Assembly: GCA_024998815.1 (NCBI GenBank)
Contig: JACEUQ010000003.1
Coordinates: 323,900 to 387,899, forward strand
Length of the DNA stretch: 64,000 nucleotides
Direction of reading: 5' to 3'
From: Opitutus sp.
GTDB taxonomy: Bacteria > Verrucomicrobiota > Verrucomicrobiia > Opitutales > Opitutaceae
A program made the position numbers and the translations under genes. The notes beneath the pieces are model-generated. The model had not been told where the DNA came from and did not search any database. It saw only the letters and a list, made by a program, of their open reading frames with translations. This document shows positions 1 to 64,000 of the stretch, one piece after another. Position 1 is the first letter of the stretch. The number at the start of each line of letters is the position of its first letter.

Positions 1-1166
1 TTGGAGGCGTCGATCATGAAGATGGCCTTGCGGGCGGTGGCGTGCTCCTTGTCGAGGACGAGGATGCAGGCGGGGATGCCGGTGCCGTAAAAGAGGTTGG
101 CGGGCAGGCCGATGATACCGCGAATGACACCGCGCTGAATGAGGTTTTTGCGGATCACGCCCTCGGCGTTGCCCCGGAAAAGGACGCCGTGGGGGAGGAT
201 GCACGCGCCCTTGCCAGTGCTTTTGAGCGAGCGGAGGATGTGCAGGAGGTAGGCGTAGTCACCCTGTTTGGCGGGCGGGACGCCGTAGCCGGTGAACCGC
301 TGGAAGGGGTCGGCGTCGGGGGTGAGCCCGGTGCTCCAGCGCTTGTCGCTGAAGGGAGGATTGGCGACGACGTAGTCGAAGGTTTTGAGCGCGTCGCCGT
401 CTTTGAAGAGGGGGCTGGCGAGGGTGTTGCCCTGCTTGATGTCCGCCGTGGCGTAGTCGTGCAGGATCATGTTCATGCGGGCCAGACCGGCGGTGGAGGA
501 GTCTTTCTCCTGACCATAGAGGGTGACGCGCACGGCTTTGCCGCCCTGGCTGGCCTCGTCGCCGATCTTCAGGAGCAGGGAGCCGGAGCCGCAGGTGGGA
601 TCGTAAACGGTGGTGTCGTTACTGGTGGCGGCCTGGCTGATGCCGAGGATCTGGGCGATTATGCGGCTGACTTCCGAGGGGGTGTAGAACTGGCCCTTGC
701 TCTTGCCACTCTCGGTGGCGAAGTGGCGCATGAGGTACTCGTAGGCGTCGCCGAGGAGGTCGTCGCCGTCGGCCCGATTTTGGGAGAAATCGAGCGAGGG
801 GTTTTCAAAGATGGCGATCAGGTGGGTGAGGCGGTCCACCTTTTCCTTACCGTCGCCGAGCTTGGTGGGGTCGTTGAAATCGGGGAAGTCGGAGAGCTGG
901 TTTTCGCGGGCGAGCGGAGCGAGGATCTTTTTGTTGATCTGGTCGCCGATGTCGGGGGTGCCCTTGAGGGCGACCATGTCGGCAAAGCTGGCCCCGGCGG
1001 GGATGACGATGGGGGCGAAGGGCTGACCGGCGTACTTGTCGCTCACGTATTTCACGAAGAGCAGGACGAGCACGTAGTCCTTGTACTGGGAGGCGTCCAT
1101 GCCGCCGCGCAGTTCATCGCAGGACTGCCAGAGGGAGGAGTAGAGTTCGGACTTCTTGAGGGCCAT
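1..1166 (-). CDS. hsdM: Type I restriction-modification DNA methyltransferase subunit M (3' end outside window)
   Basis: Reads leftward from ATG at 1166 and runs off the window, so about 388 N-terminal residues of a roughly 500-residue protein are seen. The N-terminal helical HsdM_N region (starts MALKKSELYSSLW) is followed by the N6-methyladenine methyltransferase core. Motif I reads DPTCGSGSLLLKIGD (SAM binding) and motif IV reads NPPFSD (catalytic). The linker GQFYTPSEVSRI is typical of the family. HsdM methylates adenine in the bipartite target and, with HsdS and HsdR, forms the restriction complex; those genes would lie to the left, outside the window. The plus-strand open frame over the same DNA is a GC-rich shadow. 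Confidence 0.95.
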   Translation of the reverse strand, partial: MALKKSELYSSLWQSCDELRGGMDASQYKDYVLVLLFVKYVSDKYAGQPFAPIVIPAGASFADMVALKGTPDIGDQINKKILAPLARENQLSDFPDFNDPTKLGDGKEKVDRLTHLIAIFENPSLDFSQNRADGDDLLGDAYEYLMRHFATESGKSKGQFYTPSEVSRIIAQILGISQAATSNDTTVYDPTCGSGSLLLKIGDEASQGGKAVRVTLYGQEKDSSTAGLARMNMILHDYATADIKQGNTLASPLFKDGDALKTFDYVVANPPFSDKRWSTGLTPDADPFQRFTGYGVPPAKQGDYAYLLHILRSLKSTGKGACILPHGVLFRGNAEGVIRKNLIQRGVIRGIIGLPANLFYGTGIPACILVLDKEHATARKAIFMIDAS

Positions 1167-1304
1167 CGGTCGGGGGACGGTAGCGGGTGCCGTCCCGGGT
1201 AGAAGCAGAAAGGGGGCGAGCGGGCGGTTTTGGGTGAGATTTAACCCGAGGGGGTTGGACAACGGTGGGTGGAGGCCGGGATTTGGGATGATTTCCGCAA
1301 TGCG

Positions 1305-1844
1305 TTAGGGCGAAGTCATCAGGCGAGCCCAGACGCTGAGTTTCGGCGGGATGGGTTTTAGCGGACGTGCACAGGGCATGAGCTGCGACATCATGCGAAT
1401 GTAGCCGTAGCTTGCGTAGAGACCTATGCCGGCGACAGCGGCATTCAGGATTCGCCTAATGGTATTGATGTTCGGGTCCAAGACGCGGGCGGTGCTGGTG
1501 ATCACAATGGCGAGGCAAAGTCCGACGATGACCACCAGCGATACCTTGGTAAGCACTGCTAGGCCAAGGTCACGCAGGCGGGGATGGGTCCGGTGTGCCG
1601 AACGCAGCCACAGGCAGGTGCCCGCAATCGTGAAGACGCACCCGATAAGGATGAGCGGCAGCGGTCGGTTTACGGGCAGGATGATCATCCCGGCTGCGAT
1701 GATTAAAAGGGCGGTGAATACGCAATCACGGGGGCTGTTGAACACGGTGAGCTGCCGCCGGTATCCACGTATAATTCCCGAGACCAAAAGGAAAAACCAG
1801 ACGAGGGTTGCGATGGCGTAGGCGAGGAGAGCAGGCGTGGACAT
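1305..1844 (-). CDS. Small multi-pass membrane protein of unknown function
   Basis: 179 residues from ATG at 1844 (MSTPALLAYAIATLVWFF). A longer frame upstream would overlap the exonuclease gene and is rejected. Hydrophobic stretches near residues 5-24, 40-58, 62-80, 98-120 and 135-155 suggest four or five membrane helices with short basic loops. It starts 13 bases after the exonuclease stop and is likely cotranscribed with it. I do not recognise the family, and the neighbourhood gives no clear role. Confidence 0.65.
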   Translation of the reverse strand: MSTPALLAYAIATLVWFFLLVSGIIRGYRRQLTVFNSPRDCVFTALLIIAAGMIILPVNRPLPLILIGCVFTIAGTCLWLRSAHRTHPRLRDLGLAVLTKVSLVVIVGLCLAIVITSTARVLDPNINTIRRILNAAVAGIGLYASYGYIRMMSQLMPCARPLKPIPPKLSVWARLMTSP

Positions 1845-1857
1845 GGGGAGTTTGGCG

Positions 1858-2433
1858 TTAGACGGGAATGAGGCCGATCTCGGTGGGTAGTAGTGCGGGC
1901 GATTGGGTGAGGCCGAGTCGCTGCAACATGCGGCACACCGCTTCGGCCAATATGGCCACGTCGGCCCGGGCGTCGTGGCGTTGGTGTTCCGGCGTAGATA
2001 CGCCCAGTCGCTCCTTGACCGCATCCAGGCCGTGCGCGTTTTCACCGGTCCAGAGGCGGCGCGATAGGGTCAGTGAGTCGAAAAAAGGAACCTCGCGAAC
2101 GGGCACCTGGGAGCGGTTGCAGGCTTCCCGAATAAACGGCAGGTCAAACCGCGTGCCGTTGTGGGCGACCAATGTCGCGTCGCCGACGAACTGGGAAAAC
2201 GCACGGAGCGCATCTTCCGCCGCCGGGGCGTCACCGGTGTCGTCTTGCCAGATACCCGTGAGGTTGGAAATGAACCAGGGAATCGGTTGGCGCGGGCGGA
2301 CGAAGGTTTCGAAACGGTCGGTGTCGGCGGTGAGCACCTGACCGTCGCGCACCCGCACGGCGGCGATTTGAATGATCTCATTTTTGTAGGGCGAGAAGCC
2401 GGTAGTTTCTAGATCGAAGATGACGAGGTTCAT
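1858..2433 (-). CDS. DEDDh 3'-5' exonuclease, DnaQ/epsilon-like
   Basis: 191 residues. Exo I motif is FDLETTGFSP near residue 6 (metal-binding D and E), Exo II is HNGTRFDLPFIREA near residue 93, and Exo III is HDARADV near residue 150 (H and D of the DEDDh class). This is the size of a stand-alone proofreading-type domain, with no BRCT or helicase part. Such proteins trim 3' DNA or RNA ends; whether this one acts with DNA polymerase III or in repair cannot be told. Followed at 13 bases by the small membrane protein. Confidence 0.85.
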   Translation of the reverse strand: MNLVIFDLETTGFSPYKNEIIQIAAVRVRDGQVLTADTDRFETFVRPRQPIPWFISNLTGIWQDDTGDAPAAEDALRAFSQFVGDATLVAHNGTRFDLPFIREACNRSQVPVREVPFFDSLTLSRRLWTGENAHGLDAVKERLGVSTPEHQRHDARADVAILAEAVCRMLQRLGLTQSPALLPTEIGLIPV

Positions 2434-2727
2434 GGCGTTTTATTGGTGGAGGAGATTTTATAGCGTTTATAAAACCGCATATGCGGGCACTGAATAGTCA
2501 TTGTGCCCGAAACGGCCTCCGGCCCTCGTTATCCCGTTTGTTATCAAGGTTCACATTACACCCTTCTTTTTTCGGATCATCTGTCATGTCCTGGAAATGC
2601 TGGAGGGTTAAATTAACATCCACCCAGATGGAGCCGATGCGCAATAGGTCTGCCCACGACAGTTCAGAGTGATCACACAGTTGATGGAATAACCAACAGT
2701 GGTTCTCCTCTTGATCTGGATTATCTA

Positions 2728-3842
2728 GTGCTTAATTGCGTAGATTAATGATAGTATTTCTGAGTTGGCTTCCCTTGACCTCGCGCTTGCGCCACTTGAA
2801 CGGCTTGGCATTGGGCAGGTAGGCGGCGACGAAAGCGTCAATGGCCTGACTAAGTTCGGCGACGCTTCTGAAGTTCGCGCCCCGTAGCGCCTTCCTTGTT
2901 AGTATGCCGAACCAGATTTCAACTTGATTGAGCCAACTCGCCGAGGTTGGGGTAAAGTGGAAGTGGACATTGGGGTGCCGAGCGAGCCAAGCGTCGCACT
3001 TTTTGTGGGTGCAATAATTATCCAAAATCACGTGGAGTTCTCTCTCGGGCGGGTGATCCGCCACCACTTGGTCCATGAACAGCAGGAACTCCTCCCGGCG
3101 CTTAAGGGTGGTTTTCTGCGTCTTGATCAAGCCCGTGGCCACATCAAGGGCAGCGAACAAGTTGAGTGTACCGTGGCGCTTGTAGGTGCTTTTGAGTCCC
3201 TGGACGATTTTACCATTGTCGGTCTCCACGTAACCGGTGGCGCGCTCTAGGGCTTGGATGCCAGGCTTTTCATCCACACTTATCACCAATGCCTTTTCCG
3301 GTGGGCTCAGGTAGAGCCCGACGATATCGGCTGCCTTGGCTGCGAACTGCTTGTCAGTGCTCACGCACCACGAGCGCTGGCGCTGCAGGCAAATGCCCTC
3401 CTTGCGCAGCACTCGCCAGACCGCGTGCACCGAGCCGCCGAGCACACGGGCCACCGCTGGACCATCCCAGCGCGCCTGCCCCGGAGGGGGTGGCCCTTCC
3501 AATAAAGCCAGCACCCGATCTCGAAAGTCCTCACCGTAGGTGCGCTTCGCGCCCGGCCGTGCCGCATCATCCAGCCCCTTCATGCCAAGCAGCACAAAGC
3601 GATCCCTCCACTTTATTACGGTGTTCGGCCTGGTGTTGCAGCGGCGCGCCACCTCTTGCACCTGCTCGCCACTCACGCACCCAAGGATCATCCGGGCGCG
3701 CTCAACTCGCTGCCTCGACTCAATCCGGCTGGTTGCCCGTTTTTCTAGGGATTGCTGATCCCCCTCGCTACAAGTGATTCGCACGGCTTTTCGTCCCATC
3801 TACAAAGCGGATACAATATCACTTATTATTGCAAGTAAGCAC
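2728..3842 (-). mobile_element. IS630-family insertion sequence, complete
   Basis: About 1,115 bp with imperfect terminal inverted repeats: GTGCTTAATTGC at the left and, reading inward, GTGCTTACTTGC at the right. It is flanked by TA on both sides (2726-2727 and 3843-3844), the target duplication expected of the IS630/Tc1 group. It carries one transposase gene. A 341-bp part of a second copy, without visible difference, lies at 12053-12393. Confidence 0.9.
2732..3799 (-). CDS. IS630-family transposase
   Basis: 355 residues. N-terminal helix-turn-helix region (RARMILGCVSGEQVQEVARR, WRDRF) binds the ends. The DDE_3 catalytic core shows ISVDEKPG (first Asp), VILDNYCTHK (second Asp) and NQVEIWFGIL (Glu). 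All catalytic residues are present and the frame is open, so it is probably active. The frame stops 5 bases from the left end of the element. Confidence 0.95.
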   Translation of the reverse strand: MGRKAVRITCSEGDQQSLEKRATSRIESRQRVERARMILGCVSGEQVQEVARRCNTRPNTVIKWRDRFVLLGMKGLDDAARPGAKRTYGEDFRDRVLALLEGPPPPGQARWDGPAVARVLGGSVHAVWRVLRKEGICLQRQRSWCVSTDKQFAAKAADIVGLYLSPPEKALVISVDEKPGIQALERATGYVETDNGKIVQGLKSTYKRHGTLNLFAALDVATGLIKTQKTTLKRREEFLLFMDQVVADHPPERELHVILDNYCTHKKCDAWLARHPNVHFHFTPTSASWLNQVEIWFGILTRKALRGANFRSVAELSQAIDAFVAAYLPNAKPFKWRKREVKGSQLRNTIINLRN

Positions 3843-4422
3843 TAGGTCAGGGATATGGTGCTCGTTCCAGTTTTCGATGGAGCTTCCCGACTCGTTTTCA
3901 AGCATACCAATGCTATCCCTGATTTCCGCCATGATATTATCCTCGTCCTCGTTATAGGCCGGGTCGGTGGGATTTAGATTAAAGTGTATTTTGCACTCAA
4001 TCTCATAGTCGTGAATCCAGTCAGCGTCGCTCTCCACCTTGGCGTTCATCATCTCGATAAGCGCCCTGGCTTCTTTTTTATACTGTTGTTCAATTTCGTT
4101 CAGGCGGGTGTTCAGATTCACGAGGAATAATCGCTGCTCCCGGGTCATTTCAGCTGGCTGTAATTTAATCTCTGATTTCTCGTGCATTCGCATATCCGCG
4201 AGGTGCTTAAGTCCAGCCTCCAGTTGATCGTCTTCGATACTGAAAACATCCACCACGGGGCCTTCGCGTCGGGGTAGGTTTGCCGCGATGACGATAAGCT
4301 GGCCCAAGCGTAAATCCGGATTGCCGCGCCAGACATACTTTAATTCCTGGGTGATGGGGTGAATACGTGCAGGGTTTCTCATTTTAGTGAGGGAGTGGTG
4401 CTGATTATTATTTTATATGATT

Positions 4423-5325
4423 TCACAGCAGTTGCGCGGCCCGGTCCTTGACCAGCTTGTTGATAAGATTTTTCATCAAGTAAGCGGACAGGGATGCCGC
4501 GATGCCCGCGCCTAGGTTTTTCACCGCTTCCTTTTTATTACCCTTTTTGAGGTCATCGATGCCGGAGGTAATGCTGCCGATGGCGATGAGGCCGGTAATA
4601 ATAAACAGGAAAACCAGCATTATCTTGGTGGGCACTGCGATGAGCGCCCGAGGGAGCGTCTGATTCACGGTCATGGAATCGCGAATCGACAAGTACACGA
4701 ACAGGGCAGTGAGGAGCAGGGCGACGATGCCCGCTAGCGCCGATTGATAAGCAAGTACCAGAGTGGCGACAAACGACAGGAGCAGGAGGAACGAGAGCGC
4801 GACGTCTTGTCGGCCATTATAAATCACCAGCGTGTTGTTTAGACCCATAACCGTTCCCGGTATGGCGATGATAAAGCTCAGGATGAGAACGAAGGACGCA
4901 ATGCCCACCAGTGCACTGGCGATGTCTTCTTGGTGCTTGCTGGACGTGGGTTCGTCCGAATTGCCGACGTTGCCCGACTGCGTGACCGTTTGGCTTTCCC
5001 CGATTGTATTTACTTCAGCTACCGCCGCATTGGCCGGGTGTTGAGGAGTGATATAGTAGCCGATGACTGCCATGGTCCCCATGACGACGATGATGAGTAA
5101 ACCGACATAGCCGGTGACCAACCCGGTGATCGCCATGGACCGGCCACCCAGAGCGGGATTCTTTTTGCAGTCAGATAATGCGCGGTGGCCGAAAACGACC
5201 GCCAGGATCGGCGGTATTAACAACATGAAGCCGCCAATCGTGGTTATGATCCCGAGGATCATGGAACTCAGGGCGAGTCCCGATGATGGGCGAATTTCTG
5301 TACTGGTGGCGGTTTCGGTAGTCAT
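4423..5325 (-). CDS. DUF4190-like membrane protein
   Basis: 300 residues. The N-terminal 95 residues match the DUF4190 pattern: GLALSSMILGI helix, AVVFGHRAL, then GRSMAITGLVTGYVGLL helix. A polar linker (about 100-130) leads to four more hydrophobic segments near 133-160, 165-215 and 228-250, and an alanine-rich tail with SLSAYLMKNLINKL. It starts about 100 bases downstream of the LRR gene and ends 40 bases before the split gene, all on the same strand. DUF4190 proteins are small inner-membrane proteins without an assigned activity. Confidence 0.7.
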   Translation of the reverse strand: MTTETATSTEIRPSSGLALSSMILGIITTIGGFMLLIPPILAVVFGHRALSDCKKNPALGGRSMAITGLVTGYVGLLIIVVMGTMAVIGYYITPQHPANAAVAEVNTIGESQTVTQSGNVGNSDEPTSSKHQEDIASALVGIASFVLILSFIIAIPGTVMGLNNTLVIYNGRQDVALSFLLLLSFVATLVLAYQSALAGIVALLLTALFVYLSIRDSMTVNQTLPRALIAVPTKIMLVFLFIITGLIAIGSITSGIDDLKKGNKKEAVKNLGAGIAASLSAYLMKNLINKLVKDRAAQLL

Positions 5326-5463
5326 GCTTTTTCGGTGTGTGTTGCGAAGGTGCGCCAGTAGATTACTCGCATGTGCGACATTTTAGGTCGCGGCCAGTAT
5401 GGTGGCCGTAAAATCCACACCCCGATTCAGGGCATTGGCCGATTTTTTATAGGGGCCGGAAGG

Positions 5464-6357
5464 CTACTGCTTCTCAGGCCATAGCTGTTTTCTTAAACCA
5501 TTTACTATGCGTGTAGTATAGCCGTCCTTGCGGCATTCGGCCCGGTGATAAAGCGCCGGAATTGCCCACGTTGCAGGGAATTTGTTTTTATCGAGGTCGA
5601 TGGATTCCAACACAGGCAAACGAACGCCTTCAGGGGCGGCAGGGAGGTCCACCAGCTGGTTCCGGCTTAAAAACACATGCGTCAACCGGGATAGCTGCGA
5701 AAAGGAGTCCGGTAGGGCGATCAGGTTATTTTGACCCAAGATGAGCCAGCGCAGCGCACACCAGCCGCCGATGCTGTCGGGCACGCTGCTCAGCTCGTTG
5801 TGACCCACGTCGAGAAACTCCAGCGATGACCAGTTGCCCACCGTTTCCGGAAGCGCGGTGAGTTGATTTTCGTAAAGCGACAAACGGGTCAAGCGGCTGA
5901 GTCGGCCGATGGAGGTCGGCAGGTTTTTGAGGCGGTTACCCTGAAGGTGAAGGACGGCGAGATTGGGCAGGTTACCGATCTCCTCGGGAAGTGAATCGAG
6001 TGCGTTGTAGGAAAGATCCAGCTCCCGCAGTTCGGTGAGTTTCCCCAAAGAGGCCGGGAGACATCGCAAGCGGTTGTGGGATAAATCCAGTTTTTGGAGG
6101 CACGGCGTTCGCTCGAAGAATGAGGACGGAAGGACGCTCAGTTGATTTTGGGCCAACGAAAGGTGCTCGATCAGCGGGGGTGCAAACCAGTCGGGAATAA
6201 CCTGCAACCCAGTTTGATCCATCCGCAGGGTGGTGAGACGGTTGTGGTTGAGCCGGAGAACCTGGACGCCTTCGCGCTCCCATGCGGCCGGGGTGTGCGC
6301 ACGGAGTAGGCCAAAGCCGGCATTGATTTCGCTGGGCGGGTAAGCCGGGGTGTTCAT
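5464..6357 (-). CDS. Leucine-rich repeat protein
   Basis: 297 residues from ATG at 6357 (MNTPAYPPSEINAGFG); a start 20 codons further upstream is possible but lacks LRR character. Eight or more tandem repeats of about 23 residues run from residue 60 to 275, with the bacterial LxxLxLxxNxLxxLPxxI pattern (for example LDLSYNALDSLPEEIGNLPN). No signal peptide, membrane helix, kinase or ubiquitin-ligase domain is visible, so it is probably a cytoplasmic protein-binding scaffold. Partner unknown. Confidence 0.9.
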   Translation of the reverse strand: MNTPAYPPSEINAGFGLLRAHTPAAWEREGVQVLRLNHNRLTTLRMDQTGLQVIPDWFAPPLIEHLSLAQNQLSVLPSSFFERTPCLQKLDLSHNRLRCLPASLGKLTELRELDLSYNALDSLPEEIGNLPNLAVLHLQGNRLKNLPTSIGRLSRLTRLSLYENQLTALPETVGNWSSLEFLDVGHNELSSVPDSIGGWCALRWLILGQNNLIALPDSFSQLSRLTHVFLSRNQLVDLPAAPEGVRLPVLESIDLDKNKFPATWAIPALYHRAECRKDGYTTRIVNGLRKQLWPEKQ

Positions 6358-6443
6358 AGGGTGACGCGGCACCGGGATAAATCCGGTGACACACCACCCT
6401 AACCGATGCCGCGACACGTTGGGTCGCAGGCGATGCTAGCCGC

Positions 6444-6922
6444 CTATGTTTTCACGGGACGCTTACGCTGCGGGGACTTTTCCACGGGGTAATTAGCCGC
6501 TGCGGCGCGCAGGGTTTCGCCGATGTGGTCTCGGAGCGAGGGGGGCGAAATCACGGTGATGTCCGCGCCTTGGGACAAGATCCAGAACGAGAGCAGCCAG
6601 GAGTCCTTCACCGTGGCCGTAAGGACGTAACCGTTATCGGAGCGCAACTGCTGATCCTCGGCGAGCTTGGCCTCCGCAAGATAGCAGGCCAGTTTGGTGG
6701 AAACGTGGGCTTCGAGCTGGATCATGGCACCGCCGCCAAACTCCATACCCCCACCGGCCAGGAAGGCGTCGAGGGAGAAGTCGGCCGGACGGTTGGCGGA
6801 CTCGGTTGTTAATTTCGCCGAGCGCATCCGGTGGAGCGCGTAGAGGCGCACGTCTGGATAATCAAATGCGGTGGCGACAAGGTAAGCGACCGGGCCGTTT
6901 TGGACTAGGGCGAGCGGGTGAA
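6444..6922 (-). pseudogene. WYL-domain regulator, C-terminal remnant
   Basis: The frame is open from the IS edge at 6922 to the stop at 6444. Just inside the break it reads HPLALVQNGPVAYLVATAFD then YPDVRLYALHRMRSAKLT, the C-terminal half of a WYL domain, followed by a WCX-type extension ending PQRKRPVKT. The N-terminal HTH and first half of WYL are missing, and I see no matching piece on the far side of the mobile DNA. Without its DNA-binding part it is unlikely to work. WYL proteins often regulate DNA-damage or defence genes. Confidence 0.8.
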
Positions 6923-8211
6923 CCTAAATCCGGCAATAGAAACTAGCCAAAAATCACGCAGGTGATTGTTTGGCTGTCATATGCCGCCGTTTTTACCGCC
7001 GGAAAAAGCTCACCCCGAGGGTGAGTCAGAAAACCCTGATCACAAGGCAACGCCAAGCGATGCCGCCGAGGTGTTGATTGTGGATACACCCGGAGGACGT
7101 TTTCGTGCGCAGTTCGCCCCAGAGTTGCCGGTGAGCCCCTTGGGGGCACTGGTGTTTTTCACGCAGTACTTGTGTGCGACAGGAGGCTTCGAGGCACTGG
7201 TTGCGGACACGCCGCTTTGTTACAGCAGCAACCGCGCACACCGCCCTCGCGACGTGATTGGAACCCTGCTTTTGGGGATGCTCTCCGGGCACTATCGCTA
7301 CGCGCACCTCGCGGCCCTGCGCGGCGACGACATTGCCCCGAGCCTGCTCGGACTTAAGTCGATTGTCAGCGAGGATTGTGTGCGCCGGGCGCTGGCTCGC
7401 ATCGGTGCCGAGCAGGGGCAGGACTGGTTGCGGCGTCACCTCGACCAAACCTGTCATGGGTTTTTGGATAACCAGTGGATCCTCGACATCGATGTCACCA
7501 TCAAGCCCATCTATGGACGTCAGGAAGGTGCCAGCATCGGCTATAACCCGCAAAAGCCCGGACGCCCCAGCCACGCCTACCACACCTACTGGATCGCCAC
7601 CTTGCGCCTGTGTCTGGACGTGGAGGTGCACCCCGGCGATCAATCCGCCGCCGGACATGGTTTTGCGGGGCTGTGGGCGCTCATCGACCGACTGCCAGCC
7701 GAGCGCCGGCCCCATCTTTTGCGCGGTGACTGCGCCTATGGCCAGGAGGCGCTGCTCAGTGAAGCTGAAGCGCGTAAACTCAACTATTTGTTCAAACTGC
7801 GCCGCACCGCCAAGGCCCGCGAGCTGGTGGCCGCGCTTGAACGCACCACCACCACCGCTTGGACCGACGCCGGACAAGGCTGGCAGGGCTGCGAAAGCTG
7901 CCTGCGCCTGCAAGGCTGGAACCGGGCCCGACGTGTGGTGGTCTTGCGCCGTCGCCTCAACGACCAACGCCACCCCCGGGCCCGCCGCCGCCTCGTGCGC
8001 GAGCAAGCCGACCACGCTTTGCTGCTGAACATCCCCGACGCGGCCGCCTGCGAGCCGATCATCTACGAACATCAGATCCTCGTTACGAGCCTGCCCTACG
8101 AGATCCTTACCCTTGCCACCCTGTATCGGGAACGTGGGGGCGCGGAAATGTGAGCGGCGGCGCGAACACCGTCTATTTCTGGCGGTTACAAAATCACCTG
8201 TCGTAAAAGCC

Positions 8212-8241
8212 GATGACCGGCCCCGCCAGGGGCCGATCATC
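8212..8241 (-). terminator. Hairpin downstream of istB
   Basis: GATGACCGGCCCC, a GCCA loop and GGGGCCGATCATC form a nearly perfect 13-bp stem just after the istB stop, followed on the minus strand by a short A/T-rich stretch. It probably ends the transposition operon. Confidence 0.55.
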
Positions 8242-8249
8242 AGGCCCGG

Positions 8250-9017
8250 TCAGCTTGCAGGTTCGTCGGCTAGGCGGTCTTTCATGCGGTAGGATTTGCC
8301 CTCGATGACGACGGTCTGAGCGCGGTGCAGCAGGCGGTCCAGGATCGCCGCGGTGATGCCAGCGTCGTTGTTAAAGATCCCTGCCCAGTGTTTGTAGGCC
8401 TTGTTGGTGGTGACGATCAGCGAGCCGCGTTCGTAGCGTTGGCTGACGATCTGGAAGAGCAGGTCGGCCCCCGACTTGTCGAGCGGCAGGTAGCCGACCT
8501 CATCGAGCACGAGCACCGCAGGGGTCATGTAACGCTTCAACTCGGCTTGCAACCGGTGCAGGGACTGGGCGGTGACCAGGGCGTTGATCGCGTCCACCGC
8601 CGTCGTAAACAGCACCGTGTAACCCGCCTGGCAGGCCGCGTAGCCCAACGCGCTCGCGAGATGTGTCTTCCCAAGCCCCACACCACCGCAAAACACCACG
8701 TTGGTGCGCTCCTTCACAAAACCCAGTTCGAAGAGGTGGCGTACCTGCGCTTCGTTCAACTCCTTGGGCCAGTCCCACTGGAACTGGTCGACGGTTTTCT
8801 TGACCGGGAAGCGCGCTGCCTGGATGCGCCGCTCCAGCGCCCGGATCTGGCGGTCCTGGGTCTCGGCCTGCACCAGTCGGCGTAAAAATTCGGCGTGCGA
8901 ACAGCGCGCCTTGGCCGCCTCGGCGGTCAGTTCGCCGTGGTGACGCAACAGGTAACCGAGTTTCAGATACTTAAGCTGGTCTTTTAATAAATCGGGTTTT
9001 TCGGGTTCTGTTTTCAT
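8250..9017 (-). CDS. istB: IS21-family transposition helper ATPase IstB
   Basis: 255 residues from ATG at 9017, which overlaps the istA stop as ATGA. Walker A GGVGLGKTHLASALG lies near residue 103 and Walker B VLVLDEVGYLPLD near 165, then VTTNKAYKHW (sensor) and a C-terminal RLLHRAQTVVIEGKSYRM lid. IstB is the AAA+ helper that binds target DNA and stimulates IstA. All motifs are intact. Confidence 0.95.
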   Translation of the reverse strand: MKTEPEKPDLLKDQLKYLKLGYLLRHHGELTAEAAKARCSHAEFLRRLVQAETQDRQIRALERRIQAARFPVKKTVDQFQWDWPKELNEAQVRHLFELGFVKERTNVVFCGGVGLGKTHLASALGYAACQAGYTVLFTTAVDAINALVTAQSLHRLQAELKRYMTPAVLVLDEVGYLPLDKSGADLLFQIVSQRYERGSLIVTTNKAYKHWAGIFNNDAGITAAILDRLLHRAQTVVIEGKSYRMKDRLADEPAS

Positions 9018-10480
9018 AGAGTGTAGGGGCTTAAATCCGGGGGACACAGTTCGAGTTCCAACGCGGCCACCGCGTCGGCGCGGGTGAGGTGGATCGGCCC
9101 GGCTTGCGGCAAGGCCCGCGCGCGTTGTTCGAGCAAGTTGAGGATGTAATCGCTGGAGTAGGCGCCGAGTTCATGGGCGCTTTCGATCGCCCGGCCGACT
9201 GCCTCCGTTCCATACAGGGCCACCAAACCCACGATAGTCGCCAGGTGGTGTCCCGCGTTGAGCCGGCGCTCCTCCAGCCCCCGTTGGTAGGCGGGTGCCG
9301 CCGGGCTCAGTTCCAAAAACCGTAGCCGCAGGCGCTGCCGCGCTCCCTGCCGTTTGCGCTCTTCGAGTTCGCGCACGTGCTCGGGGTTTTCCACATCGGC
9401 GCGGCGGGCAAAACTGCGGGCGTGCTCGGCCACCAGGGTGCGGTCCGCATAAAACCTCACCTGCGCCCCCTCGATCTGCGCGGTGAGTAGCGCCCCGGCA
9501 AACTTCGTGGGCACCGAGTAGCGGTTCGTTTCGATACTCACCCGGCACCGCCGCGACGCCCGCACGCTTAAGGTGCGCACCGCCGGACTGGCCACCGGGT
9601 TAAGCGGCAGGAGCGCAGCGCGCTCCTCGGGCAGCCGGTCCACCGGCCGGCCCTGGGTTTCAGCGTGAACGCGCACGTTGGCCACCGTTTCCAGCCACAA
9701 GCTGGCGGCCGGCCCCAGCTCGGTAAACCCGTTCATCTGCCGCCCGCCAAGGAAGCTTTTTTTCACGTAACCCACCGCGTTTTCCACCATGCCCTTGGAC
9801 TGCGGATGCCCCGGCCCGCACGCTTTTATCGTAAACCCGTAGTGCCGGGCAAAGTCCAGGTACTGGGCGTTGTACACCGGGTCGGTCCCGGGCACATGCG
9901 AGAGGACGGCCGTCTTGCAGTTGTCCACCATCACCTCGCGCGGCACCCCGCCGAGTTTTTCAAAGGCGCGCCGGTGACAGCCCAGCCACCACTCCTGGCC
10001 CTGCCCGAGGGTAAATTCCACATGCAGGAACCGGCTGTACCCCAAAACCATGACGAAAAAACTTAAAGCCCGCCGGGTGCCGTCCACCTCCACCGCGCCA
10101 AAACTGCCCCAGTCCACCTGCGCGGTCTGGCCGGGGGCAAACTTGAGGGTAAGAAACGCCTCCAGGTTCCTCGGCCGCACCCGCCGCACGTAGTCTTTCA
10201 AAATTGAATACCCGCCCGTGTACCCCCGCTCGCGCACCTTTTGCCAGAGCTGCATGGCGGTGAACGGATGGGCCTCCAGCCAGCGCGCGATCGCCGGCTT
10301 GTGCACGTCGAGCTTGCTTGGCCTAGGCACCTGCGCGGCCTGGCTGCGCACGTACTTTTCCTGCGCCTGCCAGCGCCTCACCGTCTGCACGTGCAACTGG
10401 AGCGAGCGGGCGATTTGCGGCGCACTGTGACCGGCCGCCTCCGCCTGTTTTATCCGGCAATACAGTTCGTAATCGATCAC
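9014..10480 (-). CDS. istA: IS21-family transposase IstA
   Basis: 488 residues, GTG start at 10480 overlapping the preceding stop (GTGA). N-terminal HTH (SAPQIARSLQLHVQTVRRW), rve integrase core with QVDWGSFG (first Asp), MVDNCKTAVL (second Asp) and a later GPGHPQSKGMVENAVGYVKK (Glu), then a Mu-type beta-barrel region. It catalyses cut and strand transfer. Coupled translation with istB is typical. Confidence 0.95.
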   Translation of the reverse strand: MIDYELYCRIKQAEAAGHSAPQIARSLQLHVQTVRRWQAQEKYVRSQAAQVPRPSKLDVHKPAIARWLEAHPFTAMQLWQKVRERGYTGGYSILKDYVRRVRPRNLEAFLTLKFAPGQTAQVDWGSFGAVEVDGTRRALSFFVMVLGYSRFLHVEFTLGQGQEWWLGCHRRAFEKLGGVPREVMVDNCKTAVLSHVPGTDPVYNAQYLDFARHYGFTIKACGPGHPQSKGMVENAVGYVKKSFLGGRQMNGFTELGPAASLWLETVANVRVHAETQGRPVDRLPEERAALLPLNPVASPAVRTLSVRASRRCRVSIETNRYSVPTKFAGALLTAQIEGAQVRFYADRTLVAEHARSFARRADVENPEHVRELEERKRQGARQRLRLRFLELSPAAPAYQRGLEERRLNAGHHLATIVGLVALYGTEAVGRAIESAHELGAYSSDYILNLLEQRARALPQAGPIHLTRADAVAALELELCPPDLSPYTL

Positions 10481-10836
10481 GCGCCCACCTCCCGGCTCGG
10501 CGGCGGCGTTGCCGCCAGCGTGTGCGTTGGCCTGCCCCGGTCCAAGGAGAGCACCTGGTAAAGTGGCGCGGCGTAGGCGATCACCCCGGCCTCGATTAAC
10601 TGCCGGCGCGCCTCGACCAGGCCGTCCTCGCTGAGCGTGAGCAGCCGGGCCAGGGTGCGCGTGGCGTAGTAACTCAGCCCGTCGGCGTCGCCCACGGTGA
10701 CCAGGACCAGATAGAGGCCCCAGGCGGGGGCACTGGCCCGCCCCAGGTAATTGCCCCGCACCAGCCGGTGGTCCAGCCAGCTAAACTGGGCCGGCGTGCG
10801 CCGGAGTTGTTCGCGATCGATCGGTTGTTTTTGCAT
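10477..10836 (-). CDS. Passenger gene of the IS21-type element, unknown function
   Basis: 119 residues starting MQKQPIDREQLRRTPAQFSW. It is helical, with an AWGLYLVLVTVGDADGLSYY segment followed by RTLARLLTLSEDGLVEARRQ and LIEAGVIAYAAPLYQVLSL, which has the look of a winged-helix DNA-binding fold similar to replication or primosome helpers. The stop overlaps the istA GTG as GTGA, so it is translated with istA. No characterised family recognised; a role in target choice, regulation or transposition is inference. Confidence 0.7.
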   Translation of the reverse strand: MQKQPIDREQLRRTPAQFSWLDHRLVRGNYLGRASAPAWGLYLVLVTVGDADGLSYYATRTLARLLTLSEDGLVEARRQLIEAGVIAYAAPLYQVLSLDRGRPTHTLAATPPPSREVGA

Positions 10837-11338
10837 AATCGGGCGGCTGGACGTCGATGCCCAGGATCACCCGCCCCCGGGATTGCAGGTGTCGCAGCAT
10901 GGGTTCGAGGTCCTCTTGTAACGTCACTCCGGCGAACTGCGCGATAAGCCCCACGAGCACAGGGTTTTGCGACTCCCATCTGTCTTGTAACGGCACGCAG
11001 GGATTCGGTAACGCCACCTCGGCGACCGGCTCGGCTTTAGGCTGGTGCACAACGGATTGCGTAGTTGGGATGTCTTGTAACGCCACCCGCCGTCGCGGCC
11101 CCCTCCGCCTTGAGTACCCCGGATTGGCCTTCCGCCACTCCTGCACCCGTTGGACATTTTCTGGGCCTTTCCAGTGGTCGAGGTTCTCCGGCTTCGCCAA
11201 CCATTTGGCCTGACTGGCCGCCCGGCTCGCCCGTCGGCATCCCGGCTTCCCGCAGTAGCGCTGACGCTCGCGGTTATGCGCGTCGGGCAGAAAGAAATCG
11301 ACACAGTGCAAACACTTGCGTGAACCGGTTGGATGCAT
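10781..11338 (-). CDS. Passenger gene of the IS21-type element, Cys-rich zinc-finger-like protein
   Basis: 185 residues, ATG at 11338. N-terminal CLHC near residue 9 and a YCGKPGCRRASRAASQAKW stretch (residues 29-47) give a CxxC-x(15-20)-CxxxxC arrangement that could bind zinc, followed by NVQRVQEWRKANPGYSRRR. The C-terminal half is less structured. Its last 56 bases overlap the start of the next gene. First gene of the four-gene operon; might bind the element's ends or regulate it, which is inference. Confidence 0.7.
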   Translation of the reverse strand: MHPTGSRKCLHCVDFFLPDAHNRERQRYCGKPGCRRASRAASQAKWLAKPENLDHWKGPENVQRVQEWRKANPGYSRRRGPRRRVALQDIPTTQSVVHQPKAEPVAEVALPNPCVPLQDRWESQNPVLVGLIAQFAGVTLQEDLEPMLRHLQSRGRVILGIDVQPPDYAKTTDRSRTTPAHAGPV

Positions 11339-12052
11339 CGCTGTGCATCCGCCAAGCGTCCCGCCGGTTCAATCTCCACCCATTCGCACCCCTCATATCC
11401 CCAGCCGGACAGGGAAGAAAACCCACCCACGGAAGAAGAGTATTACTCTTTTTAAGGGGAAGAAGATCCACCGAAGAAGAAGTGCATTCCTAACCGCCAG
11501 AAATAGACGCTTTCCCGCTCGCCGCTCACAGCGGAAAACCCCTTCGACGAGCTCAAGAACCAGTGGAGCTGGTCGGGGTTTACCTCCCAGGAGCTAAACT
11601 CCTGTCAGCACGCCGCGCGTTTGGCCGCACTGGTTTACAACTGGTGGACGCTCTATCACCGCCTGCTTCAACCCGGTCAGCACCACGAGGCGGTGAGTAC
11701 ACGTCCCCGTCTGCTCTGCGGAGCGACCCGGCAGAGCGAACACTCCGGTCAACGCCGCCTGGACGTGCGCTTGAGCCATGCCGAGGCACCTCGCCTGAGT
11801 GAACTCATCACAAAGCTGGCCAGATGGTTACATGGTATCCTTCATAATGCGGAGCAATGGAGTGTCGCCCAGCGCTGGGGGCAAATCGTAGCGAGGATTT
11901 TACAGGAAAACTTCCCTGTACTCGGCCCTGAACCGCCTTTGGCCACCGCCCCAAGCTGATCGCGCTTCCGTTCAGCCTGCCGCAGCACTCTCCACCCTCA
12001 TCTATCCGACGGGCAACGCCCGCCGGCCGCACTTTCTATTGCCGGATTTAGG

Positions 12053-12393
12053 ATAAAGCCAGCACCCGATCTCGAAAGTCCTCACCGTAGGTGCGCTTCG
12101 CGCCCGGCCGTGCCGCATCATCCAGCCCCTTCATGCCAAGCAGCACAAAGCGATCCCTCCACTTTATTACGGTGTTCGGCCTGGTGTTGCAGCGGCGCGC
12201 CACCTCTTGCACCTGCTCGCCACTCACGCACCCAAGGATCATCCGGGCGCGCTCAACTCGCTGCCTCGACTCAATCCGGCTGGTTGCCCGTTTTTCTAGG
12301 GATTGCTGATCCCCCTCGCTACAAGTGATTCGCACGGCTTTTCGTCCCATCTACAAAGCGGATACAATATCACTTATTATTGCAAGTAAGCAC
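12053..12393 (-). mobile_element. IS630 remnant, right end only
   Basis: Matches 3502-3842 of the complete IS630, carrying the first 97 or so transposase residues (start at 12350) and the right inverted repeat, followed by the TA target at 12394-12395. It ends at the IS1380 edge exactly where an ATAAA target would have been duplicated. The other two-thirds of the IS630 are absent. Confidence 0.9.
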
Positions 12394-12395
12394 TA

Positions 12396-13993
12396 GCTCC
12401 ATCCGCACTTTGTCGCGTAACTTGACCAGACTTTTCGCACTGGGTTCCACGTGCGGATACCTTCGTTTGCTCTTCATGCCTTGCCGCCATGCGACGGAAA
12501 AACCGAGGAACTCAAAGCCTTCCTTTCGTGTATCCACCAGTCGGGTTTTCTCTTCGTTGAGCTTTAACTTACGTGCCTCCAGCCACCGTTTCAGTCGCGT
12601 TTGCAGCCCCGCCCCTTGACCCGGTTTGCACAGGATCAGGAGGTCGTCGGCGTAACGCACCATCGTCGGCTTTTGTTCGCACTTCTCATTCACCGCATGA
12701 TCGAGGTCGTTGAGGTAGAGGTTCGCCAGCAGAGGCGATATAACTCCGCCTTGTGGCGTGCCACACCGGTTCGCGCTCACCTTGCGGCACCCCGTGTCCC
12801 GGTCCTCTTCCACGATGGGTGCGCGCAGCCACGTTTTTATTAAACGCAACACGCTCCCATCGCTCACCCGTTTGGCCACCAATTGCAGGAGTTCGCGGTG
12901 CGGGATCATATCGAAGTAGCTCGATAAATCCGCGTCCACCACCTCCACCTTTCCGCTCAGCATGGCTTCCTTGACCTTATCCATCGCCTGATGGGTCCGA
13001 CGTTTCGGCCGGTAGGCGTAGGAATGGTCATGGAAGTCCGCCTCTAGGATTGGCTGCAACACGATCACCGCCGCGCTTTGCACCACCCGGTCTTTCACCG
13101 TAGGGATGCCCAGCGCACGACGTTTGGTCCTGGCCTGATCCTTCCATATATAGACGCGCAGGACCGGACTGGGTCGGTAGGTTTTCGTTCGCATTTCCTC
13201 CGCCAGCGCAAGCAGCCATGCCGCCCGATAGGCTTCGTTCTTTACGAGCGTTTCCACCTCGAACCCGTCCACTCCCGGCACGCCGTCATTGGCGATCACC
13301 TGATCGAGCGCATCCGACAGAATGTCCTGCCGATACAGCTCTCCATACAAACTATAGAACCGCCAATGCGGCTCCGCTTTTGCTTTCCGATATAGCACAC
13401 GTTGCAGCTTCCGAACCTTCGGTGACGTTTTTATCCAGAGTTCATCACCCCAGCCATCGTCGGGTCCTTTGCCGCTCTGTGATGCGTGGGAACAAGTGCC
13501 CTCCCTTCGCTCCCCGGCGGTTTTAATGTCCGCTAGATCATCACTACTATGGAGGTCTCCGACTCCTGCCACGGCCCGTCCGGCCTTACGAGGTTTTGCC
13601 GCGCTTGTGCCGGTGGTTGAGGCATCGCAAGACGCCCCACCGCCGCAGGTCTCACCACTTAACCTAACGACCTTTCCCACCCCGCCGCCCCCGCTGACTC
13701 CGCCGACGTGTTGATCGGAAATCAACGATTTAGGTCCTACGTCTTTGCGAGACTGCCTTTTCCGATCCTTGCAGGCTTCACCGTTCAGGTAGCGGCTGGA
13801 CTCGTCGGTTGTTTCGGTAACGGAGCTCATTGGATGGGGTTCACCTTCGTTGCGGCTGACTGGTTCGGGCACACGGTCGTGCTTTCCGGCGAGGCCTCGC
13901 GGCCTGCATCCGTGACCGGGCCCTTCGACCGCGAATCGTTAAATTCGGCCGAACAGACTTTCACTGTTATGGTTGTTAGTTTCATGGTCGCAC
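12396..13993 (-). mobile_element. Group II intron remnant, 5' part with truncated reverse transcriptase
   Basis: The intron 5' end GTGCGACC lies at 13993 reading left. The reverse transcriptase frame (ATG about 13830) runs to 12396, where an IS630 was inserted at the TA of GAG CTA GAT, equivalent to 52672-52680 in the complete copy. The YADD catalytic motif is kept, but the maturase/X region, domain V and domain VI are gone. Protein differences from the other copy are few (for example ILEADF versus IWEADF, THQAMD versus THHAMD), so the copies diverged recently. Not functional for splicing. Confidence 0.9.
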
Positions 13994-14371
13994 ACCTGAA
14001 TTCCGAAGTTCAAACCAACCACAGATTACACAGATTACACAGATACAATCCCTTAGGAGGTAAACGGACTCAGCTTGATTCCCTTTTTTTTCATCCTGTC
14101 TTCAAATTCAGTAACACTCTGTTATCTGTGCTCATCTGTGAATTCCGTGGTTAAAACTTCGGCGTTCGGGTTTAACTCGTGCCAAGAACCATACAGGTGC
14201 TGCGCATCATGTATGGCGATCTGAGCTGATCACTCCGGAGAGTTTCGCAGACTTCGCAACAGCCACCCTCACGTCAACGAACTCATCGAAACCCATGCCG
14301 TTGCTACCTGCGGTACGATTCTACCTTAGCTGGGGGGGGGGATCTCAACTCGTTTTGGGGCCAAACTCCAG
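13994..14371 (+). repeat. Repeat R1, copy a (5' end replaced by intron remnant)
   Basis: Begins at the intron junction with ACCTGAATTCCGAAGTTC and ends GGCCAAACTCCAG. Inside are an ACCACAGATTACACAG tract, a pyrimidine stretch, and a block that begins TTTAACTCGTGCCAAGAACC. Other copies are at 37024-37424 (reverse), 44994-45208 (shorter) and 50885-53270 (interrupted by the complete intron). Full copies have the inverted ends CTGGAGTTTGGCC. This copy has a G10 run (14332-14341) where others read G6ACGG. No gene is seen in 13994-14566. Confidence 0.8.
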
Positions 14372-14566
14372 ACCCTGAGCTCACGCTCAGGGCCACGCAC
14401 CGTTTCGCTGAGCACGAACCTACACTAGGACCCGTTTTTTCCAGCGAAAAGCAGCTCACTATTCAAAAACTGGGATACGCCCCGCCAGTTGCGGTCCGCG
14501 AAGCACTTTGCCCGCCCGCCCCAATTCCGTGCGGCACACCGCACGCCGGGCGCGCCTCCGCGCAGC

Positions 14567-15469
14567 CTACCCCGCCGCCACACCCATGTGGTCGCCCATG
14601 CGCGCATAGGTTTCTATCTGCTGGGCGCTCTGCGTCACCAAATCGTCATCCAGGCGAATGCGGCCTTTCGCAAACACCGTGATCACGCAGGAGCCGCCGA
14701 AGGTGAAAAAGCCCTTCTCCTCGCCCTTGGCCACCGGCTGGCCCGCCGCGAACACGTTCTTGATCGTGCCCACGCAGGTCGCCCCGACCTCGAACATCGC
14801 CACCCGTCCAAAGCGCGAATCGTCGATGAGCGTCAGGGCGCGTTTGTTCTGCACGAGGTAGCCGACATTTTTGCGCAGCGCGATGGGGCTCACAGAAAAA
14901 AGCGCCCCGTTAAGGATGCGCGGGGCACTGGGTTTGCCCGCCACCGGGAAATGAAACCGGTGATAATCCACCGGGCACAACCGCGAGATCACCATCGAGC
15001 CTCCGGCAAATTCAGCGGCGAGTGAGGCGTCGTTAAACAAATCGGCGAAGGTAAACTTCATGCCCTTCACATAAAACCCCTGCGCTGCATCCACGTCGGG
15101 AAACCCCAGGTGGCGGCCGTCGGCGGCGAACACCGCGACGTCGTTGCCCGGAGCGATGGGGCGCGCGGCGGGCGTGAGACCGCGATAGAAAAACTCGTTA
15201 AACGTCTTAAACGACAGCGGCGAACAGGCGAACTCGTCGACGTTAAGGTCGTAGTTAGCGATGAACGGCAGCACACGTTGGGCGCTCATCGGGCGGTCCA
15301 TGCGCCAGCCGTACCAGTGCGAAAACACCGCGCGCTTGATCAGAGCCCAGGTCGAAAAGCGCCCCAGCGCGGTCTCGTAGGTCCAACGCAGCCACGGCTC
15401 GCCATACACCAGCTCAGTCTCGGTGGTCTGCGTATAACGGTTATGAAAACGAATCGGATCAGCGCTCAT
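14567..15469 (-). CDS. psd: Phosphatidylserine decarboxylase proenzyme
   Basis: 300 residues from ATG at 15469 (MSADPIRFHNRYT); the longer frame upstream only adds repeat-derived codons. Key features are CPVDYHRFHFPVAG (catalytic His region), GRVAMFEVGATCVGTI, and the self-cleavage site FGGSCV near residue 264, where the Ser becomes the pyruvoyl group of the alpha chain. It converts phosphatidylserine to phosphatidylethanolamine at the inner membrane. The partner enzyme PssA is encoded at 55941-56828. It is monocistronic, with repeat DNA on both sides. Confidence 0.95.
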   Translation of the reverse strand: MSADPIRFHNRYTQTTETELVYGEPWLRWTYETALGRFSTWALIKRAVFSHWYGWRMDRPMSAQRVLPFIANYDLNVDEFACSPLSFKTFNEFFYRGLTPAARPIAPGNDVAVFAADGRHLGFPDVDAAQGFYVKGMKFTFADLFNDASLAAEFAGGSMVISRLCPVDYHRFHFPVAGKPSAPRILNGALFSVSPIALRKNVGYLVQNKRALTLIDDSRFGRVAMFEVGATCVGTIKNVFAAGQPVAKGEEKGFFTFGGSCVITVFAKGRIRLDDDLVTQSAQQIETYARMGDHMGVAAG

Positions 15470-15549
15470 GTTGGAGGGAAAGCGACCACCTTCACCGCCG
15501 CCGCGTGGGGGCGCAAAGCAGAAAATCCAGCGCCTCGGCGTTGCACGCC

Positions 15550-15806
15550 TCCCTGAGCTCACGCTCAAGGCCACACTTGGCGCGGCTCACCCGGGGGCCT
15601 GCATTTGTCGGGACCAGCCCCGCCCAACTCATCCCGTGTTGCGTTGTCCGACGTGGCCTTGCGCGTGAGCGCGAGGGGCTTTTTCCGGCGCGCTTTGCGC
15701 TCCCCTCCTTGAGCTCACGCTCAAGGCCACACTCTTCTCGATCACACTTCTCGTGGCCTTGAGCGTGAGCTCAAGGTGTTTACCCTAATATAACGCCCCC
15801 CCCCCA
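15550..15806. repeat. Cluster of TCAC-loop hairpin repeats and a C10 run
   Basis: Hairpins of the form CCTTGAGC-TCAC-GCTCAAGG lie at 15551-15570 (one mismatch), 15707-15726 and 15757-15776, with a stem variant CCTTGCGC-GTGA-GCGCGAGG at 15657-15676. A connecting block (GGGGCCTGCATTTGTCGGG and onward) is shared with 22020-22300. A C10 run occupies 15796-15805. No gene between 15470 and 15850. Confidence 0.85.
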
Positions 15807-15850
15807 GAAACCGATTTAATTGAGCGTTCATCTTGAACGCGAATTGGAGC

Positions 15851-16885
15851 TCACTGCCAATTCAGCACGAAGCGGGTGAAGTAAGTGGTATCGAGCTTCT
15901 TCACGTTCGCGCCCGGCAGGCTGGTGTAATCGTTGGACACGCCCAGGCGCAGCTTCCAGCCGCTCATCGACAGGGGCATTTCGAAGTAGGACTCTTGAAT
16001 GGCGTGGTAGTTGGAGAACTCGCTGAAGGCCGGCACGAAGGTGATGTCGTTAACCATCTTGGAGTCACTGAATTTGATCTCATGGTGCGCACCCAAGTCC
16101 AAACCGAAGCTCTGGATCGGTGGCGTGAGGGGGTCCTCGTAGGACTCATACCGATACGACAAACCACTGCGCCCCGTCAGCTTCTGCCGCTGATTTTTCA
16201 CGAAATCGTAGCCGGCGCCACCTGCCGCGAGGCTGTACAGGTCGATGCGTTTAACCCGATCAAAGCCCGACTCGTCGCGCACGTACCAAGATTTGCGGCC
16301 CGAGTAATTGTCGGCGTAGTCCACGCCAATTTTGAACTGGTCGGCCGAGGTGACTTGATTGGTGGTTTGAAGCCGGTAACCGCTGTAAAACTGCAAGATA
16401 TCGTGCACCCCGACGCGTTTGATGCGTCCACTTAAGACGGTGCTGAACTGTTCGCGGTTGCCTGATTTGCCCGCCAGGTCGCCCGCCGCCTCATAGTGCC
16501 ACTGCGGTTTGGCCACATCCTTGGCGCTCGGCGCCCAGAGCTCGGCGATCTGGCTGATCGGCACTTCAACCGGTTCTCCCGCACCGACCACCTTGACCTG
16601 ACCGTAACTGGAAGGCTCCACCGTGCCCGACAGGACCTTGCCGTCAGTCAGATGCACAAAGCGCACCTGCTCGGTTTGCACACTCGCCACCTCGGACTTT
16701 TTAACCGGCAGCGTACCCGCAAAGTTGGTACTCAGGAAAATCGTGGAGCCCTCGACCTTGGTGATCTTGCCCACGAGCCGCGCACCGCTCTTGGTCTCGA
16801 TCACATCGGCGAGCCCGCTTCCGGCCCCAAGCATGAAGGCGGCCCAGAGGGCAAAGCAGCGAGTGAAGTTCGGGCGGAGACGCAT
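15851..16885 (-). CDS. DUF481 outer-membrane beta-barrel protein
   Basis: 344 residues with a signal peptide (about residues 1-26, FALWAAFMLGAGSGLA). Residues 27-110 form a small beta domain (SGARLVGKITKVEGSTIFL, DGKVLSGTV), seen in many proteins of this group. From about 125 to the end alternating strands with aromatic ends match the YdiY/DUF481 barrel, ending in FVLNWQ, a typical C-terminal aromatic barrel signature. Location is the outer membrane; the substrate or role is unknown. Confidence 0.85.
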   Translation of the reverse strand: MRLRPNFTRCFALWAAFMLGAGSGLADVIETKSGARLVGKITKVEGSTIFLSTNFAGTLPVKKSEVASVQTEQVRFVHLTDGKVLSGTVEPSSYGQVKVVGAGEPVEVPISQIAELWAPSAKDVAKPQWHYEAAGDLAGKSGNREQFSTVLSGRIKRVGVHDILQFYSGYRLQTTNQVTSADQFKIGVDYADNYSGRKSWYVRDESGFDRVKRIDLYSLAAGGAGYDFVKNQRQKLTGRSGLSYRYESYEDPLTPPIQSFGLDLGAHHEIKFSDSKMVNDITFVPAFSEFSNYHAIQESYFEMPLSMSGWKLRLGVSNDYTSLPGANVKKLDTTYFTRFVLNWQ

Positions 16886-17008
16886 GCGTTGGCCTTTTTA
16901 AGACAAAGCCTGCGGCGGCCGTCAAATGCTCAACCGCCTTCCGCTGTTTTTAGGCCCACCGGAAAGGCGCTCGACAGAGTGAGGGCGGGCGCGTTGGTTC
17001 GCCGCATA

Positions 17009-17911
17009 ATGCCCGCCGACACCACCCAACGCCCCTCGCTCATCCTCGCCGACCGCTGGCAGGACTACCAATTGCTCGATTGCGGTGACGGCATGAAACA
17101 GGAGCGCTGGGGCGACGTCGTTCTGGTTCGCCCCGATCCGCAGATCATCTGGCCCAAACACGGCGGCCCCGAGTGGGTGAAATGGGACGGCTTTTACCAC
17201 CGCAGCGAAAAGGGAGGCGGCCGCTGGGAAAACCGCAAGCCCCTGCCCGACTCCTGGAACATCAAATACCAGTCGCTCGGCCTCACCTTCCGCATCCACC
17301 CGACCTCCTTTAAACACACCGGATTGTTCCCCGAGCAGGCGGTGAACTGGGAGTGGTTTTCCGCCAAAATCAAAGCCGCGCGCGCCACCGGCCGCGAGGT
17401 CAACGTCCTTAACCTGTTCGGCTACACCGGCGCCGCCACCTGTGCCGCCGCCAAGGCCGGCGCGAGCGTCACCCACATCGACGCCGCCGAGGGCATGGTT
17501 AAATGGTGCAAAGAAAACGCCGCCCTGTGCGGCCTAGCCGACGCCCCCATCCGTTTCATCGCCGACGACTGCCTCAAGTTCGTGCGCCGCGAGCTCAAGC
17601 GCGGCAAGCTCTACGACGCGGTCATCATGGACCCGCCCACCTACGGCCGCGGCGCCACCGGCGAGATGTGGAAACTCGAGGAACACCTCTGGCCGCTGCT
17701 GCAGGAATGCCGCGCTCTGCTCACGCCGAAGCCGCTGTTTTTGTTGATCAACGCCTACACCGCCCGCCTCTCGCCCACGGTGGTGGTTAACCTGCTCACC
17801 GAGCTCATGGCCAATCGTGGCGGCACGATCACCGGCGGCGAAGTCGGCCTGCCCATCAAAGCCGACGGCAAAGTTCTCCCCTGCGGCATCTACGGCCGTT
17901 GGGAGGCCTGA
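17009..17911 (+). CDS. Class I SAM-dependent rRNA-type methyltransferase
   Basis: 300 residues from ATG at 17009; codons upstream in the same frame overlap the DUF481 gene and its promoter. SAM-binding motif I is VLNLFGYTGAATCAAAKAG near residue 137, then THIDAAEGMVKWCKENA (acidic loop), FIADDCLKFV and the catalytic MDPPTYGRG. The overall pattern is that of RlmI/RlmK-like 23S rRNA cytosine-C5 or related methyltransferases but without a clear PUA domain. The exact target base is not predictable. Confidence 0.85.
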   Translation: MPADTTQRPSLILADRWQDYQLLDCGDGMKQERWGDVVLVRPDPQIIWPKHGGPEWVKWDGFYHRSEKGGGRWENRKPLPDSWNIKYQSLGLTFRIHPTSFKHTGLFPEQAVNWEWFSAKIKAARATGREVNVLNLFGYTGAATCAAAKAGASVTHIDAAEGMVKWCKENAALCGLADAPIRFIADDCLKFVRRELKRGKLYDAVIMDPPTYGRGATGEMWKLEEHLWPLLQECRALLTPKPLFLLINAYTARLSPTVVVNLLTELMANRGGTITGGEVGLPIKADGKVLPCGIYGRWEA

Positions 17912-18030
17912 GCCCCAAGCCACGCCCTTCAAGCTCCTCCGCGAACGCCCACGCCACTCAACGCCCCCCCGCGCGACACGCCCATCTCGCCCCGCTCGTC
18001 CCCTCGTCGCACCCCACCCCGACCGCACCG

Positions 18031-19119
18031 ATGAAAACGTGGTTAACTTCCCTGCTCTTGCTCGCCTCGCTGCTCGCCCCTACGAGCGGCGGCGCAGCAG
18101 AGCCTGCGGACGCGCCTGCACCCACCGCAGAGCCCGCCGCGCCTGTTCCCATCGTACTGGAGCGCCTGCGCTTCGGCTCCATCTCCGTCTACACCGAGAA
18201 CGACAAGTACCTCGGCGGCACCGACGAGCACTACACCAACGGGCTGAAACTCTCGTTGCTCTCCACCGATCTGCGCAGCTTCTCCGACGACTCCGTACCC
18301 GCCCCGGTGCGCGGGCTTTCCAAACTATTCGGCAGCTGGGTCGAGCCCGACCAGGCCTACAAACTCGGCCTGACTCTCGGGCAAAACCTCTACACCCCGG
18401 CGGACACCGCCACCCCACTTTTTCAACCCAACGACCGCCCCTACGCCGCGTGGCTCTACATGGGCGTCGCCTTCCACGTCTACCACCCCGCCGCCGAAAC
18501 CGGCGGGGCCGACCGGCTCGACGTGTTTGAAATCAACGGCGGAGTGGTCGGTCCCGCCGCCTTGGGTCGCGCGACCCAGAACGGTTTCCACGACGTCATC
18601 GGGGTTGCGCATGCGGAAGGCTGGGAGCACCAAATCGAGACCGAGCCGGGCATGAATTTCGGGTACGAGCGCAAGTACCGCTTCGCCACCCGCAACGCGC
18701 GCACCGGTTGGGGCGCGGACGTGATCCCGCACGCCGGACTGAGTTTGGGCAACGTGTTCACCTACGCCAACGCCGGCTTTGAAGTGCGCGGCGGCTGGTG
18801 CCTGCCGTCGGATTTCGGCAGCAACCTGATCCGTCCCTCCGGGGATTCCAACGGCCCGCGCCGTGCCCCGTTTAACGTCCTGGTGTTTGCCGCCACCGAC
18901 GGCCGTGCGGTGGCCCGCGACATCACGCTCGACGGCAACACCTTTAGCGACAGCCCCTCGGTCGACAAAAACCCCTTCGTCGCCGACCTCTATGCCGGCA
19001 TCGGTTTGGGCACCACGCACTGGCAGTTAACCTACGCCCAAGCCTACCGCACCCGCGAATTCCGCGGCCAGGACCACCTCTCCATCTTCGGCTCCCTCAG
19101 CCTCACCTTCTTTTACTGA
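18031..19119 (+). CDS. LpxR-like lipid A deacylase (DUF2219), outer membrane
   Basis: 362 residues from ATG at 18031 with a signal peptide (LTSLLLLASLLAPTSGGAA) and a Pro/Ala-rich spacer. The DUF2219 hallmark follows: YTENDKYLGGTDEHYTNGLK, where the Asn and Asp-x-x-Tyr-Thr-Asn-Gly correspond to the active-site region of LpxR, then NDRPYAAWLYMGV, and a barrel ending SLSLTFFY. LpxR removes the 3'-acyloxyacyl chain of lipid A. Starts 119 bases after the methyltransferase stop. Confidence 0.85.
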   Translation: MKTWLTSLLLLASLLAPTSGGAAEPADAPAPTAEPAAPVPIVLERLRFGSISVYTENDKYLGGTDEHYTNGLKLSLLSTDLRSFSDDSVPAPVRGLSKLFGSWVEPDQAYKLGLTLGQNLYTPADTATPLFQPNDRPYAAWLYMGVAFHVYHPAAETGGADRLDVFEINGGVVGPAALGRATQNGFHDVIGVAHAEGWEHQIETEPGMNFGYERKYRFATRNARTGWGADVIPHAGLSLGNVFTYANAGFEVRGGWCLPSDFGSNLIRPSGDSNGPRRAPFNVLVFAATDGRAVARDITLDGNTFSDSPSVDKNPFVADLYAGIGLGTTHWQLTYAQAYRTREFRGQDHLSIFGSLSLTFFY

Positions 19120-19121
19120 AT

Positions 19122-19169
19122 GAGCTAAGAGCTTGAAGCTAATAGCTCACAGCTCCCAGCTCTTAGCTC
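19122..19169 (+). terminator. Hairpin between LpxR-like and SIS genes
   Basis: GAGCTAAGAGCT at 19122-19133 pairs with AGCTCTTAGCTC at 19158-19169, separated by 24 bases. It lacks a T run, so it may be a repeat rather than a true terminator; it ends 5 bases before the next start codon and could also affect its translation. Confidence 0.4.
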
Positions 19170-19174
19170 TCCAT

Positions 19175-19900
19175 ATGTCCCTCGCCGATACCTACTTCGC
19201 CACTGCCACCTCCATGCTCGCCTCAGCGCGCGAGAAAAACATGCCGGTTATCCGCGCCGTCGCCCCGCTCATCGGGGCCTCCATCGCCGCCGGCGGGGTT
19301 TTGCACACCTTCGGCAGCGGCCACTCCGAACTGATCGGCCGCGAGATCATCGGGCGCGCCGGCGGCCTCATGCCCGTCACCGGCCTGATCGACCCGGGCT
19401 ACGGCTTTTCCGAAAACGTGGTCGGCTACGGTTCGCGCCTGGCCGAGCGTTACGACAACCACTACCAGCTGCTCCCCGGCGAAACCATCGTCGTTATCTC
19501 CAACTCGGGCAAAAACGCCTCGCCCATCGAGGTCGCCCTCTACGCCAAAAAGAAGGGCCTGCACGTCATCGCGCTCACCTCGCTGGCCATGAGTACCACC
19601 GCGAAAACCGTCCACCCCGGCGCGCAAAATCTCCACTCCATCGCCGACTACACCTTGGACAACCTCGGGGTGACCGGCGACGCCATCACCGAGGTCGCCC
19701 CCGGGCGCTTTGCCGGCCCGACCTCGACGCTGATCGGCGCCACCCTGCTCAACCTGCTCACGCTCGAAGTGATCGACTGGCTGGTGAGCAACGGCCACCC
19801 GCTGCCGCTGGTCACCAGCCAAAACATCCCCGGCGGCATGGAGGCCAACATCGCCCTCTCCAAAACCTACCGCACCCGCCTGAGCAAACTGATCGGCTAA
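19175..19900 (+). CDS. SIS-domain sugar isomerase-like protein (UPF0309 type)
   Basis: 241 residues from ATG at 19175. The SIS core shows VLHTFGSGHSELIGREIIGR near residue 42 (phosphate-binding), VISNSGKNASPIEVALYAK near 108 and a C-terminal VTSQNIPGGMEANIAL. Proteins of this type bind phosphosugars and often sit with amino-sugar kinases or PTS genes. The sugar kinase gene begins 136 bases downstream, supporting an amino-sugar (GlcNAc or MurNAc) role; the reaction is inferred. Confidence 0.85.
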   Translation: MSLADTYFATATSMLASAREKNMPVIRAVAPLIGASIAAGGVLHTFGSGHSELIGREIIGRAGGLMPVTGLIDPGYGFSENVVGYGSRLAERYDNHYQLLPGETIVVISNSGKNASPIEVALYAKKKGLHVIALTSLAMSTTAKTVHPGAQNLHSIADYTLDNLGVTGDAITEVAPGRFAGPTSTLIGATLLNLLTLEVIDWLVSNGHPLPLVTSQNIPGGMEANIALSKTYRTRLSKLIG

Positions 19901-20035
19901 CGCGCCCCAGCGGAGGGGTTACACAGAGGGCACAAGAGGCGTCACGGAGCGCACGGAGTTCGAATCCCCATAGCCACCTCTCCGTGAACTCTGTGCCGCC
20001 TCGCGTGTCCTCGGTGTAACTTCTCCCCTTAAAAA
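19901..20035. repeat. Imperfect inverted repeat between SIS and kinase genes
   Basis: CACAGAGGGCACAAGAGGCG at the left and a complementary CGTGAACTCTGTGCCGCC tract at the right form a long imperfect hairpin of the kind common between genes in this window. No coding sequence. Confidence 0.5.
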
Positions 20036-20917
20036 ATGAAAATCGGCGTTGATGGCGGCGGCACCAAGACTGAGCTCATCCTCATCGACGAGATGGGCGA
20101 ACTCGTCGAGCGACACCTCGCCGGCGGCTGCAACCCGAGCATCGCCGGGCCCGAGGCTGCGCGCAAAACCCTCGCCACCGCCCTGTCGCGCATTCGCGCG
20201 CACCACCCGGTTTCCCACACGCTGCTATGCATGGCCGGAGCTACCAGCTTCTGGAGCGAAACCGCCGCCACCCTCCAATCCGATGAAAGCTTCGGCAAAG
20301 TCGTCGCCTGCGACGATTCTCGCCCCGTGCTCGAGCTGGCCACTGGCGGAAAGCCCGGCCTGGTTCTGCACGCCGGCACGGGCTCGTTCGTCGCCGCGCA
20401 AGCCCCCGACGGCACGCTGCACTACGCCGGCGGCACCGGCTGGCGCTTTGGCGACCCCGGCAGCGGCTACGACCTGGGCCGCCGCGCGGTTTCCAAGGCG
20501 ATCTTGGAGCTGCAAGGTTGGCAACTCACCACCCGGCTTTCGACCCTGGTTCGCGACCACACCGGCCTGACCACCGCAGCCGAAATCACGCGGCACTTTT
20601 ACCAACACTCCGAACCCAATAAGCAGATCGCCGCCCTCGCCCCCGCGCTCCTGCGCCTGGCCGCCGAGGGCGATCATGCCGCCCACCAGGTCGTCGCCGA
20701 GTCGATCACCGCGCTTTTGCAAATCGCCGAGGACGTCATCACCAAACTGTTTCCCGGCTGGCACCGCGACCTGCTACGCACCGGAGTGACGGGCCCGATT
20801 CTCACCCACGCCGCGGTGCGCCCGCTGCTGGGCACGCGCAGCTCGCTGCAACTGCGCACGATCACCGAGCCCCCGATGGAAGGCGTGCGCCGGCTGCTGG
20901 TGCGCGCGGGCGCGTAG
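20036..20917 (+). CDS. N-acetylglucosamine kinase-like BadF/BadG family ATPase
   Basis: 293 residues. ASKHA fold: phosphate 1 motif IGVDGGGTKTELILID at the start, LVLHAGTGSFVAA (phosphate 2) near residue 122, GWRFGDPGSGYDLGRRAV near 140, which is the GlcNAc kinase signature, and an adenosine motif near LLRTGVTGPIL. It likely phosphorylates GlcNAc or a related amino sugar from peptidoglycan or chitin breakdown. Paired with the SIS gene. Its TAG stop lies in the terminal repeat of a small inverted-repeat element. Confidence 0.85.
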   Translation: MKIGVDGGGTKTELILIDEMGELVERHLAGGCNPSIAGPEAARKTLATALSRIRAHHPVSHTLLCMAGATSFWSETAATLQSDESFGKVVACDDSRPVLELATGGKPGLVLHAGTGSFVAAQAPDGTLHYAGGTGWRFGDPGSGYDLGRRAVSKAILELQGWQLTTRLSTLVRDHTGLTTAAEITRHFYQHSEPNKQIAALAPALLRLAAEGDHAAHQVVAESITALLQIAEDVITKLFPGWHRDLLRTGVTGPILTHAAVRPLLGTRSSLQLRTITEPPMEGVRRLLVRAGA

Positions 20918-21104
20918 TAGGCAGTAACATTAAAGTGCCGGATCAAACCAAGGCAGTTTAGCCGCGAAAGAACGCATAGAACGCAAAGAACAAACCCTGT
21001 ATTTCTATGCGTTCTTTGCGTTCTTTCGCGGCTAAAAGGATCGAAGTGTTTTCTGTTTTTTCAGGGCCGGCAGAATGCGACATCCTGAATGTTACTGCCT
21101 ACTA
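20915..21104. repeat. Small inverted-repeat element (MITE-like), copy 1
   Basis: 190 bp bounded by perfect 17-bp inverted repeats TAGTAGGCAGTAACATT (20915-20931) and its complement (21088-21104). Inside is a long hairpin (20957-21037) of the TTTAGCCGCGAAAGAACGC type, also found at 62303-62388. The left end supplies the kinase stop codon. No ORF inside. Confidence 0.85.
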
Positions 21105-21137
21105 CTACCACTCGGCCTCGCGCGCCGCACACCGCCT

Positions 21138-21848
21138 CTACTCAGCGGTGCGTTTTTCGGCGATACGGTAACCCACCCCGCGCACCGTCTCGATCCAGTC
21201 CGCCTCGGTGCCCAGTTTCTCGCGCAACCGCCGCACATGCGTGTCAACGGTGCGCGTCTCGATCTCGGTCTCGTAGTTCCACACGTTGAGCAGCAAATGC
21301 TCGCGCGTTTGCACCCGGCCGCGGCGCTCCATCAGCAGTTTCAATAAATTAAACTCCGTGGCTGTAAGCTCCAGCGGCTGGCCGTGGAGTTGGACCACAT
21401 GGCGCTCCGTATCGATTACGATTTCGCCGACTTGAATACGCTTGGGCACCTCGGGAACGACCACCGCCAAGCGGCGCAAAATCGTCTGCACGCGCAGCAC
21501 GAGTTCTTTGGTGCTAAAGGGCTTGCAGATGTAGTCATCCGCCCCGGTTTCCAATCCCTGGATACGGTCGTTCTCCTCGGCCTTGGCGGTGAGAAAAATT
21601 ACCGGCACTTTTTTCAGCTGGGGGTCGGCCCGCAGCATGCGGCAGATCTGGATGCCGCTGAGCTCGGGCATCATCACGTCGAGGATGACCAGATCGGGCA
21701 AAAACGTGCGGGCGATGCCAATGCTGCGATTGGGGTCGTTGACGACTTCAACCTGGTAACCCTTGGCCTTAAGATGATACGCGACGAGGGTGGACACGTC
21801 AGACTCGTCGTCCACGACCAGGATTTTTTGCGGGAGAGGTTCGGCCAT
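21138..21848 (-). CDS. PhoB/OmpR-family response regulator
   Basis: 236 residues from ATG at 21848 (MAEPLPQKILVVDDE); an ATG six codons earlier is also possible. Receiver domain: DDE acidic pair, phospho-acceptor Asp in DLVILDVMMPELSG near residue 53, Thr in FLTAKAEEND and Lys in YICKPFS. C-terminal winged helix: ELTATEFNLLKLLMERRGRV and TRTVDTHVRRLREKLG, ending RGVGYRI. Overall closest to PhoB. No histidine kinase is adjacent, so its signal is unknown. Confidence 0.9.
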   Translation of the reverse strand: MAEPLPQKILVVDDESDVSTLVAYHLKAKGYQVEVVNDPNRSIGIARTFLPDLVILDVMMPELSGIQICRMLRADPQLKKVPVIFLTAKAEENDRIQGLETGADDYICKPFSTKELVLRVQTILRRLAVVVPEVPKRIQVGEIVIDTERHVVQLHGQPLELTATEFNLLKLLMERRGRVQTREHLLLNVWNYETEIETRTVDTHVRRLREKLGTEADWIETVRGVGYRIAEKRTAE

Positions 21849-21984
21849 ATCTTGGAGCGCAGGCATAGCCGAAGAGCCGACCCGCTCCCAGAGAATTTAC
21901 CCAACGTTGCACAATCGTTACAACGTCGCCGGATCGTCACCGCGTGATGGAAACTGGACTTTGGGCGCCTAAACCCAACCCACA

Positions 21985-22330
21985 CACCTCCTTGAGCTCA
22001 CGCTCAAGGCCACACTTGGCGCGGTTCACCCGGGGGACTGCATTTGTCGGGACCAGCCCCGCCCAACTCATCCCGTGTTGCGTTGGCCGACGTGGCCTTG
22101 CGCGTGAGCGCGAGGGGCTTTCTTCCGGCGCGCTTTGCGCTCCCCTCCTTGAGCTCACGCTCAAGGCCACACTTGGCGCGGCTCACCCGGGGGCCTGCAT
22201 TTGTCGGGACCAGCCCCGCCCAACTCATCCCGTGTTGCGTTGTCCGACGTGGCCTTGCGCGTGAGCGCGAGGAGCTTTCTTCCGGCGCGCTTTGCGCTCC
22301 CCTCATTGAGCTCACGCGCAAGGCCACACT
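21985..22330. repeat. Cluster of TCAC-loop hairpin repeats
   Basis: Copies of CCTTGAGCTCACGCTCAAGG near 21991 and 22147, the CCTTGCGCGTGAGCGCGAGG variant near 22095 and 22252, and a mixed copy near 22304. They alternate with a shared spacer (GTCGGGACCAGCCCCGCCCA), making two tandem units of about 155 bp that are also represented at 15590-15720. The stretch 21849-22414 holds no gene. Confidence 0.85.
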
Positions 22331-22414
22331 TGGCGCGGTTCACTTGGCGCCGCTCACCCAGCGCGACTCGCCCGATCAACTCATTCGGCACGCAACGCAT
22401 CCCACGAATGGCCA

Positions 22415-24844
22415 TCAGGGCTTCGGCTTCACCACCGCTTCCGTCAGCAACTGTTTGCCGCTGTGCAGGGGCTTCTCCGCTCCCGAGGGCAGGATCGCCA
22501 CCGCCTCAACTCCCTTGGGAATGATCGCTTCCAGCCGGAAGGTTTTACCGTCCGCACGCCAGCGACTGACCACCCGCCCGGCCGGCGTTTCCACCGTGCA
22601 CTCGGCGTTAGTCAGCGCGCCGGGATTCGGCGCGATGATGATTTTCTTCCAGCCAATCCCGCCGGCGGGCTGCCGGATCCCGCCCACGTAGCCATAATAC
22701 CACTCCATCACGTGGCCGAGCATGCAGTGGTTGAGCGACTGGTAGCCGTCCATCATCGCGTCCCAGGCCTCCGGCAGCGAAGTCAGCCCCTTTTTCAAAA
22801 TGCCACCGTAACTGCCGACTCCGTCGCGTGAATACACCCGGTGCAGCACGTCGGAGCGACCTGCCTCGGCCAGCGCGCGGATGACATACACATGGCCCAC
22901 GTCGCCCGCGGTCTGCTGCCAGTCGCGCTTTTCCAAATCAGCTATCAGGTCGTCCAGCAGCAACGCGCGGTCGGAGTCCGGAACCACGTCGGCGCACAAC
23001 GCCATGGCGTTGGCGCATTGCGGACCGCCCGAATGGCGGAGCTTGCGCGTCACCGAATCCTGAAAGTGGCGCTGGAAATCCGCCGCGATGCGGGCGTGCA
23101 GCGCATGATAGGTTTTCGCCTCCTCGGGCAGACCAAGCACTTCGGCCGCCTGGGCAACCGCCCGCGCGCAAAGCGCCCAGGTGGCGGTGGCCGACAGGTT
23201 GGCCGGGGTAAAGCGCGAGGGTCCCGGTTTCTCGCCGTGGCCGTAATCGTACCAGTCGCCCAACCCGCCCGGGGCTAGCCCGTCCTTGGCCTCGGTCTGA
23301 ATGTAGTCGGTGAACTGGCGCATCATCTCGAAGTTGTCGCGCAAGATTTGCACGTCGCCGTACCACTCGTAATGCCGCCAGGGCAGCAGCGCCGCCGCCG
23401 CGCCCCACTCCACCGTCCACTGGAAACCGGCGCCAAACTTCGGATATCCTGGGGCCACCGTGCGCACCCGGCCACTGGGCTCCTGGGCGTCGCGCACGTC
23501 ACGGATGATTTTAGCGAACCACGTGCGGCAGTCGTAGCGGTACTGAAAACTGGGAGCGAGCAGGTAGGAGGTCTCCAGCCAGCCGAGCTTTTCGCGGTGC
23601 GGGCAGTCCGTCATCACCCAGCTCATGTTGGCGCGCATGGCAGCATCGATGATCCGGTGCGTGCCGTTGTAGAGTTCGCTCGACGTCTTGAACGTGCCCG
23701 CCTCGGGCAACGCAGCGCGCACGTCGACTAGCTCCAACCGGCGAATCACGGGCAGGTTGTGGGGATTAGGATGACCCGGCTGAACCGCCCCGGTGACCTC
23801 GACAAATTGCATGCCGAGATAAAACGAACCCCACTGGCGGGTCAGCGATTGGCCGTCGGTGATGATCTCGCAACCGACCACGTAATCTCCAAACAGCCGG
23901 TCTTGCGCATTCTTGTGTTCGCCGCAGCGAAAACTCACCCGGTCGCCGGCCTTGCCTCCCGCCAACTCAACGCGCAACTGCGCGGCCATGTTTTGCGGAA
24001 AACTGTAGAGGAACGTCGCCGGTGCCTCCGCAGGCACAGCGGCTGGCTGAGCACCCGGTTGCTCGGTGTCGGGCGAGGCGTTCACCGGCGCGGGCGCTTG
24101 TGTTTGCGCCTGTCTGACAGAGATCGGCTTCTGGTGGGCGAAGGTTGAAATGCAGGGAAAGAGCTGCGGCTCCAGCCGGGCCGCGGGCGTGGGGGTTTCA
24201 CGTGCCGTTTGCCAAGTGCGGTCGTCGAAACCCACCCGGTCCCAGCCGGGCAATTGCCGGCGCGCATCAAAATCCTCGCCGGCGTAGATGTGCGAGAAAA
24301 CCACCGGGCCGTCCGCCAGGCGCCACGAGGCATCGGTGCCGATGCGCACCACGGTGCCGTCTTTTTGGGTGGCGGTGATTTCCGCGCACAGCAGGAAGGG
24401 CTCGCTGGGGGTGCGCTGGACGCCTCCTTTATTATAACGGCCAGCGGGCGGGTTGGGGTTATGCCAAAAGGAATTATAGAGCATCACGCCGAGACAGTTC
24501 GGGCCGGCCACCAGCGCGGGGGTCAAATCGAAGTCGCGGTAATAAAGGGTCTTTTCATAGTCCGACCACGGCTGGTTGATGGCCGTGGCGGCCAGCGGCC
24601 GGCCGTTGAGGCTGACCTCGTAATCGCCCAGGCCGATGATGCGCAGGGTGGCACTTTTCGGCTTGGCCGAGAGGGTGAATTCCTTGCGGAAAAGCGGGCC
24701 GGCCGCGTCCGCCGCGCGCCCGACCGGTGGGGCGATGAACTTGGCTTGTTCGAACTCCGCCGCGCTGGCGGAAAGGACGAGGACCGTCATGCTGGCGAGT
24801 CCGAGAATGAGTCGGAGCTTGGAGCGTAAACGCGGGAAGGTCAT
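22415..24844 (-). CDS. Secreted alpha-L-rhamnosidase, GH78
   Basis: 809 residues with a signal peptide (LILGLASMTVLVLSASAAE). N-terminal beta domains carry SLNGRPLAATAINQPWSDYEKTL-type sequence of Bac_rhamnosid_N, then a Pro/Ala-rich insertion (about 245-275), then the (alpha/alpha)6 catalytic domain with TDCPHREKLGW near residue 415 (general acid Glu region) and WTVEWGAAAALLPW and GLGDWYDYG further on. It removes terminal L-rhamnose from polysaccharides or glycosides outside the cytoplasm. A C11 run lies 6 bases upstream of the start codon. Divergent from fucO. Confidence 0.93.
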   Translation of the reverse strand: MTFPRLRSKLRLILGLASMTVLVLSASAAEFEQAKFIAPPVGRAADAAGPLFRKEFTLSAKPKSATLRIIGLGDYEVSLNGRPLAATAINQPWSDYEKTLYYRDFDLTPALVAGPNCLGVMLYNSFWHNPNPPAGRYNKGGVQRTPSEPFLLCAEITATQKDGTVVRIGTDASWRLADGPVVFSHIYAGEDFDARRQLPGWDRVGFDDRTWQTARETPTPAARLEPQLFPCISTFAHQKPISVRQAQTQAPAPVNASPDTEQPGAQPAAVPAEAPATFLYSFPQNMAAQLRVELAGGKAGDRVSFRCGEHKNAQDRLFGDYVVGCEIITDGQSLTRQWGSFYLGMQFVEVTGAVQPGHPNPHNLPVIRRLELVDVRAALPEAGTFKTSSELYNGTHRIIDAAMRANMSWVMTDCPHREKLGWLETSYLLAPSFQYRYDCRTWFAKIIRDVRDAQEPSGRVRTVAPGYPKFGAGFQWTVEWGAAAALLPWRHYEWYGDVQILRDNFEMMRQFTDYIQTEAKDGLAPGGLGDWYDYGHGEKPGPSRFTPANLSATATWALCARAVAQAAEVLGLPEEAKTYHALHARIAADFQRHFQDSVTRKLRHSGGPQCANAMALCADVVPDSDRALLLDDLIADLEKRDWQQTAGDVGHVYVIRALAEAGRSDVLHRVYSRDGVGSYGGILKKGLTSLPEAWDAMMDGYQSLNHCMLGHVMEWYYGYVGGIRQPAGGIGWKKIIIAPNPGALTNAECTVETPAGRVVSRWRADGKTFRLEAIIPKGVEAVAILPSGAEKPLHSGKQLLTEAVVKPKP

Positions 24845-25145
24845 TGGATTGGGGGGGGGGGTACCAGCGCAATTGAGTCTTTTGGAGGCAGAAGGGCGAG
24901 GGATTTAGCCCAAGCACAGTTTCCAGGCCGGGCAGGTTATGGCGGTTTGATCATGTATCCGTGTGCCCCGGCCTCGACCGCGCAAGACAGGTCGGGGCCA
25001 ATGCTGTTTCAGCCGTTCACCAAGCGCCGTTTCCCTCCGCTTCAGCTATCACCTGCGCTTCTGGGCTAGTTTCAAAATCGTTCAACTTATCTCAATTACT
25101 ATCTAATCGCTGGGCTTGAGCGGGGTCATCCGCTACGCTGCCTGG
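24845..25145. promoter_or_regulatory. Divergent intergenic region between rhamnosidase and fucO
   Basis: 301 bp. On the rhamnosidase side a G11 run (24851-24861) occupies the ribosome-binding position. On the fucO side an A/T-rich stretch (about 25070-25110) could hold the promoter. I see no clear operator palindrome. Confidence 0.4.
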
Positions 25146-26303
25146 ATGGCTAATCGTATTATCCTTAACGAAACGTCCTACTTCGGTCCGGGTTCACGCA
25201 GCGTGCTTCCTGACGAAATCAAACGCCGCGGCTTCAAAAAAGCGCTCTTCGTCACCGACAAGGAACTGATCAAATACGGGGTGGCCCAGAAGGTCCTCTC
25301 CGTACTCACCGCGGCGGGCATCCCCCACGTGATCTACGACGACATCAAGCCGAACCCGACGATCGCCAACGTCACCCAGGGCATCGCCGCGTTCAAAGCC
25401 TCCGGCGCCGATTTCATGGTCGCGATGGGCGGGGGTTCCTCGATCGATACCGCCAAAGCGATCGGCATCGTGGTCAACAACCCGGAGTTTGCCGACATCA
25501 CTTCGCTCGAGGGGGTCGCTCCCACCAAAAACCGCAGCGTGCCGATCATCGCCCTGCCCACCACCGCCGGCACCGCAGCCGAGGTGACCATTAACTACGT
25601 GATCACCGACGAAAAGGCGGTGAAGAAGATGGTCTGCGTGGACCCCAACGACATTCCTGTGCTGTCGATCGTCGACGCCGAGTTGATGTATTCGATGCCC
25701 AAGGGCCTGACTGCCGCCACGGGCATGGACGCGCTCACCCACGCCATCGAGTGTTACCTCACCCGCGCCGCCTGGACCATGTCCGACATGTTCGCGTTGC
25801 AGGCGATCAAGATGATCGCGGCCAGTCTCGCCGAAGCGGTTAACACCCCGACTTCCTCAGAGGCGCGCAACGGCATGGCGGTGGCCCAATACATCGCCGG
25901 CATGGGCTTTTCCAACGTCGGTCTGGGCATCGTGCACTCGATGGCGCACCCGCTCGGCGCGTTTTACGACACCCCGCACGGCATCGCCAACGCCGTGCTC
26001 CTGCCCTACGTGATGGAGTACAACGCGGCCGCCGCCGCCCCCCGTTACCGGGAAATCGCCCGCCAGATGGGCGTGGCAAACGTGGACGCGATGAGCGAAG
26101 CCGAGGCGGTGAAGGCCGCGATTGGCGCGGTCAAGGCCCTCTCCAAGGCGGTGGGTATTCCGGAAAAACTACGCGAAATCGGGGTTAAGGAAGTGGACCT
26201 GCCGTGCCTGGCGGTGGCGGCGTTTGGTGACGTGTGTACGGGTGGCAATCCCCGCACCACCTCGGTTCCCGACATTTTGGGGATTTACCAGACGGCGTTT
26301 TAA
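25146..26303 (+). CDS. fucO: Lactaldehyde reductase, iron-containing alcohol dehydrogenase
   Basis: 385 residues from ATG at 25146, the normal FucO length. NAD-binding MVAMGGGSSIDTAKAIG near residue 95 and PTTAGTAAEVTINYVI near 138; metal ligands fall in GMDALTHAIECYLTRAAW (Asp, His) and GLGIVHSMAHPLGAFYDTPHG (two His). It reduces L-lactaldehyde, from L-rhamnose or L-fucose breakdown, to 1,2-propanediol. Next to a rhamnosidase, which supports the role. Confidence 0.9.
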   Translation: MANRIILNETSYFGPGSRSVLPDEIKRRGFKKALFVTDKELIKYGVAQKVLSVLTAAGIPHVIYDDIKPNPTIANVTQGIAAFKASGADFMVAMGGGSSIDTAKAIGIVVNNPEFADITSLEGVAPTKNRSVPIIALPTTAGTAAEVTINYVITDEKAVKKMVCVDPNDIPVLSIVDAELMYSMPKGLTAATGMDALTHAIECYLTRAAWTMSDMFALQAIKMIAASLAEAVNTPTSSEARNGMAVAQYIAGMGFSNVGLGIVHSMAHPLGAFYDTPHGIANAVLLPYVMEYNAAAAAPRYREIARQMGVANVDAMSEAEAVKAAIGAVKALSKAVGIPEKLREIGVKEVDLPCLAVAAFGDVCTGGNPRTTSVPDILGIYQTAF

Positions 26304-26426
26304 GAAACGAAAAGAGGGGCGGGCGGGCGGCGCTAACCTGTAAAGCCGCGCTCCCCCCAAGGCTTAACCCTCGGCACCTTCGCATCCGAACCCTCCACGG
26401 CTAGCCAACCCGTTTCGCCCGGCCAG

Positions 26427-26449
26427 AGTGTCACCTAATGGGTGACACT
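26427..26449. terminator. Hairpin downstream of fucO
   Basis: AGTGTCACC-TAATG-GGTGACACT, 9-bp perfect stem. The same stem with a TATTA loop overlaps the MATE gene stop at 44727-44749, so this is a repeated hairpin and possibly a terminator. Confidence 0.5.
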
Positions 26450-26597
26450 ATCTGCGGACCCAACGTCCGGAGGGAGCGCTAGCAAGGGGACTGCACTTAC
26501 AGGGAGCTTAAACCGGCTCCGGCAGGCTGAGTCAGGTTGGGGGCGTTTTAGTCTTTGCAGTTTCACATGAATGATTCTCATGGGCCGCTGCAACGCC

Positions 26598-26628
26598 GTC
26601 CCGCCTGAGTAATTCACTCAGGCGGGAC
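26598..26628. terminator. Strong hairpin upstream of amtB
   Basis: GTCCCGCCTGAGT (26598-26610), loop AATTC, ACTCAGGCGGGAC (26616-26628), a perfect 13-bp stem ending 32 bases before the amtB start. It may end upstream transcription or act in the amtB leader. The rest of 26304-26660 shows no gene. Confidence 0.5.
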
Positions 26629-26660
26629 AACTCTCCACGCCCATCCTTGAATTTTTAACC

Positions 26661-27959
26661 ATGTCCGCCCTCCGCTCCCGTTCCCTCTCCCTGATCGGCG
26701 CCGGCCTGCTGTCCCCCGCCGTAGCCGCAGCCCAAACCGCCGCCGCGCCCTCCCCCGCGCTCAGCGCCGGCGACACCGCGTGGATGCTCACCGCCACCGC
26801 GCTGGTGCTGTTCATGACCCTGCCGGGCCTGGCTCTATTTTACGGCGGCTTGGTGCGGGCCAAAAACTACCTCTCGGTGCTCATGCACTGCGTGGCGGTA
26901 GCCGGGCTGGCCTCGGTCCTGTGGGTCGTCGGCCTCTACAGCCTGAGCTTCACCCCGGGTAACGGCTGGATCGGCGGCCTCAGCGCCCTCGGCCTGCACG
27001 GAGTCGGCGGCCTGGCCGGGCGCACCTATCCGGAAACCGTGTTTGTGATGTTCCAGATGACTTTTGCGATCATCACCCCCGGGCTGATCATCGGCGCTTT
27101 TGTCGAACGCCTGAAGTTCAGCGCCATGCTGCTGTTCACCGCGCTTTGGCTGGTGTTGGTTTACGCGCCGGTGACGCACTGGGTGTGGGGCGGCGGCTGG
27201 ATGCAGCAACTCGGGGTAATCGACTTAGCGGGCGGCATCGTCGTCCACGCAACCGCCGGCATCGCCGCGCTGGTGTTGGCCTGGTTGGTCGGCCCGCGCG
27301 CCGGTTATCCCGCGCACATGCACCCGCCCCACAGCCCGGGCCTGGTCATGATGGGCGCCGGCATGCTGTGGGTCGGCTGGTTTGGCTTTAACGCTGGCAG
27401 CCAGGGCGGGGCTAACGAGGCGGCCGGGCTCACGATGTTGGTCACCCACATCTCGGCGGCGGTCGGCGGCCTGACGTGGATGGCCCTGGAATGGCGAAAG
27501 AACGGCAAACCCGGCCTTGTTGGCATCGTGACGGGCTTAGTGGCGGGTTTAGCCACGATTACGCCCGCATCGGGCAACGTCAGCCCGCTGGGCGCGGTCC
27601 TGATCGGCTTCTTGGCCGGGTGCGTCTGCTATTACATGTGCGTACTGATTCGCCGAAAGCTGCGCATCGACGACGCGCTCGACGTGTTTGCGGTGCATGG
27701 GGTGGGAGGCATTTTGGGCACGCTGTTGTTGGCGGTGCTCGGCTCGCCCCGTTTTGGCGGCCACGGCGTCGACCACATCGGCGCGCAATTTTTAATTCAG
27801 GCCAAGTGCGTCGGCTTCACCCTGCTCTGGTCCGGCGTGATCAGCCTCGTGATCGGCCTGGTGATCAAAAAAACCATCGGCCTGCGGGTGGACGAGTCGG
27901 CCGAAGACATCGGCCTCGACCAAGCCGAGCACGGCGAAACCGCCTACCACCTCGAATAA
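26661..27959 (+). CDS. amtB: Ammonium transporter
   Basis: 432 residues with a cleavable signal (to about AAAQT) and 11 predicted helices. Pore residues are recognisable: FQMTFAIITP (Phe gate), APVTHWVWGGGWM (first pore His), WFGFNAGSQGG and FAVHGVGGILGTLL (second pore His). It moves ammonium/ammonia into the cell. No glnK/glnB gene is adjacent, which is unusual because PII usually accompanies amtB. Confidence 0.95.
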   Translation: MSALRSRSLSLIGAGLLSPAVAAAQTAAAPSPALSAGDTAWMLTATALVLFMTLPGLALFYGGLVRAKNYLSVLMHCVAVAGLASVLWVVGLYSLSFTPGNGWIGGLSALGLHGVGGLAGRTYPETVFVMFQMTFAIITPGLIIGAFVERLKFSAMLLFTALWLVLVYAPVTHWVWGGGWMQQLGVIDLAGGIVVHATAGIAALVLAWLVGPRAGYPAHMHPPHSPGLVMMGAGMLWVGWFGFNAGSQGGANEAAGLTMLVTHISAAVGGLTWMALEWRKNGKPGLVGIVTGLVAGLATITPASGNVSPLGAVLIGFLAGCVCYYMCVLIRRKLRIDDALDVFAVHGVGGILGTLLLAVLGSPRFGGHGVDHIGAQFLIQAKCVGFTLLWSGVISLVIGLVIKKTIGLRVDESAEDIGLDQAEHGETAYHLE

Positions 27960-27994
27960 GTGCGCTGGGGGAACGCCGCCCACCGCCCGAACAC

Positions 27995-29440
27995 TCAAAC
28001 CACCCGCGTGGGTTTCCCCTCTTCCGCCCCATGCCGCGCCAGATGACGGCCGAAGCCGCGCATCACCACCAGGTGGGCGATGGCCTGCGTGAGGTTGTAG
28101 AAGTACCAGGGCAGCGTCGGCGAAAAATCGTGGATCGCCGCCAACACGCAGGTGCGGTTGAGCATTTCGCGGAACTCGAGCCGGCCTTTTTTGTTGTCCT
28201 GGGTACGCGCCAGCAGGCCGCCGGTGATGTAAAACAACACCCGGTCCTCGGTGCTGCGGGTTTTCGAATAGGTCAGTTCCAACAACAACACCCACTGCGA
28301 ACCGAGGTAAAAGCGGCAGCGTCCATCACCATCCACCGTACACTTGATAAACGGCCAGACGAACCGGGGCAGCCAGCGGTAATACTCCTCCGCCACCCAA
28401 CGCGACGAAACCCCCGCCGGCAACGGCAGGCGCTGCACCGAGCGCACCCGCTTGGCCGCACGCATCGCCAGCTCATCTCGCGGCCGCAGCGCTTCAAGCC
28501 GCGGGCGAATCAGGCGATTGTTCGCGTCGACCGACTGCCGCAGCGCTTCGCCAAAACTCATCGCGCCCACTTTCAAGTAGGCAAGCAATGGGTTTTCGTG
28601 GGCCAGCATGTCGTGCTTTAGACTCTCCACCAACGGGTTAACCAGAGCAGGCGAGGCCCCGGTGATCCACGCCACCCAAAACTTGGACAACCAATTAGGC
28701 AAAAGCGGAACCTCCACCATGCGCGGGGACCGCCCGAGGAGCTCGGCGGTTTTCTCCAGCAATTCGCGATAAGTCATCACGTCGGGCCCGCCGATATCGT
28801 AGCTGGCGCCATAGTAGGTCGGATCGCCCAGCACCCGGTCGATCGCGCGCACCACCTCTTGAATGGACACCGGCTGCATGCGCGAGCGCACCCACGACGG
28901 CAACACCATCAGGGGCAGGCGGTGCACCAGGTTGATCAGAATGCGCAACGAAGACCCGCCCGGCCCCACCACCAAACCGGCGCGCAAGGCGGTCACCGGC
29001 GTCGCCCCTGCGCCCAGCGCCTGTTCCACCTCAAGGCGGCTTGCGAGGTGCGCAGAGAGGGTCACTGCCGGCGGAATCAAGCCGCCCATATAAACGATTT
29101 GTTTGATCCCATGCAGGCGGGCGGCCCGTGCGAAGTTGTCCGCCAAAATCAGATCCAGATCCACAAATGTGCCCTGGGTAAGACGCGAAGACGGCAGCAT
29201 GGAATGAACGAGATAAAGGGCGTAATCGGCGCCCTTGAGCGCCTCCTCGGTTTCCAACAGTGAAAACAAATCACACTGCCGCCACTCGACCCCAACCGTC
29301 ACCGGCCCGAGGGCGGCGTGGGCCAGCGAACGGGTCAACGCGACCACCCGAAATCGTTTGGCCAGCTGGGCGCAAATCGCCTGGCCGACAAAACCGCTGG
29401 CACCGGCCACCACCACCGTGGGCTGCGTAATTGTAGTCAT
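27995..29440 (-). CDS. NAD(P)-binding epimerase/SDR-like protein
   Basis: 481 residues from ATG at 29440. Rossmann start VVVAGASGFVGQAICAQLA (GxxGxxG), VYMGGLIP, and ASYDIGGPDVMTYRELL follow the NmrA/NDUFA9-like atypical SDR plan through residue 290. The C-terminal 190 residues (RWVAEEYYRWLPRFVWPFIK and onward) are a less known extension seen in bacterial proteins of this type. The substrate is unknown. It is convergent with amtB (35 bases apart). Confidence 0.75.
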   Translation of the reverse strand: MTTITQPTVVVAGASGFVGQAICAQLAKRFRVVALTRSLAHAALGPVTVGVEWRQCDLFSLLETEEALKGADYALYLVHSMLPSSRLTQGTFVDLDLILADNFARAARLHGIKQIVYMGGLIPPAVTLSAHLASRLEVEQALGAGATPVTALRAGLVVGPGGSSLRILINLVHRLPLMVLPSWVRSRMQPVSIQEVVRAIDRVLGDPTYYGASYDIGGPDVMTYRELLEKTAELLGRSPRMVEVPLLPNWLSKFWVAWITGASPALVNPLVESLKHDMLAHENPLLAYLKVGAMSFGEALRQSVDANNRLIRPRLEALRPRDELAMRAAKRVRSVQRLPLPAGVSSRWVAEEYYRWLPRFVWPFIKCTVDGDGRCRFYLGSQWVLLLELTYSKTRSTEDRVLFYITGGLLARTQDNKKGRLEFREMLNRTCVLAAIHDFSPTLPWYFYNLTQAIAHLVVMRGFGRHLARHGAEEGKPTRVV

Positions 29441-29604
29441 CACGTTAAAATGTAGTCGGTTAAACCAAGCGAATGAAGGCCCGGTAAACGCCAGAGGGAG
29501 GCGTCTGCAAGAGCGTCAGCTTCGCAAAGGCAGTCCAGGGCGCAAGCGCCGAGGCGTGGGGCTTCACCGGAGGGGGCGCATCCGTGTGGACTGGCTCGTT
29601 GCCG

Positions 29605-29683
29605 AAAGTAGCGCAGACTTCCAGTCTGCCTCCGACGCCGGTCGGAGCCGAACCCGGAGCAGACTGGAAGTCTGCGCTACTTT
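29605..29683. repeat. Paired TCC-loop hairpins
   Basis: AAAGTAGC then GCAGACT-TCC-AGTCTGC (29613-29629), and the inverted copy GCAGACT-GGA-AGTCTGC (29659-29675) followed by GCGCTACTTT. The pair forms one large inverted repeat. Related single or paired units are at 36995-37022, 37491-37546, 48943-48977, 54423-54450 and 62231-62260. The gap 29441-29813 also holds a pyrimidine-rich tract but no gene. Confidence 0.85.
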
Positions 29684-29813
29684 TCGATCCCGGACGACAC
29701 AGAGGTCGTCCCTCCGGCTTCGTCCTCTTTCTCTTACTCTTACTCGTTCTCTCCTCCGCGGCCCTACCCTACCTGCTCCCACCCTTCGCGCCTCGCCCCT
29801 GTCCCCTACCCGC

Positions 29814-31700
29814 TCAGCGCCCTCCCCTACCCGCTTCGATCAAGACCATCAGCGTGCTGATATCCGCCGGATTCACCCCGCTGATCCGGCTGGCCTGGCC
29901 CAGCGTATAGGGGCGAATTTCCGCCAATTTAAGAGCACTTTCCTTCCGCAATCCACGCACCTGGGAGTAGTCGATGTGCGGCGGGATTTTGATTTTTTCG
30001 ATCTCACTGAGCTTGGCGATTTGCCGCTGCTCGCGCGCCAAATACCCCTGGTGACTGACCCGATAAAGCACCTCCTGCCGCAAGCCCTCCGGCTCAGCCA
30101 AAAACTCCGCTGGTAACGCGGGCATGTTTTCCAACGGCCCGGTCACCGCGCGTCGGATCGAATCCCCAAAACTCCCCTGCCCTGCCGGCGCTTTCGTGGC
30201 CTCCAAAAAGTCGATCCAATGCTCGGTCTGCCGTTTTCCCGCCTGCATGCGCGCTAGCCGGGACGGCGACACCAACCCGTGATCCCGGGCATGGTGCTGG
30301 AGCCGCAACTCGGCACTGCCGTGGTTAAACAACAAGCGGTATTCAGCCCGACTGGTGAACATCCGGTAAGGTTCGTTGGTGCCCTTGGTCACCAAGTCGT
30401 CGATCAACACCCCGATGTAACCCTCGTGACGGCCAATGACCAACGGCGGCAGCTGACGCACCTTATTGACCGCATTTACCCCCGCCACCAGCCCTTGCGA
30501 GGCAGCCTCCTCGTAACCCGACGTGCCATTGATCTGCCCGGCAAAAAATAAGTTTTCGACCTTTTTGGACTCCAAGGAAGCGAACAACTGCGTCGGCGGG
30601 GCGAAATCATACTCCACCGCGTAGGCCGGACGCAGGATCTGGGCATTTTCCAGCCCCGGAATGCTGCGCACCATCTGCACCTGAACATCGAAGGGCAACG
30701 AAGTGGACAACCCGTTGATGTAATACTCGTTGGTCGAACGTCCCTCCGGCTCCAAATAAAGCAGATGCCGAGGCTTGTCGGCAAAACGCACGAACTTGTC
30801 CTCGATGCTCGGGCAATAACGCGGGCCGACGCCCTCAATCTCGCCCGAATACATGGCGGAGAGATGCAGGTTGTCGCGAACCAACCGGGCAGTTTCAGCG
30901 GTGGTGTGGGTCAGCCAGCAAGACACCTGATTGGTGTCGTGGGCCCAACCCAGACGCTTTTCGCCGGTCTGTTCCACGTGGAACAGGTCTTCCGGATCAC
31001 GGCTGTCGTAGAAGGCGAAGCGGGTGGGCACCTCGGACCCGCGCTGCTCCTCCATCTTGGTAAAATCCAGGCTGCGACCGAGCAAACGGGGCGGCGTCCC
31101 GGTTTTGAGCCGTCGCAGCTCGATTCCGGCCTCCAAAAAGCTCGCCGAGAGGGTTTTGGCCGAAAAATCACCCAACCGACCGCCTTCGTTCTTGTTTTGG
31201 CCGATGTGCATGAGCCCGCGCAGGAACGTCCCAGTGGTCACGATCACGGTTTTTCCCACAAATTCGATGTCCAGGTTGGTCCTAACGCCAGTGACCGTCT
31301 GACCCTCGTAAATGAGCCCCGTCACCGTGGCCTGGAAAACCTGAAGGTTGGGCTGCAATTCCAGGGTGTGCTTCAGGCGGAATTGATAGGCCTTTTTATC
31401 GCACTGGGCGCGGGGCGACTGCACGGCCGGCCCCTTGGACTCGTTGAGCAGGCGAAACTGGATGGCCGTGAGGTCCGTATTAATCCCCATTTCGCCGCCC
31501 AGGGCGTCGATTTCACGCACCATTTGACCCTTGGCCTGCCCGCCAATGGCTGGATTACAGCTCATTTGGGCGATCGTATCGATGTTGCCCGTGAGCAGCA
31601 GGGTGGAGGCCCCCATGCGAGCGGCCGCCAGCGCGGCCTCGCAGCCAGCATGGCCGGCACCGCAAACGATCACATCAAAGGGAGTGGAGTTAAAAATCAT
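29814..31700 (-). CDS. mnmG: tRNA uridine-5-carboxymethylaminomethyl modification enzyme MnmG
   Basis: 628 residues, normal length. FAD-binding [17 protein letters not shown] at the start; [20 protein letters not shown] and [12 protein letters not shown] are MnmG signatures, with the catalytic Cys in the second; the C-terminal part carries [20 protein letters not shown]. With MnmE it modifies the wobble uridine of certain tRNAs using FAD, GTP and 5,10-methylene-THF. mnmE lies 3.8 kb upstream on the same strand; only an IS nest separates them, so they were probably neighbours. A parS-like palindrome is embedded. Confidence 0.97.
30970..30985. promoter_or_regulatory. parS-like palindrome inside mnmG
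   Basis: TGTTCCACGTGGAACA, a perfect 16-bp palindrome fitting the ParB-binding consensus TGTTnCACGTGnAACA. It encodes LFHVEQ in MnmG. ParB would bind and spread from here to segregate the origin region. Confidence 0.75.
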
Positions 31701-32244
31701 GCGGAAGGGGAGTAACCACTAATGAACACTTATGGGCACTAATGAAGGCAGAAAGTCGACAGCCCGAATACCCCAGATTCTTAACCGCTAATGGGCGCTA
31801 ATGGACGCTAATTACGCGTCGACTAATTCCAAGCCGCTCGAGCCTTTTAGCCGCGAAAGAACGCAGAGATCGCATAGAACTAAACCTAAATCCGGCAATA
31901 GAAAGTGCGGCCGGCGGGCGTTGCCCGTCGGATAGATGAGGGTGGAGAGTGCTGCGGCAGGCTGAACGGAAGCGCGATCAGCTTGGGGCGGTGGCCAAAG
32001 GCGGTTCAGGGCCGAGTACAGGGAAGTTTTCCTGTAAAATCCTCGCTACGATTTGCCCCCAGCGCTGGGCGACACTCCATTGCTCCGCATTATGAAGGAT
32101 ACCATGTAACCATCTGGCCAGCTTTGTGATGAGTTCACTCAGGCGAGGTGCCTCGGCATGGCTCAAGCGCACGTCCAGGCGGCGTTGACCGGAGTGTTCG
32201 CTCTGCCGGGTCGCTCCGCAGAGCAGACGGGGACGTGTACTCAC

Positions 32245-33985
32245 CCTAAATCCGGCAATAGAAACTAGCCAAAAATCACGCAGGTGATTGTTTGGCTGTC
32301 ATATGCCGCCGTTTTTACCGCCGGAAAAAGCTCACCCCGAGGGTGAGTCAGAAAACCCTGATCACAAGGCAACGCCAAGCGATGCCGCCGAGGTGTTGAT
32401 TGTGGATACACCCGGAGGACGTTTTCGTGCGCAGTTCGCCCCAGAGTTGCCGGTGAGCCCCTTGGGGGCACTGGTGTTTTTCACGCAGTACTTGTGTGCG
32501 ACAGGAGGCTTCGAGGCACTGGTTGCGGACACGCCGCTTTGTTACAGCAGCAACCGCGCACACCGCCCTCGCGACGTGATTGGAACCCTGCTTTTGGGGA
32601 TGCTCTCCGGGCACTATCGCTACGCGCACCTCGCGGCCCTGCGCGGCGACGACATTGCCCCGAGCCTGCTCGGACTTAAGTCGATTGTCAGCGAGGATTG
32701 TGTGCGCCGGGCGCTGGCTCGCATCGGTGCCGAGCAGGGGCAGGACTGGTTGCGGCGTCACCTCGACCAAACCTGTCATGGGTTTTTGGATAACCAGTGG
32801 ATCCTCGACATCGATGTCACCATCAAGCCCATCTATGGACGTCAGGAAGGTGCCAGCATCGGCTATAACCCGCAAAAGCCCGGACGCCCCAGCCACGCCT
32901 ACCACACCTACTGGATCGCCACCTTGCGCCTGTGTCTGGACGTGGAGGTGCACCCCGGCGATCAATCCGCCGCCGGACATGGTTTTGCGGGGCTGTGGGC
33001 GCTCATCGACCGACTGCCAGCCGAGCGCCGGCCCCATCTTTTGCGCGGTGACTGCGCCTATGGCCAGGAGGCGCTGCTCAGTGAAGCTGAAGCGCGTAAA
33101 CTCAACTATTTGTTCAAACTGCGCCGCACCGCCAAGGCCCGCGAGCTGGTGGCCGCGCTTGAACGCACCACCACCACCGCTTGGACCGACGCCGGACAAG
33201 GCTGGCAGGGCTGCGAAAGCTGCCTGCGCCTGCAAGGCTGGAACCGGGCCCGACGTGTGGTGGTCTTGCGCCGTCGCCTCAACGACCAACGCCACCCCCG
33301 GGCCCGCCGCCGCCTCGTGCGCGAGCAAGCCGACCACGCTTTGCTGCTGAACATCCCCGACGCGGCCGCCTGCGAGCCGATCATCTACGAACATCAGATC
33401 CTCGTTACGAGCCTGCCCTACGAGATCCTTACCCTTGCCACCCTGTATCGGGAACGTGGGGGCGCGGAAAACCCCTTCGACGAGCTCAAGAACCAGTGGA
33501 GCTGGTCGGGGTTTACCTCCCAGGAGCTAAACTCCTGTCAGCACGCCGCGCGTTTGGCCGCACTGGTTTACAACTGGTGGACGCTCTATCACCGCCTGCT
33601 TCAACCCGGTCAGCACCACGAGGCGGTGAGTACACGTCCCCGTCTGCTCTGCGGAGCGACCCGGCAGAGCGAACACTCCGGTCAACGCCGCCTGGACGTG
33701 CGCTTGAGCCATGCCGAGGCACCTCGCCTGAGTGAACTCATCACAAAGCTGGCCAGATGGTTACATGGTATCCTTCATAATGCGGAGCAATGGAGTGTCG
33801 CCCAGCGCTGGGGGCAAATCGTAGCGAGGATTTTACAGGAAAACTTCCCTGTACTCGGCCCTGAACCGCCTTTGGCCACCGCCCCAAGCTGATCGCGCTT
33901 CCGTTCAGCCTGCCGCAGCACTCTCCACCCTCATCTATCCGACGGGCAACGCCCGCCGGCCGCACTTTCTATTGCCGGATTTAGG
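32245..33985 (+). mobile_element. IS1380-family element, copy 2, complete
   Basis: 1,741 bp with 20-bp inverted ends, flanked by CTCAC (32240-32244 and 33986-33990). Inserted in copy 3 in the opposite orientation. The sequence shows no visible difference from the other two copies where they overlap, so transposition was recent. Confidence 0.95.
32288..33892 (+). CDS. IS1380-family DDE transposase, intact
   Basis: 534 residues. Catalytic Asp in WILDIDVTIKP near residue 175, followed by the family signature YGRQEGASIGYNPQKPG; second Asp in LLRGDCAYGQEAL; Glu in ERGGAENPFDELK (Y-R-E-K-like). C-terminal region ends LGPEPPLATAPS. This is the only uninterrupted copy in the window and could mobilise the others. 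ISEcp1 belongs to the same family. Confidence 0.93.
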   Translation: MFGCHMPPFLPPEKAHPEGESENPDHKATPSDAAEVLIVDTPGGRFRAQFAPELPVSPLGALVFFTQYLCATGGFEALVADTPLCYSSNRAHRPRDVIGTLLLGMLSGHYRYAHLAALRGDDIAPSLLGLKSIVSEDCVRRALARIGAEQGQDWLRRHLDQTCHGFLDNQWILDIDVTIKPIYGRQEGASIGYNPQKPGRPSHAYHTYWIATLRLCLDVEVHPGDQSAAGHGFAGLWALIDRLPAERRPHLLRGDCAYGQEALLSEAEARKLNYLFKLRRTAKARELVAALERTTTTAWTDAGQGWQGCESCLRLQGWNRARRVVVLRRRLNDQRHPRARRRLVREQADHALLLNIPDAAACEPIIYEHQILVTSLPYEILTLATLYRERGGAENPFDELKNQWSWSGFTSQELNSCQHAARLAALVYNWWTLYHRLLQPGQHHEAVSTRPRLLCGATRQSEHSGQRRLDVRLSHAEAPRLSELITKLARWLHGILHNAEQWSVAQRWGQIVARILQENFPVLGPEPPLATAPS

Positions 33986-35480
33986 CTCACCGCCTCGTGG
34001 TGCTGACCGGGTTGAAGCAGGCGGTGATAGAGCGTCCACCAGTTGTAAACCAGTGCGGCCAAACGCGCGGCGTGCTGACAGGAGTTTAGCTCCTGGGAGG
34101 TAAACCCCGACCAGCTCCACTGGTTCTTGAGCTCGTCGAAGGGGTTTTCCGCGCCCCCACGTTCCCGATACAGGGTGGCAAGGGTAAGGATCTCGTAGGG
34201 CAGGCTCGTAACGAGGATCTGATGTTCGTAGATGATCGGCTCGCAGGCGGCCGCGTCGGGGATGTTCAGCAGCAAAGCGTGGTCGGCTTGCTCGCGCACG
34301 AGGCGGCGGCGGGCCCGGGGGTGGCGTTGGTCGTTGAGGCGACGGCGCAAGACCACCACACGTCGGGCCCGGTTCCAGCCTTGCAGGCGCAGGCAGCTTT
34401 CGCAGCCCTGCCAGCCTTGTCCGGCGTCGGTCCAAGCGGTGGTGGTGGTGCGTTCAAGCGCGGCCACCAGCTCGCGGGCCTTGGCGGTGCGGCGCAGTTT
34501 GAACAAATAGTTGAGTTTACGCGCTTCAGCTTCACTGAGCAGCGCCTCCTGGCCATAGGCGCAGTCACCGCGCAAAAGATGGGGCCGGCGCTCGGCTGGC
34601 AGTCGGTCGATGAGCGCCCACAGCCCCGCAAAACCATGTCCGGCGGCGGATTGATCGCCGGGGTGCACCTCCACGTCCAGACACAGGCGCAAGGTGGCGA
34701 TCCAGTAGGTGTGGTAGGCGTGGCTGGGGCGTCCGGGCTTTTGCGGGTTATAGCCGATGCTGGCACCTTCCTGACGTCCATAGATGGGCTTGATGGTGAC
34801 ATCGATGTCGAGGATCCACTGGTTATCCAAAAACCCATGACAGGTTTGGTCGAGGTGACGCCGCAACCAGTCCTGCCCCTGCTCGGCACCGATGCGAGCC
34901 AGCGCCCGGCGCACACAATCCTCGCTGACAATCGACTTAAGTCCGAGCAGGCTCGGGGCAATGTCGTCGCCGCGCAGGGCCGCGAGGTGCGCGTAGCGAT
35001 AGTGCCCGGAGAGCATCCCCAAAAGCAGGGTTCCAATCACGTCGCGAGGGCGGTGTGCGCGGTTGCTGCTGTAACAAAGCGGCGTGTCCGCAACCAGTGC
35101 CTCGAAGCCTCCTGTCGCACACAAGTACTGCGTGAAAAACACCAGTGCCCCCAAGGGGCTCACCGGCAACTCTGGGGCGAACTGCGCACGAAAACGTCCT
35201 CCGGGTGTATCCACAATCAACACCTCGGCGGCATCGCTTGGCGTTGCCTTGTGATCAGGGTTTTCTGACTCACCCTCGGGGTGAGCTTTTTCCGGCGGTA
35301 AAAACGGCGGCATATGACAGCCAAACAATCACCTGCGTGATTTTTGGCTAGTTTCTATTGCCGGATTTAGGCTAAAGGGCTTTTTCTTTGCGCTCCTTGC
35401 GCTCTTTGGCGGCCAAACTGCCTTGGCTGGCTCCGCCACGTTGAATGCTACTGCACGCTGAGACACGTGACCCGCCGCCA

Positions 35481-36878
35481 TCACTTGCCAATACAGAAGG
35501 TTTTAAAAAGGTGATCGAGCATGCGCTCGTTGTCGATTTTACCGGCAATCTCACCCAGCGCATCGAGCGCCCCGCGCAGGTCGCTGGCCAGCAACTCGAC
35601 CGGCCCAGACTCCGCAACCTGCTTACTGGCAATAAGAAGACATGAGTTCGCTCGCCGCAGCGCATCGGCGTGACGGGCGTTAATCGCAATGATTTCATCG
35701 CCCTGATCCAGCCGGAAGGCGTCGGCCAACCGGCCCACCTGGACCGTCAGCGCCTCCAGCCCGGCGCCAGTTAAAGCCGAGACCTCCAGCACCGGCAAAC
35801 CAAGCGGAGACAGGGCAGGGGAGGCCATGCCGCCCGCAACCACGTGCCCGCCCGCACCTGAAACAGAACCCAGCAAATCAGCCTTATTGAGCAGCACCAC
35901 CGTGTTGGCCGGAGTCAGCCGGGTAGCAACGGCTGGAGGCAGGGCAGGGCAGGGACGGGTAGCGTCGAGCACCCAGAGGAACAAATCCGCCTCGGCAGCG
36001 CGCTCCAGGGTCTTGGCCATGCCGAGTTTTTCCAGCGGGGCAGGGGCGGGATTGAGCCCGGCGGTGTCGATCAGCCGCAGCCAATGCGCCCCGAGCGAAA
36101 TACGCTCCTCGATAAAGTCCCGCGTCGTCCCCGGCTCAGCGCTGACCAGGGCGCGCTCGTGGCCCACCAGCGCGTTGAGCAGGCTGCTTTTGCCCGCATT
36201 GGGCTCGCCGATGATGACCGTCCGGATGCCCTCGCGCAGCAGTTCGCCGTAGTGCTGGGTGGCCAGCAGCCGCGATGTTCCACGTAGAACACCCGCCAAT
36301 TCAGCCGCCACCAAGCGGCGGTCCTCGGCAGGCAGGTCTTCGTCGGGGAAGTCGATGTAGGCTTCGATGCGCGCCAGCACCAGGAGCAGCCCTTCAGTTA
36401 ACTCACCCAGATGCCGGCCAAGGCTGCCGCGCAGCTGTTGGTTGGCTGCAACCAGTGCGCGTTCACTGCGGGCGTGAATCAAATCCATCACGGCCTCGGC
36501 TTGGCTGAGGTCCATTTTACCGCCCAAAAAGGCGCGGCGGGTGAATTCACCTGCTTCGGCCGCCCGACAGCCCCTTACAAGTAGGTCCTTGAGAATGGCT
36601 TGGGCGATGAAGGGATTGCCGTGGCAGGAGATTTCCAGCGAATCCTCGCCGGTGTAGGAGCTCGGGCCCCGGTAAAAGGTGACCAGGACGTCGTCGAGCA
36701 ACCGGCCGGACTGGTCGCGGTAATCGGCGTGGCGGGCCAGCCGCGGGGGCAGGGGAGTGGGCCCGAAAATCGCCTGTGCCAGGGAGGCGCAGTCCGGGCC
36801 GCTGGCCCGCACCACGGCAAGGGCGGCGGTGCCCACGGGCGTGGCGAGAGCGGCGATGGTGTCGGTCGTTCGGGACAT
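35481..36878 (-). CDS. mnmE: tRNA modification GTPase MnmE
   Basis: 465 residues from ATG at 36878 (MSRTTDTIAALAT). N-terminal THF-binding domain, then a helical domain with the inserted G domain: GEPNAGKSSLLNAL (P-loop), GTTRD, DTAGL and LNKADLL. It ends in CIGK, where the conserved Cys sits in the CxGK tail. Acts with MnmG on wobble uridine 34. A parS-like site with one mismatch lies inside. Confidence 0.97.
   Translation of the reverse strand: MSRTTDTIAALATPVGTAALAVVRASGPDCASLAQAIFGPTPLPPRLARHADYRDQSGRLLDDVLVTFYRGPSSYTGEDSLEISCHGNPFIAQAILKDLLVRGCRAAEAGEFTRRAFLGGKMDLSQAEAVMDLIHARSERALVAANQQLRGSLGRHLGELTEGLLLVLARIEAYIDFPDEDLPAEDRRLVAAELAGVLRGTSRLLATQHYGELLREGIRTVIIGEPNAGKSSLLNALVGHERALVSAEPGTTRDFIEERISLGAHWLRLIDTAGLNPAPAPLEKLGMAKTLERAAEADLFLWVLDATRPCPALPPAVATRLTPANTVVLLNKADLLGSVSGAGGHVVAGGMASPALSPLGLPVLEVSALTGAGLEALTVQVGRLADAFRLDQGDEIIAINARHADALRRANSCLLIASKQVAESGPVELLASDLRGALDALGEIAGKIDNERMLDHLFKTFCIGK
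36276..36291. promoter_or_regulatory. parS-like site inside mnmE
   Basis: TGTTCCACGTAGAACA differs by one base from the palindrome in mnmG. It is about 5.3 kb away in sequence, or about 1.8 kb before the IS nest arrived. Two close parS sites are the usual origin-proximal arrangement. Confidence 0.6.
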
Positions 36879-36994
36879 GGCGCAGACGGAATGCGGAGAC
36901 CCGCCAAAGGGCAAAATTAAACCAGCCGGGAGCGAACTGGCAGGGAAAGGTTCGCCCCGGGAGGGTCCACCTCCGTGTGGACCAGTAAGGTGCT

Positions 36995-37550
36995 AAAAGT
37001 AGCGCAGACTTCCAGTCTGCTCCCTGGAGTTTGGCCCCAAAACGAGTTGAGATCCGCCCCCCCCCCCCAGCTAAGGTAGAATCGTACCGCAGGTAGCAAC
37101 GGCATGGGTTTCGATGAGTTCGTTGACGTGAGGGTGGCTGTTGCGAAGTCTGCGAAACTCTCCGGAGTGATCAGCTCAGATCGCCATACATGATGCGCAG
37201 CACCTGTATGGTTCTTGGCACGAGTTAAACCCGAACGCCGAAGTTTTAACCACGGAATTCACAGATGAGCACAGATAACAGAGTGTTACTGAATTTGAAG
37301 ACAGGATGAAAAAAAGGGAATCAAGCTGAGTCCGTTTACCTCCTAAGGGATTGTATCTGTGCAATCTGTGTAATCTGTGGTTGGTTTGAACTTCGGAATT
37401 CAGGTTAAACGGCCAAACTCCAGACCTTGAGCGTGAGCTCAAGGATTCGGCTGATCTGCGTTCGACTAGTCAGGGGCCAAACTCCAGAGCGCAGACTTCC
37501 AGTCTGCTCCGGGTCCGGCCGAGGCAGACTGGAAGTCTGCGCTACTTTCT
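36995..37550. repeat. Repeat block: TCC-loop hairpins, R1 copy b, TCAC-loop hairpin
   Basis: A GCAGACT-TCC-AGTCTGC hairpin (36995-37022) abuts R1 copy b in reverse orientation (37024-37424, ends CTGGAGTTTGGCC and GGCCAAACTCCAG; C12 run at 37057-37068). Then come a TCAC-loop hairpin (about 37426-37445), a fragment ending GGGGCCAAACTCCAG shared in inverse with 44749-44798, and a paired TCC-loop hairpin (37491-37546). R1b lacks the intron and so gives the empty target site. No gene is seen between 36879 and 37750. Confidence 0.85.
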
Positions 37551-37750
37551 CGATTCCGGACGACACGAAGATCATCCCTCCGGCGGAGCGAACACGGACC
37601 CTCTGATGCGCCTATTATCGGCAACAACCCATTTAAGTTTCCCGCCATTTGTGCCGTTAAGAGAGGACCTTCTAGTTCCACCCCATTTCTTTTCGGCCTG
37701 CTTCACCCCTTAAACAAGCGCATCCGCAGCATTTCCCCCACTACCTCACC

Positions 37751-38884
37751 ATGAAAATCCTCCAGTCCCTGCTCTCCCCCCTTGGCGTTTGGCGCGACCT
37801 CTCCGGGCAACTTGATCCCCGCCAGGCCAGTTTGGTCCTCGTATTCGGTCTACGAAAACTTCTGGCCGATCCGTCCTCCCTGACCGCGTTGCGCGCCCGC
37901 TTTCCCGCCGCCCGCCTGGTGCTCACCTCCACCGCCGGCAATTTCGCCGATGTACAAATCGAGGACGCCGATCTGGTCTGCACCGCCGTCCATTTTTCCC
38001 ATGCCACCCTGCGCACCTCCGTCGCCCGCCTTGCCCCGTCGGTGGAACTCAAGGACCTGTGCAGAGGAATCGTCACCGAACTCACGGGTCCCGACTTGCG
38101 CCATGTCTTGGTTTTTTCCGACGGCGGTTTGGTCAATGGCACGGTTTTGAGCGAATCCTTTAACAGCTGCCTGCCCGCCGGCGTCACCCTCAGTGGCGGC
38201 TTGGCAGGCGACGGCACCGACTTCGCCCAAACCACCGTCGGCCTGGACGCTGCGCCAGCACCTGGGTGCATCGTGGCGGTCGGCCTTTATGGCGCGTCGC
38301 TGCAAATCGGTTTTGGCAGTGCCGGTGGCTGGTCGAGTTTCGGCCCCGCCCGACTCGTCACTGCCGCCCAGGATAACGTCCTCCATCAACTGGATGGTCA
38401 ACCCGCTCTGGAAATTTACAAAACCTACCTCGGCTCCGAGGCCGCCGCCTTGCCCGCAGCCGCCCTGCGCTTTCCGCTCTGCCTACAGCTACCCGGCGAG
38501 GGCAATTCCATCGTGCGCACCATCCTGTCGATCGACGAGGCGGCCGGCACCATGACCTTCGCGGGCAACATCCCCGTTGGCGCAACCGTCCGGCTCATGC
38601 GCGCCTCGCAGGAGGAACTTATCTCTGGAGCCGAGGACGCCGCGCGTAGTGCCGCAACTCAACCCACCAGCCTGGTCTTTTGCGTGAGCTGCGTGGGCCG
38701 CCGAATTGTACTCGGCCACCGCACTGAAGAGGAGTTGGAGGGCGTGCGCGCGGCCTTTGGCCCCGGCCCCGTTCTAACCGGCTTTTACTCGTATGGTGAA
38801 CTGGCGCCGTCGGGCCACTCCGGCTCCTGCCAGCTGCACAACCAGACGATGACCGTGACCAGTATCGCCGAGCTCGTTGCATGA
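37751..38884 (+). CDS. FIST-domain sensory protein
   Basis: 377 residues. FIST_N spans about 20-215 ([38 protein letters not shown]) and FIST_C about 220-360 ([33 protein letters not shown]). FIST modules are putative small-ligand sensors for signal transduction. The stop overlaps the kinase start as ATGA, so it probably feeds ligand information to the hybrid kinase. Confidence 0.9.
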
Positions 38885-40404
38885 GTCAGCACGCGCTGCT
38901 TCTTCGCCAGTTAAGGCGTACCTTCGGCGGGCCCGAGGGGGTCCCGCCGGGGCTGGAGCGTTTCCTCGAACAGGTCTCCGCGTCCTATCAGCAATTCGAT
39001 CAGGACCGGAAATTCACCGACCACGCCATGTCGGTGAGCTCGCTGGAGTTGGCTACGGCCAACGCCGGTCTCCACGCCCAAAACCAGCGCAACGAGGCGG
39101 TGCTCGCGCGCCTGCGCCAAACCATCGGGCTGCTGCATCCCGACGGCGGGGCAGGGGAGGCGGCCGGGGCGGATTTGCTCGGTTTGGCCGATGCCATCGA
39201 GCACCTCGTCACCGAACGCCAGGCCATCGAAGCGGCGCTGCGCCAGGCCAAGGACGCCGCCGATGCGGCAAGCCGCGCTAAGAGCGAGTTTTTGGCCAAC
39301 ATGAGCCACGAAATCCGCACGCCGCTTAACGGCATCATCGGCACGGTTAACCTGCTCAAAGCCTCCGCCCTCGACCCCCAGCAGCGCCACTACGCCAACC
39401 TCGCCGGCACCAGCGGCGAAAACCTGCTGGAGCTCATTAACGACATTCTGGATTTCTCCAAAATCGAGGCCGGCAAACTGGCCATCGAGACGGTGGATTT
39501 CAATCTGGGGCGCCTGCTCACCGATTTGTCCGGCGGACTCTCCCTGCGCGCGGAGCAGAAAAAACTCACCTTCACCTGCGAGGCCGCCGACGACGTGCCG
39601 CTCCAGCTGCAGGGCGACCCCAACCGGGTGCGCCAGGTCCTGCTCAATCTCACGGGCAACGCGCTGAAGTTCACCGGCTCAGGCGCGGTCGCCGTGCGTA
39701 TCCAACTCGTGGAGCGCAAAGTCGACTCCGCCCAACTGCGCTTCAGTGTGCGCGACACCGGCATAGGCATACCCGCCGACAAACTCGGGTCTCTGTTTCA
39801 GAAATTCACCCAGGCGGACGCCTCCACCACGCGGAAATTCGGCGGAACCGGGCTGGGTTTGGCCATTTGCAAGCAGTTGGTGGAACTCATGGGAGGTCAA
39901 ATCGGGGTGAACAGCTGGGAAGGGGAGGGGTCCGAGTTCTGGTTTACCCTGCGCCTGGCCATCCAGGAAGCGCCTGTTGCCGGTGGCGGCGCCGCCCCGC
40001 CCCAACTCGCCCTGTTACCCGGTCAAACGTCGGCGCGAGTGCTGGTGGCCGAGGACAATTTTATTAACCAGGAGATTATCCGCGCCGTACTCGGAATGCT
40101 AGGGCTGGCGCCCGATTTGGTTGGCGACGGATTGGAAGCGGTCCGGACGGCGGCGGAAGGGAACTACGATTTGATTTTTATGGATATGCAGATGCCGGAG
40201 TTGGACGGCTATGAAGCCACGCAACGCATCCGCGCAAGCGGGGCCGAGCATGCGGGGGTACCTATCATCGCGATGACCGCGAACGCTATGATCGGTGACC
40301 GCGAGAAATGCATCGAGGCGGGCATGGATGACTACATCAGCAAGCCGATCGATACGGCGGTGTTGGTGGGGCTGTTGCAACGCTGGCTGCCGGTGCGGGA
40401 TTGA
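38881..40404 (+). CDS. Hybrid sensor histidine kinase with receiver domain
   Basis: 507 residues, no membrane helix. A coiled-coil N-terminus leads to HisKA with [18 protein letters not shown] (phospho-His near 146), HATPase with [12 protein letters not shown] (N box), DTGIGIP (G1) and [12 protein letters not shown] (G2), then a receiver domain with acceptor Asp in [16 protein letters not shown] near 437 and Lys in YISKPID. Soluble, so sensing likely comes from the FIST partner. No separate output regulator is adjacent. Confidence 0.93.
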
Positions 40405-40547
40405 GGAATGCGTGTCCTCACGCAGGACGTGGCGTTGAGCGTGAGCTCAAGGAGGCGCACCAGCGCACGCCGTTGGGTGAGGAACGGGTTTGCCCACAAG
40501 CCCAGCCTCTGCGTCACTGCGGACAAGTTCCGCCCACCGCCCCACCC

Positions 40548-41384
40548 ATGTTTTGCCTGCGCACCCTCCTCCTCGTTGGACTTTGGCTCGCCGCCATGCA
40601 GCCCACGCCGCTGCGCGCCGACACTGAGCTGGACCACACCAAGCCCGCCACCGAGCCGATCGCCCTCGCCAGAGGCTCCTTTGAAATCGCCTGGTACCAG
40701 CCCACCCAGCTTGCGGTGCGCGGCCTGTTCGTGCTCGGGTCGGGCGACGGCGGTTGGAGCTATTGGGAAACCCGCATGGCCCGCCATCTCGCCAGCCGCG
40801 GCTGGGCGGTCGCAGGAGTCGATTTCGCCCTCTACGCCGCCACCGATTTTAACCAAGAGATTCTGGCGGCTGATTTCGCAAGATTGGTGGCCGAATTGGC
40901 CCGGCGCAACGGGCCGCCGAAAGACGCACCCCAAACAACCGCGCCAGCCCAAGCAGCCCAGCAGCTGCCGGTGATCTACGGCGGCTGGTCGATGGGCGCC
41001 GAACACTCGCTACCCGCCGCGGCCGTCCTCTCGGCGCGTCCCGCCGGCTTGCACGGGCTACTGCTGGTCGCCCCCGGACCGCGCGGCCGCTACGGCCTGC
41101 GCACCGCGGACAAACTCGGTTTCGCCCCCACCGGCGAAGGCACCTTTGGCCTGGCCGATTTCGCCCCGCAGCTCAAAGGCCTCCGCCTCGCGCAACTCCA
41201 CGCCGGCCTGGACCCGCTCGACTCGATTGACTGGTTCAAGGGCCTCCAGCTCGACCTGCGCATGTGGACATTTCCCCGCGCGTTTCACGATTTCAGCAAC
41301 GCCAACGACAAGTTTCTGGCTTTGACCGACAAGGCCATCGACTGGCTGCTGGCCAACCCCGCGCGCAAAAACAAAAGCTCATGA
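40548..41384 (+). CDS. AcvB/VirJ-like periplasmic alpha/beta hydrolase
   Basis: 278 residues from ATG at 40548 with a signal peptide (FCLRTLLLVGLWLAAMQPTPLRA). VirJ fold: LFVLGSGDGGW near residue 63 and the nucleophile elbow YGGWSMGAEHSLPAA near 148 (Ser in GWSMG), with a late FHDF providing a likely His. In Agrobacterium and Rhizobium AcvB/AtvA is a periplasmic lysyl-phosphatidylglycerol hydrolase encoded next to the lpiA/mprF synthase. The same order with ATGA overlap is seen here. Confidence 0.85.
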   Translation: MFCLRTLLLVGLWLAAMQPTPLRADTELDHTKPATEPIALARGSFEIAWYQPTQLAVRGLFVLGSGDGGWSYWETRMARHLASRGWAVAGVDFALYAATDFNQEILAADFARLVAELARRNGPPKDAPQTTAPAQAAQQLPVIYGGWSMGAEHSLPAAAVLSARPAGLHGLLLVAPGPRGRYGLRTADKLGFAPTGEGTFGLADFAPQLKGLRLAQLHAGLDPLDSIDWFKGLQLDLRMWTFPRAFHDFSNANDKFLALTDKAIDWLLANPARKNKSS

Positions 41385-43057
41385 GCAACGTTAACTCCCT
41401 GCGGCATCGGCCGACATTTTTTTGGGCCGGTTTGGTGGCCGTGATCGTCGGCCTGTCCGGAGTGGTGCAGTTGGTCACGGCACTATTTCCACCAAGCCAA
41501 TGGCTGGAGGACCAACTGGAAAACTGGACACCCTTCCACATCGCAATGGAGTCGCAGGCCCTGCTGGTGCTGGCCGGGTGCGCCCAGCTGGCGCTCGGGC
41601 GCGGGCTTTGGCGGCGCAAGCGATTCGCCTGGTGGGTGACGCTGATCGTGTTGCTGGTCACGGCCCTGTTGCACACAGGCAAGGATTTCGACTGGCAAAT
41701 GGCCATCGGCAGTTTGGCTCCGCTGGCCGTGCTGGTCTGGCAGCGCAAACAATTCGTGGCCCAGTCCGACAGCGGCTCGCTGCGCTGGGTGTGGATCATC
41801 GGCCTGCCGGCGCTGGCGGCAGTGGTGACGTTTGGTTTTTTGGCGGTGCGCCACTTCGGGGTCACCGCCGAGGGCAACCACACGGTGGCGGGCACGCTGC
41901 AGTCGGTCTTCGAGCTCATTTTCCTGCAATCCACCGACACCCTGCGCGCAACGACCCAGCAGGCGCAGGCGGCGTTTTTCGCGGTGAGTTTCGCCGGCGT
42001 GGCACTCGGCCTGATGGTGCTCGCCCTGGTGCTGCGCCCGGTGTTTTTAAAACACCCGCCCACGCCCATCGAGCTGCAACGGGCTCGCCGCATCGTCGAC
42101 GCCTACGGCGACAACCCCTTCGACGAATTCGCCCTGGCCAGCGACAAACGCTACTTCTTTGCCACGACCAACCGCTCGGTGGTGACCTTCGCCTTGTGGC
42201 GCAACTACGCGCTCACCTTGAGCGACCCGATCGGGCCAGCCGATGAACGCGAGCGCGTGGTGGCCGAGTTTCTCACCTACTGCGAACAGCAGGACTGGGA
42301 GCCGGTGCTTTACCAGGTCGGCCCGGACCACCTCGAGCTCTACGCGAAGTTCGGCTTCAAGCACCGCAAGATCGGCGAGCAGACCCGCATCCCGCTGGCC
42401 AACTACCCGATGGCCGGCCCGAAGTTTCAAAAACTGCGCGCCTCCAGTTACCGCGCCGGTCGCGAAGGCCACACCTTCTTTTGGTATCCGGGCGTGGGGC
42501 CGGTGGACGCGAAAATCGAGGCCGGTTTAAAACATGTGTCCGACGCCTGGCTGAAGGCCAAGGACGGCCGCGAAATGGCCTTCGACATGAGCAGCTTCAA
42601 CATTGAGGAAATCCGCCTGCGCGGGGCCGCAGTGGCGCTCGACGCGAACGGTAACGTGGCAGCCTTCGGCACCTGGTTGCCCTACCGGCAGGGGCGCGGG
42701 CGCTGCCTGGATCTGATGCGCTACGATTCCCCGGTGCACGGCATCATGGATTTTGTAATCGTCGAATCGATACGCGCCTTCCGCGACAAGGGGCTCGATG
42801 AAGTCAGTCTGGCCAACGCCCCGTTGGCCAACACGGCCGAGCCGGAAAACACCCACGACCGGGCGATGCGGTACATTTACCAAAACTTCAACCGGCTCTA
42901 CGGCTACCGCACGCTGTTTGAGTTTAAGAAGAAGTATTTCCCGGTGTGGCGCGGCTCGTATTTGGCCTACCGCAGCACAGCCAAGCTGCCGTGGATTGGC
43001 TACGCGATGGTGAGTATCCACGTACCCGGCGGGGTGTGGAAACTCCTGCGCTCGTAG
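41381..43057 (+). CDS. MprF/LpiA-like aminoacyl-phosphatidylglycerol synthase
   Basis: 558 residues from ATG at 41381. The N-terminal half has about six hydrophobic helices (15-35, 58-75, 85-100, 108-120, 140-158, 198-220), fewer than the 14 of full MprF. The C-terminal DUF2156 domain (about 245-545) has the doubled GNAT-like catalytic fold, with DNPFDEFALASDKRYFF, YQVGPDHLELYAKFGFKHRKIGE-type and DLMRYDSP motifs. It transfers an amino acid from tRNA to phosphatidylglycerol. The flippase half appears reduced. Confidence 0.85.
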   Translation: MSNVNSLRHRPTFFWAGLVAVIVGLSGVVQLVTALFPPSQWLEDQLENWTPFHIAMESQALLVLAGCAQLALGRGLWRRKRFAWWVTLIVLLVTALLHTGKDFDWQMAIGSLAPLAVLVWQRKQFVAQSDSGSLRWVWIIGLPALAAVVTFGFLAVRHFGVTAEGNHTVAGTLQSVFELIFLQSTDTLRATTQQAQAAFFAVSFAGVALGLMVLALVLRPVFLKHPPTPIELQRARRIVDAYGDNPFDEFALASDKRYFFATTNRSVVTFALWRNYALTLSDPIGPADERERVVAEFLTYCEQQDWEPVLYQVGPDHLELYAKFGFKHRKIGEQTRIPLANYPMAGPKFQKLRASSYRAGREGHTFFWYPGVGPVDAKIEAGLKHVSDAWLKAKDGREMAFDMSSFNIEEIRLRGAAVALDANGNVAAFGTWLPYRQGRGRCLDLMRYDSPVHGIMDFVIVESIRAFRDKGLDEVSLANAPLANTAEPENTHDRAMRYIYQNFNRLYGYRTLFEFKKKYFPVWRGSYLAYRSTAKLPWIGYAMVSIHVPGGVWKLLRS

Positions 43058-43099
43058 GCGCGGGCTCCGGGGAGAGGGAGGAGGCGGAGTGCGGGCACC

Positions 43100-43292
43100 T
43101 ATGGATCGAGTCTCCCCACTGACGAAAGAGAACGAGTAGGAGTAGGAGTAAGAGTAAGAGAACGAGAACGATTCAATCTCGCGGGCGGAACGCCCGTGCC
43201 ACGTGGCCTGAGCGTCCCGTCCCTCCGCCCGATCTTTCTCGTTCCTCTTTATCTTTCCCGTTCTCGTTTTCCTACTCCTACTCCTACTCGCC
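43100..43292. repeat. Purine/pyrimidine inverted repeat
   Basis: GAACGAGTAGGAGTAGGAGT on the left and its complement (CCTACTCCTACTCCTACTC near 43270) on the right, separated by a GCGGGCGGAACGCCCG hairpin. Related tracts are at 58160-58265 and 29735-29760. No gene between 43058 and 43374. Confidence 0.75.
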
Positions 43293-43374
43293 TAGGGGCT
43301 CGTCGCTCCGGTTTAGCCCGCGCGGGGACGCACCCCGGCTTTGACAGCCCCGCCCATTCGCGTGATTGACCCGT

Positions 43375-44745
43375 ATGTCCGTCTACCTTCAGCAAGCCCG
43401 AATCACGCTGCGCCTCGCGCTGCCCATGGTGGTCGGGCAGGTCAGCCAGATGCTGCTCGGGGTGATCGATAGCGTGATGATCGGCCGGTTGGGCGCGATC
43501 CCCCTGGCGGCCTCGGCATTCGCGGGCGGGGTGTTCATGCTGTTTTTTATGGTGGGTGTCGGGTTGTTGTTACCCGTGGCCGTGCTGGTCTCGCGCGAAC
43601 ACGGCGCCGGTAAAACCCAAGACGTCGCCCTGTGGCTCCAGCAGGGCACGGTTTTGGCCGTGCTGGCTGGCCTGGCCGAAGTCGGCCTCATGCTGGCGCT
43701 GTGGGGCGTGTCGTCCCACCTCGGCCAACCGCCGGAAGTCCTCGCGGAGGCGGGTCCATTCTACGCGTTAATCGCCGTCTCCTTGCTGCCGGCGATGCTG
43801 TTTCAAGTTTTTAGACAATACGCCGAAGCTCTGGGCCGCCCGTGGATCCCGATGGCGCTGATGCTGGGCGGAGTCGCCCTGAATGTCGGGCTGAACTGGG
43901 TATTAATCTACGGCAACCTGGGGGCGCCAGCACTCGGCCTAGCAGGGGCGGGCTGGGCGACACTGGCGGCGCGGCTGGCTGTGTTGGCCGCGATCATCGT
44001 GTGGCTGCGCCGAACGGCTGCGTTTAGAGGCGTTTGGCCAGCAGTATGGCAAGGCTGGCCTAGGGCAGGGCGTTTGCGCGTGATGGCGGGCCTTGGCGGG
44101 CCGGCGGCGGCGATGTTTTTCATGGAAGTGGGGGCGTTTATGGTCTCCACGCTAATCATGGGCTGGCTCGGCGCGAAAGCCCTGGCGGCGCACCAAATCG
44201 CGCTCAGTTGCGCGGGGTTTATGTTCATGTTTCCGCTGGGGCTTTCGATGGCGGTGGGCATGCGCCTGGCCAAAGCGGCGGGCGAAGGGCGCCACGATTT
44301 GCTCCGGCCCATTGCTGGCGGGGCCTTGGCGATGGGCTGGGCCATCATGAGTATATCGGCGGTGGTCTTTGCTCTGTTCGGGGCGGACCTGGCGCGGGGC
44401 TTTGTGGACGAGCCCGGGGTGATTGTGCTGGCCACACGGCTGCTGGTCGTGGCGGCCATTTTCCAATTATTCGACGCCGCCCAGGTGATTGGCGCCGGGG
44501 CTTTGCGCGGGTTGGCCGACGTCCGCGTGCCCACGGTAATTACCTTCGTGGCCTACTGGGTTTTGGCCATTCCCTGTGCATATGGATTGGGGCTGCACAC
44601 GAGCATGGGCGCAGTCGGCGTGTGGACTGGACTTGCCACCGGCCTAGGTGTGGCCGCGGTGCTGCTGGCCATCCGCTTCTGGCGGTTAACCCGCCCCACG
44701 CCGCCCCACGCCCCGGTCCAAGCCAAAGTGTCACCTATTAGGTGA
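43375..44745 (+). CDS. MATE-family efflux transporter
   Basis: 456 residues from ATG at 43375 with 12 predicted helices in two MatE halves. Conserved stretches are LALPMVVGQVSQMLLGVID (helix 1), MIGRLG and FRQYAEALGRPWIPM in the first half, and GALRGLADVRVPTVITFVAYW in the second. It exports drugs or metabolites in exchange for Na+ or H+; substrate not predictable. The last five codons and TGA stop lie in a repeated hairpin. Confidence 0.92.
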   Translation: MSVYLQQARITLRLALPMVVGQVSQMLLGVIDSVMIGRLGAIPLAASAFAGGVFMLFFMVGVGLLLPVAVLVSREHGAGKTQDVALWLQQGTVLAVLAGLAEVGLMLALWGVSSHLGQPPEVLAEAGPFYALIAVSLLPAMLFQVFRQYAEALGRPWIPMALMLGGVALNVGLNWVLIYGNLGAPALGLAGAGWATLAARLAVLAAIIVWLRRTAAFRGVWPAVWQGWPRAGRLRVMAGLGGPAAAMFFMEVGAFMVSTLIMGWLGAKALAAHQIALSCAGFMFMFPLGLSMAVGMRLAKAAGEGRHDLLRPIAGGALAMGWAIMSISAVVFALFGADLARGFVDEPGVIVLATRLLVVAAIFQLFDAAQVIGAGALRGLADVRVPTVITFVAYWVLAIPCAYGLGLHTSMGAVGVWTGLATGLGVAAVLLAIRFWRLTRPTPPHAPVQAKVSPIR

Positions 44746-44749
44746 CACT
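44727..44749. terminator. Hairpin overlapping the MATE stop codon
   Basis: AGTGTCACC-TATTA-GGTGACACT, the same stem as at 26427-26449. The TGA stop of the MATE gene is within the right arm, so the hairpin was captured as the gene's end. Confidence 0.55.
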
Positions 44750-44753
44750 CTGG

Positions 44754-45208
44754 AGTTTGGCCCCTGACTAGTCGAACGCAGATCAGCCGAATCCTTGAGC
44801 TCACGCTCAAGGCCACACTCTTCGCGAACACACTCCTTGTGGCCTTGAGCGTGAGCTCAAGGATTCGGCGCACCGCAGCCAGAAAAAACACCTCGTGCTC
44901 ACGCACGAAGCCACACCGAGCCAAAGCCACCCAGGCAAAGGCACACTCCAGGCCGCACCCGCCCGAACGTGGCCTTGAGCGTGAGCTCAAGGTCTGGAGT
45001 TTGGCCGTTTAACTCGTGCCAAGAACCACACAGGTGCGGCGCATCATGTATGGCGATCTGAGCTGATCACTCCGGAGAGTTTCGCAGACTTCGCAACTGC
45101 CACCCGCACGTCAACGAACGCACCGAAACCCATGCCGTTGCTACCTGCGGTACGCTTCTACCTTAGCTGGGGGGACGGATCTCAACTCGTTTTGGGGCCA
45201 AACTCCAG
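44754..45208. repeat. Repeat block with TCAC-loop hairpins and R1 copy c
   Basis: TCAC-loop hairpins lie near 44797, 44840 and 44972, with the stem variant TCGTGC-TCAC-GCACGA near 44893. R1 copy c (44994-45208) has both CTGGAGTTTGGCC-type ends but lacks the ACCACAGATTACACAG half. No gene. Confidence 0.8.
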
Positions 45209-45211
45209 ATC

Positions 45212-45236
45212 AAGGCTAACCCAATAGGTTAGCCTT
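45212..45236. terminator. Bidirectional terminator before the PLP enzyme gene
   Basis: AAGGCTAACC-CAATA-GGTTAGCCTT followed by TATT; on the minus strand it follows the PLP enzyme stop by 18 bases. Confidence 0.65.
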
Positions 45237-45254
45237 TATTCCGGGCGGGGAGTT

Positions 45255-46763
45255 CTAAGCCAGCGCCTCGGCCAACGCGGCGATGATGTCCTCAACGGGT
45301 TCGCAGCCGATCGACAGGCGCATCAGCTCGGGATGCAACCCGGAGGCGGCCAACGTGGCGCGGCCGCTCTCGCTGGTCACCAGGTCGTAGTGCGCCAGAT
45401 AAATAAAGGGGCTGATCAGCGTGTGCTTCATGCCGAAACTGGGGCCTTTAGCCAGGCGCAGCCGGTCGTAAAAAGCCGCCGGCGGCATGTCCACCACCAG
45501 CGAAATCATGCTGCCGATCGACTCGGGGCTGCGGGCGAGCGCGAGGTAGTTGTCACGAGAATCCGGATGCAACGACCAGTAAAGTTCCTTCACCTTGGGG
45601 TGCGTGCGCAGGAACTCGACCACCGCCGGGGTGGTGCGGTTGATCTGAGCGATCACCGCGGAGGTGTCGCCGATCTGCGCGGCCAAACGGGCGATATCGC
45701 GCGAATACACCGGCTCCAGCGCGTGCGGCAGACGGGCGCGTAACTCGCAGGCGTGGTCACTGTGGGGGTTAACCACCACCGCGCCGAGCATCACATCGCC
45801 CTCACTGGCGGTGTATTTGGTGAGTGAGTTGACCACCACGTCGGCGTGGGGCAGCACGTCAAGGTTGAGCGGCGAGGCGACTGTCGGGTCGATCACCAAC
45901 ATCACCCCGTAACGGCGGCACAACGCGGCGATCGCCGGTAAGTTAACCGTCTGGATGAGCGGGTTGGTCGGCACCTCGGTAATGAGCGCGGCGATACGCT
46001 CACCCTGAACGGCAAACAGGGTTTCGAGGGCGGCCAGATCAAAAACGTTGCTCTGATAAAGGTGGTCGACGGCGGGCGTGTCGGTGAACTTTTGCAGGAG
46101 CGCGATGGTGTCAATGTAGAGCCACCCCAGTTGCAGCCAGCGGGTGCGACCGAGCGGGCGCTGCAAATCGGAAACAACGCGGAAGGTGGCGGCGATGGCG
46201 TTCATGCCGCTGGTGGCCAGAAAGACATCGGTGGTCGCGGCGTGTTGATAAAAACGCGCCACGTGCCCCTTCACGTTGGCGGGCGCGTAACCCTCGAAAC
46301 CCTTTTCCTCCTGGGCCTGCGCATCGCTGAGCTCGCCCACCCGCAGCAGGTAATCCTCGGCCTCGCGCGAGGACAGGAACATGCCGGTGTGCTGGAGAAA
46401 CGTCTTGGCGCGGGCCGACAGCGCGGCGTTTTCGGGGAAAATCACACCGGTGAGCGCGGCCTCGGCGGGCAGAAGTGCGGCGGGTTCGCCCAGGTGCAAG
46501 CGGAGTTGTTCGGCGGCGCGAATCGACGAGGTGAGCCACACGCTGTGGCCAGCCAAACCGAGGGTGCGCAGCAGGTGGGCGCCGGCCTGTTTGGCAAAAG
46601 GATGCACCACAAAGCGCGGATAACCCGAGGTCAGGTGGCGGGTGACCGCAGGGTCTTTTTCCTCGTAACCGATCACATCGCGCATGGTCGGCAGGCTGGC
46701 GGAGACGCCATGCAGGCTGGGAGGGATGCGTTGACCGAGCGGAAGGTGAGTAAACACGGACAT
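45255..46763 (-). CDS. Cys/Met-metabolism PLP-dependent enzyme (cystathionine gamma-synthase-like)
   Basis: 502 residues from ATG at 46763 (MSVFTHLPLGQRIPPSLHG). The C-terminal 370 residues follow the trans-sulfuration plan: FLATSGMNAIAATFRV, VIDPTVASPLNLDVLPHADV (Asp for PLP ring) and VVNSLTKYTASEGDVMLGAV with the PLP Lys. The N-terminal 130 residues are longer than usual. Such long forms occur as putative cystathionine gamma-synthases in sulfur amino-acid metabolism; the exact reaction is uncertain. Confidence 0.82.
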   Translation of the reverse strand: MSVFTHLPLGQRIPPSLHGVSASLPTMRDVIGYEEKDPAVTRHLTSGYPRFVVHPFAKQAGAHLLRTLGLAGHSVWLTSSIRAAEQLRLHLGEPAALLPAEAALTGVIFPENAALSARAKTFLQHTGMFLSSREAEDYLLRVGELSDAQAQEEKGFEGYAPANVKGHVARFYQHAATTDVFLATSGMNAIAATFRVVSDLQRPLGRTRWLQLGWLYIDTIALLQKFTDTPAVDHLYQSNVFDLAALETLFAVQGERIAALITEVPTNPLIQTVNLPAIAALCRRYGVMLVIDPTVASPLNLDVLPHADVVVNSLTKYTASEGDVMLGAVVVNPHSDHACELRARLPHALEPVYSRDIARLAAQIGDTSAVIAQINRTTPAVVEFLRTHPKVKELYWSLHPDSRDNYLALARSPESIGSMISLVVDMPPAAFYDRLRLAKGPSFGMKHTLISPFIYLAHYDLVTSESGRATLAASGLHPELMRLSIGCEPVEDIIAALAEALA

Positions 46764-46879
46764 TTGAGCGAACAATGGGGCGGAACCCACGCCCGCTGGC
46801 AACGCCGCTCTTCGGGAGTGGGGCGTGAGTGAATCCTGAGTTGAAACCGCGCGGCGGGGGCGCGAGCTTCGGCCCACTC

Positions 46880-47637
46880 ATGAAAATCGTCTCCTGGAAC
46901 GTGAACGGCCTGCGAGCCGTGCTGCAAAAGGGCTTTCTCGACCAACTTAGCCCCGACCGCGCCGACATCGTTTGCTTGCAAGAAACCAAGTGCCACCCCG
47001 GTGACGTGCAACACGTCGAGTGGCCGCCGGCTATTCCGTGTTTTGGAATTCCGCCGTGAAAAAGGGCTACAGCGGCACCGCTATTTTTACCCGCCACACG
47101 CCACTCGCCGTCTCCTACGGCATCGGCATCGAGGAACACGACCAGGAGGGCCGCGTAATCACCGCGGAGTTCGCCGACTTCCATCTGGTCAACGTCTACG
47201 TTCCCAACGCCCAAAACGAGCTCGCGCGCCTGCCGTATCGCCAGCGCTGGGACCGCGACTTCCTTGCCCACCTGCGCACCCTGGAAAAAACCAAACCGGT
47301 GATCGTCTGCGGTGACCTCAACGTCGCCCACGAACCCATCGACCTGGCCCGCCCCAAGGAAAACGTCGGCAATCCCGGCTTCAGCGACGAGGAGCGCGAC
47401 GGGTTTCGCGCCTGCCTCACAGCCGGCTTCATCGACACCTTCCGTTTTTTTGAAAAGGGCCCCGGCCACTACTCGTGGTGGACGTACCGCGCCGGAGCCC
47501 GGCCGCGCAATATCGGCTGGCGCATCGACTACTTCCTAGCCTCCGCCGCTCTGCAACCACGCCTCAAACGCGCCTGGATCTCCCCTGAAGTCATGGGCAG
47601 CGACCATTGCCCCGTGGGCCTGGAACTCACGACATGA
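46880..47637 (+). pseudogene. xth: Exodeoxyribonuclease III with a one-base frameshift
   Basis: ATG at 46880 opens [19 protein letters not shown] and LQETKCHP (catalytic Glu); the frame breaks at GAG TGG CCG CCG near 47021-47029 and continues one base off as [19 protein letters not shown] through [19 protein letters not shown] and [11 protein letters not shown]. Adding one base restores 252 residues with every EEP-family catalytic residue. It is therefore a very recent frameshift or a sequencing error. It removes 3' blocks and cuts at abasic sites. The stop overlaps the SET gene start (ATGA). Confidence 0.85.
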
Positions 47638-48233
47638 GCAAAAAAAAAACCGCCCCTGCCGCGCCCGCCGCCCCCGCACGCGCTAAAAAGAAAGGCGCCA
47701 CAGCCAAACCGGCCGCCCCGGTTCGCGCCGCAACGACCTCGGAATGGGCACACGTATGGCAGTCGCCGATACACGGTCAGGGCATTCGGGCCAGCCGCGA
47801 TATCCCGTCCGGCACGCGCATCATGGAGTATGAGGGCGAACGCATCACCAAGGCCGAATCCGAGCGGCGCGATGCAGCCCGCGCGGCCCGCGAAGCCGAG
47901 GGCGGCGATGGGTGCGTTTATATTTTCGAGATCAATAAACGCCACGACCTCGACGGCCACATGGAGTGGAACACCGCACGCCTGATCAACCACTCCTGCG
48001 AGCCCAATTGCCAAAGCGAAAAAGTCCGCGGGCGCATCTGGATTTCCGCGCGCCGCGACATTGCCGCCGGCGAGGAACTCTCCTTCGACTACGGCTTCGA
48101 CGTGGAAAACTGGCGGCAGCACCCCTGCCGGTGCGGTTCGCCCAAGTGCGTGGGCTACATCGTGGCCAAAAGCCACCGCTGGCGCCTGCGCAAGCGCTTG
48201 GCCAAGCTGCGCCGCACCACCGCGAAGAAATAA
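47634..48233 (+). CDS. SET-domain protein lysine methyltransferase, eukaryote-like
   Basis: 199 residues. Residues 1-35 are a Lys/Ala/Pro-rich basic tail ([20 protein letters not shown]), resembling a histone tail or nucleic-acid-binding tail. The SET domain follows: [30 protein letters not shown] (NHS-CxPN) and [11 protein letters not shown] (catalytic Tyr), with post-SET cysteines [11 protein letters not shown] proteins methylate lysines, including histone-like proteins in chlamydiae. Overlaps the xth gene, so it is probably cotranscribed. Confidence 0.92.
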
Positions 48234-48244
48234 ACCCACCACCC

Positions 48245-48751
48245 ATGCCCACAGCCCTCGCCCGGGAACTCAAAACCCTCTGCTTAAGCCACCAGCCGGC
48301 CCTGCGCCTTGCCGTGGCCGAGAGCCTGACCGGTGGCCGCGTCCAGGCCGCGATTACCGCCGTGCCGGGCGCGTCCGGCTTTTTTCTCGGTGGCATCACC
48401 GCCTACAGCATCGACCAAAAGGTTAAACTCCTCGGGGTAAAACGCGCGGCCGCGACCCCGGTTAACGGCGTGTCGGCCGCCGTCGCCACGCAGATGGCGC
48501 AAGGGGCGGTTCGCTTATTCGGGGCCGACATGGCGGTGGCCACCACCGGCTACGCCGAACCGGCGAAGGCGCAGGGGGTGGCCGAGGCGTTTGCCTATTG
48601 GGCGATCGCCCACCGCGTGAGCGCGCGCCGCTGGCGGGTGGTGACGGGGCGAGTGGTGTGCGCCGGCCTTAACCGCATCTCCGTGCAAAGCGCAGTCGCC
48701 GAAACCGTGCTCGCCGAGTGGGTCGCCTACCTAAAAACGCTGAAAAAGTAG
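48245..48751 (+). CDS. CinA C-terminal-like nicotinamide-nucleotide amidase
   Basis: 168 residues from ATG at 48245, 11 bases after the SET stop. AVAESLTGGRVQAAITAVPG (catalytic Ser region, normally AESCTGG), GGITAYSIDQKVKLLGV and TTGYAEP follow the PncC plan. The usual GDR motif is replaced by CAGLNRISVQ, so activity is less certain. The family deamidates NMN in NAD recycling. Confidence 0.82.
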   Translation: MPTALARELKTLCLSHQPALRLAVAESLTGGRVQAAITAVPGASGFFLGGITAYSIDQKVKLLGVKRAAATPVNGVSAAVATQMAQGAVRLFGADMAVATTGYAEPAKAQGVAEAFAYWAIAHRVSARRWRVVTGRVVCAGLNRISVQSAVAETVLAEWVAYLKTLKK

Positions 48752-48759
48752 CCCAGCCC

Positions 48760-48913
48760 TAGTAGCAGAGACTTGAATCTTGCCCGATTGAATTCTGAGG
48801 TAGTGCGGTGCTTTAGCCCGCAGGTTTGCAACGGATTGCCAACTGCCATTACCGATGCGGGCTGAAGCACCGCACTACGTTCGATCCGATTCTTTAAATG
48901 TTACTACCTACTA
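48760..48913. repeat. Small inverted-repeat element, copy 2
   Basis: Right end AATGTTACTACCTACTAG resembles the 17-bp end of the element at 20915. Inside is a strong hairpin, TAGTGCGGTGCTTTAGCCCG (48801-48820) with its complement ending at 48877. The same internal hairpin is at 61200-61274. No gene from 48752 to 49011; a TCC-loop hairpin follows at 48943-48977. Confidence 0.75.
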
Positions 48914-49011
48914 GAGTCTGAGCCACTTTGGGTTAGCTTTCGTGTCGGAGGCAGACTGGAAGTCTGCGCTACTTTTTTCGATCAGCCCGAGTCCCCCGTT
49001 TTCCCCATTTC

Positions 49012-50643
49012 ATGGCCAAGCCCAAACCCACCCACCCGATTGCCTGGTTTCTTGTGCGCCGCCTTGCGGGCCTGAAACGCGGTGCGGAGCGCCTCTGCCC
49101 TGTTCTCTGGCTGCGCCTGATCCTCACGCTGTTCGGCATCCTCGGCCAACTCGCCCCGTGGCTGGCGATCCGCACCCTGACCCTGTGGATTCCGGCCCCG
49201 GGCGACTTTTCCCCCGCGCTCAATCGGCTCCTCTGGGGCCTGCCCGTTTATGGGTTTTGGTGCGGGTTTTCCACGTATTGGGTGCGCGACTATTGCCAGC
49301 TGTGGGTGGCGGTCGTGTGGGCCGGTTTGCTGCTGTTCGGCGGCATGTTGGCTTTGGGCCAAACCCAGCTTCGGCAGCGACTGCGCGTGCGGTATCCGCT
49401 GCCGGGCGCGGTGACCCAGGGCTTGGGGGCGGCGAGCTTACTGGTGGTGGCGAGCTGCGCGGCCGCCCTCATTTACGTTTCCCCGATCGAATTTTTTCGC
49501 GGAAACGCCCCCGATTTTTCCCGGTTCACCCCCGCCCAATTGGAGGAAAAATTAACCGACGACGAACAGAAGCTGGCCGTGGTGCTCGCCGAACTGGCGA
49601 GCTTCAACACCGAAGAAGTTGCAGCGCCGTCAACGCCAACGGCCAGCGCCAGTTGGACCGAATCGACCTCGGCCGCCGCCGCCGCCTCAGCGTCGCTGGC
49701 ACCTCTGCAACGCCAAGCGCGCGTACTGCGTTACCACACCACCTTGCGGCGCCTGGCTTGGGGCCACCAAAATCACACCCGTCTCGGCGATGAAACCAGC
49801 CGACTTCGCGCCCAGACATTGCAGTTAACCGCCGCGGCAGCCGCCAGTAACCTCGCCAACCGTTGGAACCTGCGGCTCGACGACGCGGCGCGGGCGGAAT
49901 TGTTCACGCCCCTGGCACCGCGCGAACCCAAGCACGGCAAGGCGTTAATCACTCCCGAATGGGTGGAAAAAGTGCGGCCGTTTCTCCAGCCAGGCGACAT
50001 CCTGCTCACCAAAGCCAACGGCTATCGCGCCACCGGACACCTGCCCGGCGCGTGGTCGCAACTCTCACTTTACGTCGGCACGACCGGGCAATTGGAGCAA
50101 AGCGCGCTCGATCAAGACATGCGCGTCCAGCGGCACTTAGAAAAACTCGCCACACCCGAAGCCAGCGGACACCACGCGGCGGTCATCAGCGTAGAAGGAA
50201 ATGGGGTAGGGTTGACCTCACTTGAGCGCACGATCGGCGAGGCGGATTCGGTGGCAGTGCTGCGGCCCAAGCTGCGTCCGGTCCAGCGCCTAGAAATGGT
50301 GGCGCGGGCTTTTGACCAGGTGGGAAAACCCTACGACTACGATTTTGATTTCGCCCATGCGGATAAGGTTTTGTGCAGCGAATTGGTTGCACGCGCGCTG
50401 GAGGGGTTTGTGGATTTCCCACTGCACAGTGTCGGCGGTCAACCCGTGCTCACGGGGGACGGGCTCGTGGAGTATTGGGCTGAGGGTGAAGGCGGGCCAA
50501 AGCTAGAGTTCGTCGCCTATGTGATCGGCGACGAAGCCACCGCTGAGTGCAACTGGGCCAGTCCGGGGGATTTGGCGGTGGGTCGGCGGACCGTGGGCAA
50601 TGGCGAGTTGCAACTCATCTACGACGCCCCGCTTAAACCGTAA
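49012..50643 (+). CDS. Membrane protein with YiiX-like permuted NlpC/P60 domain
   Basis: 543 residues. Four hydrophobic helices in the first 165 residues (33-55, 78-95, 100-122, 140-160), an Ala/Ser-rich linker and helical region (165-300), then from about 320 LQPGDILLTKANGYRATGH and PGAWSQLSLYVG, and later DYDFDFAHADKVLCSELVARAL with the catalytic Cys. The His usually found at WsHv/WpHa is Gln here. The fold is common in lipid- or peptide-modifying hydrolases. Role unknown, probably periplasmic face. Confidence 0.75.
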   Translation: MAKPKPTHPIAWFLVRRLAGLKRGAERLCPVLWLRLILTLFGILGQLAPWLAIRTLTLWIPAPGDFSPALNRLLWGLPVYGFWCGFSTYWVRDYCQLWVAVVWAGLLLFGGMLALGQTQLRQRLRVRYPLPGAVTQGLGAASLLVVASCAAALIYVSPIEFFRGNAPDFSRFTPAQLEEKLTDDEQKLAVVLAELASFNTEEVAAPSTPTASASWTESTSAAAAASASLAPLQRQARVLRYHTTLRRLAWGHQNHTRLGDETSRLRAQTLQLTAAAAASNLANRWNLRLDDAARAELFTPLAPREPKHGKALITPEWVEKVRPFLQPGDILLTKANGYRATGHLPGAWSQLSLYVGTTGQLEQSALDQDMRVQRHLEKLATPEASGHHAAVISVEGNGVGLTSLERTIGEADSVAVLRPKLRPVQRLEMVARAFDQVGKPYDYDFDFAHADKVLCSELVARALEGFVDFPLHSVGGQPVLTGDGLVEYWAEGEGGPKLEFVAYVIGDEATAECNWASPGDLAVGRRTVGNGELQLIYDAPLKP

Positions 50644-50884
50644 CGAGATCGGGGTGGTGAGCGGGTTTGAGGCACAGCACGGACGACACGGAGGTCAAAG
50701 GCGCACTCCAGCCTTAATCCCCCGAACGTGGCCTTGAGCGTGAGCTCAAGGATGCAGGCGCCCCGCCGCCAGAAAAAGCACCTCGTGCTCACGCACGAAG
50801 CCACGCCAAGCCAAAGCCTCGCCGGGCAAAGGCCAACTCCAGCCTTAACCCGCCCGAACGTGGCCTTGAGCGTGAGCTCAAGGT
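50644..50884. repeat. TCAC-loop hairpin cluster upstream of R1d
   Basis: CCTTGAGCGTGAGCTCAAGG near 50732 and 50862, and the TCGTGC-TCAC-GCACGA variant near 50784. Arrangement is like 44840-44990. No gene. Confidence 0.8.
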
Positions 50885-51078
50885 CTGGAGTTTGGCCGTT
50901 TAACTGAATTCCGAAGTTCAAGCCAACCACAGATTACACAGATTGCACAGATACAATCCCTTAGGAGGTAAACGGACTCAGCTTGATCCCCTTTTTTTCA
51001 TCCTGTCTTCAAATTCAGTAACACTCTGTTATCTGTGCTCATCTGTGAATTCCGTGGTTAAAACTTCGGCGTTCAGGT

Positions 51079-53070
51079 GTGCGACCATGAAACTAACAAC
51101 CATAACAGTGAAAGTCTGTTCGGCCGAATTTAACGATTCGCGGTCGAAGGGCCCGGTCACGGATGCAGGCCGCGAGGCCTCGCCGGAAAGCACGACCGTG
51201 TGCCCGAACCAGTCAGCCGCAACGAAGGTGAACCCCATCCAATGAGCTCCGTTACCGAAACAACCGACGAGTCCAGCCGCTACCTGAACGGTGAAGCCTG
51301 CAAGGATCGGAAAAGGCAGTCTCGCAAAGACGTAGGACCTAAATCGTTGATTTCCGATCAACACGTCGGCGGAGTCAGCGGGGGCGGCGGGGTGGGAAAG
51401 GTCGTTAGGTTAAGTGGTGAGACCTGCGGCGGTGGGGCGTCTTGCGATGCCTCAACCACCGGCACAAGCGCGGCAAAACCTCGTAAGGCCGGACGGGCCG
51501 TGGCAGGAGTCGGAGACCTCCATAGTAGTGATGATCTAGCGGACATTAAAACCGCCGGGGAGCGAAGGGAGGGCACTTGTTCCCACGCATCACAGAGCGG
51601 CAAAGGACCCGACGATGGCTGGGGTGATGAACTCTGGATAAAAACGTCACCGAAGGTTCGGAAGCTGCAACGTGTGCTATATCGGAAAGCAAAAGCGGAG
51701 CCGCATTGGCGGTTCTATAGTTTGTATGGAGAGCTGTATCGGCAGGACATTCTGTCGGATGCGCTCGATCAGGTGATCGCCAATGACGGCGTGCCGGGAG
51801 TGGACGGGTTCGAGGTGGAAACGCTCGTAAAGAACGAAGCCTATCGGGCGGCATGGCTGCTTGCGCTGGCGGAGGAAATGCGAACGAAAACCTACCGACC
51901 CAGTCCGGTCCTGCGCGTCTATATATGGAAGGATCAGGCCAGGACCAAACGTCGTGCGCTGGGCATCCCCACGGTAAAAGACCGTGTGGTGCAAAGTGCG
52001 GCGGCGATCGTGTTGCAACCCATCTGGGAGGCGGACTTCCATGACCACTCCTACGCCTACCGACCGAAACGCCGGACCCATCATGCGATGGACAAAGTTA
52101 AAGAGGCCCTGCTGAGCGGAAAGGTGGAGGTGGTGGACGCGGATTTATCGAGCTACTTCGATATGATCCCGCACCGCGAACTCCTGCAATTGGTGGCCAA
52201 ACGGGTGAGCGATGGGAGCGTGTTGCGTTTAATAAAAACGTGGCTGCGCGCACCCATCGTGGAAGAGGACCGGGACACGGGGTGCCGCAAGGTGAGCGCG
52301 AACCGGTGTGGCACGCCACAAGGCGGAGTTATATCGCCTCTGCTGGCGAACCTCTACCTCAACGACCTCGATCATGCGGTGAATGAGAAGTGCGAACAAA
52401 AGCCGACGATGGTGCGTTACGCCGACGACCTCCTGATCCTGTGCAAACCGGGTCAAGGGGCGGGGCTGCAAACGCGACTGAAACGGTGGCTGGAGGCACG
52501 TAAGTTAAAGCTCAACGAAGAGAAAACCCGACTGGTGGATACACGAAAGGAAGGCTTTGAGTTCCTCGGTTTTTCCGTCGCATGGCGGCAAGGCATGAAG
52601 AGCAAACGAAGGTATCCGCACGTGGAACCCAGTGCGAAAAGTCTGGCCAAGTTACGCGACAAAGTGCGGATGGAGCTAGATGTGCGAACGCGCAACCAAC
52701 CGGCGGTGGCGGTGGTCCGCAAGGTCAACCAAATCACTCGCGGTTGGGCGACGGCGTTTCATTACGGCAACAGCACGCACGTGTTTAGTAACCAGCAGGC
52801 TTTTGTGCGCAACCGGTTGCGGCGGTGGCTGTGGCGAAAGTATAGCCGCACCCACGGACTCTTTCGAGTTCTTCACCGACGACCGTTTGCATGGTCAATA
52901 CAAACTATGGCACTGGCCGCTTACGGCGGCTTGGAAGCAATGAACTCCGCTGAAACCAAACCGAAAGAATGGGGACTCGGTAAGCCGTGTGCGGGAAAAC
53001 CGCTTGCACGGTTTGACGAGGGGGAGGGTCGCGCTGACGGGTTACCGACGCGCGGCTCTCTCTACTCTAC
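51079..53070 (+). mobile_element. Group II intron, complete
   Basis: 1,992 bp. The 5' end is GTGCGACC (GUGYG class) and the 3' end CTACTCTAC (AY). Boundaries are set by comparison with empty R1 copies. It contains a reverse transcriptase/maturase gene and a recognisable domain V. It sits in the sense orientation of R1 after GTTCAGGT; the truncated intron at 13993 sits after ATTCAGGT of another R1 site, so both chose similar targets. Confidence 0.92.
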
Positions 53071-53074
53071 TTAA
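51242..53074 (+). CDS. ltrA: Group II intron reverse transcriptase/maturase
   Basis: 610 residues from ATG at 51242. The first 120 or so residues are low-complexity and probably read through ribozyme domains; the conserved protein starts near WIKTSPKVRKLQRVLYRKAK. RT blocks: RRALGIPTVKDRVVQ, AYRPKRRTHHAMD, DADLSSYFDMIPH, CGTPQGGVISPLLANLYL and the catalytic VRYADDLLILC. The maturase X region includes VRKVNQITRGWATAFHYGNS. The frame continues through domain V and VI and stops at TAA in the 3' exon. No HNH endonuclease domain is visible. The true start is uncertain. Confidence 0.9.
   Translation: MSSVTETTDESSRYLNGEACKDRKRQSRKDVGPKSLISDQHVGGVSGGGGVGKVVRLSGETCGGGASCDASTTGTSAAKPRKAGRAVAGVGDLHSSDDLADIKTAGERREGTCSHASQSGKGPDDGWGDELWIKTSPKVRKLQRVLYRKAKAEPHWRFYSLYGELYRQDILSDALDQVIANDGVPGVDGFEVETLVKNEAYRAAWLLALAEEMRTKTYRPSPVLRVYIWKDQARTKRRALGIPTVKDRVVQSAAAIVLQPIWEADFHDHSYAYRPKRRTHHAMDKVKEALLSGKVEVVDADLSSYFDMIPHRELLQLVAKRVSDGSVLRLIKTWLRAPIVEEDRDTGCRKVSANRCGTPQGGVISPLLANLYLNDLDHAVNEKCEQKPTMVRYADDLLILCKPGQGAGLQTRLKRWLEARKLKLNEEKTRLVDTRKEGFEFLGFSVAWRQGMKSKRRYPHVEPSAKSLAKLRDKVRMELDVRTRNQPAVAVVRKVNQITRGWATAFHYGNSTHVFSNQQAFVRNRLRRWLWRKYSRTHGLFRVLHRRPFAWSIQTMALAAYGGLEAMNSAETKPKEWGLGKPCAGKPLARFDEGEGRADGLPTRGSLYST
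52981..53014 (+). ncRNA. Group II intron domain V
   Basis: A 34-nt hairpin: AAGCCGTG pairs with CACGGTTT, inner stem GCGG/CCGC with a GAAA tetraloop, and the catalytic AGC triad at 52983-52985. This is the core of the splicing ribozyme. Domain VI follows to 53070. Confidence 0.88.
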
Positions 53075-53476
53075 CTCGTGCCAAGAACCATACAGGTGCT
53101 GCGCATCATGTATGGCGATCTGAGCTGATCACTCCGGAGAGTTTCGCAGACTTCGCAACAGCCACCCGCACGTCCACGAACGCATCGAAACCCATGCCGT
53201 TGCTACCTGCGGTACGCTTCTACCTTAGCTGGGGGGACGGATCTCAACTCGTTTTGGGGCCAAACTCCAGGCCTTGAGCGTGAGCTCAAGGATGCAGGCG
53301 CCCCTTCGTCCCCAGAAAAAGCACCTCGTGCTCACGCACGAAGCCACGCCGGACACAAAACCACGCCAAGCCAAAGCCACACGAACTTCACCCGGGAGAC
53401 GTGCCTTTGCCCATCGCGCACTCCGGCCCAAAATCCGCGTTTTTTTAGCCTACCCGCGGCGTGTTGGAGCTTACAC

Positions 53477-54352
53477 TCAGTACTGCACGCTTTTGCCGAA
53501 ATAACTGAGCATCCAGTACTCTTTCCACACCCGATAACGCCCTTCGTGGCTGATTTTGCCGAATTCTTCGCGGTCAGCCTGCGGAAATAAAAAGCCGAGC
53601 TCCGTGTTGATTTTCTCCAACTCACGCTGCTGACCGTTGAGGTCGGTGAGCGGGTCACTCGTCCAAGGCACGATTTGTTCGTTGCCGCGGGCTAGGCGCT
53701 CGCGGTGGGTTTTCACCAGCCCGGCTAGCGAGCGCCGCCACGGGTGACGCGAAACCAGCCAGTTTTCAGGATAAAAGCCACCAAAGGGGATGTGGAGATT
53801 GTCGGTCACATACCGGCAACCACTGACGGTATTTGTGGAAAGGCTAAAACAGGCCGCCATCGCACCGTTACCTTGCGGCAAAAAGGTGATCTGCAGGCGT
53901 ACTCCAGAATCGGCGTCCTGGTACACGCACACGCGTAAAAAAAGGCTAGAGCCGACTTCCGCTTTGAGCGTCTGGACTTGTTTAAAGCCATTCGCACGCA
54001 ACCATTCACGTAATTTGATAAACCGCTCGACCGTGGGCCATTCTTCGCCGCTTTGATTGGCCGAAAAGCGGGGGAAAAGTGGCATCGGGCTCACACTCAA
54101 CGCGTGAATCGCCAGCCAGTTGTACACGGTTTCGAGTAAAAACCAGACGAGGAAAAAGCCGGCCACCAGCACAAAGTAGGAGCGGTCAGTCCAACCCAAA
54201 TCCTGAACAATCGCCGCCCCGCCAAACGCAAAAATAAACCAGCGCAACCAACGATTGATAATCGTTAAGGCAGGCAACCCTTGGCGTTGGTTAAGTTGCA
54301 ACAACACCAATGAGAGAATAATAGCCGTCAGCAGTGCGTAATCAGAAATCAT
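53477..54352 (-). CDS. Conserved-looking membrane-anchored protein of unknown function
   Basis: 291 residues. Three hydrophobic helices in the first 85 residues (about 5-20, 33-50, 58-82), then a soluble domain with FIKLREWLRANGFKQVQTLK and alternating strands, ending GRYRVWKEYWMLSYFGKSV. The soluble part has a mixed alpha/beta look. No known motif recognised. Same strand as dnaN but separated by a terminator. Confidence 0.65.
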   Translation of the reverse strand: MISDYALLTAIILSLVLLQLNQRQGLPALTIINRWLRWFIFAFGGAAIVQDLGWTDRSYFVLVAGFFLVWFLLETVYNWLAIHALSVSPMPLFPRFSANQSGEEWPTVERFIKLREWLRANGFKQVQTLKAEVGSSLFLRVCVYQDADSGVRLQITFLPQGNGAMAACFSLSTNTVSGCRYVTDNLHIPFGGFYPENWLVSRHPWRRSLAGLVKTHRERLARGNEQIVPWTSDPLTDLNGQQRELEKINTELGFLFPQADREEFGKISHEGRYRVWKEYWMLSYFGKSVQY

Positions 54353-54510
54353 GGAAAATAGGCTCTAGAAAAAGGGGGAGCGGGTAAATTAGGGGCCTGA
54401 AGTGGGGATTTGAAATTACGTTCTAAAGTAGCGCGGACTTCCTGTCTGCCTTCGATGCAGATGCAGGTTGGGAAACCTGAGCTACTTTCAGAATTGTGGT
54501 GGCGCTTAAG
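54353..54510. repeat. Degenerate TCC-loop hairpin pair
   Basis: TAAAGTAGCGCGGACTTCCTGTCTGCC (in part 54423-54450) and a distant GAGCTACTTTC near 54478 form the diverged ends of the paired hairpin unit seen at 29605. No gene. Confidence 0.55.
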
Positions 54511-54540
54511 AACAAGAAAACCCGACGGGTCACGTCGGGC
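54511..54540 (-). terminator. Rho-independent terminator of dnaN
   Basis: On the minus strand CCCGAC-GTGACCC-GTCGGG is followed by TTTTCTTGTTC, 32 bases after the dnaN stop. Confidence 0.7.
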
Positions 54541-54571
54541 CTTCGGAAACACTCGTTACGTTTACGCAGTT

Positions 54572-55693
54572 TTACAACCGCACCGGCATGATCACGCAGA
54601 TAAAGTTTTCCAGGGTTTTAAACACCCCGGGGCTTACTTCGTCTTTCAACTCAAAGAAGACTTCGTCCTTCGTCAGCGCTTTGAGAGGATCGATCACAAA
54701 GGCTGGATTAAACGCAACTTGCAGGTCAGGACCGCTATAGGCGATCGCCATGGACTCGTGGGCCTCGCCGAAATCAGGGCTTTGCGCGGTGACTTCCAAG
54801 AGGTTGCTGGTGAGTTTGATCTTTACCGAGTTGGATTTTTCCGAGGTCACGAGGGCGGCGCGGTGCACGCACTCGAGGAACAACTCGCGCTCCAACTTGA
54901 TCCGCTGGTGGGTCTCCTTGGGGATGACTTGCTGATAATTCGGGTAATTGCCCTCAACGACCTTGGAATAAAGATAGATCGAGTCGACCAGACCGCTGGA
55001 GTCCTTGTCGGTATTAATCTGAAAGGAGGCGCGGCGGTCATTAAACGCGATTTTAAGCTTCTCCCCCTTGTCCAGCATGCGGGTGAGCTCGGAAACCGTC
55101 TTAGCGGGCAGGATGATGCTTCCAGCGTTCTCTGGCGGGACCTCGAGATCCTTAGAAATGAGCGCAAGGCGACGGCCATCGGTAGCCACCAGGTTCAATT
55201 TACCATCACGGAAGTTGAAATAAACGCCGTTGAGGATATAGCGGGTCTCGTCGCTGGACTGGGCGTAGGAGACGCTCTTGAGCATCGAGGTGAGTTCGGC
55301 CTGTTCGAGGGTGAAGTTCTTCTCGTCGCCGAACTCGGGCAGGGGAGGGAACTCTTCTTTGCCGATGCCAACGATTTTGAAGGTGGACCCGCCCGAGCTG
55401 AGCTTAACTTGGTGGTTGGGTGTGGCGTCGAAGGTAACGTCGATGTTGGGCAGTTCGCGCACGATGGTGGCGAGGCGCTTGACCGGCAGGGTGACTGCGC
55501 CGCCCTCTTTGACCTCGGCTTTGATCTTACAGCGAATGCCGAGATCGAGATTGGTGGTGGTCAGGCAAATGTAGTCCTTCTCGGCCTCTATCAACACGTT
55601 GCTCAAGATGGGCATGGTTGCCTTGGAGCCGACGACATTGAGGACCTGGGCGAGGCCATTGCTGAAGTGATCGCGGTTGATCTTGAATTTCAT
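54572..55693 (-). CDS. dnaN: DNA polymerase III beta subunit (sliding clamp)
   Basis: 373 residues, normal length, three DnaN domains. Starts [19 protein letters not shown]; typical motifs are [32 protein letters not shown] and the C-terminal IMPVRL. It forms the ring clamp that holds polymerases on DNA. dnaA is not adjacent, unlike in many bacteria; instead pssA lies upstream. A DnaA box stands 190 bases upstream of the start. Confidence 0.97.
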
Positions 55694-55884
55694 GGAAAGA
55701 GGGGGGCGTGGAAACGCGATAAAGGGGAAATTAACAAAGGATAAAATATACCTAGTTCAATGATATATGTTATCCGTCTTATTATGGTCTGCGAATAACT
55801 GGAATAACCGGCGAACTATGGGTGCTAAAAGCGAGTTTGCGGCACCGTGAAAAACCTTCGGCAAGGCGACTAACAAGCAAGGGG

Positions 55885-55893
55885 TTATCCACA
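55885..55893 (+). promoter_or_regulatory. DnaA box upstream of dnaN
   Basis: TTATCCACA is a perfect consensus DnaA box. A looser TTATCCGTC is at 55770-55778 beside an A/T-rich tract (55730-55790), and TTATTGGTCGG is repeated at 55903 and 55914. The set could be dnaN regulation by DnaA or part of an origin. The intergenic stretch 55694-55940 has no gene. Confidence 0.55.
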
Positions 55894-55940
55894 GGTGCGG
55901 AGTTATTGGTCGGTTATTGGTCGGTTGGTCTCAAAGCTAC

Positions 55941-56828
55941 TCACACCAAGGGCGCGTGCTTCATCAGGCCGTGGCGGCGCCAGTGGCGGATGAGTCCGAA
56001 AAAGATGTAGCCGAGGCAGACAAAGAACATGCCGTATTCCTTAAAGCGCACCACCGCAGCCGCTACGGTGATGTACAGGATCAGGGTGGTTAACTTGGTC
56101 TTGGTGCGCAGATCGATCTGTTTGCCGCTGGGATAACGCACGGTGCTAACCATCAGAATGGCGACCAAAAGCAGCAACAGGGGGAGACCCAAGGCCATAA
56201 ATTGTAATGATTTATCATGCTCGATTAAGTTGAGCAGGAAGAGCATCAGGGCACCGATGGTACCGGCCGCCGCAGGCACGGGCAGGCCAACAAAATCCTT
56301 GCTGCTCGGTTTCACACCGGGACGTTGTAATAACGGGTGAGTGATGACGTTAAAGCGGGCTAAACGCACCGCTGCACAGAGCAGGTAAATGAAGCCGATC
56401 AGCCCGCCGGCGCTGATGAGAGTTTGGTCGCCGCCTGCGGGACGAACGATCAAGAAAAACACCATCAAGGCCGGAGCCAGGCCGAAGGAGACGATGTCGG
56501 CTAAGGAGTCGAATTCCGCTCCGAAAAGGGATTCACGGCCGCCCATGCGAGCCAAACGGCCGTCAAGGGCGTCAAACGCCATGGCGCCGAAGATATACCA
56601 GACGGCTTCGCGGTAGTGGGCGATGGCCTCCGGGGGAATTTCGGCGACCGCATCGGCGACTTTACGGGTAATGAAATTCGCCTCGATACACCGCAAGCAG
56701 GCGGCAAACCCGCAGAACAGGTTGCCGGCGGTCATCAAGTTGGGCAGGAAATAAATGCGGCTGGCTTGTTCGAGCGAAGGGGTGTGGTCGGCGTCGGGAT
56801 CGTTCAAGTGGGGGAGGGGATCGGCCAT
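55941..56828 (-). CDS. pssA: CDP-diacylglycerol--serine O-phosphatidyltransferase
   Basis: 295 residues from ATG at 56828. CDP-alcohol phosphotransferase motif is complete: DGRLARMGGRESLFGAEFD and SLAD (D-G-x2-A-R-x8-G-x3-D-x3-D). Six or more hydrophobic helices; FLPNLMTAGNLFCGF at the start is typical of class II PssA. It makes phosphatidylserine for the Psd encoded at 14567. Confidence 0.93.
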   Translation of the reverse strand: MADPLPHLNDPDADHTPSLEQASRIYFLPNLMTAGNLFCGFAACLRCIEANFITRKVADAVAEIPPEAIAHYREAVWYIFGAMAFDALDGRLARMGGRESLFGAEFDSLADIVSFGLAPALMVFFLIVRPAGGDQTLISAGGLIGFIYLLCAAVRLARFNVITHPLLQRPGVKPSSKDFVGLPVPAAAGTIGALMLFLLNLIEHDKSLQFMALGLPLLLLLVAILMVSTVRYPSGKQIDLRTKTKLTTLILYITVAAAVVRFKEYGMFFVCLGYIFFGLIRHWRRHGLMKHAPLV

Positions 56829-56842
56829 GGGAAGCGGAGGGC

Positions 56843-57199
56843 TTACTTTTTGGTGAGCGACTCCAAGTACTTCCAAAACTTGGAATCCTGCTCGACCAAT
56901 TGATGCTCGGTGATGGGCAACTTGTTGCGCATGAGAAAATCCTCCAACGAATTGCTGTGCAAAATGTAGAGGACGTGAAGGGTATCGCTTCCTTTGAGGT
57001 CGAAATAGAACCGGTGGTCGCCGCTGCGCAGGCGGTAGAGGGAATGGCCGGAACGGGAAAAGCGCCCCAGCGGTTCACGCGGATGCTCAAGATCGGCGGG
57101 TTTAAGCGAGCTGATGGGTTCGATGGCTTCGAGCTGCTGGAGTTTATCGAGCTTGTTCAGCTCCAGCATGCTTTGCTCGGAAAAGGTGACCTGATACAT
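56843..57199 (-). CDS. RelE/ParE-fold-like small protein
   Basis: 118 residues from ATG at 57199 (MYQVTFSEQSMLELNKLD). The core LYRLRSGDHRFYFDLKGSD and LHVLYILHSNSLEDFLMR resembles the RelE/ParE toxin fold with its YRxRxGxYR strand. No antitoxin gene is next to it; it ends 14 bases before pssA. It may be a housekeeping RelE-like protein and not a toxin. Confidence 0.65.
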   Translation of the reverse strand: MYQVTFSEQSMLELNKLDKLQQLEAIEPISSLKPADLEHPREPLGRFSRSGHSLYRLRSGDHRFYFDLKGSDTLHVLYILHSNSLEDFLMRNKLPITEHQLVEQDSKFWKYLESLTKK

Positions 57200-57667
57200 G
57201 GTGGAAGTGCCTAGGGTCATAAGCAGGGAGGCGGACGCGGCAACGCAATTTGTTGGGCGTCGTTTCGCCGGTCCGCAGGAGGAGCCGGGGCCGATGGGTG
57301 ATGACGGGAGGAACGATCTCTGTTGAGTCAGATTCAGAAAGTCGCGAGCCAGCCCTAACGAAGGCGGAACCTGTTTGTCAGGTTTACTGGGCCCGAACCA
57401 CGGCAGCGAGCCGGAGAGCCAGTAGAAGTAAGAGAACGATTGGGGCGCAACGGAGCTGCTAAGCGCTGACCTGTTATAACGTTAATTCTCCTAACCCCCG
57501 AAAAATTTAGGGGGATGCGACCACTTTTTTCTAAATTAACGGCAAAATGAGCCGAATACAGGGGTACGCGCTCACCGCTCAGGCCCTTCTTTAACTCCTT
57601 TTAGCTCTCCGTCGTCCTTCGCCCTTCGATTTCAGCCCCCTTTGACCTGTTCCCCCTAGATCGCCCC
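57200..57667. other. Intergenic stretch without a clear gene
   Basis: 468 bp between divergent genes. A short CCCCCGAAAAATTTAGGGGG hairpin lies near 57495, followed by ATGCGACC and a T run, and could be a weak terminator. A GAGTAAGAG-type purine tract remnant is near 57424. No frame with family resemblance. Confidence 0.4.
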
Positions 57668-58162
57668 ATGTCCGCCCCAACCCAATTACTCACCTTTAAA
57701 ACCCAAGGCCGGTGGTATGCTTGCGACCTGCTGTGGGTGCGCGAAATCCTCCGCCAGCCGTCGATCACCCCGGTTGACCGCGCGCCGCTCACCGTGCGCG
57801 GGCTTATCCACCTGCGCGGCCAAATCCTCACCGCGCTCGACCTCGATCAGCGTCTGGGCTTACAGCCGCAGTCCATCCAACCGTCGAGCCGCTGCGTGGT
57901 GTTTAAATCCACCGTCGAACTGGCGCGCTTGGCCCTGCCGCCAGACGAGGCTGAAATGGCTGGCACCGACCTGCTCGGTATCATCGTCGATGAGGTTGGC
58001 GACATCCTCACGCGCCCCGACAACGTGCTGCCCCCGCCGCCCGAACTCATGTCGGGCATGGACCATGCCTGCGTGAGCGGCGTGATCCCGCGCCCCTTCG
58101 GTTTGATCACCCTGCTAAACATCGGCGCCCTGCTATCACTGCCCGCTTCCGCGAACTCCTAA
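57668..58162 (+). CDS. cheW: CheW-like chemotaxis coupling protein
   Basis: 164 residues. CheW domain pattern: LLTFKTQGRWYACDLLWVRE, VRGLIHLRGQILTALDLDQR (the RGxxxxxxDL core), then LGIIVDEVGDIL. It links receptors to CheA. It heads a cluster in which CheA and both receptors are broken, so it may have no partner here. Confidence 0.85.
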   Translation: MSAPTQLLTFKTQGRWYACDLLWVREILRQPSITPVDRAPLTVRGLIHLRGQILTALDLDQRLGLQPQSIQPSSRCVVFKSTVELARLALPPDEAEMAGTDLLGIIVDEVGDILTRPDNVLPPPPELMSGMDHACVSGVIPRPFGLITLLNIGALLSLPASANS

Positions 58163-58270
58163 TCGTTCTCGTTCTCCTACTCCTACTCGTTCTCTCCCTG
58201 CCGAATCCGATCAACGAACCTCCTGTCGAACGAGTAAGATTAAGAGTAAGAGAACGAGAACGATTCGAAC
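58160..58270. repeat. Purine/pyrimidine inverted repeat, second copy
   Basis: TCGTTCTCGTTCTCCTACTC at the left and its near complement AGTAAGAGAACGAGAACGAT at the right, like 43100-43292. Confidence 0.7.
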
Positions 58271-58318
58271 CGCCCAACCCAACCCGCAGCCCACCCGCGA
58301 ACCCCTAAACTTTACCCC

Positions 58319-58624
58319 ATGCAAGCCACCCTCACCGATACCTCCCTGCGCGTCACTTTCGACGGCGATTTGCTTTCAACTAACATCGATGCCCTGCGCA
58401 CCGAGATCCTCGCGGCCATGGCCCAGTGTCCGTCCGCCCAAACCATCGTCGCCGACCTCACCCATGCGCGTCTGGTCGACTCCAAGGGCGTCAACCTGCT
58501 CATCGCCCTCTACCGCGAAACCCAGAACCGCAAATTGGGTTTCCGCGCCGAAAACCCCACGCCCGACGTCCGCCGCCTGCTCGGTCTGCTCAAACTCAAC
58601 GAACGCTTCGGCCTCACCGCCTGA
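58319..58624 (+). CDS. STAS-domain anti-sigma-factor antagonist-like protein
   Basis: 101 residues: a single STAS domain with SLRVTFDGDLLSTNID, then IVADLTHARLVDSKGVNLLIALY, where DSKG carries the usual phosphorylatable Ser. Such proteins bind anti-sigma factors or sensor kinases. Lies between cheW and the cheA fragment. Confidence 0.85.
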   Translation: MQATLTDTSLRVTFDGDLLSTNIDALRTEILAAMAQCPSAQTIVADLTHARLVDSKGVNLLIALYRETQNRKLGFRAENPTPDVRRLLGLLKLNERFGLTA

Positions 58625-58654
58625 GTTATACCAATAGCTTAAACAAATGGGGCT

Positions 58655-58760
58655 ATTTTTTAACGCAAAGTCGCCGAGACGCAAAGTTCGCAAAGCATTA
58701 AAAATGAGTGATTTCATTGCGCTTCTTCGCGTCCTTGCGCCTTTGCGTTAAAGCCTAAAA
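58655..58760. repeat. Inverted repeat with GCAAAG tracts
   Basis: TTTAACGCAAAGTCGCC-type left arm and GCGCCTTTGCGTTAAAG right arm. Related in style to the hairpins at 20957 and 62303. Confidence 0.65.
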
Positions 58761-58787
58761 TCGAAACGTGTAGGGTATAGCCCGCCT

Positions 58788-58803
58788 CCCCCCCCCCCCC
58801 CCC
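58788..58803 (+). other. C16 homopolymer tract before the cheA fragment
   Basis: Sixteen C in a row end 9 bases before the GTG start at 58813, in the ribosome-binding position. Such a tract is prone to slippage. Confidence 0.8.
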
Positions 58804-58812
58804 AAAACTACC

Positions 58813-59395
58813 GTGAGCAACGAAGAAAACGAGATGCTCGGGCTGTTCGTCCAAGAGGCGAACGAGCACCTGGAAACCCTCGAAAACGACCTGGTCGCCC
58901 TCGAAGCTTCGCCGCAAAACGCCGAACTTCTCAACCGCCTGTTCCGCGCCATCCACAGTGTCAAAGGCACCGCCGGTTTTTTCGGCCTCACCCCGATCAC
59001 CGACCTCGCCCACGTGATGGAGAGCGTCATGGCCCTCCTGCGCGACGGCCGCATGATCGCCAACCGCGACCTCATCAACTTGTTCCTCTCCGGCACCGAC
59101 AAACTCAAGGCCATGGTCGCCACACCCGACCAAGCCGCGAGCACCGACACCTCGGCTGAGCGCTCCGCGCTGCACGCCCTGCTACACACTGAACCACCCG
59201 CCAAGCCCGCCCACCCCGACAAACCGATTTTGCCCCTCTATTTGAGCGGCTTCCGCATCGACCCCGAGCTGGTGCGCAACGCACTTCGCCACGGTCAAAA
59301 TACCTATGTGGTGCAACTGCACCTGCAGGAAGACATCGAGAGCAAAGGCCAGACGCTGCTCGACTACTTTCGCGACATTGAATCTCCTCGTCGAT
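58813..59395 (+). pseudogene. cheA: CheA N-terminal fragment (HPt domain)
   Basis: GTG start, then NEENEMLGLFVQEANEHLET and the phospho-accepting His in LFRAIHSVKGTAGFFGL near residue 47. The match to CheA continues to about residue 193 (QTLLDYFRDIE), and then the frame runs into unrelated sequence and stops at 59442. The dimerisation, kinase and CheW-binding domains are missing. It could still be a phosphotransfer protein, but no kinase is present here. Confidence 0.85.
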
Positions 59396-59657
59396 CGCGG
59401 CGGCCGTTGAAGAGCAGTCAGCGACTACCTCTGAGATCGTAGGCACGATTCACGGGGTATCGACCGCTACCGGCACGCTTTCGCAGAACGTGCAACAGAC
59501 AGCTGATGGAGCGGGCGAAGTGGCGCGCAACATCGCCGGGGTGTCCACCGCTGCTGCCGACGGCGCCAAGGGAGCAGCACGGGTGAGCACCAGTGCGACG
59601 GAGCTCACGGCGTTGTCCACAACCCTCAGCCAACTCGTGGCCAAGTTTAAAATCTAA
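59388..59657 (+). pseudogene. Methyl-accepting chemotaxis protein, C-terminal remnant
   Basis: In a frame different from the CheA fragment: [36 protein letters not shown] and the end [13 protein letters not shown] with TAA at 59655. About 88 residues, homologous to the end of the receptor at 60132-61157. It is joined directly to the CheA stump, so a deletion removed the CheA C-terminus and the receptor N-terminus. Confidence 0.88.
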
Positions 59658-59700
59658 GTGCACAGCCGGCCGATGGGGCTGGCTTTTTAAGAACAGCCTG

Positions 59701-59730
59701 AGGCAGGTGCCTACAAATAGGTGCCTGCCT
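59701..59730. terminator. Hairpin after the MCP remnant
   Basis: AGGCAGGTGCCTA-CAAA-TAGGTGCCTGCCT, perfect 13-bp stem. Confidence 0.6.
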
Positions 59731-59750
59731 CACATCATTTAAGTTTTCTT

Positions 59751-59917
59751 AGCCCGAACTCCGAAGCTGACGTCGTTGAGCCGACGCAAGTTGCTGGAGC
59801 AGATGATCGTGAGTGAATCCCCGCGGGGCACTAAATAGTGCTTTGAGCGGGTGAACGAACGGTCAGATGCCCAGCAGGTTGCGTCGGCTCGCGGCGCTCG
59901 GCTTCGGAGTTCGGGCT
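59751..59917. repeat. Small inverted-repeat element with nested arms
   Basis: AGCCCGAACTCCGAAGC (59751-59767) and its perfect complement (59901-59917); inside, GCCGACGCAA (59780-59789) pairs with TTGCGTCGGC (59879-59888). 167 bp, no gene. A 70-codon open frame at 59851 overlaps the right half and has no recognisable protein. Confidence 0.75.
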
Positions 59918-60131
59918 TCTGGCTGAGTGAACAGCGTGGTGTTCACCGTAGCGCGAAAGGCTCGGCACGAGCTCAGTTCAGCGAAGAACGAAAAAATAAT
60001 TTAAGATTAATGGAATTCATCCGAAGTAGGGGGGATAACAGTTTGGATTACGAGTCGTTGTGACAACCCGCACGTACGGCCCGGCTAAGCTCCTTTTTTC
60101 CGCGATCGCGCACCTTACCCAACCCCCCTCC

Positions 60132-61157
60132 ATGATCCTCACCGTTTCCAATCGTATTACCCTGCTTGCCACCTCCGGAATCCTCAGCCGCGTCGTGATC
60201 GGCGGTGGGGTCTACCAAGAGGTCCAAAAGGTGAGTGCCCAGTTTATATCACACTCACCCACATTGCCACGGTGCAGCACGCGCAGTCCAATGCCGACAT
60301 GATGCACGATGCCCTGCGTGGCGATTTGCAGCGCTCGGCGACCAATCAGGCCGCCGCCGCCGAGGAAACCACCGTGCAGGCCAACACCGTGGCCGCCGCC
60401 GGTGCGGAGTTGTCGGTGAACGCCAAGACCATGGCGGCCTCCGCCGCCCAGATCACGACGGCGACCGAGACCGTTTCGGCCTCGATCGAGGCCATGTCGG
60501 ACTCCATTCGCCAGGTCTCCACCAATTGCGCGAAGGAGTCGGAAATCGCCAAAAAAGGCCGACACGCAGGCGCGTGAGACCCAAGCGCTGATGGCTAAGT
60601 TGGACGACTCCGCCCGCCAGATCGGGAGAGTCGTGGAGTTGATCAACCGCATCGCCGAACAGACCAACTTGCTGGCGCTCAACGCCACAATTGAAGCCGC
60701 CAGCGCCGGAGAGGCGGGGCGCGGGTTCGCGGTGGTGGCCAATGAGGTTAAGGAACTAGCGCGTCAGTCGGCGGCTGCCACTGAGGATATCCGCAAACAG
60801 GTGGGTCTGATTCAGGACCACACCCGCGCGTCGACGCATTCGCTCAGCGAAGTGGCCAAGGTCATCGAAGAGGTTTCCAACATCGCGGTTTCCATCGCCG
60901 AGACCGTGAAGGAACAGTCGGCGGCCACGTACACGGTTTTGGAGACCATTAACAATGTTTCGTCCGCCAGCCTAAGTTTGACGCAAAACGTGCAACAAAC
61001 CGCTGACGGCGCACTTGAGGTGGCGCGTAACATCAACGGCGTGTCCACCGCGGCTGCCGAGGGCGCGAAGGGCGCGACGCACATCAGCACCAGCGCCAAC
61101 GAGCTAAATGGGTTGTCGGCAACCCTGACGCAGCTGGTGGCGAAGTTTAAAATCTAG
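60132..61157 (+). pseudogene. Methyl-accepting chemotaxis protein with two frameshifts
   Basis: ATG at 60132 starts MILTVSNRITLLATSGILSR, with one N-terminal hydrophobic segment. The frame shifts near 60243 (one base lost before ITLTHIATVQHAQ) and near 60557 (an extra G after AAAAAAG, in [11 protein letters not shown]). The three pieces join into a receptor of about 340 residues with the signalling hairpin [20 protein letters not shown] and [20 protein letters not shown] and the end [11 protein letters not shown]. Its TAG stop lies in the end of an inverted-repeat element. Confidence 0.88.
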
Positions 61158-61313
61158 TAGGCGGCCGTAACCGCGATCGGGGCGGATTGAGTTCTGCGGT
61201 AGCGCGGTGCTTTAGCCCGCAGGTTTACCACGGATTGTTCTTACAATCACCGATGCGGGCTGAAGCACCGCACTCCTTTTGATCTGACATTTTGAGTGTT
61301 ACTGCCTGAACGC
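61155..61313. repeat. Small inverted-repeat element, copy 3
   Basis: TAGTAGGCGGCCGTAAC at the left and GTGTTACTGCCTGAAC at the right are diverged versions of the 17-bp ends at 20915. The internal hairpin (about 61200-61274, GCGGTGCTTTAGCCCGCA) matches copy 2. Confidence 0.7.
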
Positions 61314-61321
61314 CGCCCTGC

Positions 61322-61528
61322 TCAATAATGCGGCGGGCGCTCCGACTCTGGGCTGACCGAATCGAGCCCAGTGGGCGCCAACTCGGAGCGCTGCTTGAGC
61401 CGCAACAGCTCGGCTTTGATACGGTCCAGTTGGCCGGCCATTTCCAGCATGGCCTTGTCTTGCTCGGTCACGTGGCGTTGCAGCCAGGCGAGGCGCTCCT
61501 CCAGCCGATCAATCCGTTCGTTTGACAC
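61322..61528 (-). CDS. slyX: SlyX-family coiled-coil protein
   Basis: 68 residues: ERIDRLEERLAWLQRHVTEQ and LNxxI-like heptads, ending PESERPPHY, the usual SlyX PPHY tail. Function unknown. Its start overlaps the end of the response-regulator gene by 20 bases. Confidence 0.9.
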   Translation of the reverse strand: MSNERIDRLEERLAWLQRHVTEQDKAMLEMAGQLDRIKAELLRLKQRSELAPTGLDSVSPESERPPHY

Positions 61529-62120
61529 AGGTATGGGGATTTTTGGCCGCCGCTTCCGCGCGTAATTTATCCATCTCGGGTACGACCACGCGTTGATAAC
61601 AATCCGGGCACACCGAGTGGCTGAAATCCGTGCCAGTTCGCTCGTTGATGTAACTCTCGATTTGCTGCCAGTAATTTTGGTCGTCGCGGACTTTTTTGCA
61701 GTACCCGCAGATCGGCAAAAACGCCTCCAGTTGCCGTACCTCAGTCGCGTAACGCAGGATCCGTTCGGCCACCCGCAGCCGCATCCAAATATCTTGGAGA
61801 TTGAGCGGCTTCGTCAGGAAATCGTCGACCTCCGCTTCGATTGCTTCGCGCTGGTTTTCCACGTCGGCCTCACGGCCAGTGAGCAGGATAAAATAAACAT
61901 AGTCGGCGTCCACGCGGCTACGAATCGCCCGGCATAGTTGCAGGCCATCGAGCTCGGGCATCATCCAATCGCTGACAATCAGGCGCACCGGCTCTTTGGC
62001 CAAAAGCGCCAATGCTTCGACGCCGTTCTTGGCTTCCACCACCTCATGGCCGAGTTTGAGCAGCGCTTGGCGAAGCACGGCGCGGGCAACGGCATCATCT
62101 TCTACGGTGAGGATTTTCAA
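61509..62120 (-). CDS. Response regulator with C-terminal Cys-rich domain
   Basis: 203 residues if translation begins at TTG 62120 (LKILTVEDDAVARAVL); a longer frame to an ATG at 62276 would encode repeat sequence and is unlikely. Receiver domain: EDD, acceptor Asp in LIVSDWMMPELDG near 52, Lys in FLTKPLN. The C-terminal part LPICGYCKKVRDDQNYWQQI and HSVCPDCYQR has two CxxC pairs that may bind zinc; it often accompanies sensor systems. Output unknown. Confidence 0.85.
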   Translation of the reverse strand: MKILTVEDDAVARAVLRQALLKLGHEVVEAKNGVEALALLAKEPVRLIVSDWMMPELDGLQLCRAIRSRVDADYVYFILLTGREADVENQREAIEAEVDDFLTKPLNLQDIWMRLRVAERILRYATEVRQLEAFLPICGYCKKVRDDQNYWQQIESYINERTGTDFSHSVCPDCYQRVVVPEMDKLRAEAAAKNPHTCVKRTD

Positions 62121-62230
62121 GGGAATGGGGGCGGCTCGGGTGCGGGGAGCGGTCGGGGCAAAAGGGGGAACCCAATTGGCTTCAGTTAACTGGAAGGCCG
62201 TGCCGCCGGGGGTGTCGAGCGAGAATCCGG

Positions 62231-62475
62231 TAAAAGTAGCGCAGACTTCCAGTCTGCTCCGAGTCGGCAGCCACATGAATCATTTCGGATAAAACCAAGG
62301 CAGTTTAGCCGCAAAAGAACGCAAAGAGCGCAAAGAACAACCCCCGTATTTCTATGCGTTCTCTGCGATCTTTCGCGGCTAAAAGGTTCGAAGTATTTCG
62401 TTGGTTTTGCAGGCGCGGCAGATCCGGGACATTGAGAATGACGGCCGCCAAGTCTGCGCTACTTTCGGCGCGATG
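62231..62475. repeat. Repeat block upstream of the response regulator
   Basis: A TCC-loop hairpin (62231-62260), a TTTAGCCGCAAAAGAACGC inverted repeat (about 62303-62388) with its flanks similar to 20940-21060, and a partial AAGTCTGCGCTACTTTCGG at 62449. No gene. Confidence 0.75.
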
Positions 62476-62476
62476 C

Positions 62477-64000
62477 TCAACCGAGCAGCGCTCGTAGCGC
62501 CTCGGGGGTTTCCACGGGGGCCTGGCAGGTGAAGCGTTCGCACACGTAGGCCAAGGGCCGCCCGTCAGCCGCCGGTTTCATCGCCGCCAGCCACGGTGCG
62601 CGCGCCAAAAGCCAGCGTCCCGCCGGATCATCCCCGGGCACGGCCAACACCACCCGGCGCGGACCGATTTTCTCAACGAGCACGTTGGCCAGCGCGCCGA
62701 ATTCGCTGGTGCGCCGGTCGCCCGCCAGCACGACTTGGCGCGGCATCTCCAGTGCGCGTTCGATCGCGCAAAGCAGCTCGGGCAGCGCGTGCGGCGCCTC
62801 GGACCATTGGGTACGCAGGGATTCGATCGTCGCCAACGCACGGGTACGCAGCGCGTCATCGTGAAACAGGGCCGACATGCGCAACAGGTTGGCCGCCGCC
62901 ACCGAGTTGGGCGAGGGTTCGGCGCCGTCGTAGTCTTCCTTCAACCGCAGCACGATGCTGGTGTCGTCGGCTCGTGAGTTAAAATACCCGCCGTATTCGG
63001 GATCCCAGAACAGCGCGTCCATGACCTGCTGCAAGCCTTCGGCCCAGTGCAGCCAGCGCGGGTCAAAGGTCGCCTCGTAGAGGTCGAGCTGGCCGGCGAT
63101 CAGGTACGCGTAGTCCTCGGCGAACGCCTCGTTGGCGCCGCGTCCGTCGCGGTAGTTTCGATACAGGATCCCGCGCGTCGCGTCGTAGAGCTCGTGCTCG
63201 ATGAACTCCGCCGCGCGCACCGCCGCCATGCAGTAGGTTCCGCCCACTTCGCTCAGGCAGCCGGCAGCCGAAACCGAGGCTCGCGCCAGCGCCGAGATCA
63301 TCAGGCCGTTCCAGGAGGTGATGACTTTGTCGTCGAGCTGAGGACGCGGACGCTGGGCGCGGACCCGGCGCAGTTTAACAAATGCCGCCGCGAGCCGCTC
63401 GGCCGCTTCAGCCGGGGCGAGCTGGTGCAGTTGGGCGGTTTCGACCAGCGGGCGCTGCTGCTTGAGGATGTTTTTCCCGGTGAATTCGTTTTGCGGATCG
63501 AGCGAAAGCGGCACGTTGCCCGCCGCCTCGATTCCGTAATGGTCGCAGACCAGCGCGGCGTCCGCCGGGGGCAGGGCGGCTTCGATCTCGGCGCGGGTCC
63601 AAACGTAGAACGCGCCCTCGGTGATAGTGGCATGGGCGTCCCGCCCATGATTCGGTGTCGGCGAACCCACGGGCGGGACGCCCGTGCCACTCGGAGCCCC
63701 GAGCGCCTGAGTTTCCGGCGTGGCATGGGCGTCCCGCCCATGATTCGGTGTCGGTGAACCCACGGGCGGGACGCCCGTGCCACTCTGAGCCCCGAGCGCC
63801 TGAGTTTCCGGCGTGGCATGGGCGTCTCGCCCATGATTCGGTGTCGGCGAACCCACGGGCGGGACGCCCGTGCCACTCGGAGCCCCGAGCGCCTGAGTTT
63901 CCGGCGTGGCATGGGCGTCCCGCCCATGATTCGGTGTCGGTGAACCCACGGGCGGGACGCCCGTGCCACTCGGAGCCCCGAGCGCCTGCTCTGCCGCCAG
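62477..64000 (-). CDS. YyaL/DUF255 thioredoxin-domain protein, C-terminal part (N-terminus outside window)
   Basis: The frame is open to the window edge. From about 63620 leftwards it matches the YyaL/SPATA20 pattern: GAFYVWTRAEIEAALPPAD, DDKVITSWNGLMISALARAS, EAFAEDYAYLIAGQLDLYEA, YFNSRADDTSIVLRLKEDYD, EPSPNSVAAANLLRMSALF, ending ETPEALRALLG. This is the (alpha/alpha)6 barrel that follows a thioredoxin-like DUF255 domain. Between the two lies an in-frame array of 31-residue repeats, not normal for the family. Function unknown, thiol or sugar epimerase-like. Confidence 0.88.
   Translation of the reverse strand: MAAEQALGAPSGTGVPPVGSPTPNHGRDAHATPETQALGAPSGTGVPPVGSPTPNHGRDAHATPETQALGAQSGTGVPPVGSPTPNHGRDAHATPETQALGAPSGTGVPPVGSPTPNHGRDAHATITEGAFYVWTRAEIEAALPPADAALVCDHYGIEAAGNVPLSLDPQNEFTGKNILKQQRPLVETAQLHQLAPAEAAERLAAAFVKLRRVRAQRPRPQLDDKVITSWNGLMISALARASVSAAGCLSEVGGTYCMAAVRAAEFIEHELYDATRGILYRNYRDGRGANEAFAEDYAYLIAGQLDLYEATFDPRWLHWAEGLQQVMDALFWDPEYGGYFNSRADDTSIVLRLKEDYDGAEPSPNSVAAANLLRMSALFHDDALRTRALATIESLRTQWSEAPHALPELLCAIERALEMPRQVVLAGDRRTSEFGALANVLVEKIGPRRVVLAVPGDDPAGRWLLARAPWLAAMKPAADGRPLAYVCERFTCQAPVETPEALRALLG
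63624..63990. repeat. 93-bp tandem repeat inside the YyaL-like gene
   Basis: Nearly four units with period 93 (CATGGGCG at 63631, 63724, 63817 and 63910). Each has CATGGGCG-TCC-CGCCCATG and CACGGGCG-type hairpins and encodes GTGVPPVGSPTPNHGRDAHA then TPETQALGAPS. Units differ at only a few bases. Because 93 is divisible by three the frame stays open. Confidence 0.93.

Follow-up and report, generated by a model that had tools for sequence, protein, structure and literature searches.

In IS-rich bacterial genomes, homologous recombination between near-identical IS copies gives rise to large rearrangements, with the copies acting as crossover points. For inversion 2z3 of Drosophila, the Galileo transposon has been described as the agent of ectopic recombination in which target duplications were exchanged (PMC2775673). 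Group IIC introns have been described as inserting at terminator or attC stem-loops (PMC4424553). A literature search on nested IS elements with group II introns and rearrangement found, judged by title, nothing on the subject. Here we describe a nest of mobile elements that was probably broken by homologous exchange between dispersed near-identical repeat copies, and not by deletion.

The window analysed is the stretch of 64,000 nucleotides at C3:323900-387899, in a genome of 4,236,418 bases assembled into three contigs (C1, C2 and C3); positions given without a contig are those of the window. On the left, the stack adjoins the C-terminal 158 codons of a WYL/WCX regulator (6444-6922, minus strand; Pfam WYL and WCX), which is cut at the junction 6922/6923. 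There follow positions 1-1226 of an IS1380-type element (6923-8148, plus strand; left end CCTAAATCCGGCAATAG), which match the beginning of the copy at 32245-33985 with 100% identity; an IS21-type element (8149-11530, minus strand; istA 9014-10480, istB 8250-9047); and positions 1220-1741 of the IS1380-type element, including its right end (11531-12052, plus strand). Next come one half of an IS630 element coding for the transposase N-terminus (12053-12392, minus strand), the 5' part of a group II intron with a truncated RT (12393-13993, minus strand), a hairpin repeat of 178 nt (13994-14171) and the right half of a repeat, R1 (14171-14392, plus strand). The hairpin repeat lies inside R1 between TTTAAC direct repeats, with the intron at its outer end. 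The right flank of the stack is psd (phosphatidylserine decarboxylase; 14567-15574, minus strand).

Read from the inside outwards, the nest consists of IS21, IS1380, IS630, group II intron, hairpin repeat and R1. An earlier note on this DNA gave the same order but missed the hairpin repeat; counted as an extra level, this makes six. The order is borne out by the coordinates, the target duplications and copies with empty sites. IS21 is surrounded by the 7-bp target duplication GCGGAAA (8142-8148 and 11531-11537), and with one duplicate removed the IS1380 element (6923-8148 plus 11531-12052; 1741 bp) is base-for-base the same as the uninterrupted copy at 32245-33985. The target of IS1380 in IS630 is ATAAA, and the empty site is present at 3480-3530 in the window's uninterrupted IS630. 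The target of IS630 in the intron is CTAG (12393-12396, duplicated by IS630); an intact intron reads GGATGGAGCTAGATGTGC unbroken at 52669. On the minus strand, the intron is inserted between CAGGT and TAAACGG, where the hairpin has its outer end. In the R1 copy at 37040-37500 the hairpin is present, with TTTAAC on both sides, and the intron is absent; the R1 copy at 44920-45240 lacks the hairpin. The DNA fold of the hairpin repeat has a z-score of -3.44, and none of 200 shuffles was as stable. Chance is not an issue in these comparisons, as the elements are long exact repeats.

The best model match of the IS1380 transposase is NF033539, with 144 bits against a cut-off of 180; the part that precedes IS21 scores above cut-off with Pfam DDE_Tnp_1_4. 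The element has terminal inverted repeats with 20 identical end bases, CCTAAATCCGGCAATAGAAA, and a 5-bp target duplication at 17 of 25 copies. In a scan of named genomes, the closest relatives of the transposase were three Opitutae/Opitutaceae MAG loci (58-60% identity), which makes Verrucomicrobiota the probable phylum of the host. For IS21, the istA/istB models NF033546 and NF038214 are above cut-off, both ends read TGTGAGCGGCG, starting with TG, and a 7-bp duplication flanks the window copy and three of four further copies inspected. The IS630 transposase matches NF033545 with 225 bits against a cut-off of 100 (intact copy 2732-3799). The intron RT/maturase matches TIGR04416 above cut-off (intact copy 51200-53074), and RF00029 exceeds the gathering score at 52980-53070 of the same copy. 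Three of the elements are present in many copies: IS1380 has at least 25 matches over the whole of its left 1219 bp, IS21 at least 39 full-length copies, and IS630 at least 31 matches, whole or partial (among the best 40 of 63 candidates scored).

According to the earlier note, IS630, intron and R1 retain their right halves, in order, but lack their left halves, which were removed together with the WYL N-terminus by a deletion starting at the IS1380 left edge. The left halves are indeed absent from the window but not from the genome: all three are located, in order, at C2:1421258 to about 1422477. IS630 query positions 74-857 occupy C2:1421258-1422041 and end in ATAAA, which abuts the left end of a further IS1380 copy (C2:1421257) and is there the reciprocal flank of the nested IS1380; the window half starts with ATAAA. 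The two IS630 halves (query 853-1181 at C3:335952 and 74-857 at C2:1421258) have exactly the five duplicated bases in common, and no other pair among the 31 IS630 matches listed (best 40 of 63 candidates scored) has this breakpoint. The intron 3' part is at C2:1422036-1422434, followed by the R1 left half, of which about 43 bp (GTGGCCTTGAGC...TTTGGCCGTTTA) are common to the copy at 44920. The intron halves and the R1 halves each join at the empty site found in other copies. About 260 bp beyond the R1 left half lies tRNA-Leu(TAG) (C2:1422740-1422823), the neighbour of psd in 10 of 12 relatives. A deletion is thus refuted for three of its four parts, which were probably rearranged instead, and as an account of the whole locus it is very improbable. 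The points in its favour are the WYL N-terminus, which was not found in the assembly, and two partnerless IS1380 copies that resemble deletion products (see below).

psd was found in all 13 genomes of the genus, our own included. In the 10 other genomes with the pairing, tRNA-Leu(TAG) is downstream of psd on the same strand, with a gap of 58-85 bp in G001, G002, G003, G004, G005, G006, G008 and G011 (in ascending order 58, 64, 65, 66, 67, 67, 67 and 85 bp), 2,186 bp in G009 and 2,278 bp in G010; the gaps for G001, G005 and G009 were calculated by hand. In G007, no tRNA-Leu was found in the 6.3 kb downstream of psd up to the contig end, and G012 is uninformative because psd is at a contig edge. 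In our genome psd is on C3 and tRNA-Leu(TAG) on C2, each beside its own half of the nest. At a distance of 9-14 kb from psd, G010 and G011 have genes that in our genome are on C2 (1.41-1.45 Mb), and G002 has one such gene; in G011, genes found here at C1:5-10 kb are about 7 kb away from psd. In G004, G006 and G008, psd was the sole match among the stretches compared. Around psd of G010 and G011, the only match to the C3 stretches searched was psd itself. The other C3 neighbours of psd are therefore not shared either, and lend no support.

The earlier note was right to regard the IS1380 left edge as an abnormal junction formed after the insertions. The flanking 5-mers of the nested copy, GTGAA on the left and ATAAA on the right, do not match, whereas those of the other two copies in the window do (CTCAC/CTCAC and TTTAG/TTTAG). 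Genome-wide, the nested copy is not the sole exception. Both ends are intact in 25 IS1380 copies: the flanks match exactly in 17 of them, differ at one base in two and differ at two or three bases in six, the nested copy among them. One more copy has a left end only. Exchanged 5-mers are found across contigs, with ATTAA/GTTAC at C2:1415766 and GTTAC/ATTAA at C1:12467. When the ATTAA flanks are joined, one in-frame open frame of 283 codons runs across the site; judged by eye, it is a methyltransferase-like gene split between contigs. GTTAC corresponds to IS21 positions 2521-2525. It occurs as a right flank at two places (C2:1417506 and C2:185958) and as a left flank at one, and the ATTAA/GTTAC exchange is therefore not a clean one-to-one swap. 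Diverged IS1380 pieces at C2:182796 and C1:14446 have mismatched outer flanks (CTCAA/ATTAA); the chain of exchanges is thus incompletely traced, and we do not use this locus as proof. The IS1380 copies at C2:1386205 and C2:1425198 have unmatched flanks and no partner. The latter (ATAAA/CTGAT) joins an AraC-type gene to an integrase-like gene beside tRNA-Leu (names by eye), an arrangement that we interpret as the product of a deletion between two copies of IS1380.

The IS21 element of the C2 partner is a mosaic. It is the same as the window IS21 at positions 1-1582 and the same as the copy at C2:183433-185957 from 1583 to 2525 (10 of 10 differing sites). The latter copy differs from the window IS21 at nine sites in 123-594, and the two are identical between 594 and 1583; a crossover or conversion in this interval would explain the allele switch. 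The chimerism is read from the IS21 alleles, the IS1380 copies being identical. IS1380 positions 1-1226 and IS21 positions 1-1582 are present on both the C3 and the C2 side of the break. A single reciprocal crossover is therefore insufficient, and passenger transposition, copying repair or sharing of an assembly path is needed in addition. As the left 1226 bp of IS1380 and at least 1582 bp of IS21 occur on both sides, we tentatively suggest, at less than even confidence, that IS1380 and its inner IS21 moved as one 5.1-kb unit, or that the exchange involved non-reciprocal copying of them by break-induced replication or gene conversion. If so, the genome would be reshuffled via duplicating exchanges in nested repeats rather than by simple crossovers.

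One specific form of the exchange explanation, whose likelihood overlaps with that of the whole, is that an IS1380 carrying IS21 (5.1 kb) jumped into the WYL gene and that this copy then recombined with the copy in IS630. Such a jump would account for the segment present in both products. However, no third IS1380 with IS21 at 1220-1226 was seen, and in the single further near-identical IS1380 that contains an IS21 the insertion is at 216-222; we consider this form rather doubtful.

The main doubt about homologous exchange is a possible assembly error, whereby the assembler switched between IS1380/IS21 copies and the order psd-stack-tRNA-Leu is intact in the cell. The breaks do fall in repeat arrays 3.7-7.5 kb long (C3:330822-338279 and C2:1415766-1422434), the shared IS1380 and IS21 segments look as if two paths had used the same node, and the partner of the GTGAA flank is missing. 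Against this, the matching duplications at 17 of 25 IS1380 copies indicate that most copies were resolved in the assembly, and an assembly in three contigs, in spite of at least 25 copies of IS1380 and at least 39 full-length copies of IS21, suggests that long reads were used. On balance we think an assembly error unlikely.

The fourth missing part is the N-terminus of the WYL gene. WYL homologues from three genomes of the family (48-54% identity) continue N-terminally beyond the cut. A paralogue-based protein search of our own genome returned only the paralogue and the fragment itself. The paralogue at C2:872777-873616 was rejected as the missing half: over the 31 residues in common its identity is only 70%, and an IS21 interrupts it as well. 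GTGAA follows none of 27 exact IS1380 right ends, implying that the WYL gene's own partner is missing from the assembly. Within the genus no close WYL homologue was found, only matches of 26-30% identity, so that the former neighbour of the gene could not be found. Reading frames beside the homologues in the three other genomes, viewed by eye, showed no common neighbour, and the 32-base junction had no match in a contig scan that may leave out our own genome. Given the protein search and the right-end flanks, this part of the gene may have been lost, as proposed in the earlier note, perhaps in a step like the apparent deletion at C2:1425198.

GC skew changes sign at the block, with a mean of +0.056 over 46 kb on the left and -0.032 over 45 kb on the right, and among 44 split points the one with the strongest contrast, at 333 kb, falls within the block. 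Negative values do not extend over all of the right side: at 374-394 kb the skew is positive again. A sign change is expected if pieces of opposite replication direction were joined, but could equally mark a replication terminus.

Our preferred explanation, homologous exchange, would run as follows. The stack would have grown between psd and tRNA-Leu(TAG) by successive arrival of R1, hairpin repeat, group II intron, IS630, IS1380 and IS21. Exchange between IS1380 and IS21 copies would then have split it. One half (R1 right, intron 5' part, IS630 right and IS1380 right) would have become joined via IS1380 to the WYL gene on C3, and the other (IS630 left, intron 3' part, R1 left and tRNA-Leu) via the IS21 mosaic and a further IS1380 to the methyltransferase-like gene on C2. 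A separate step of the chain would have led to the loss of the WYL N-terminus or placed it outside the assembled sequence. We infer that the exchanges are real chromosomal events and not assembly joins, and their order is inferred likewise. Nested repeats together with empty-site copies allow both halves of a broken locus to be traced. When a loss is deduced from a single window of an IS-rich genome, the conclusion can be mistaken, because the missing pieces may sit on another contig.

The intron described here resembles group IIC introns in being located at the end of a stem-loop repeat, a likeness by position alone; it differs from their description in that the repeat bears introns at either end in different copies (PMC4424553). 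With Galileo and inversion 2z3 the present case has in common chimeric copies at the breakpoints, target duplications that were swapped, here in part, and an uninterrupted order in relatives; it differs in the bacterial genome, several chained exchanges, one missing partner end and the lack of an un-rearranged strain of the same species (PMC2775673). The event belongs to a known kind. As in IS-IS recombination, near-identical IS copies would be the crossover sites; unlike in the general case, the crossovers here would lie inside a six-level nest, which makes exact bookkeeping of the halves possible.

The same 178-nt hairpin repeat carries the group II intron at either of its ends, as seen at positions 13994-14171 and 50900-53300 of the window and in matches elsewhere in the genome. 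By our own count, 12 of the intron matches listed for the genome lie in one orientation and nine in the other; judging from these arrangements, the intron seems to use either end of the stem-loop as a target.

Three intron copies adjoining IS630 sequence (window 12053-13993; contig C2 of the source genome, 1364144-1365936 and 1639135-1640963) share a common end point, at CTAG (query position 1780). The identical end therefore reflects either a common ancestor of the three copies or a preferred target of IS630.

At window 31885-35371, a minus-strand IS1380 copy is split by a second, identical copy (32245-33985), which is flanked by the target duplication CTCAC; the TTTAG flanks of the outer copy still match on both sides. 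On C2 (1422740-1425198), an integrase-like gene comes after tRNA-Leu(TAG) and is interrupted by an IS1380 element whose flanks do not match, with an AraC-like gene beyond (both gene names were assigned by eye). This region may be a genomic island that has decayed. The WYL regulator has a paralogue at C2:872777-873616 that is likewise broken, in this case by an IS21 element.
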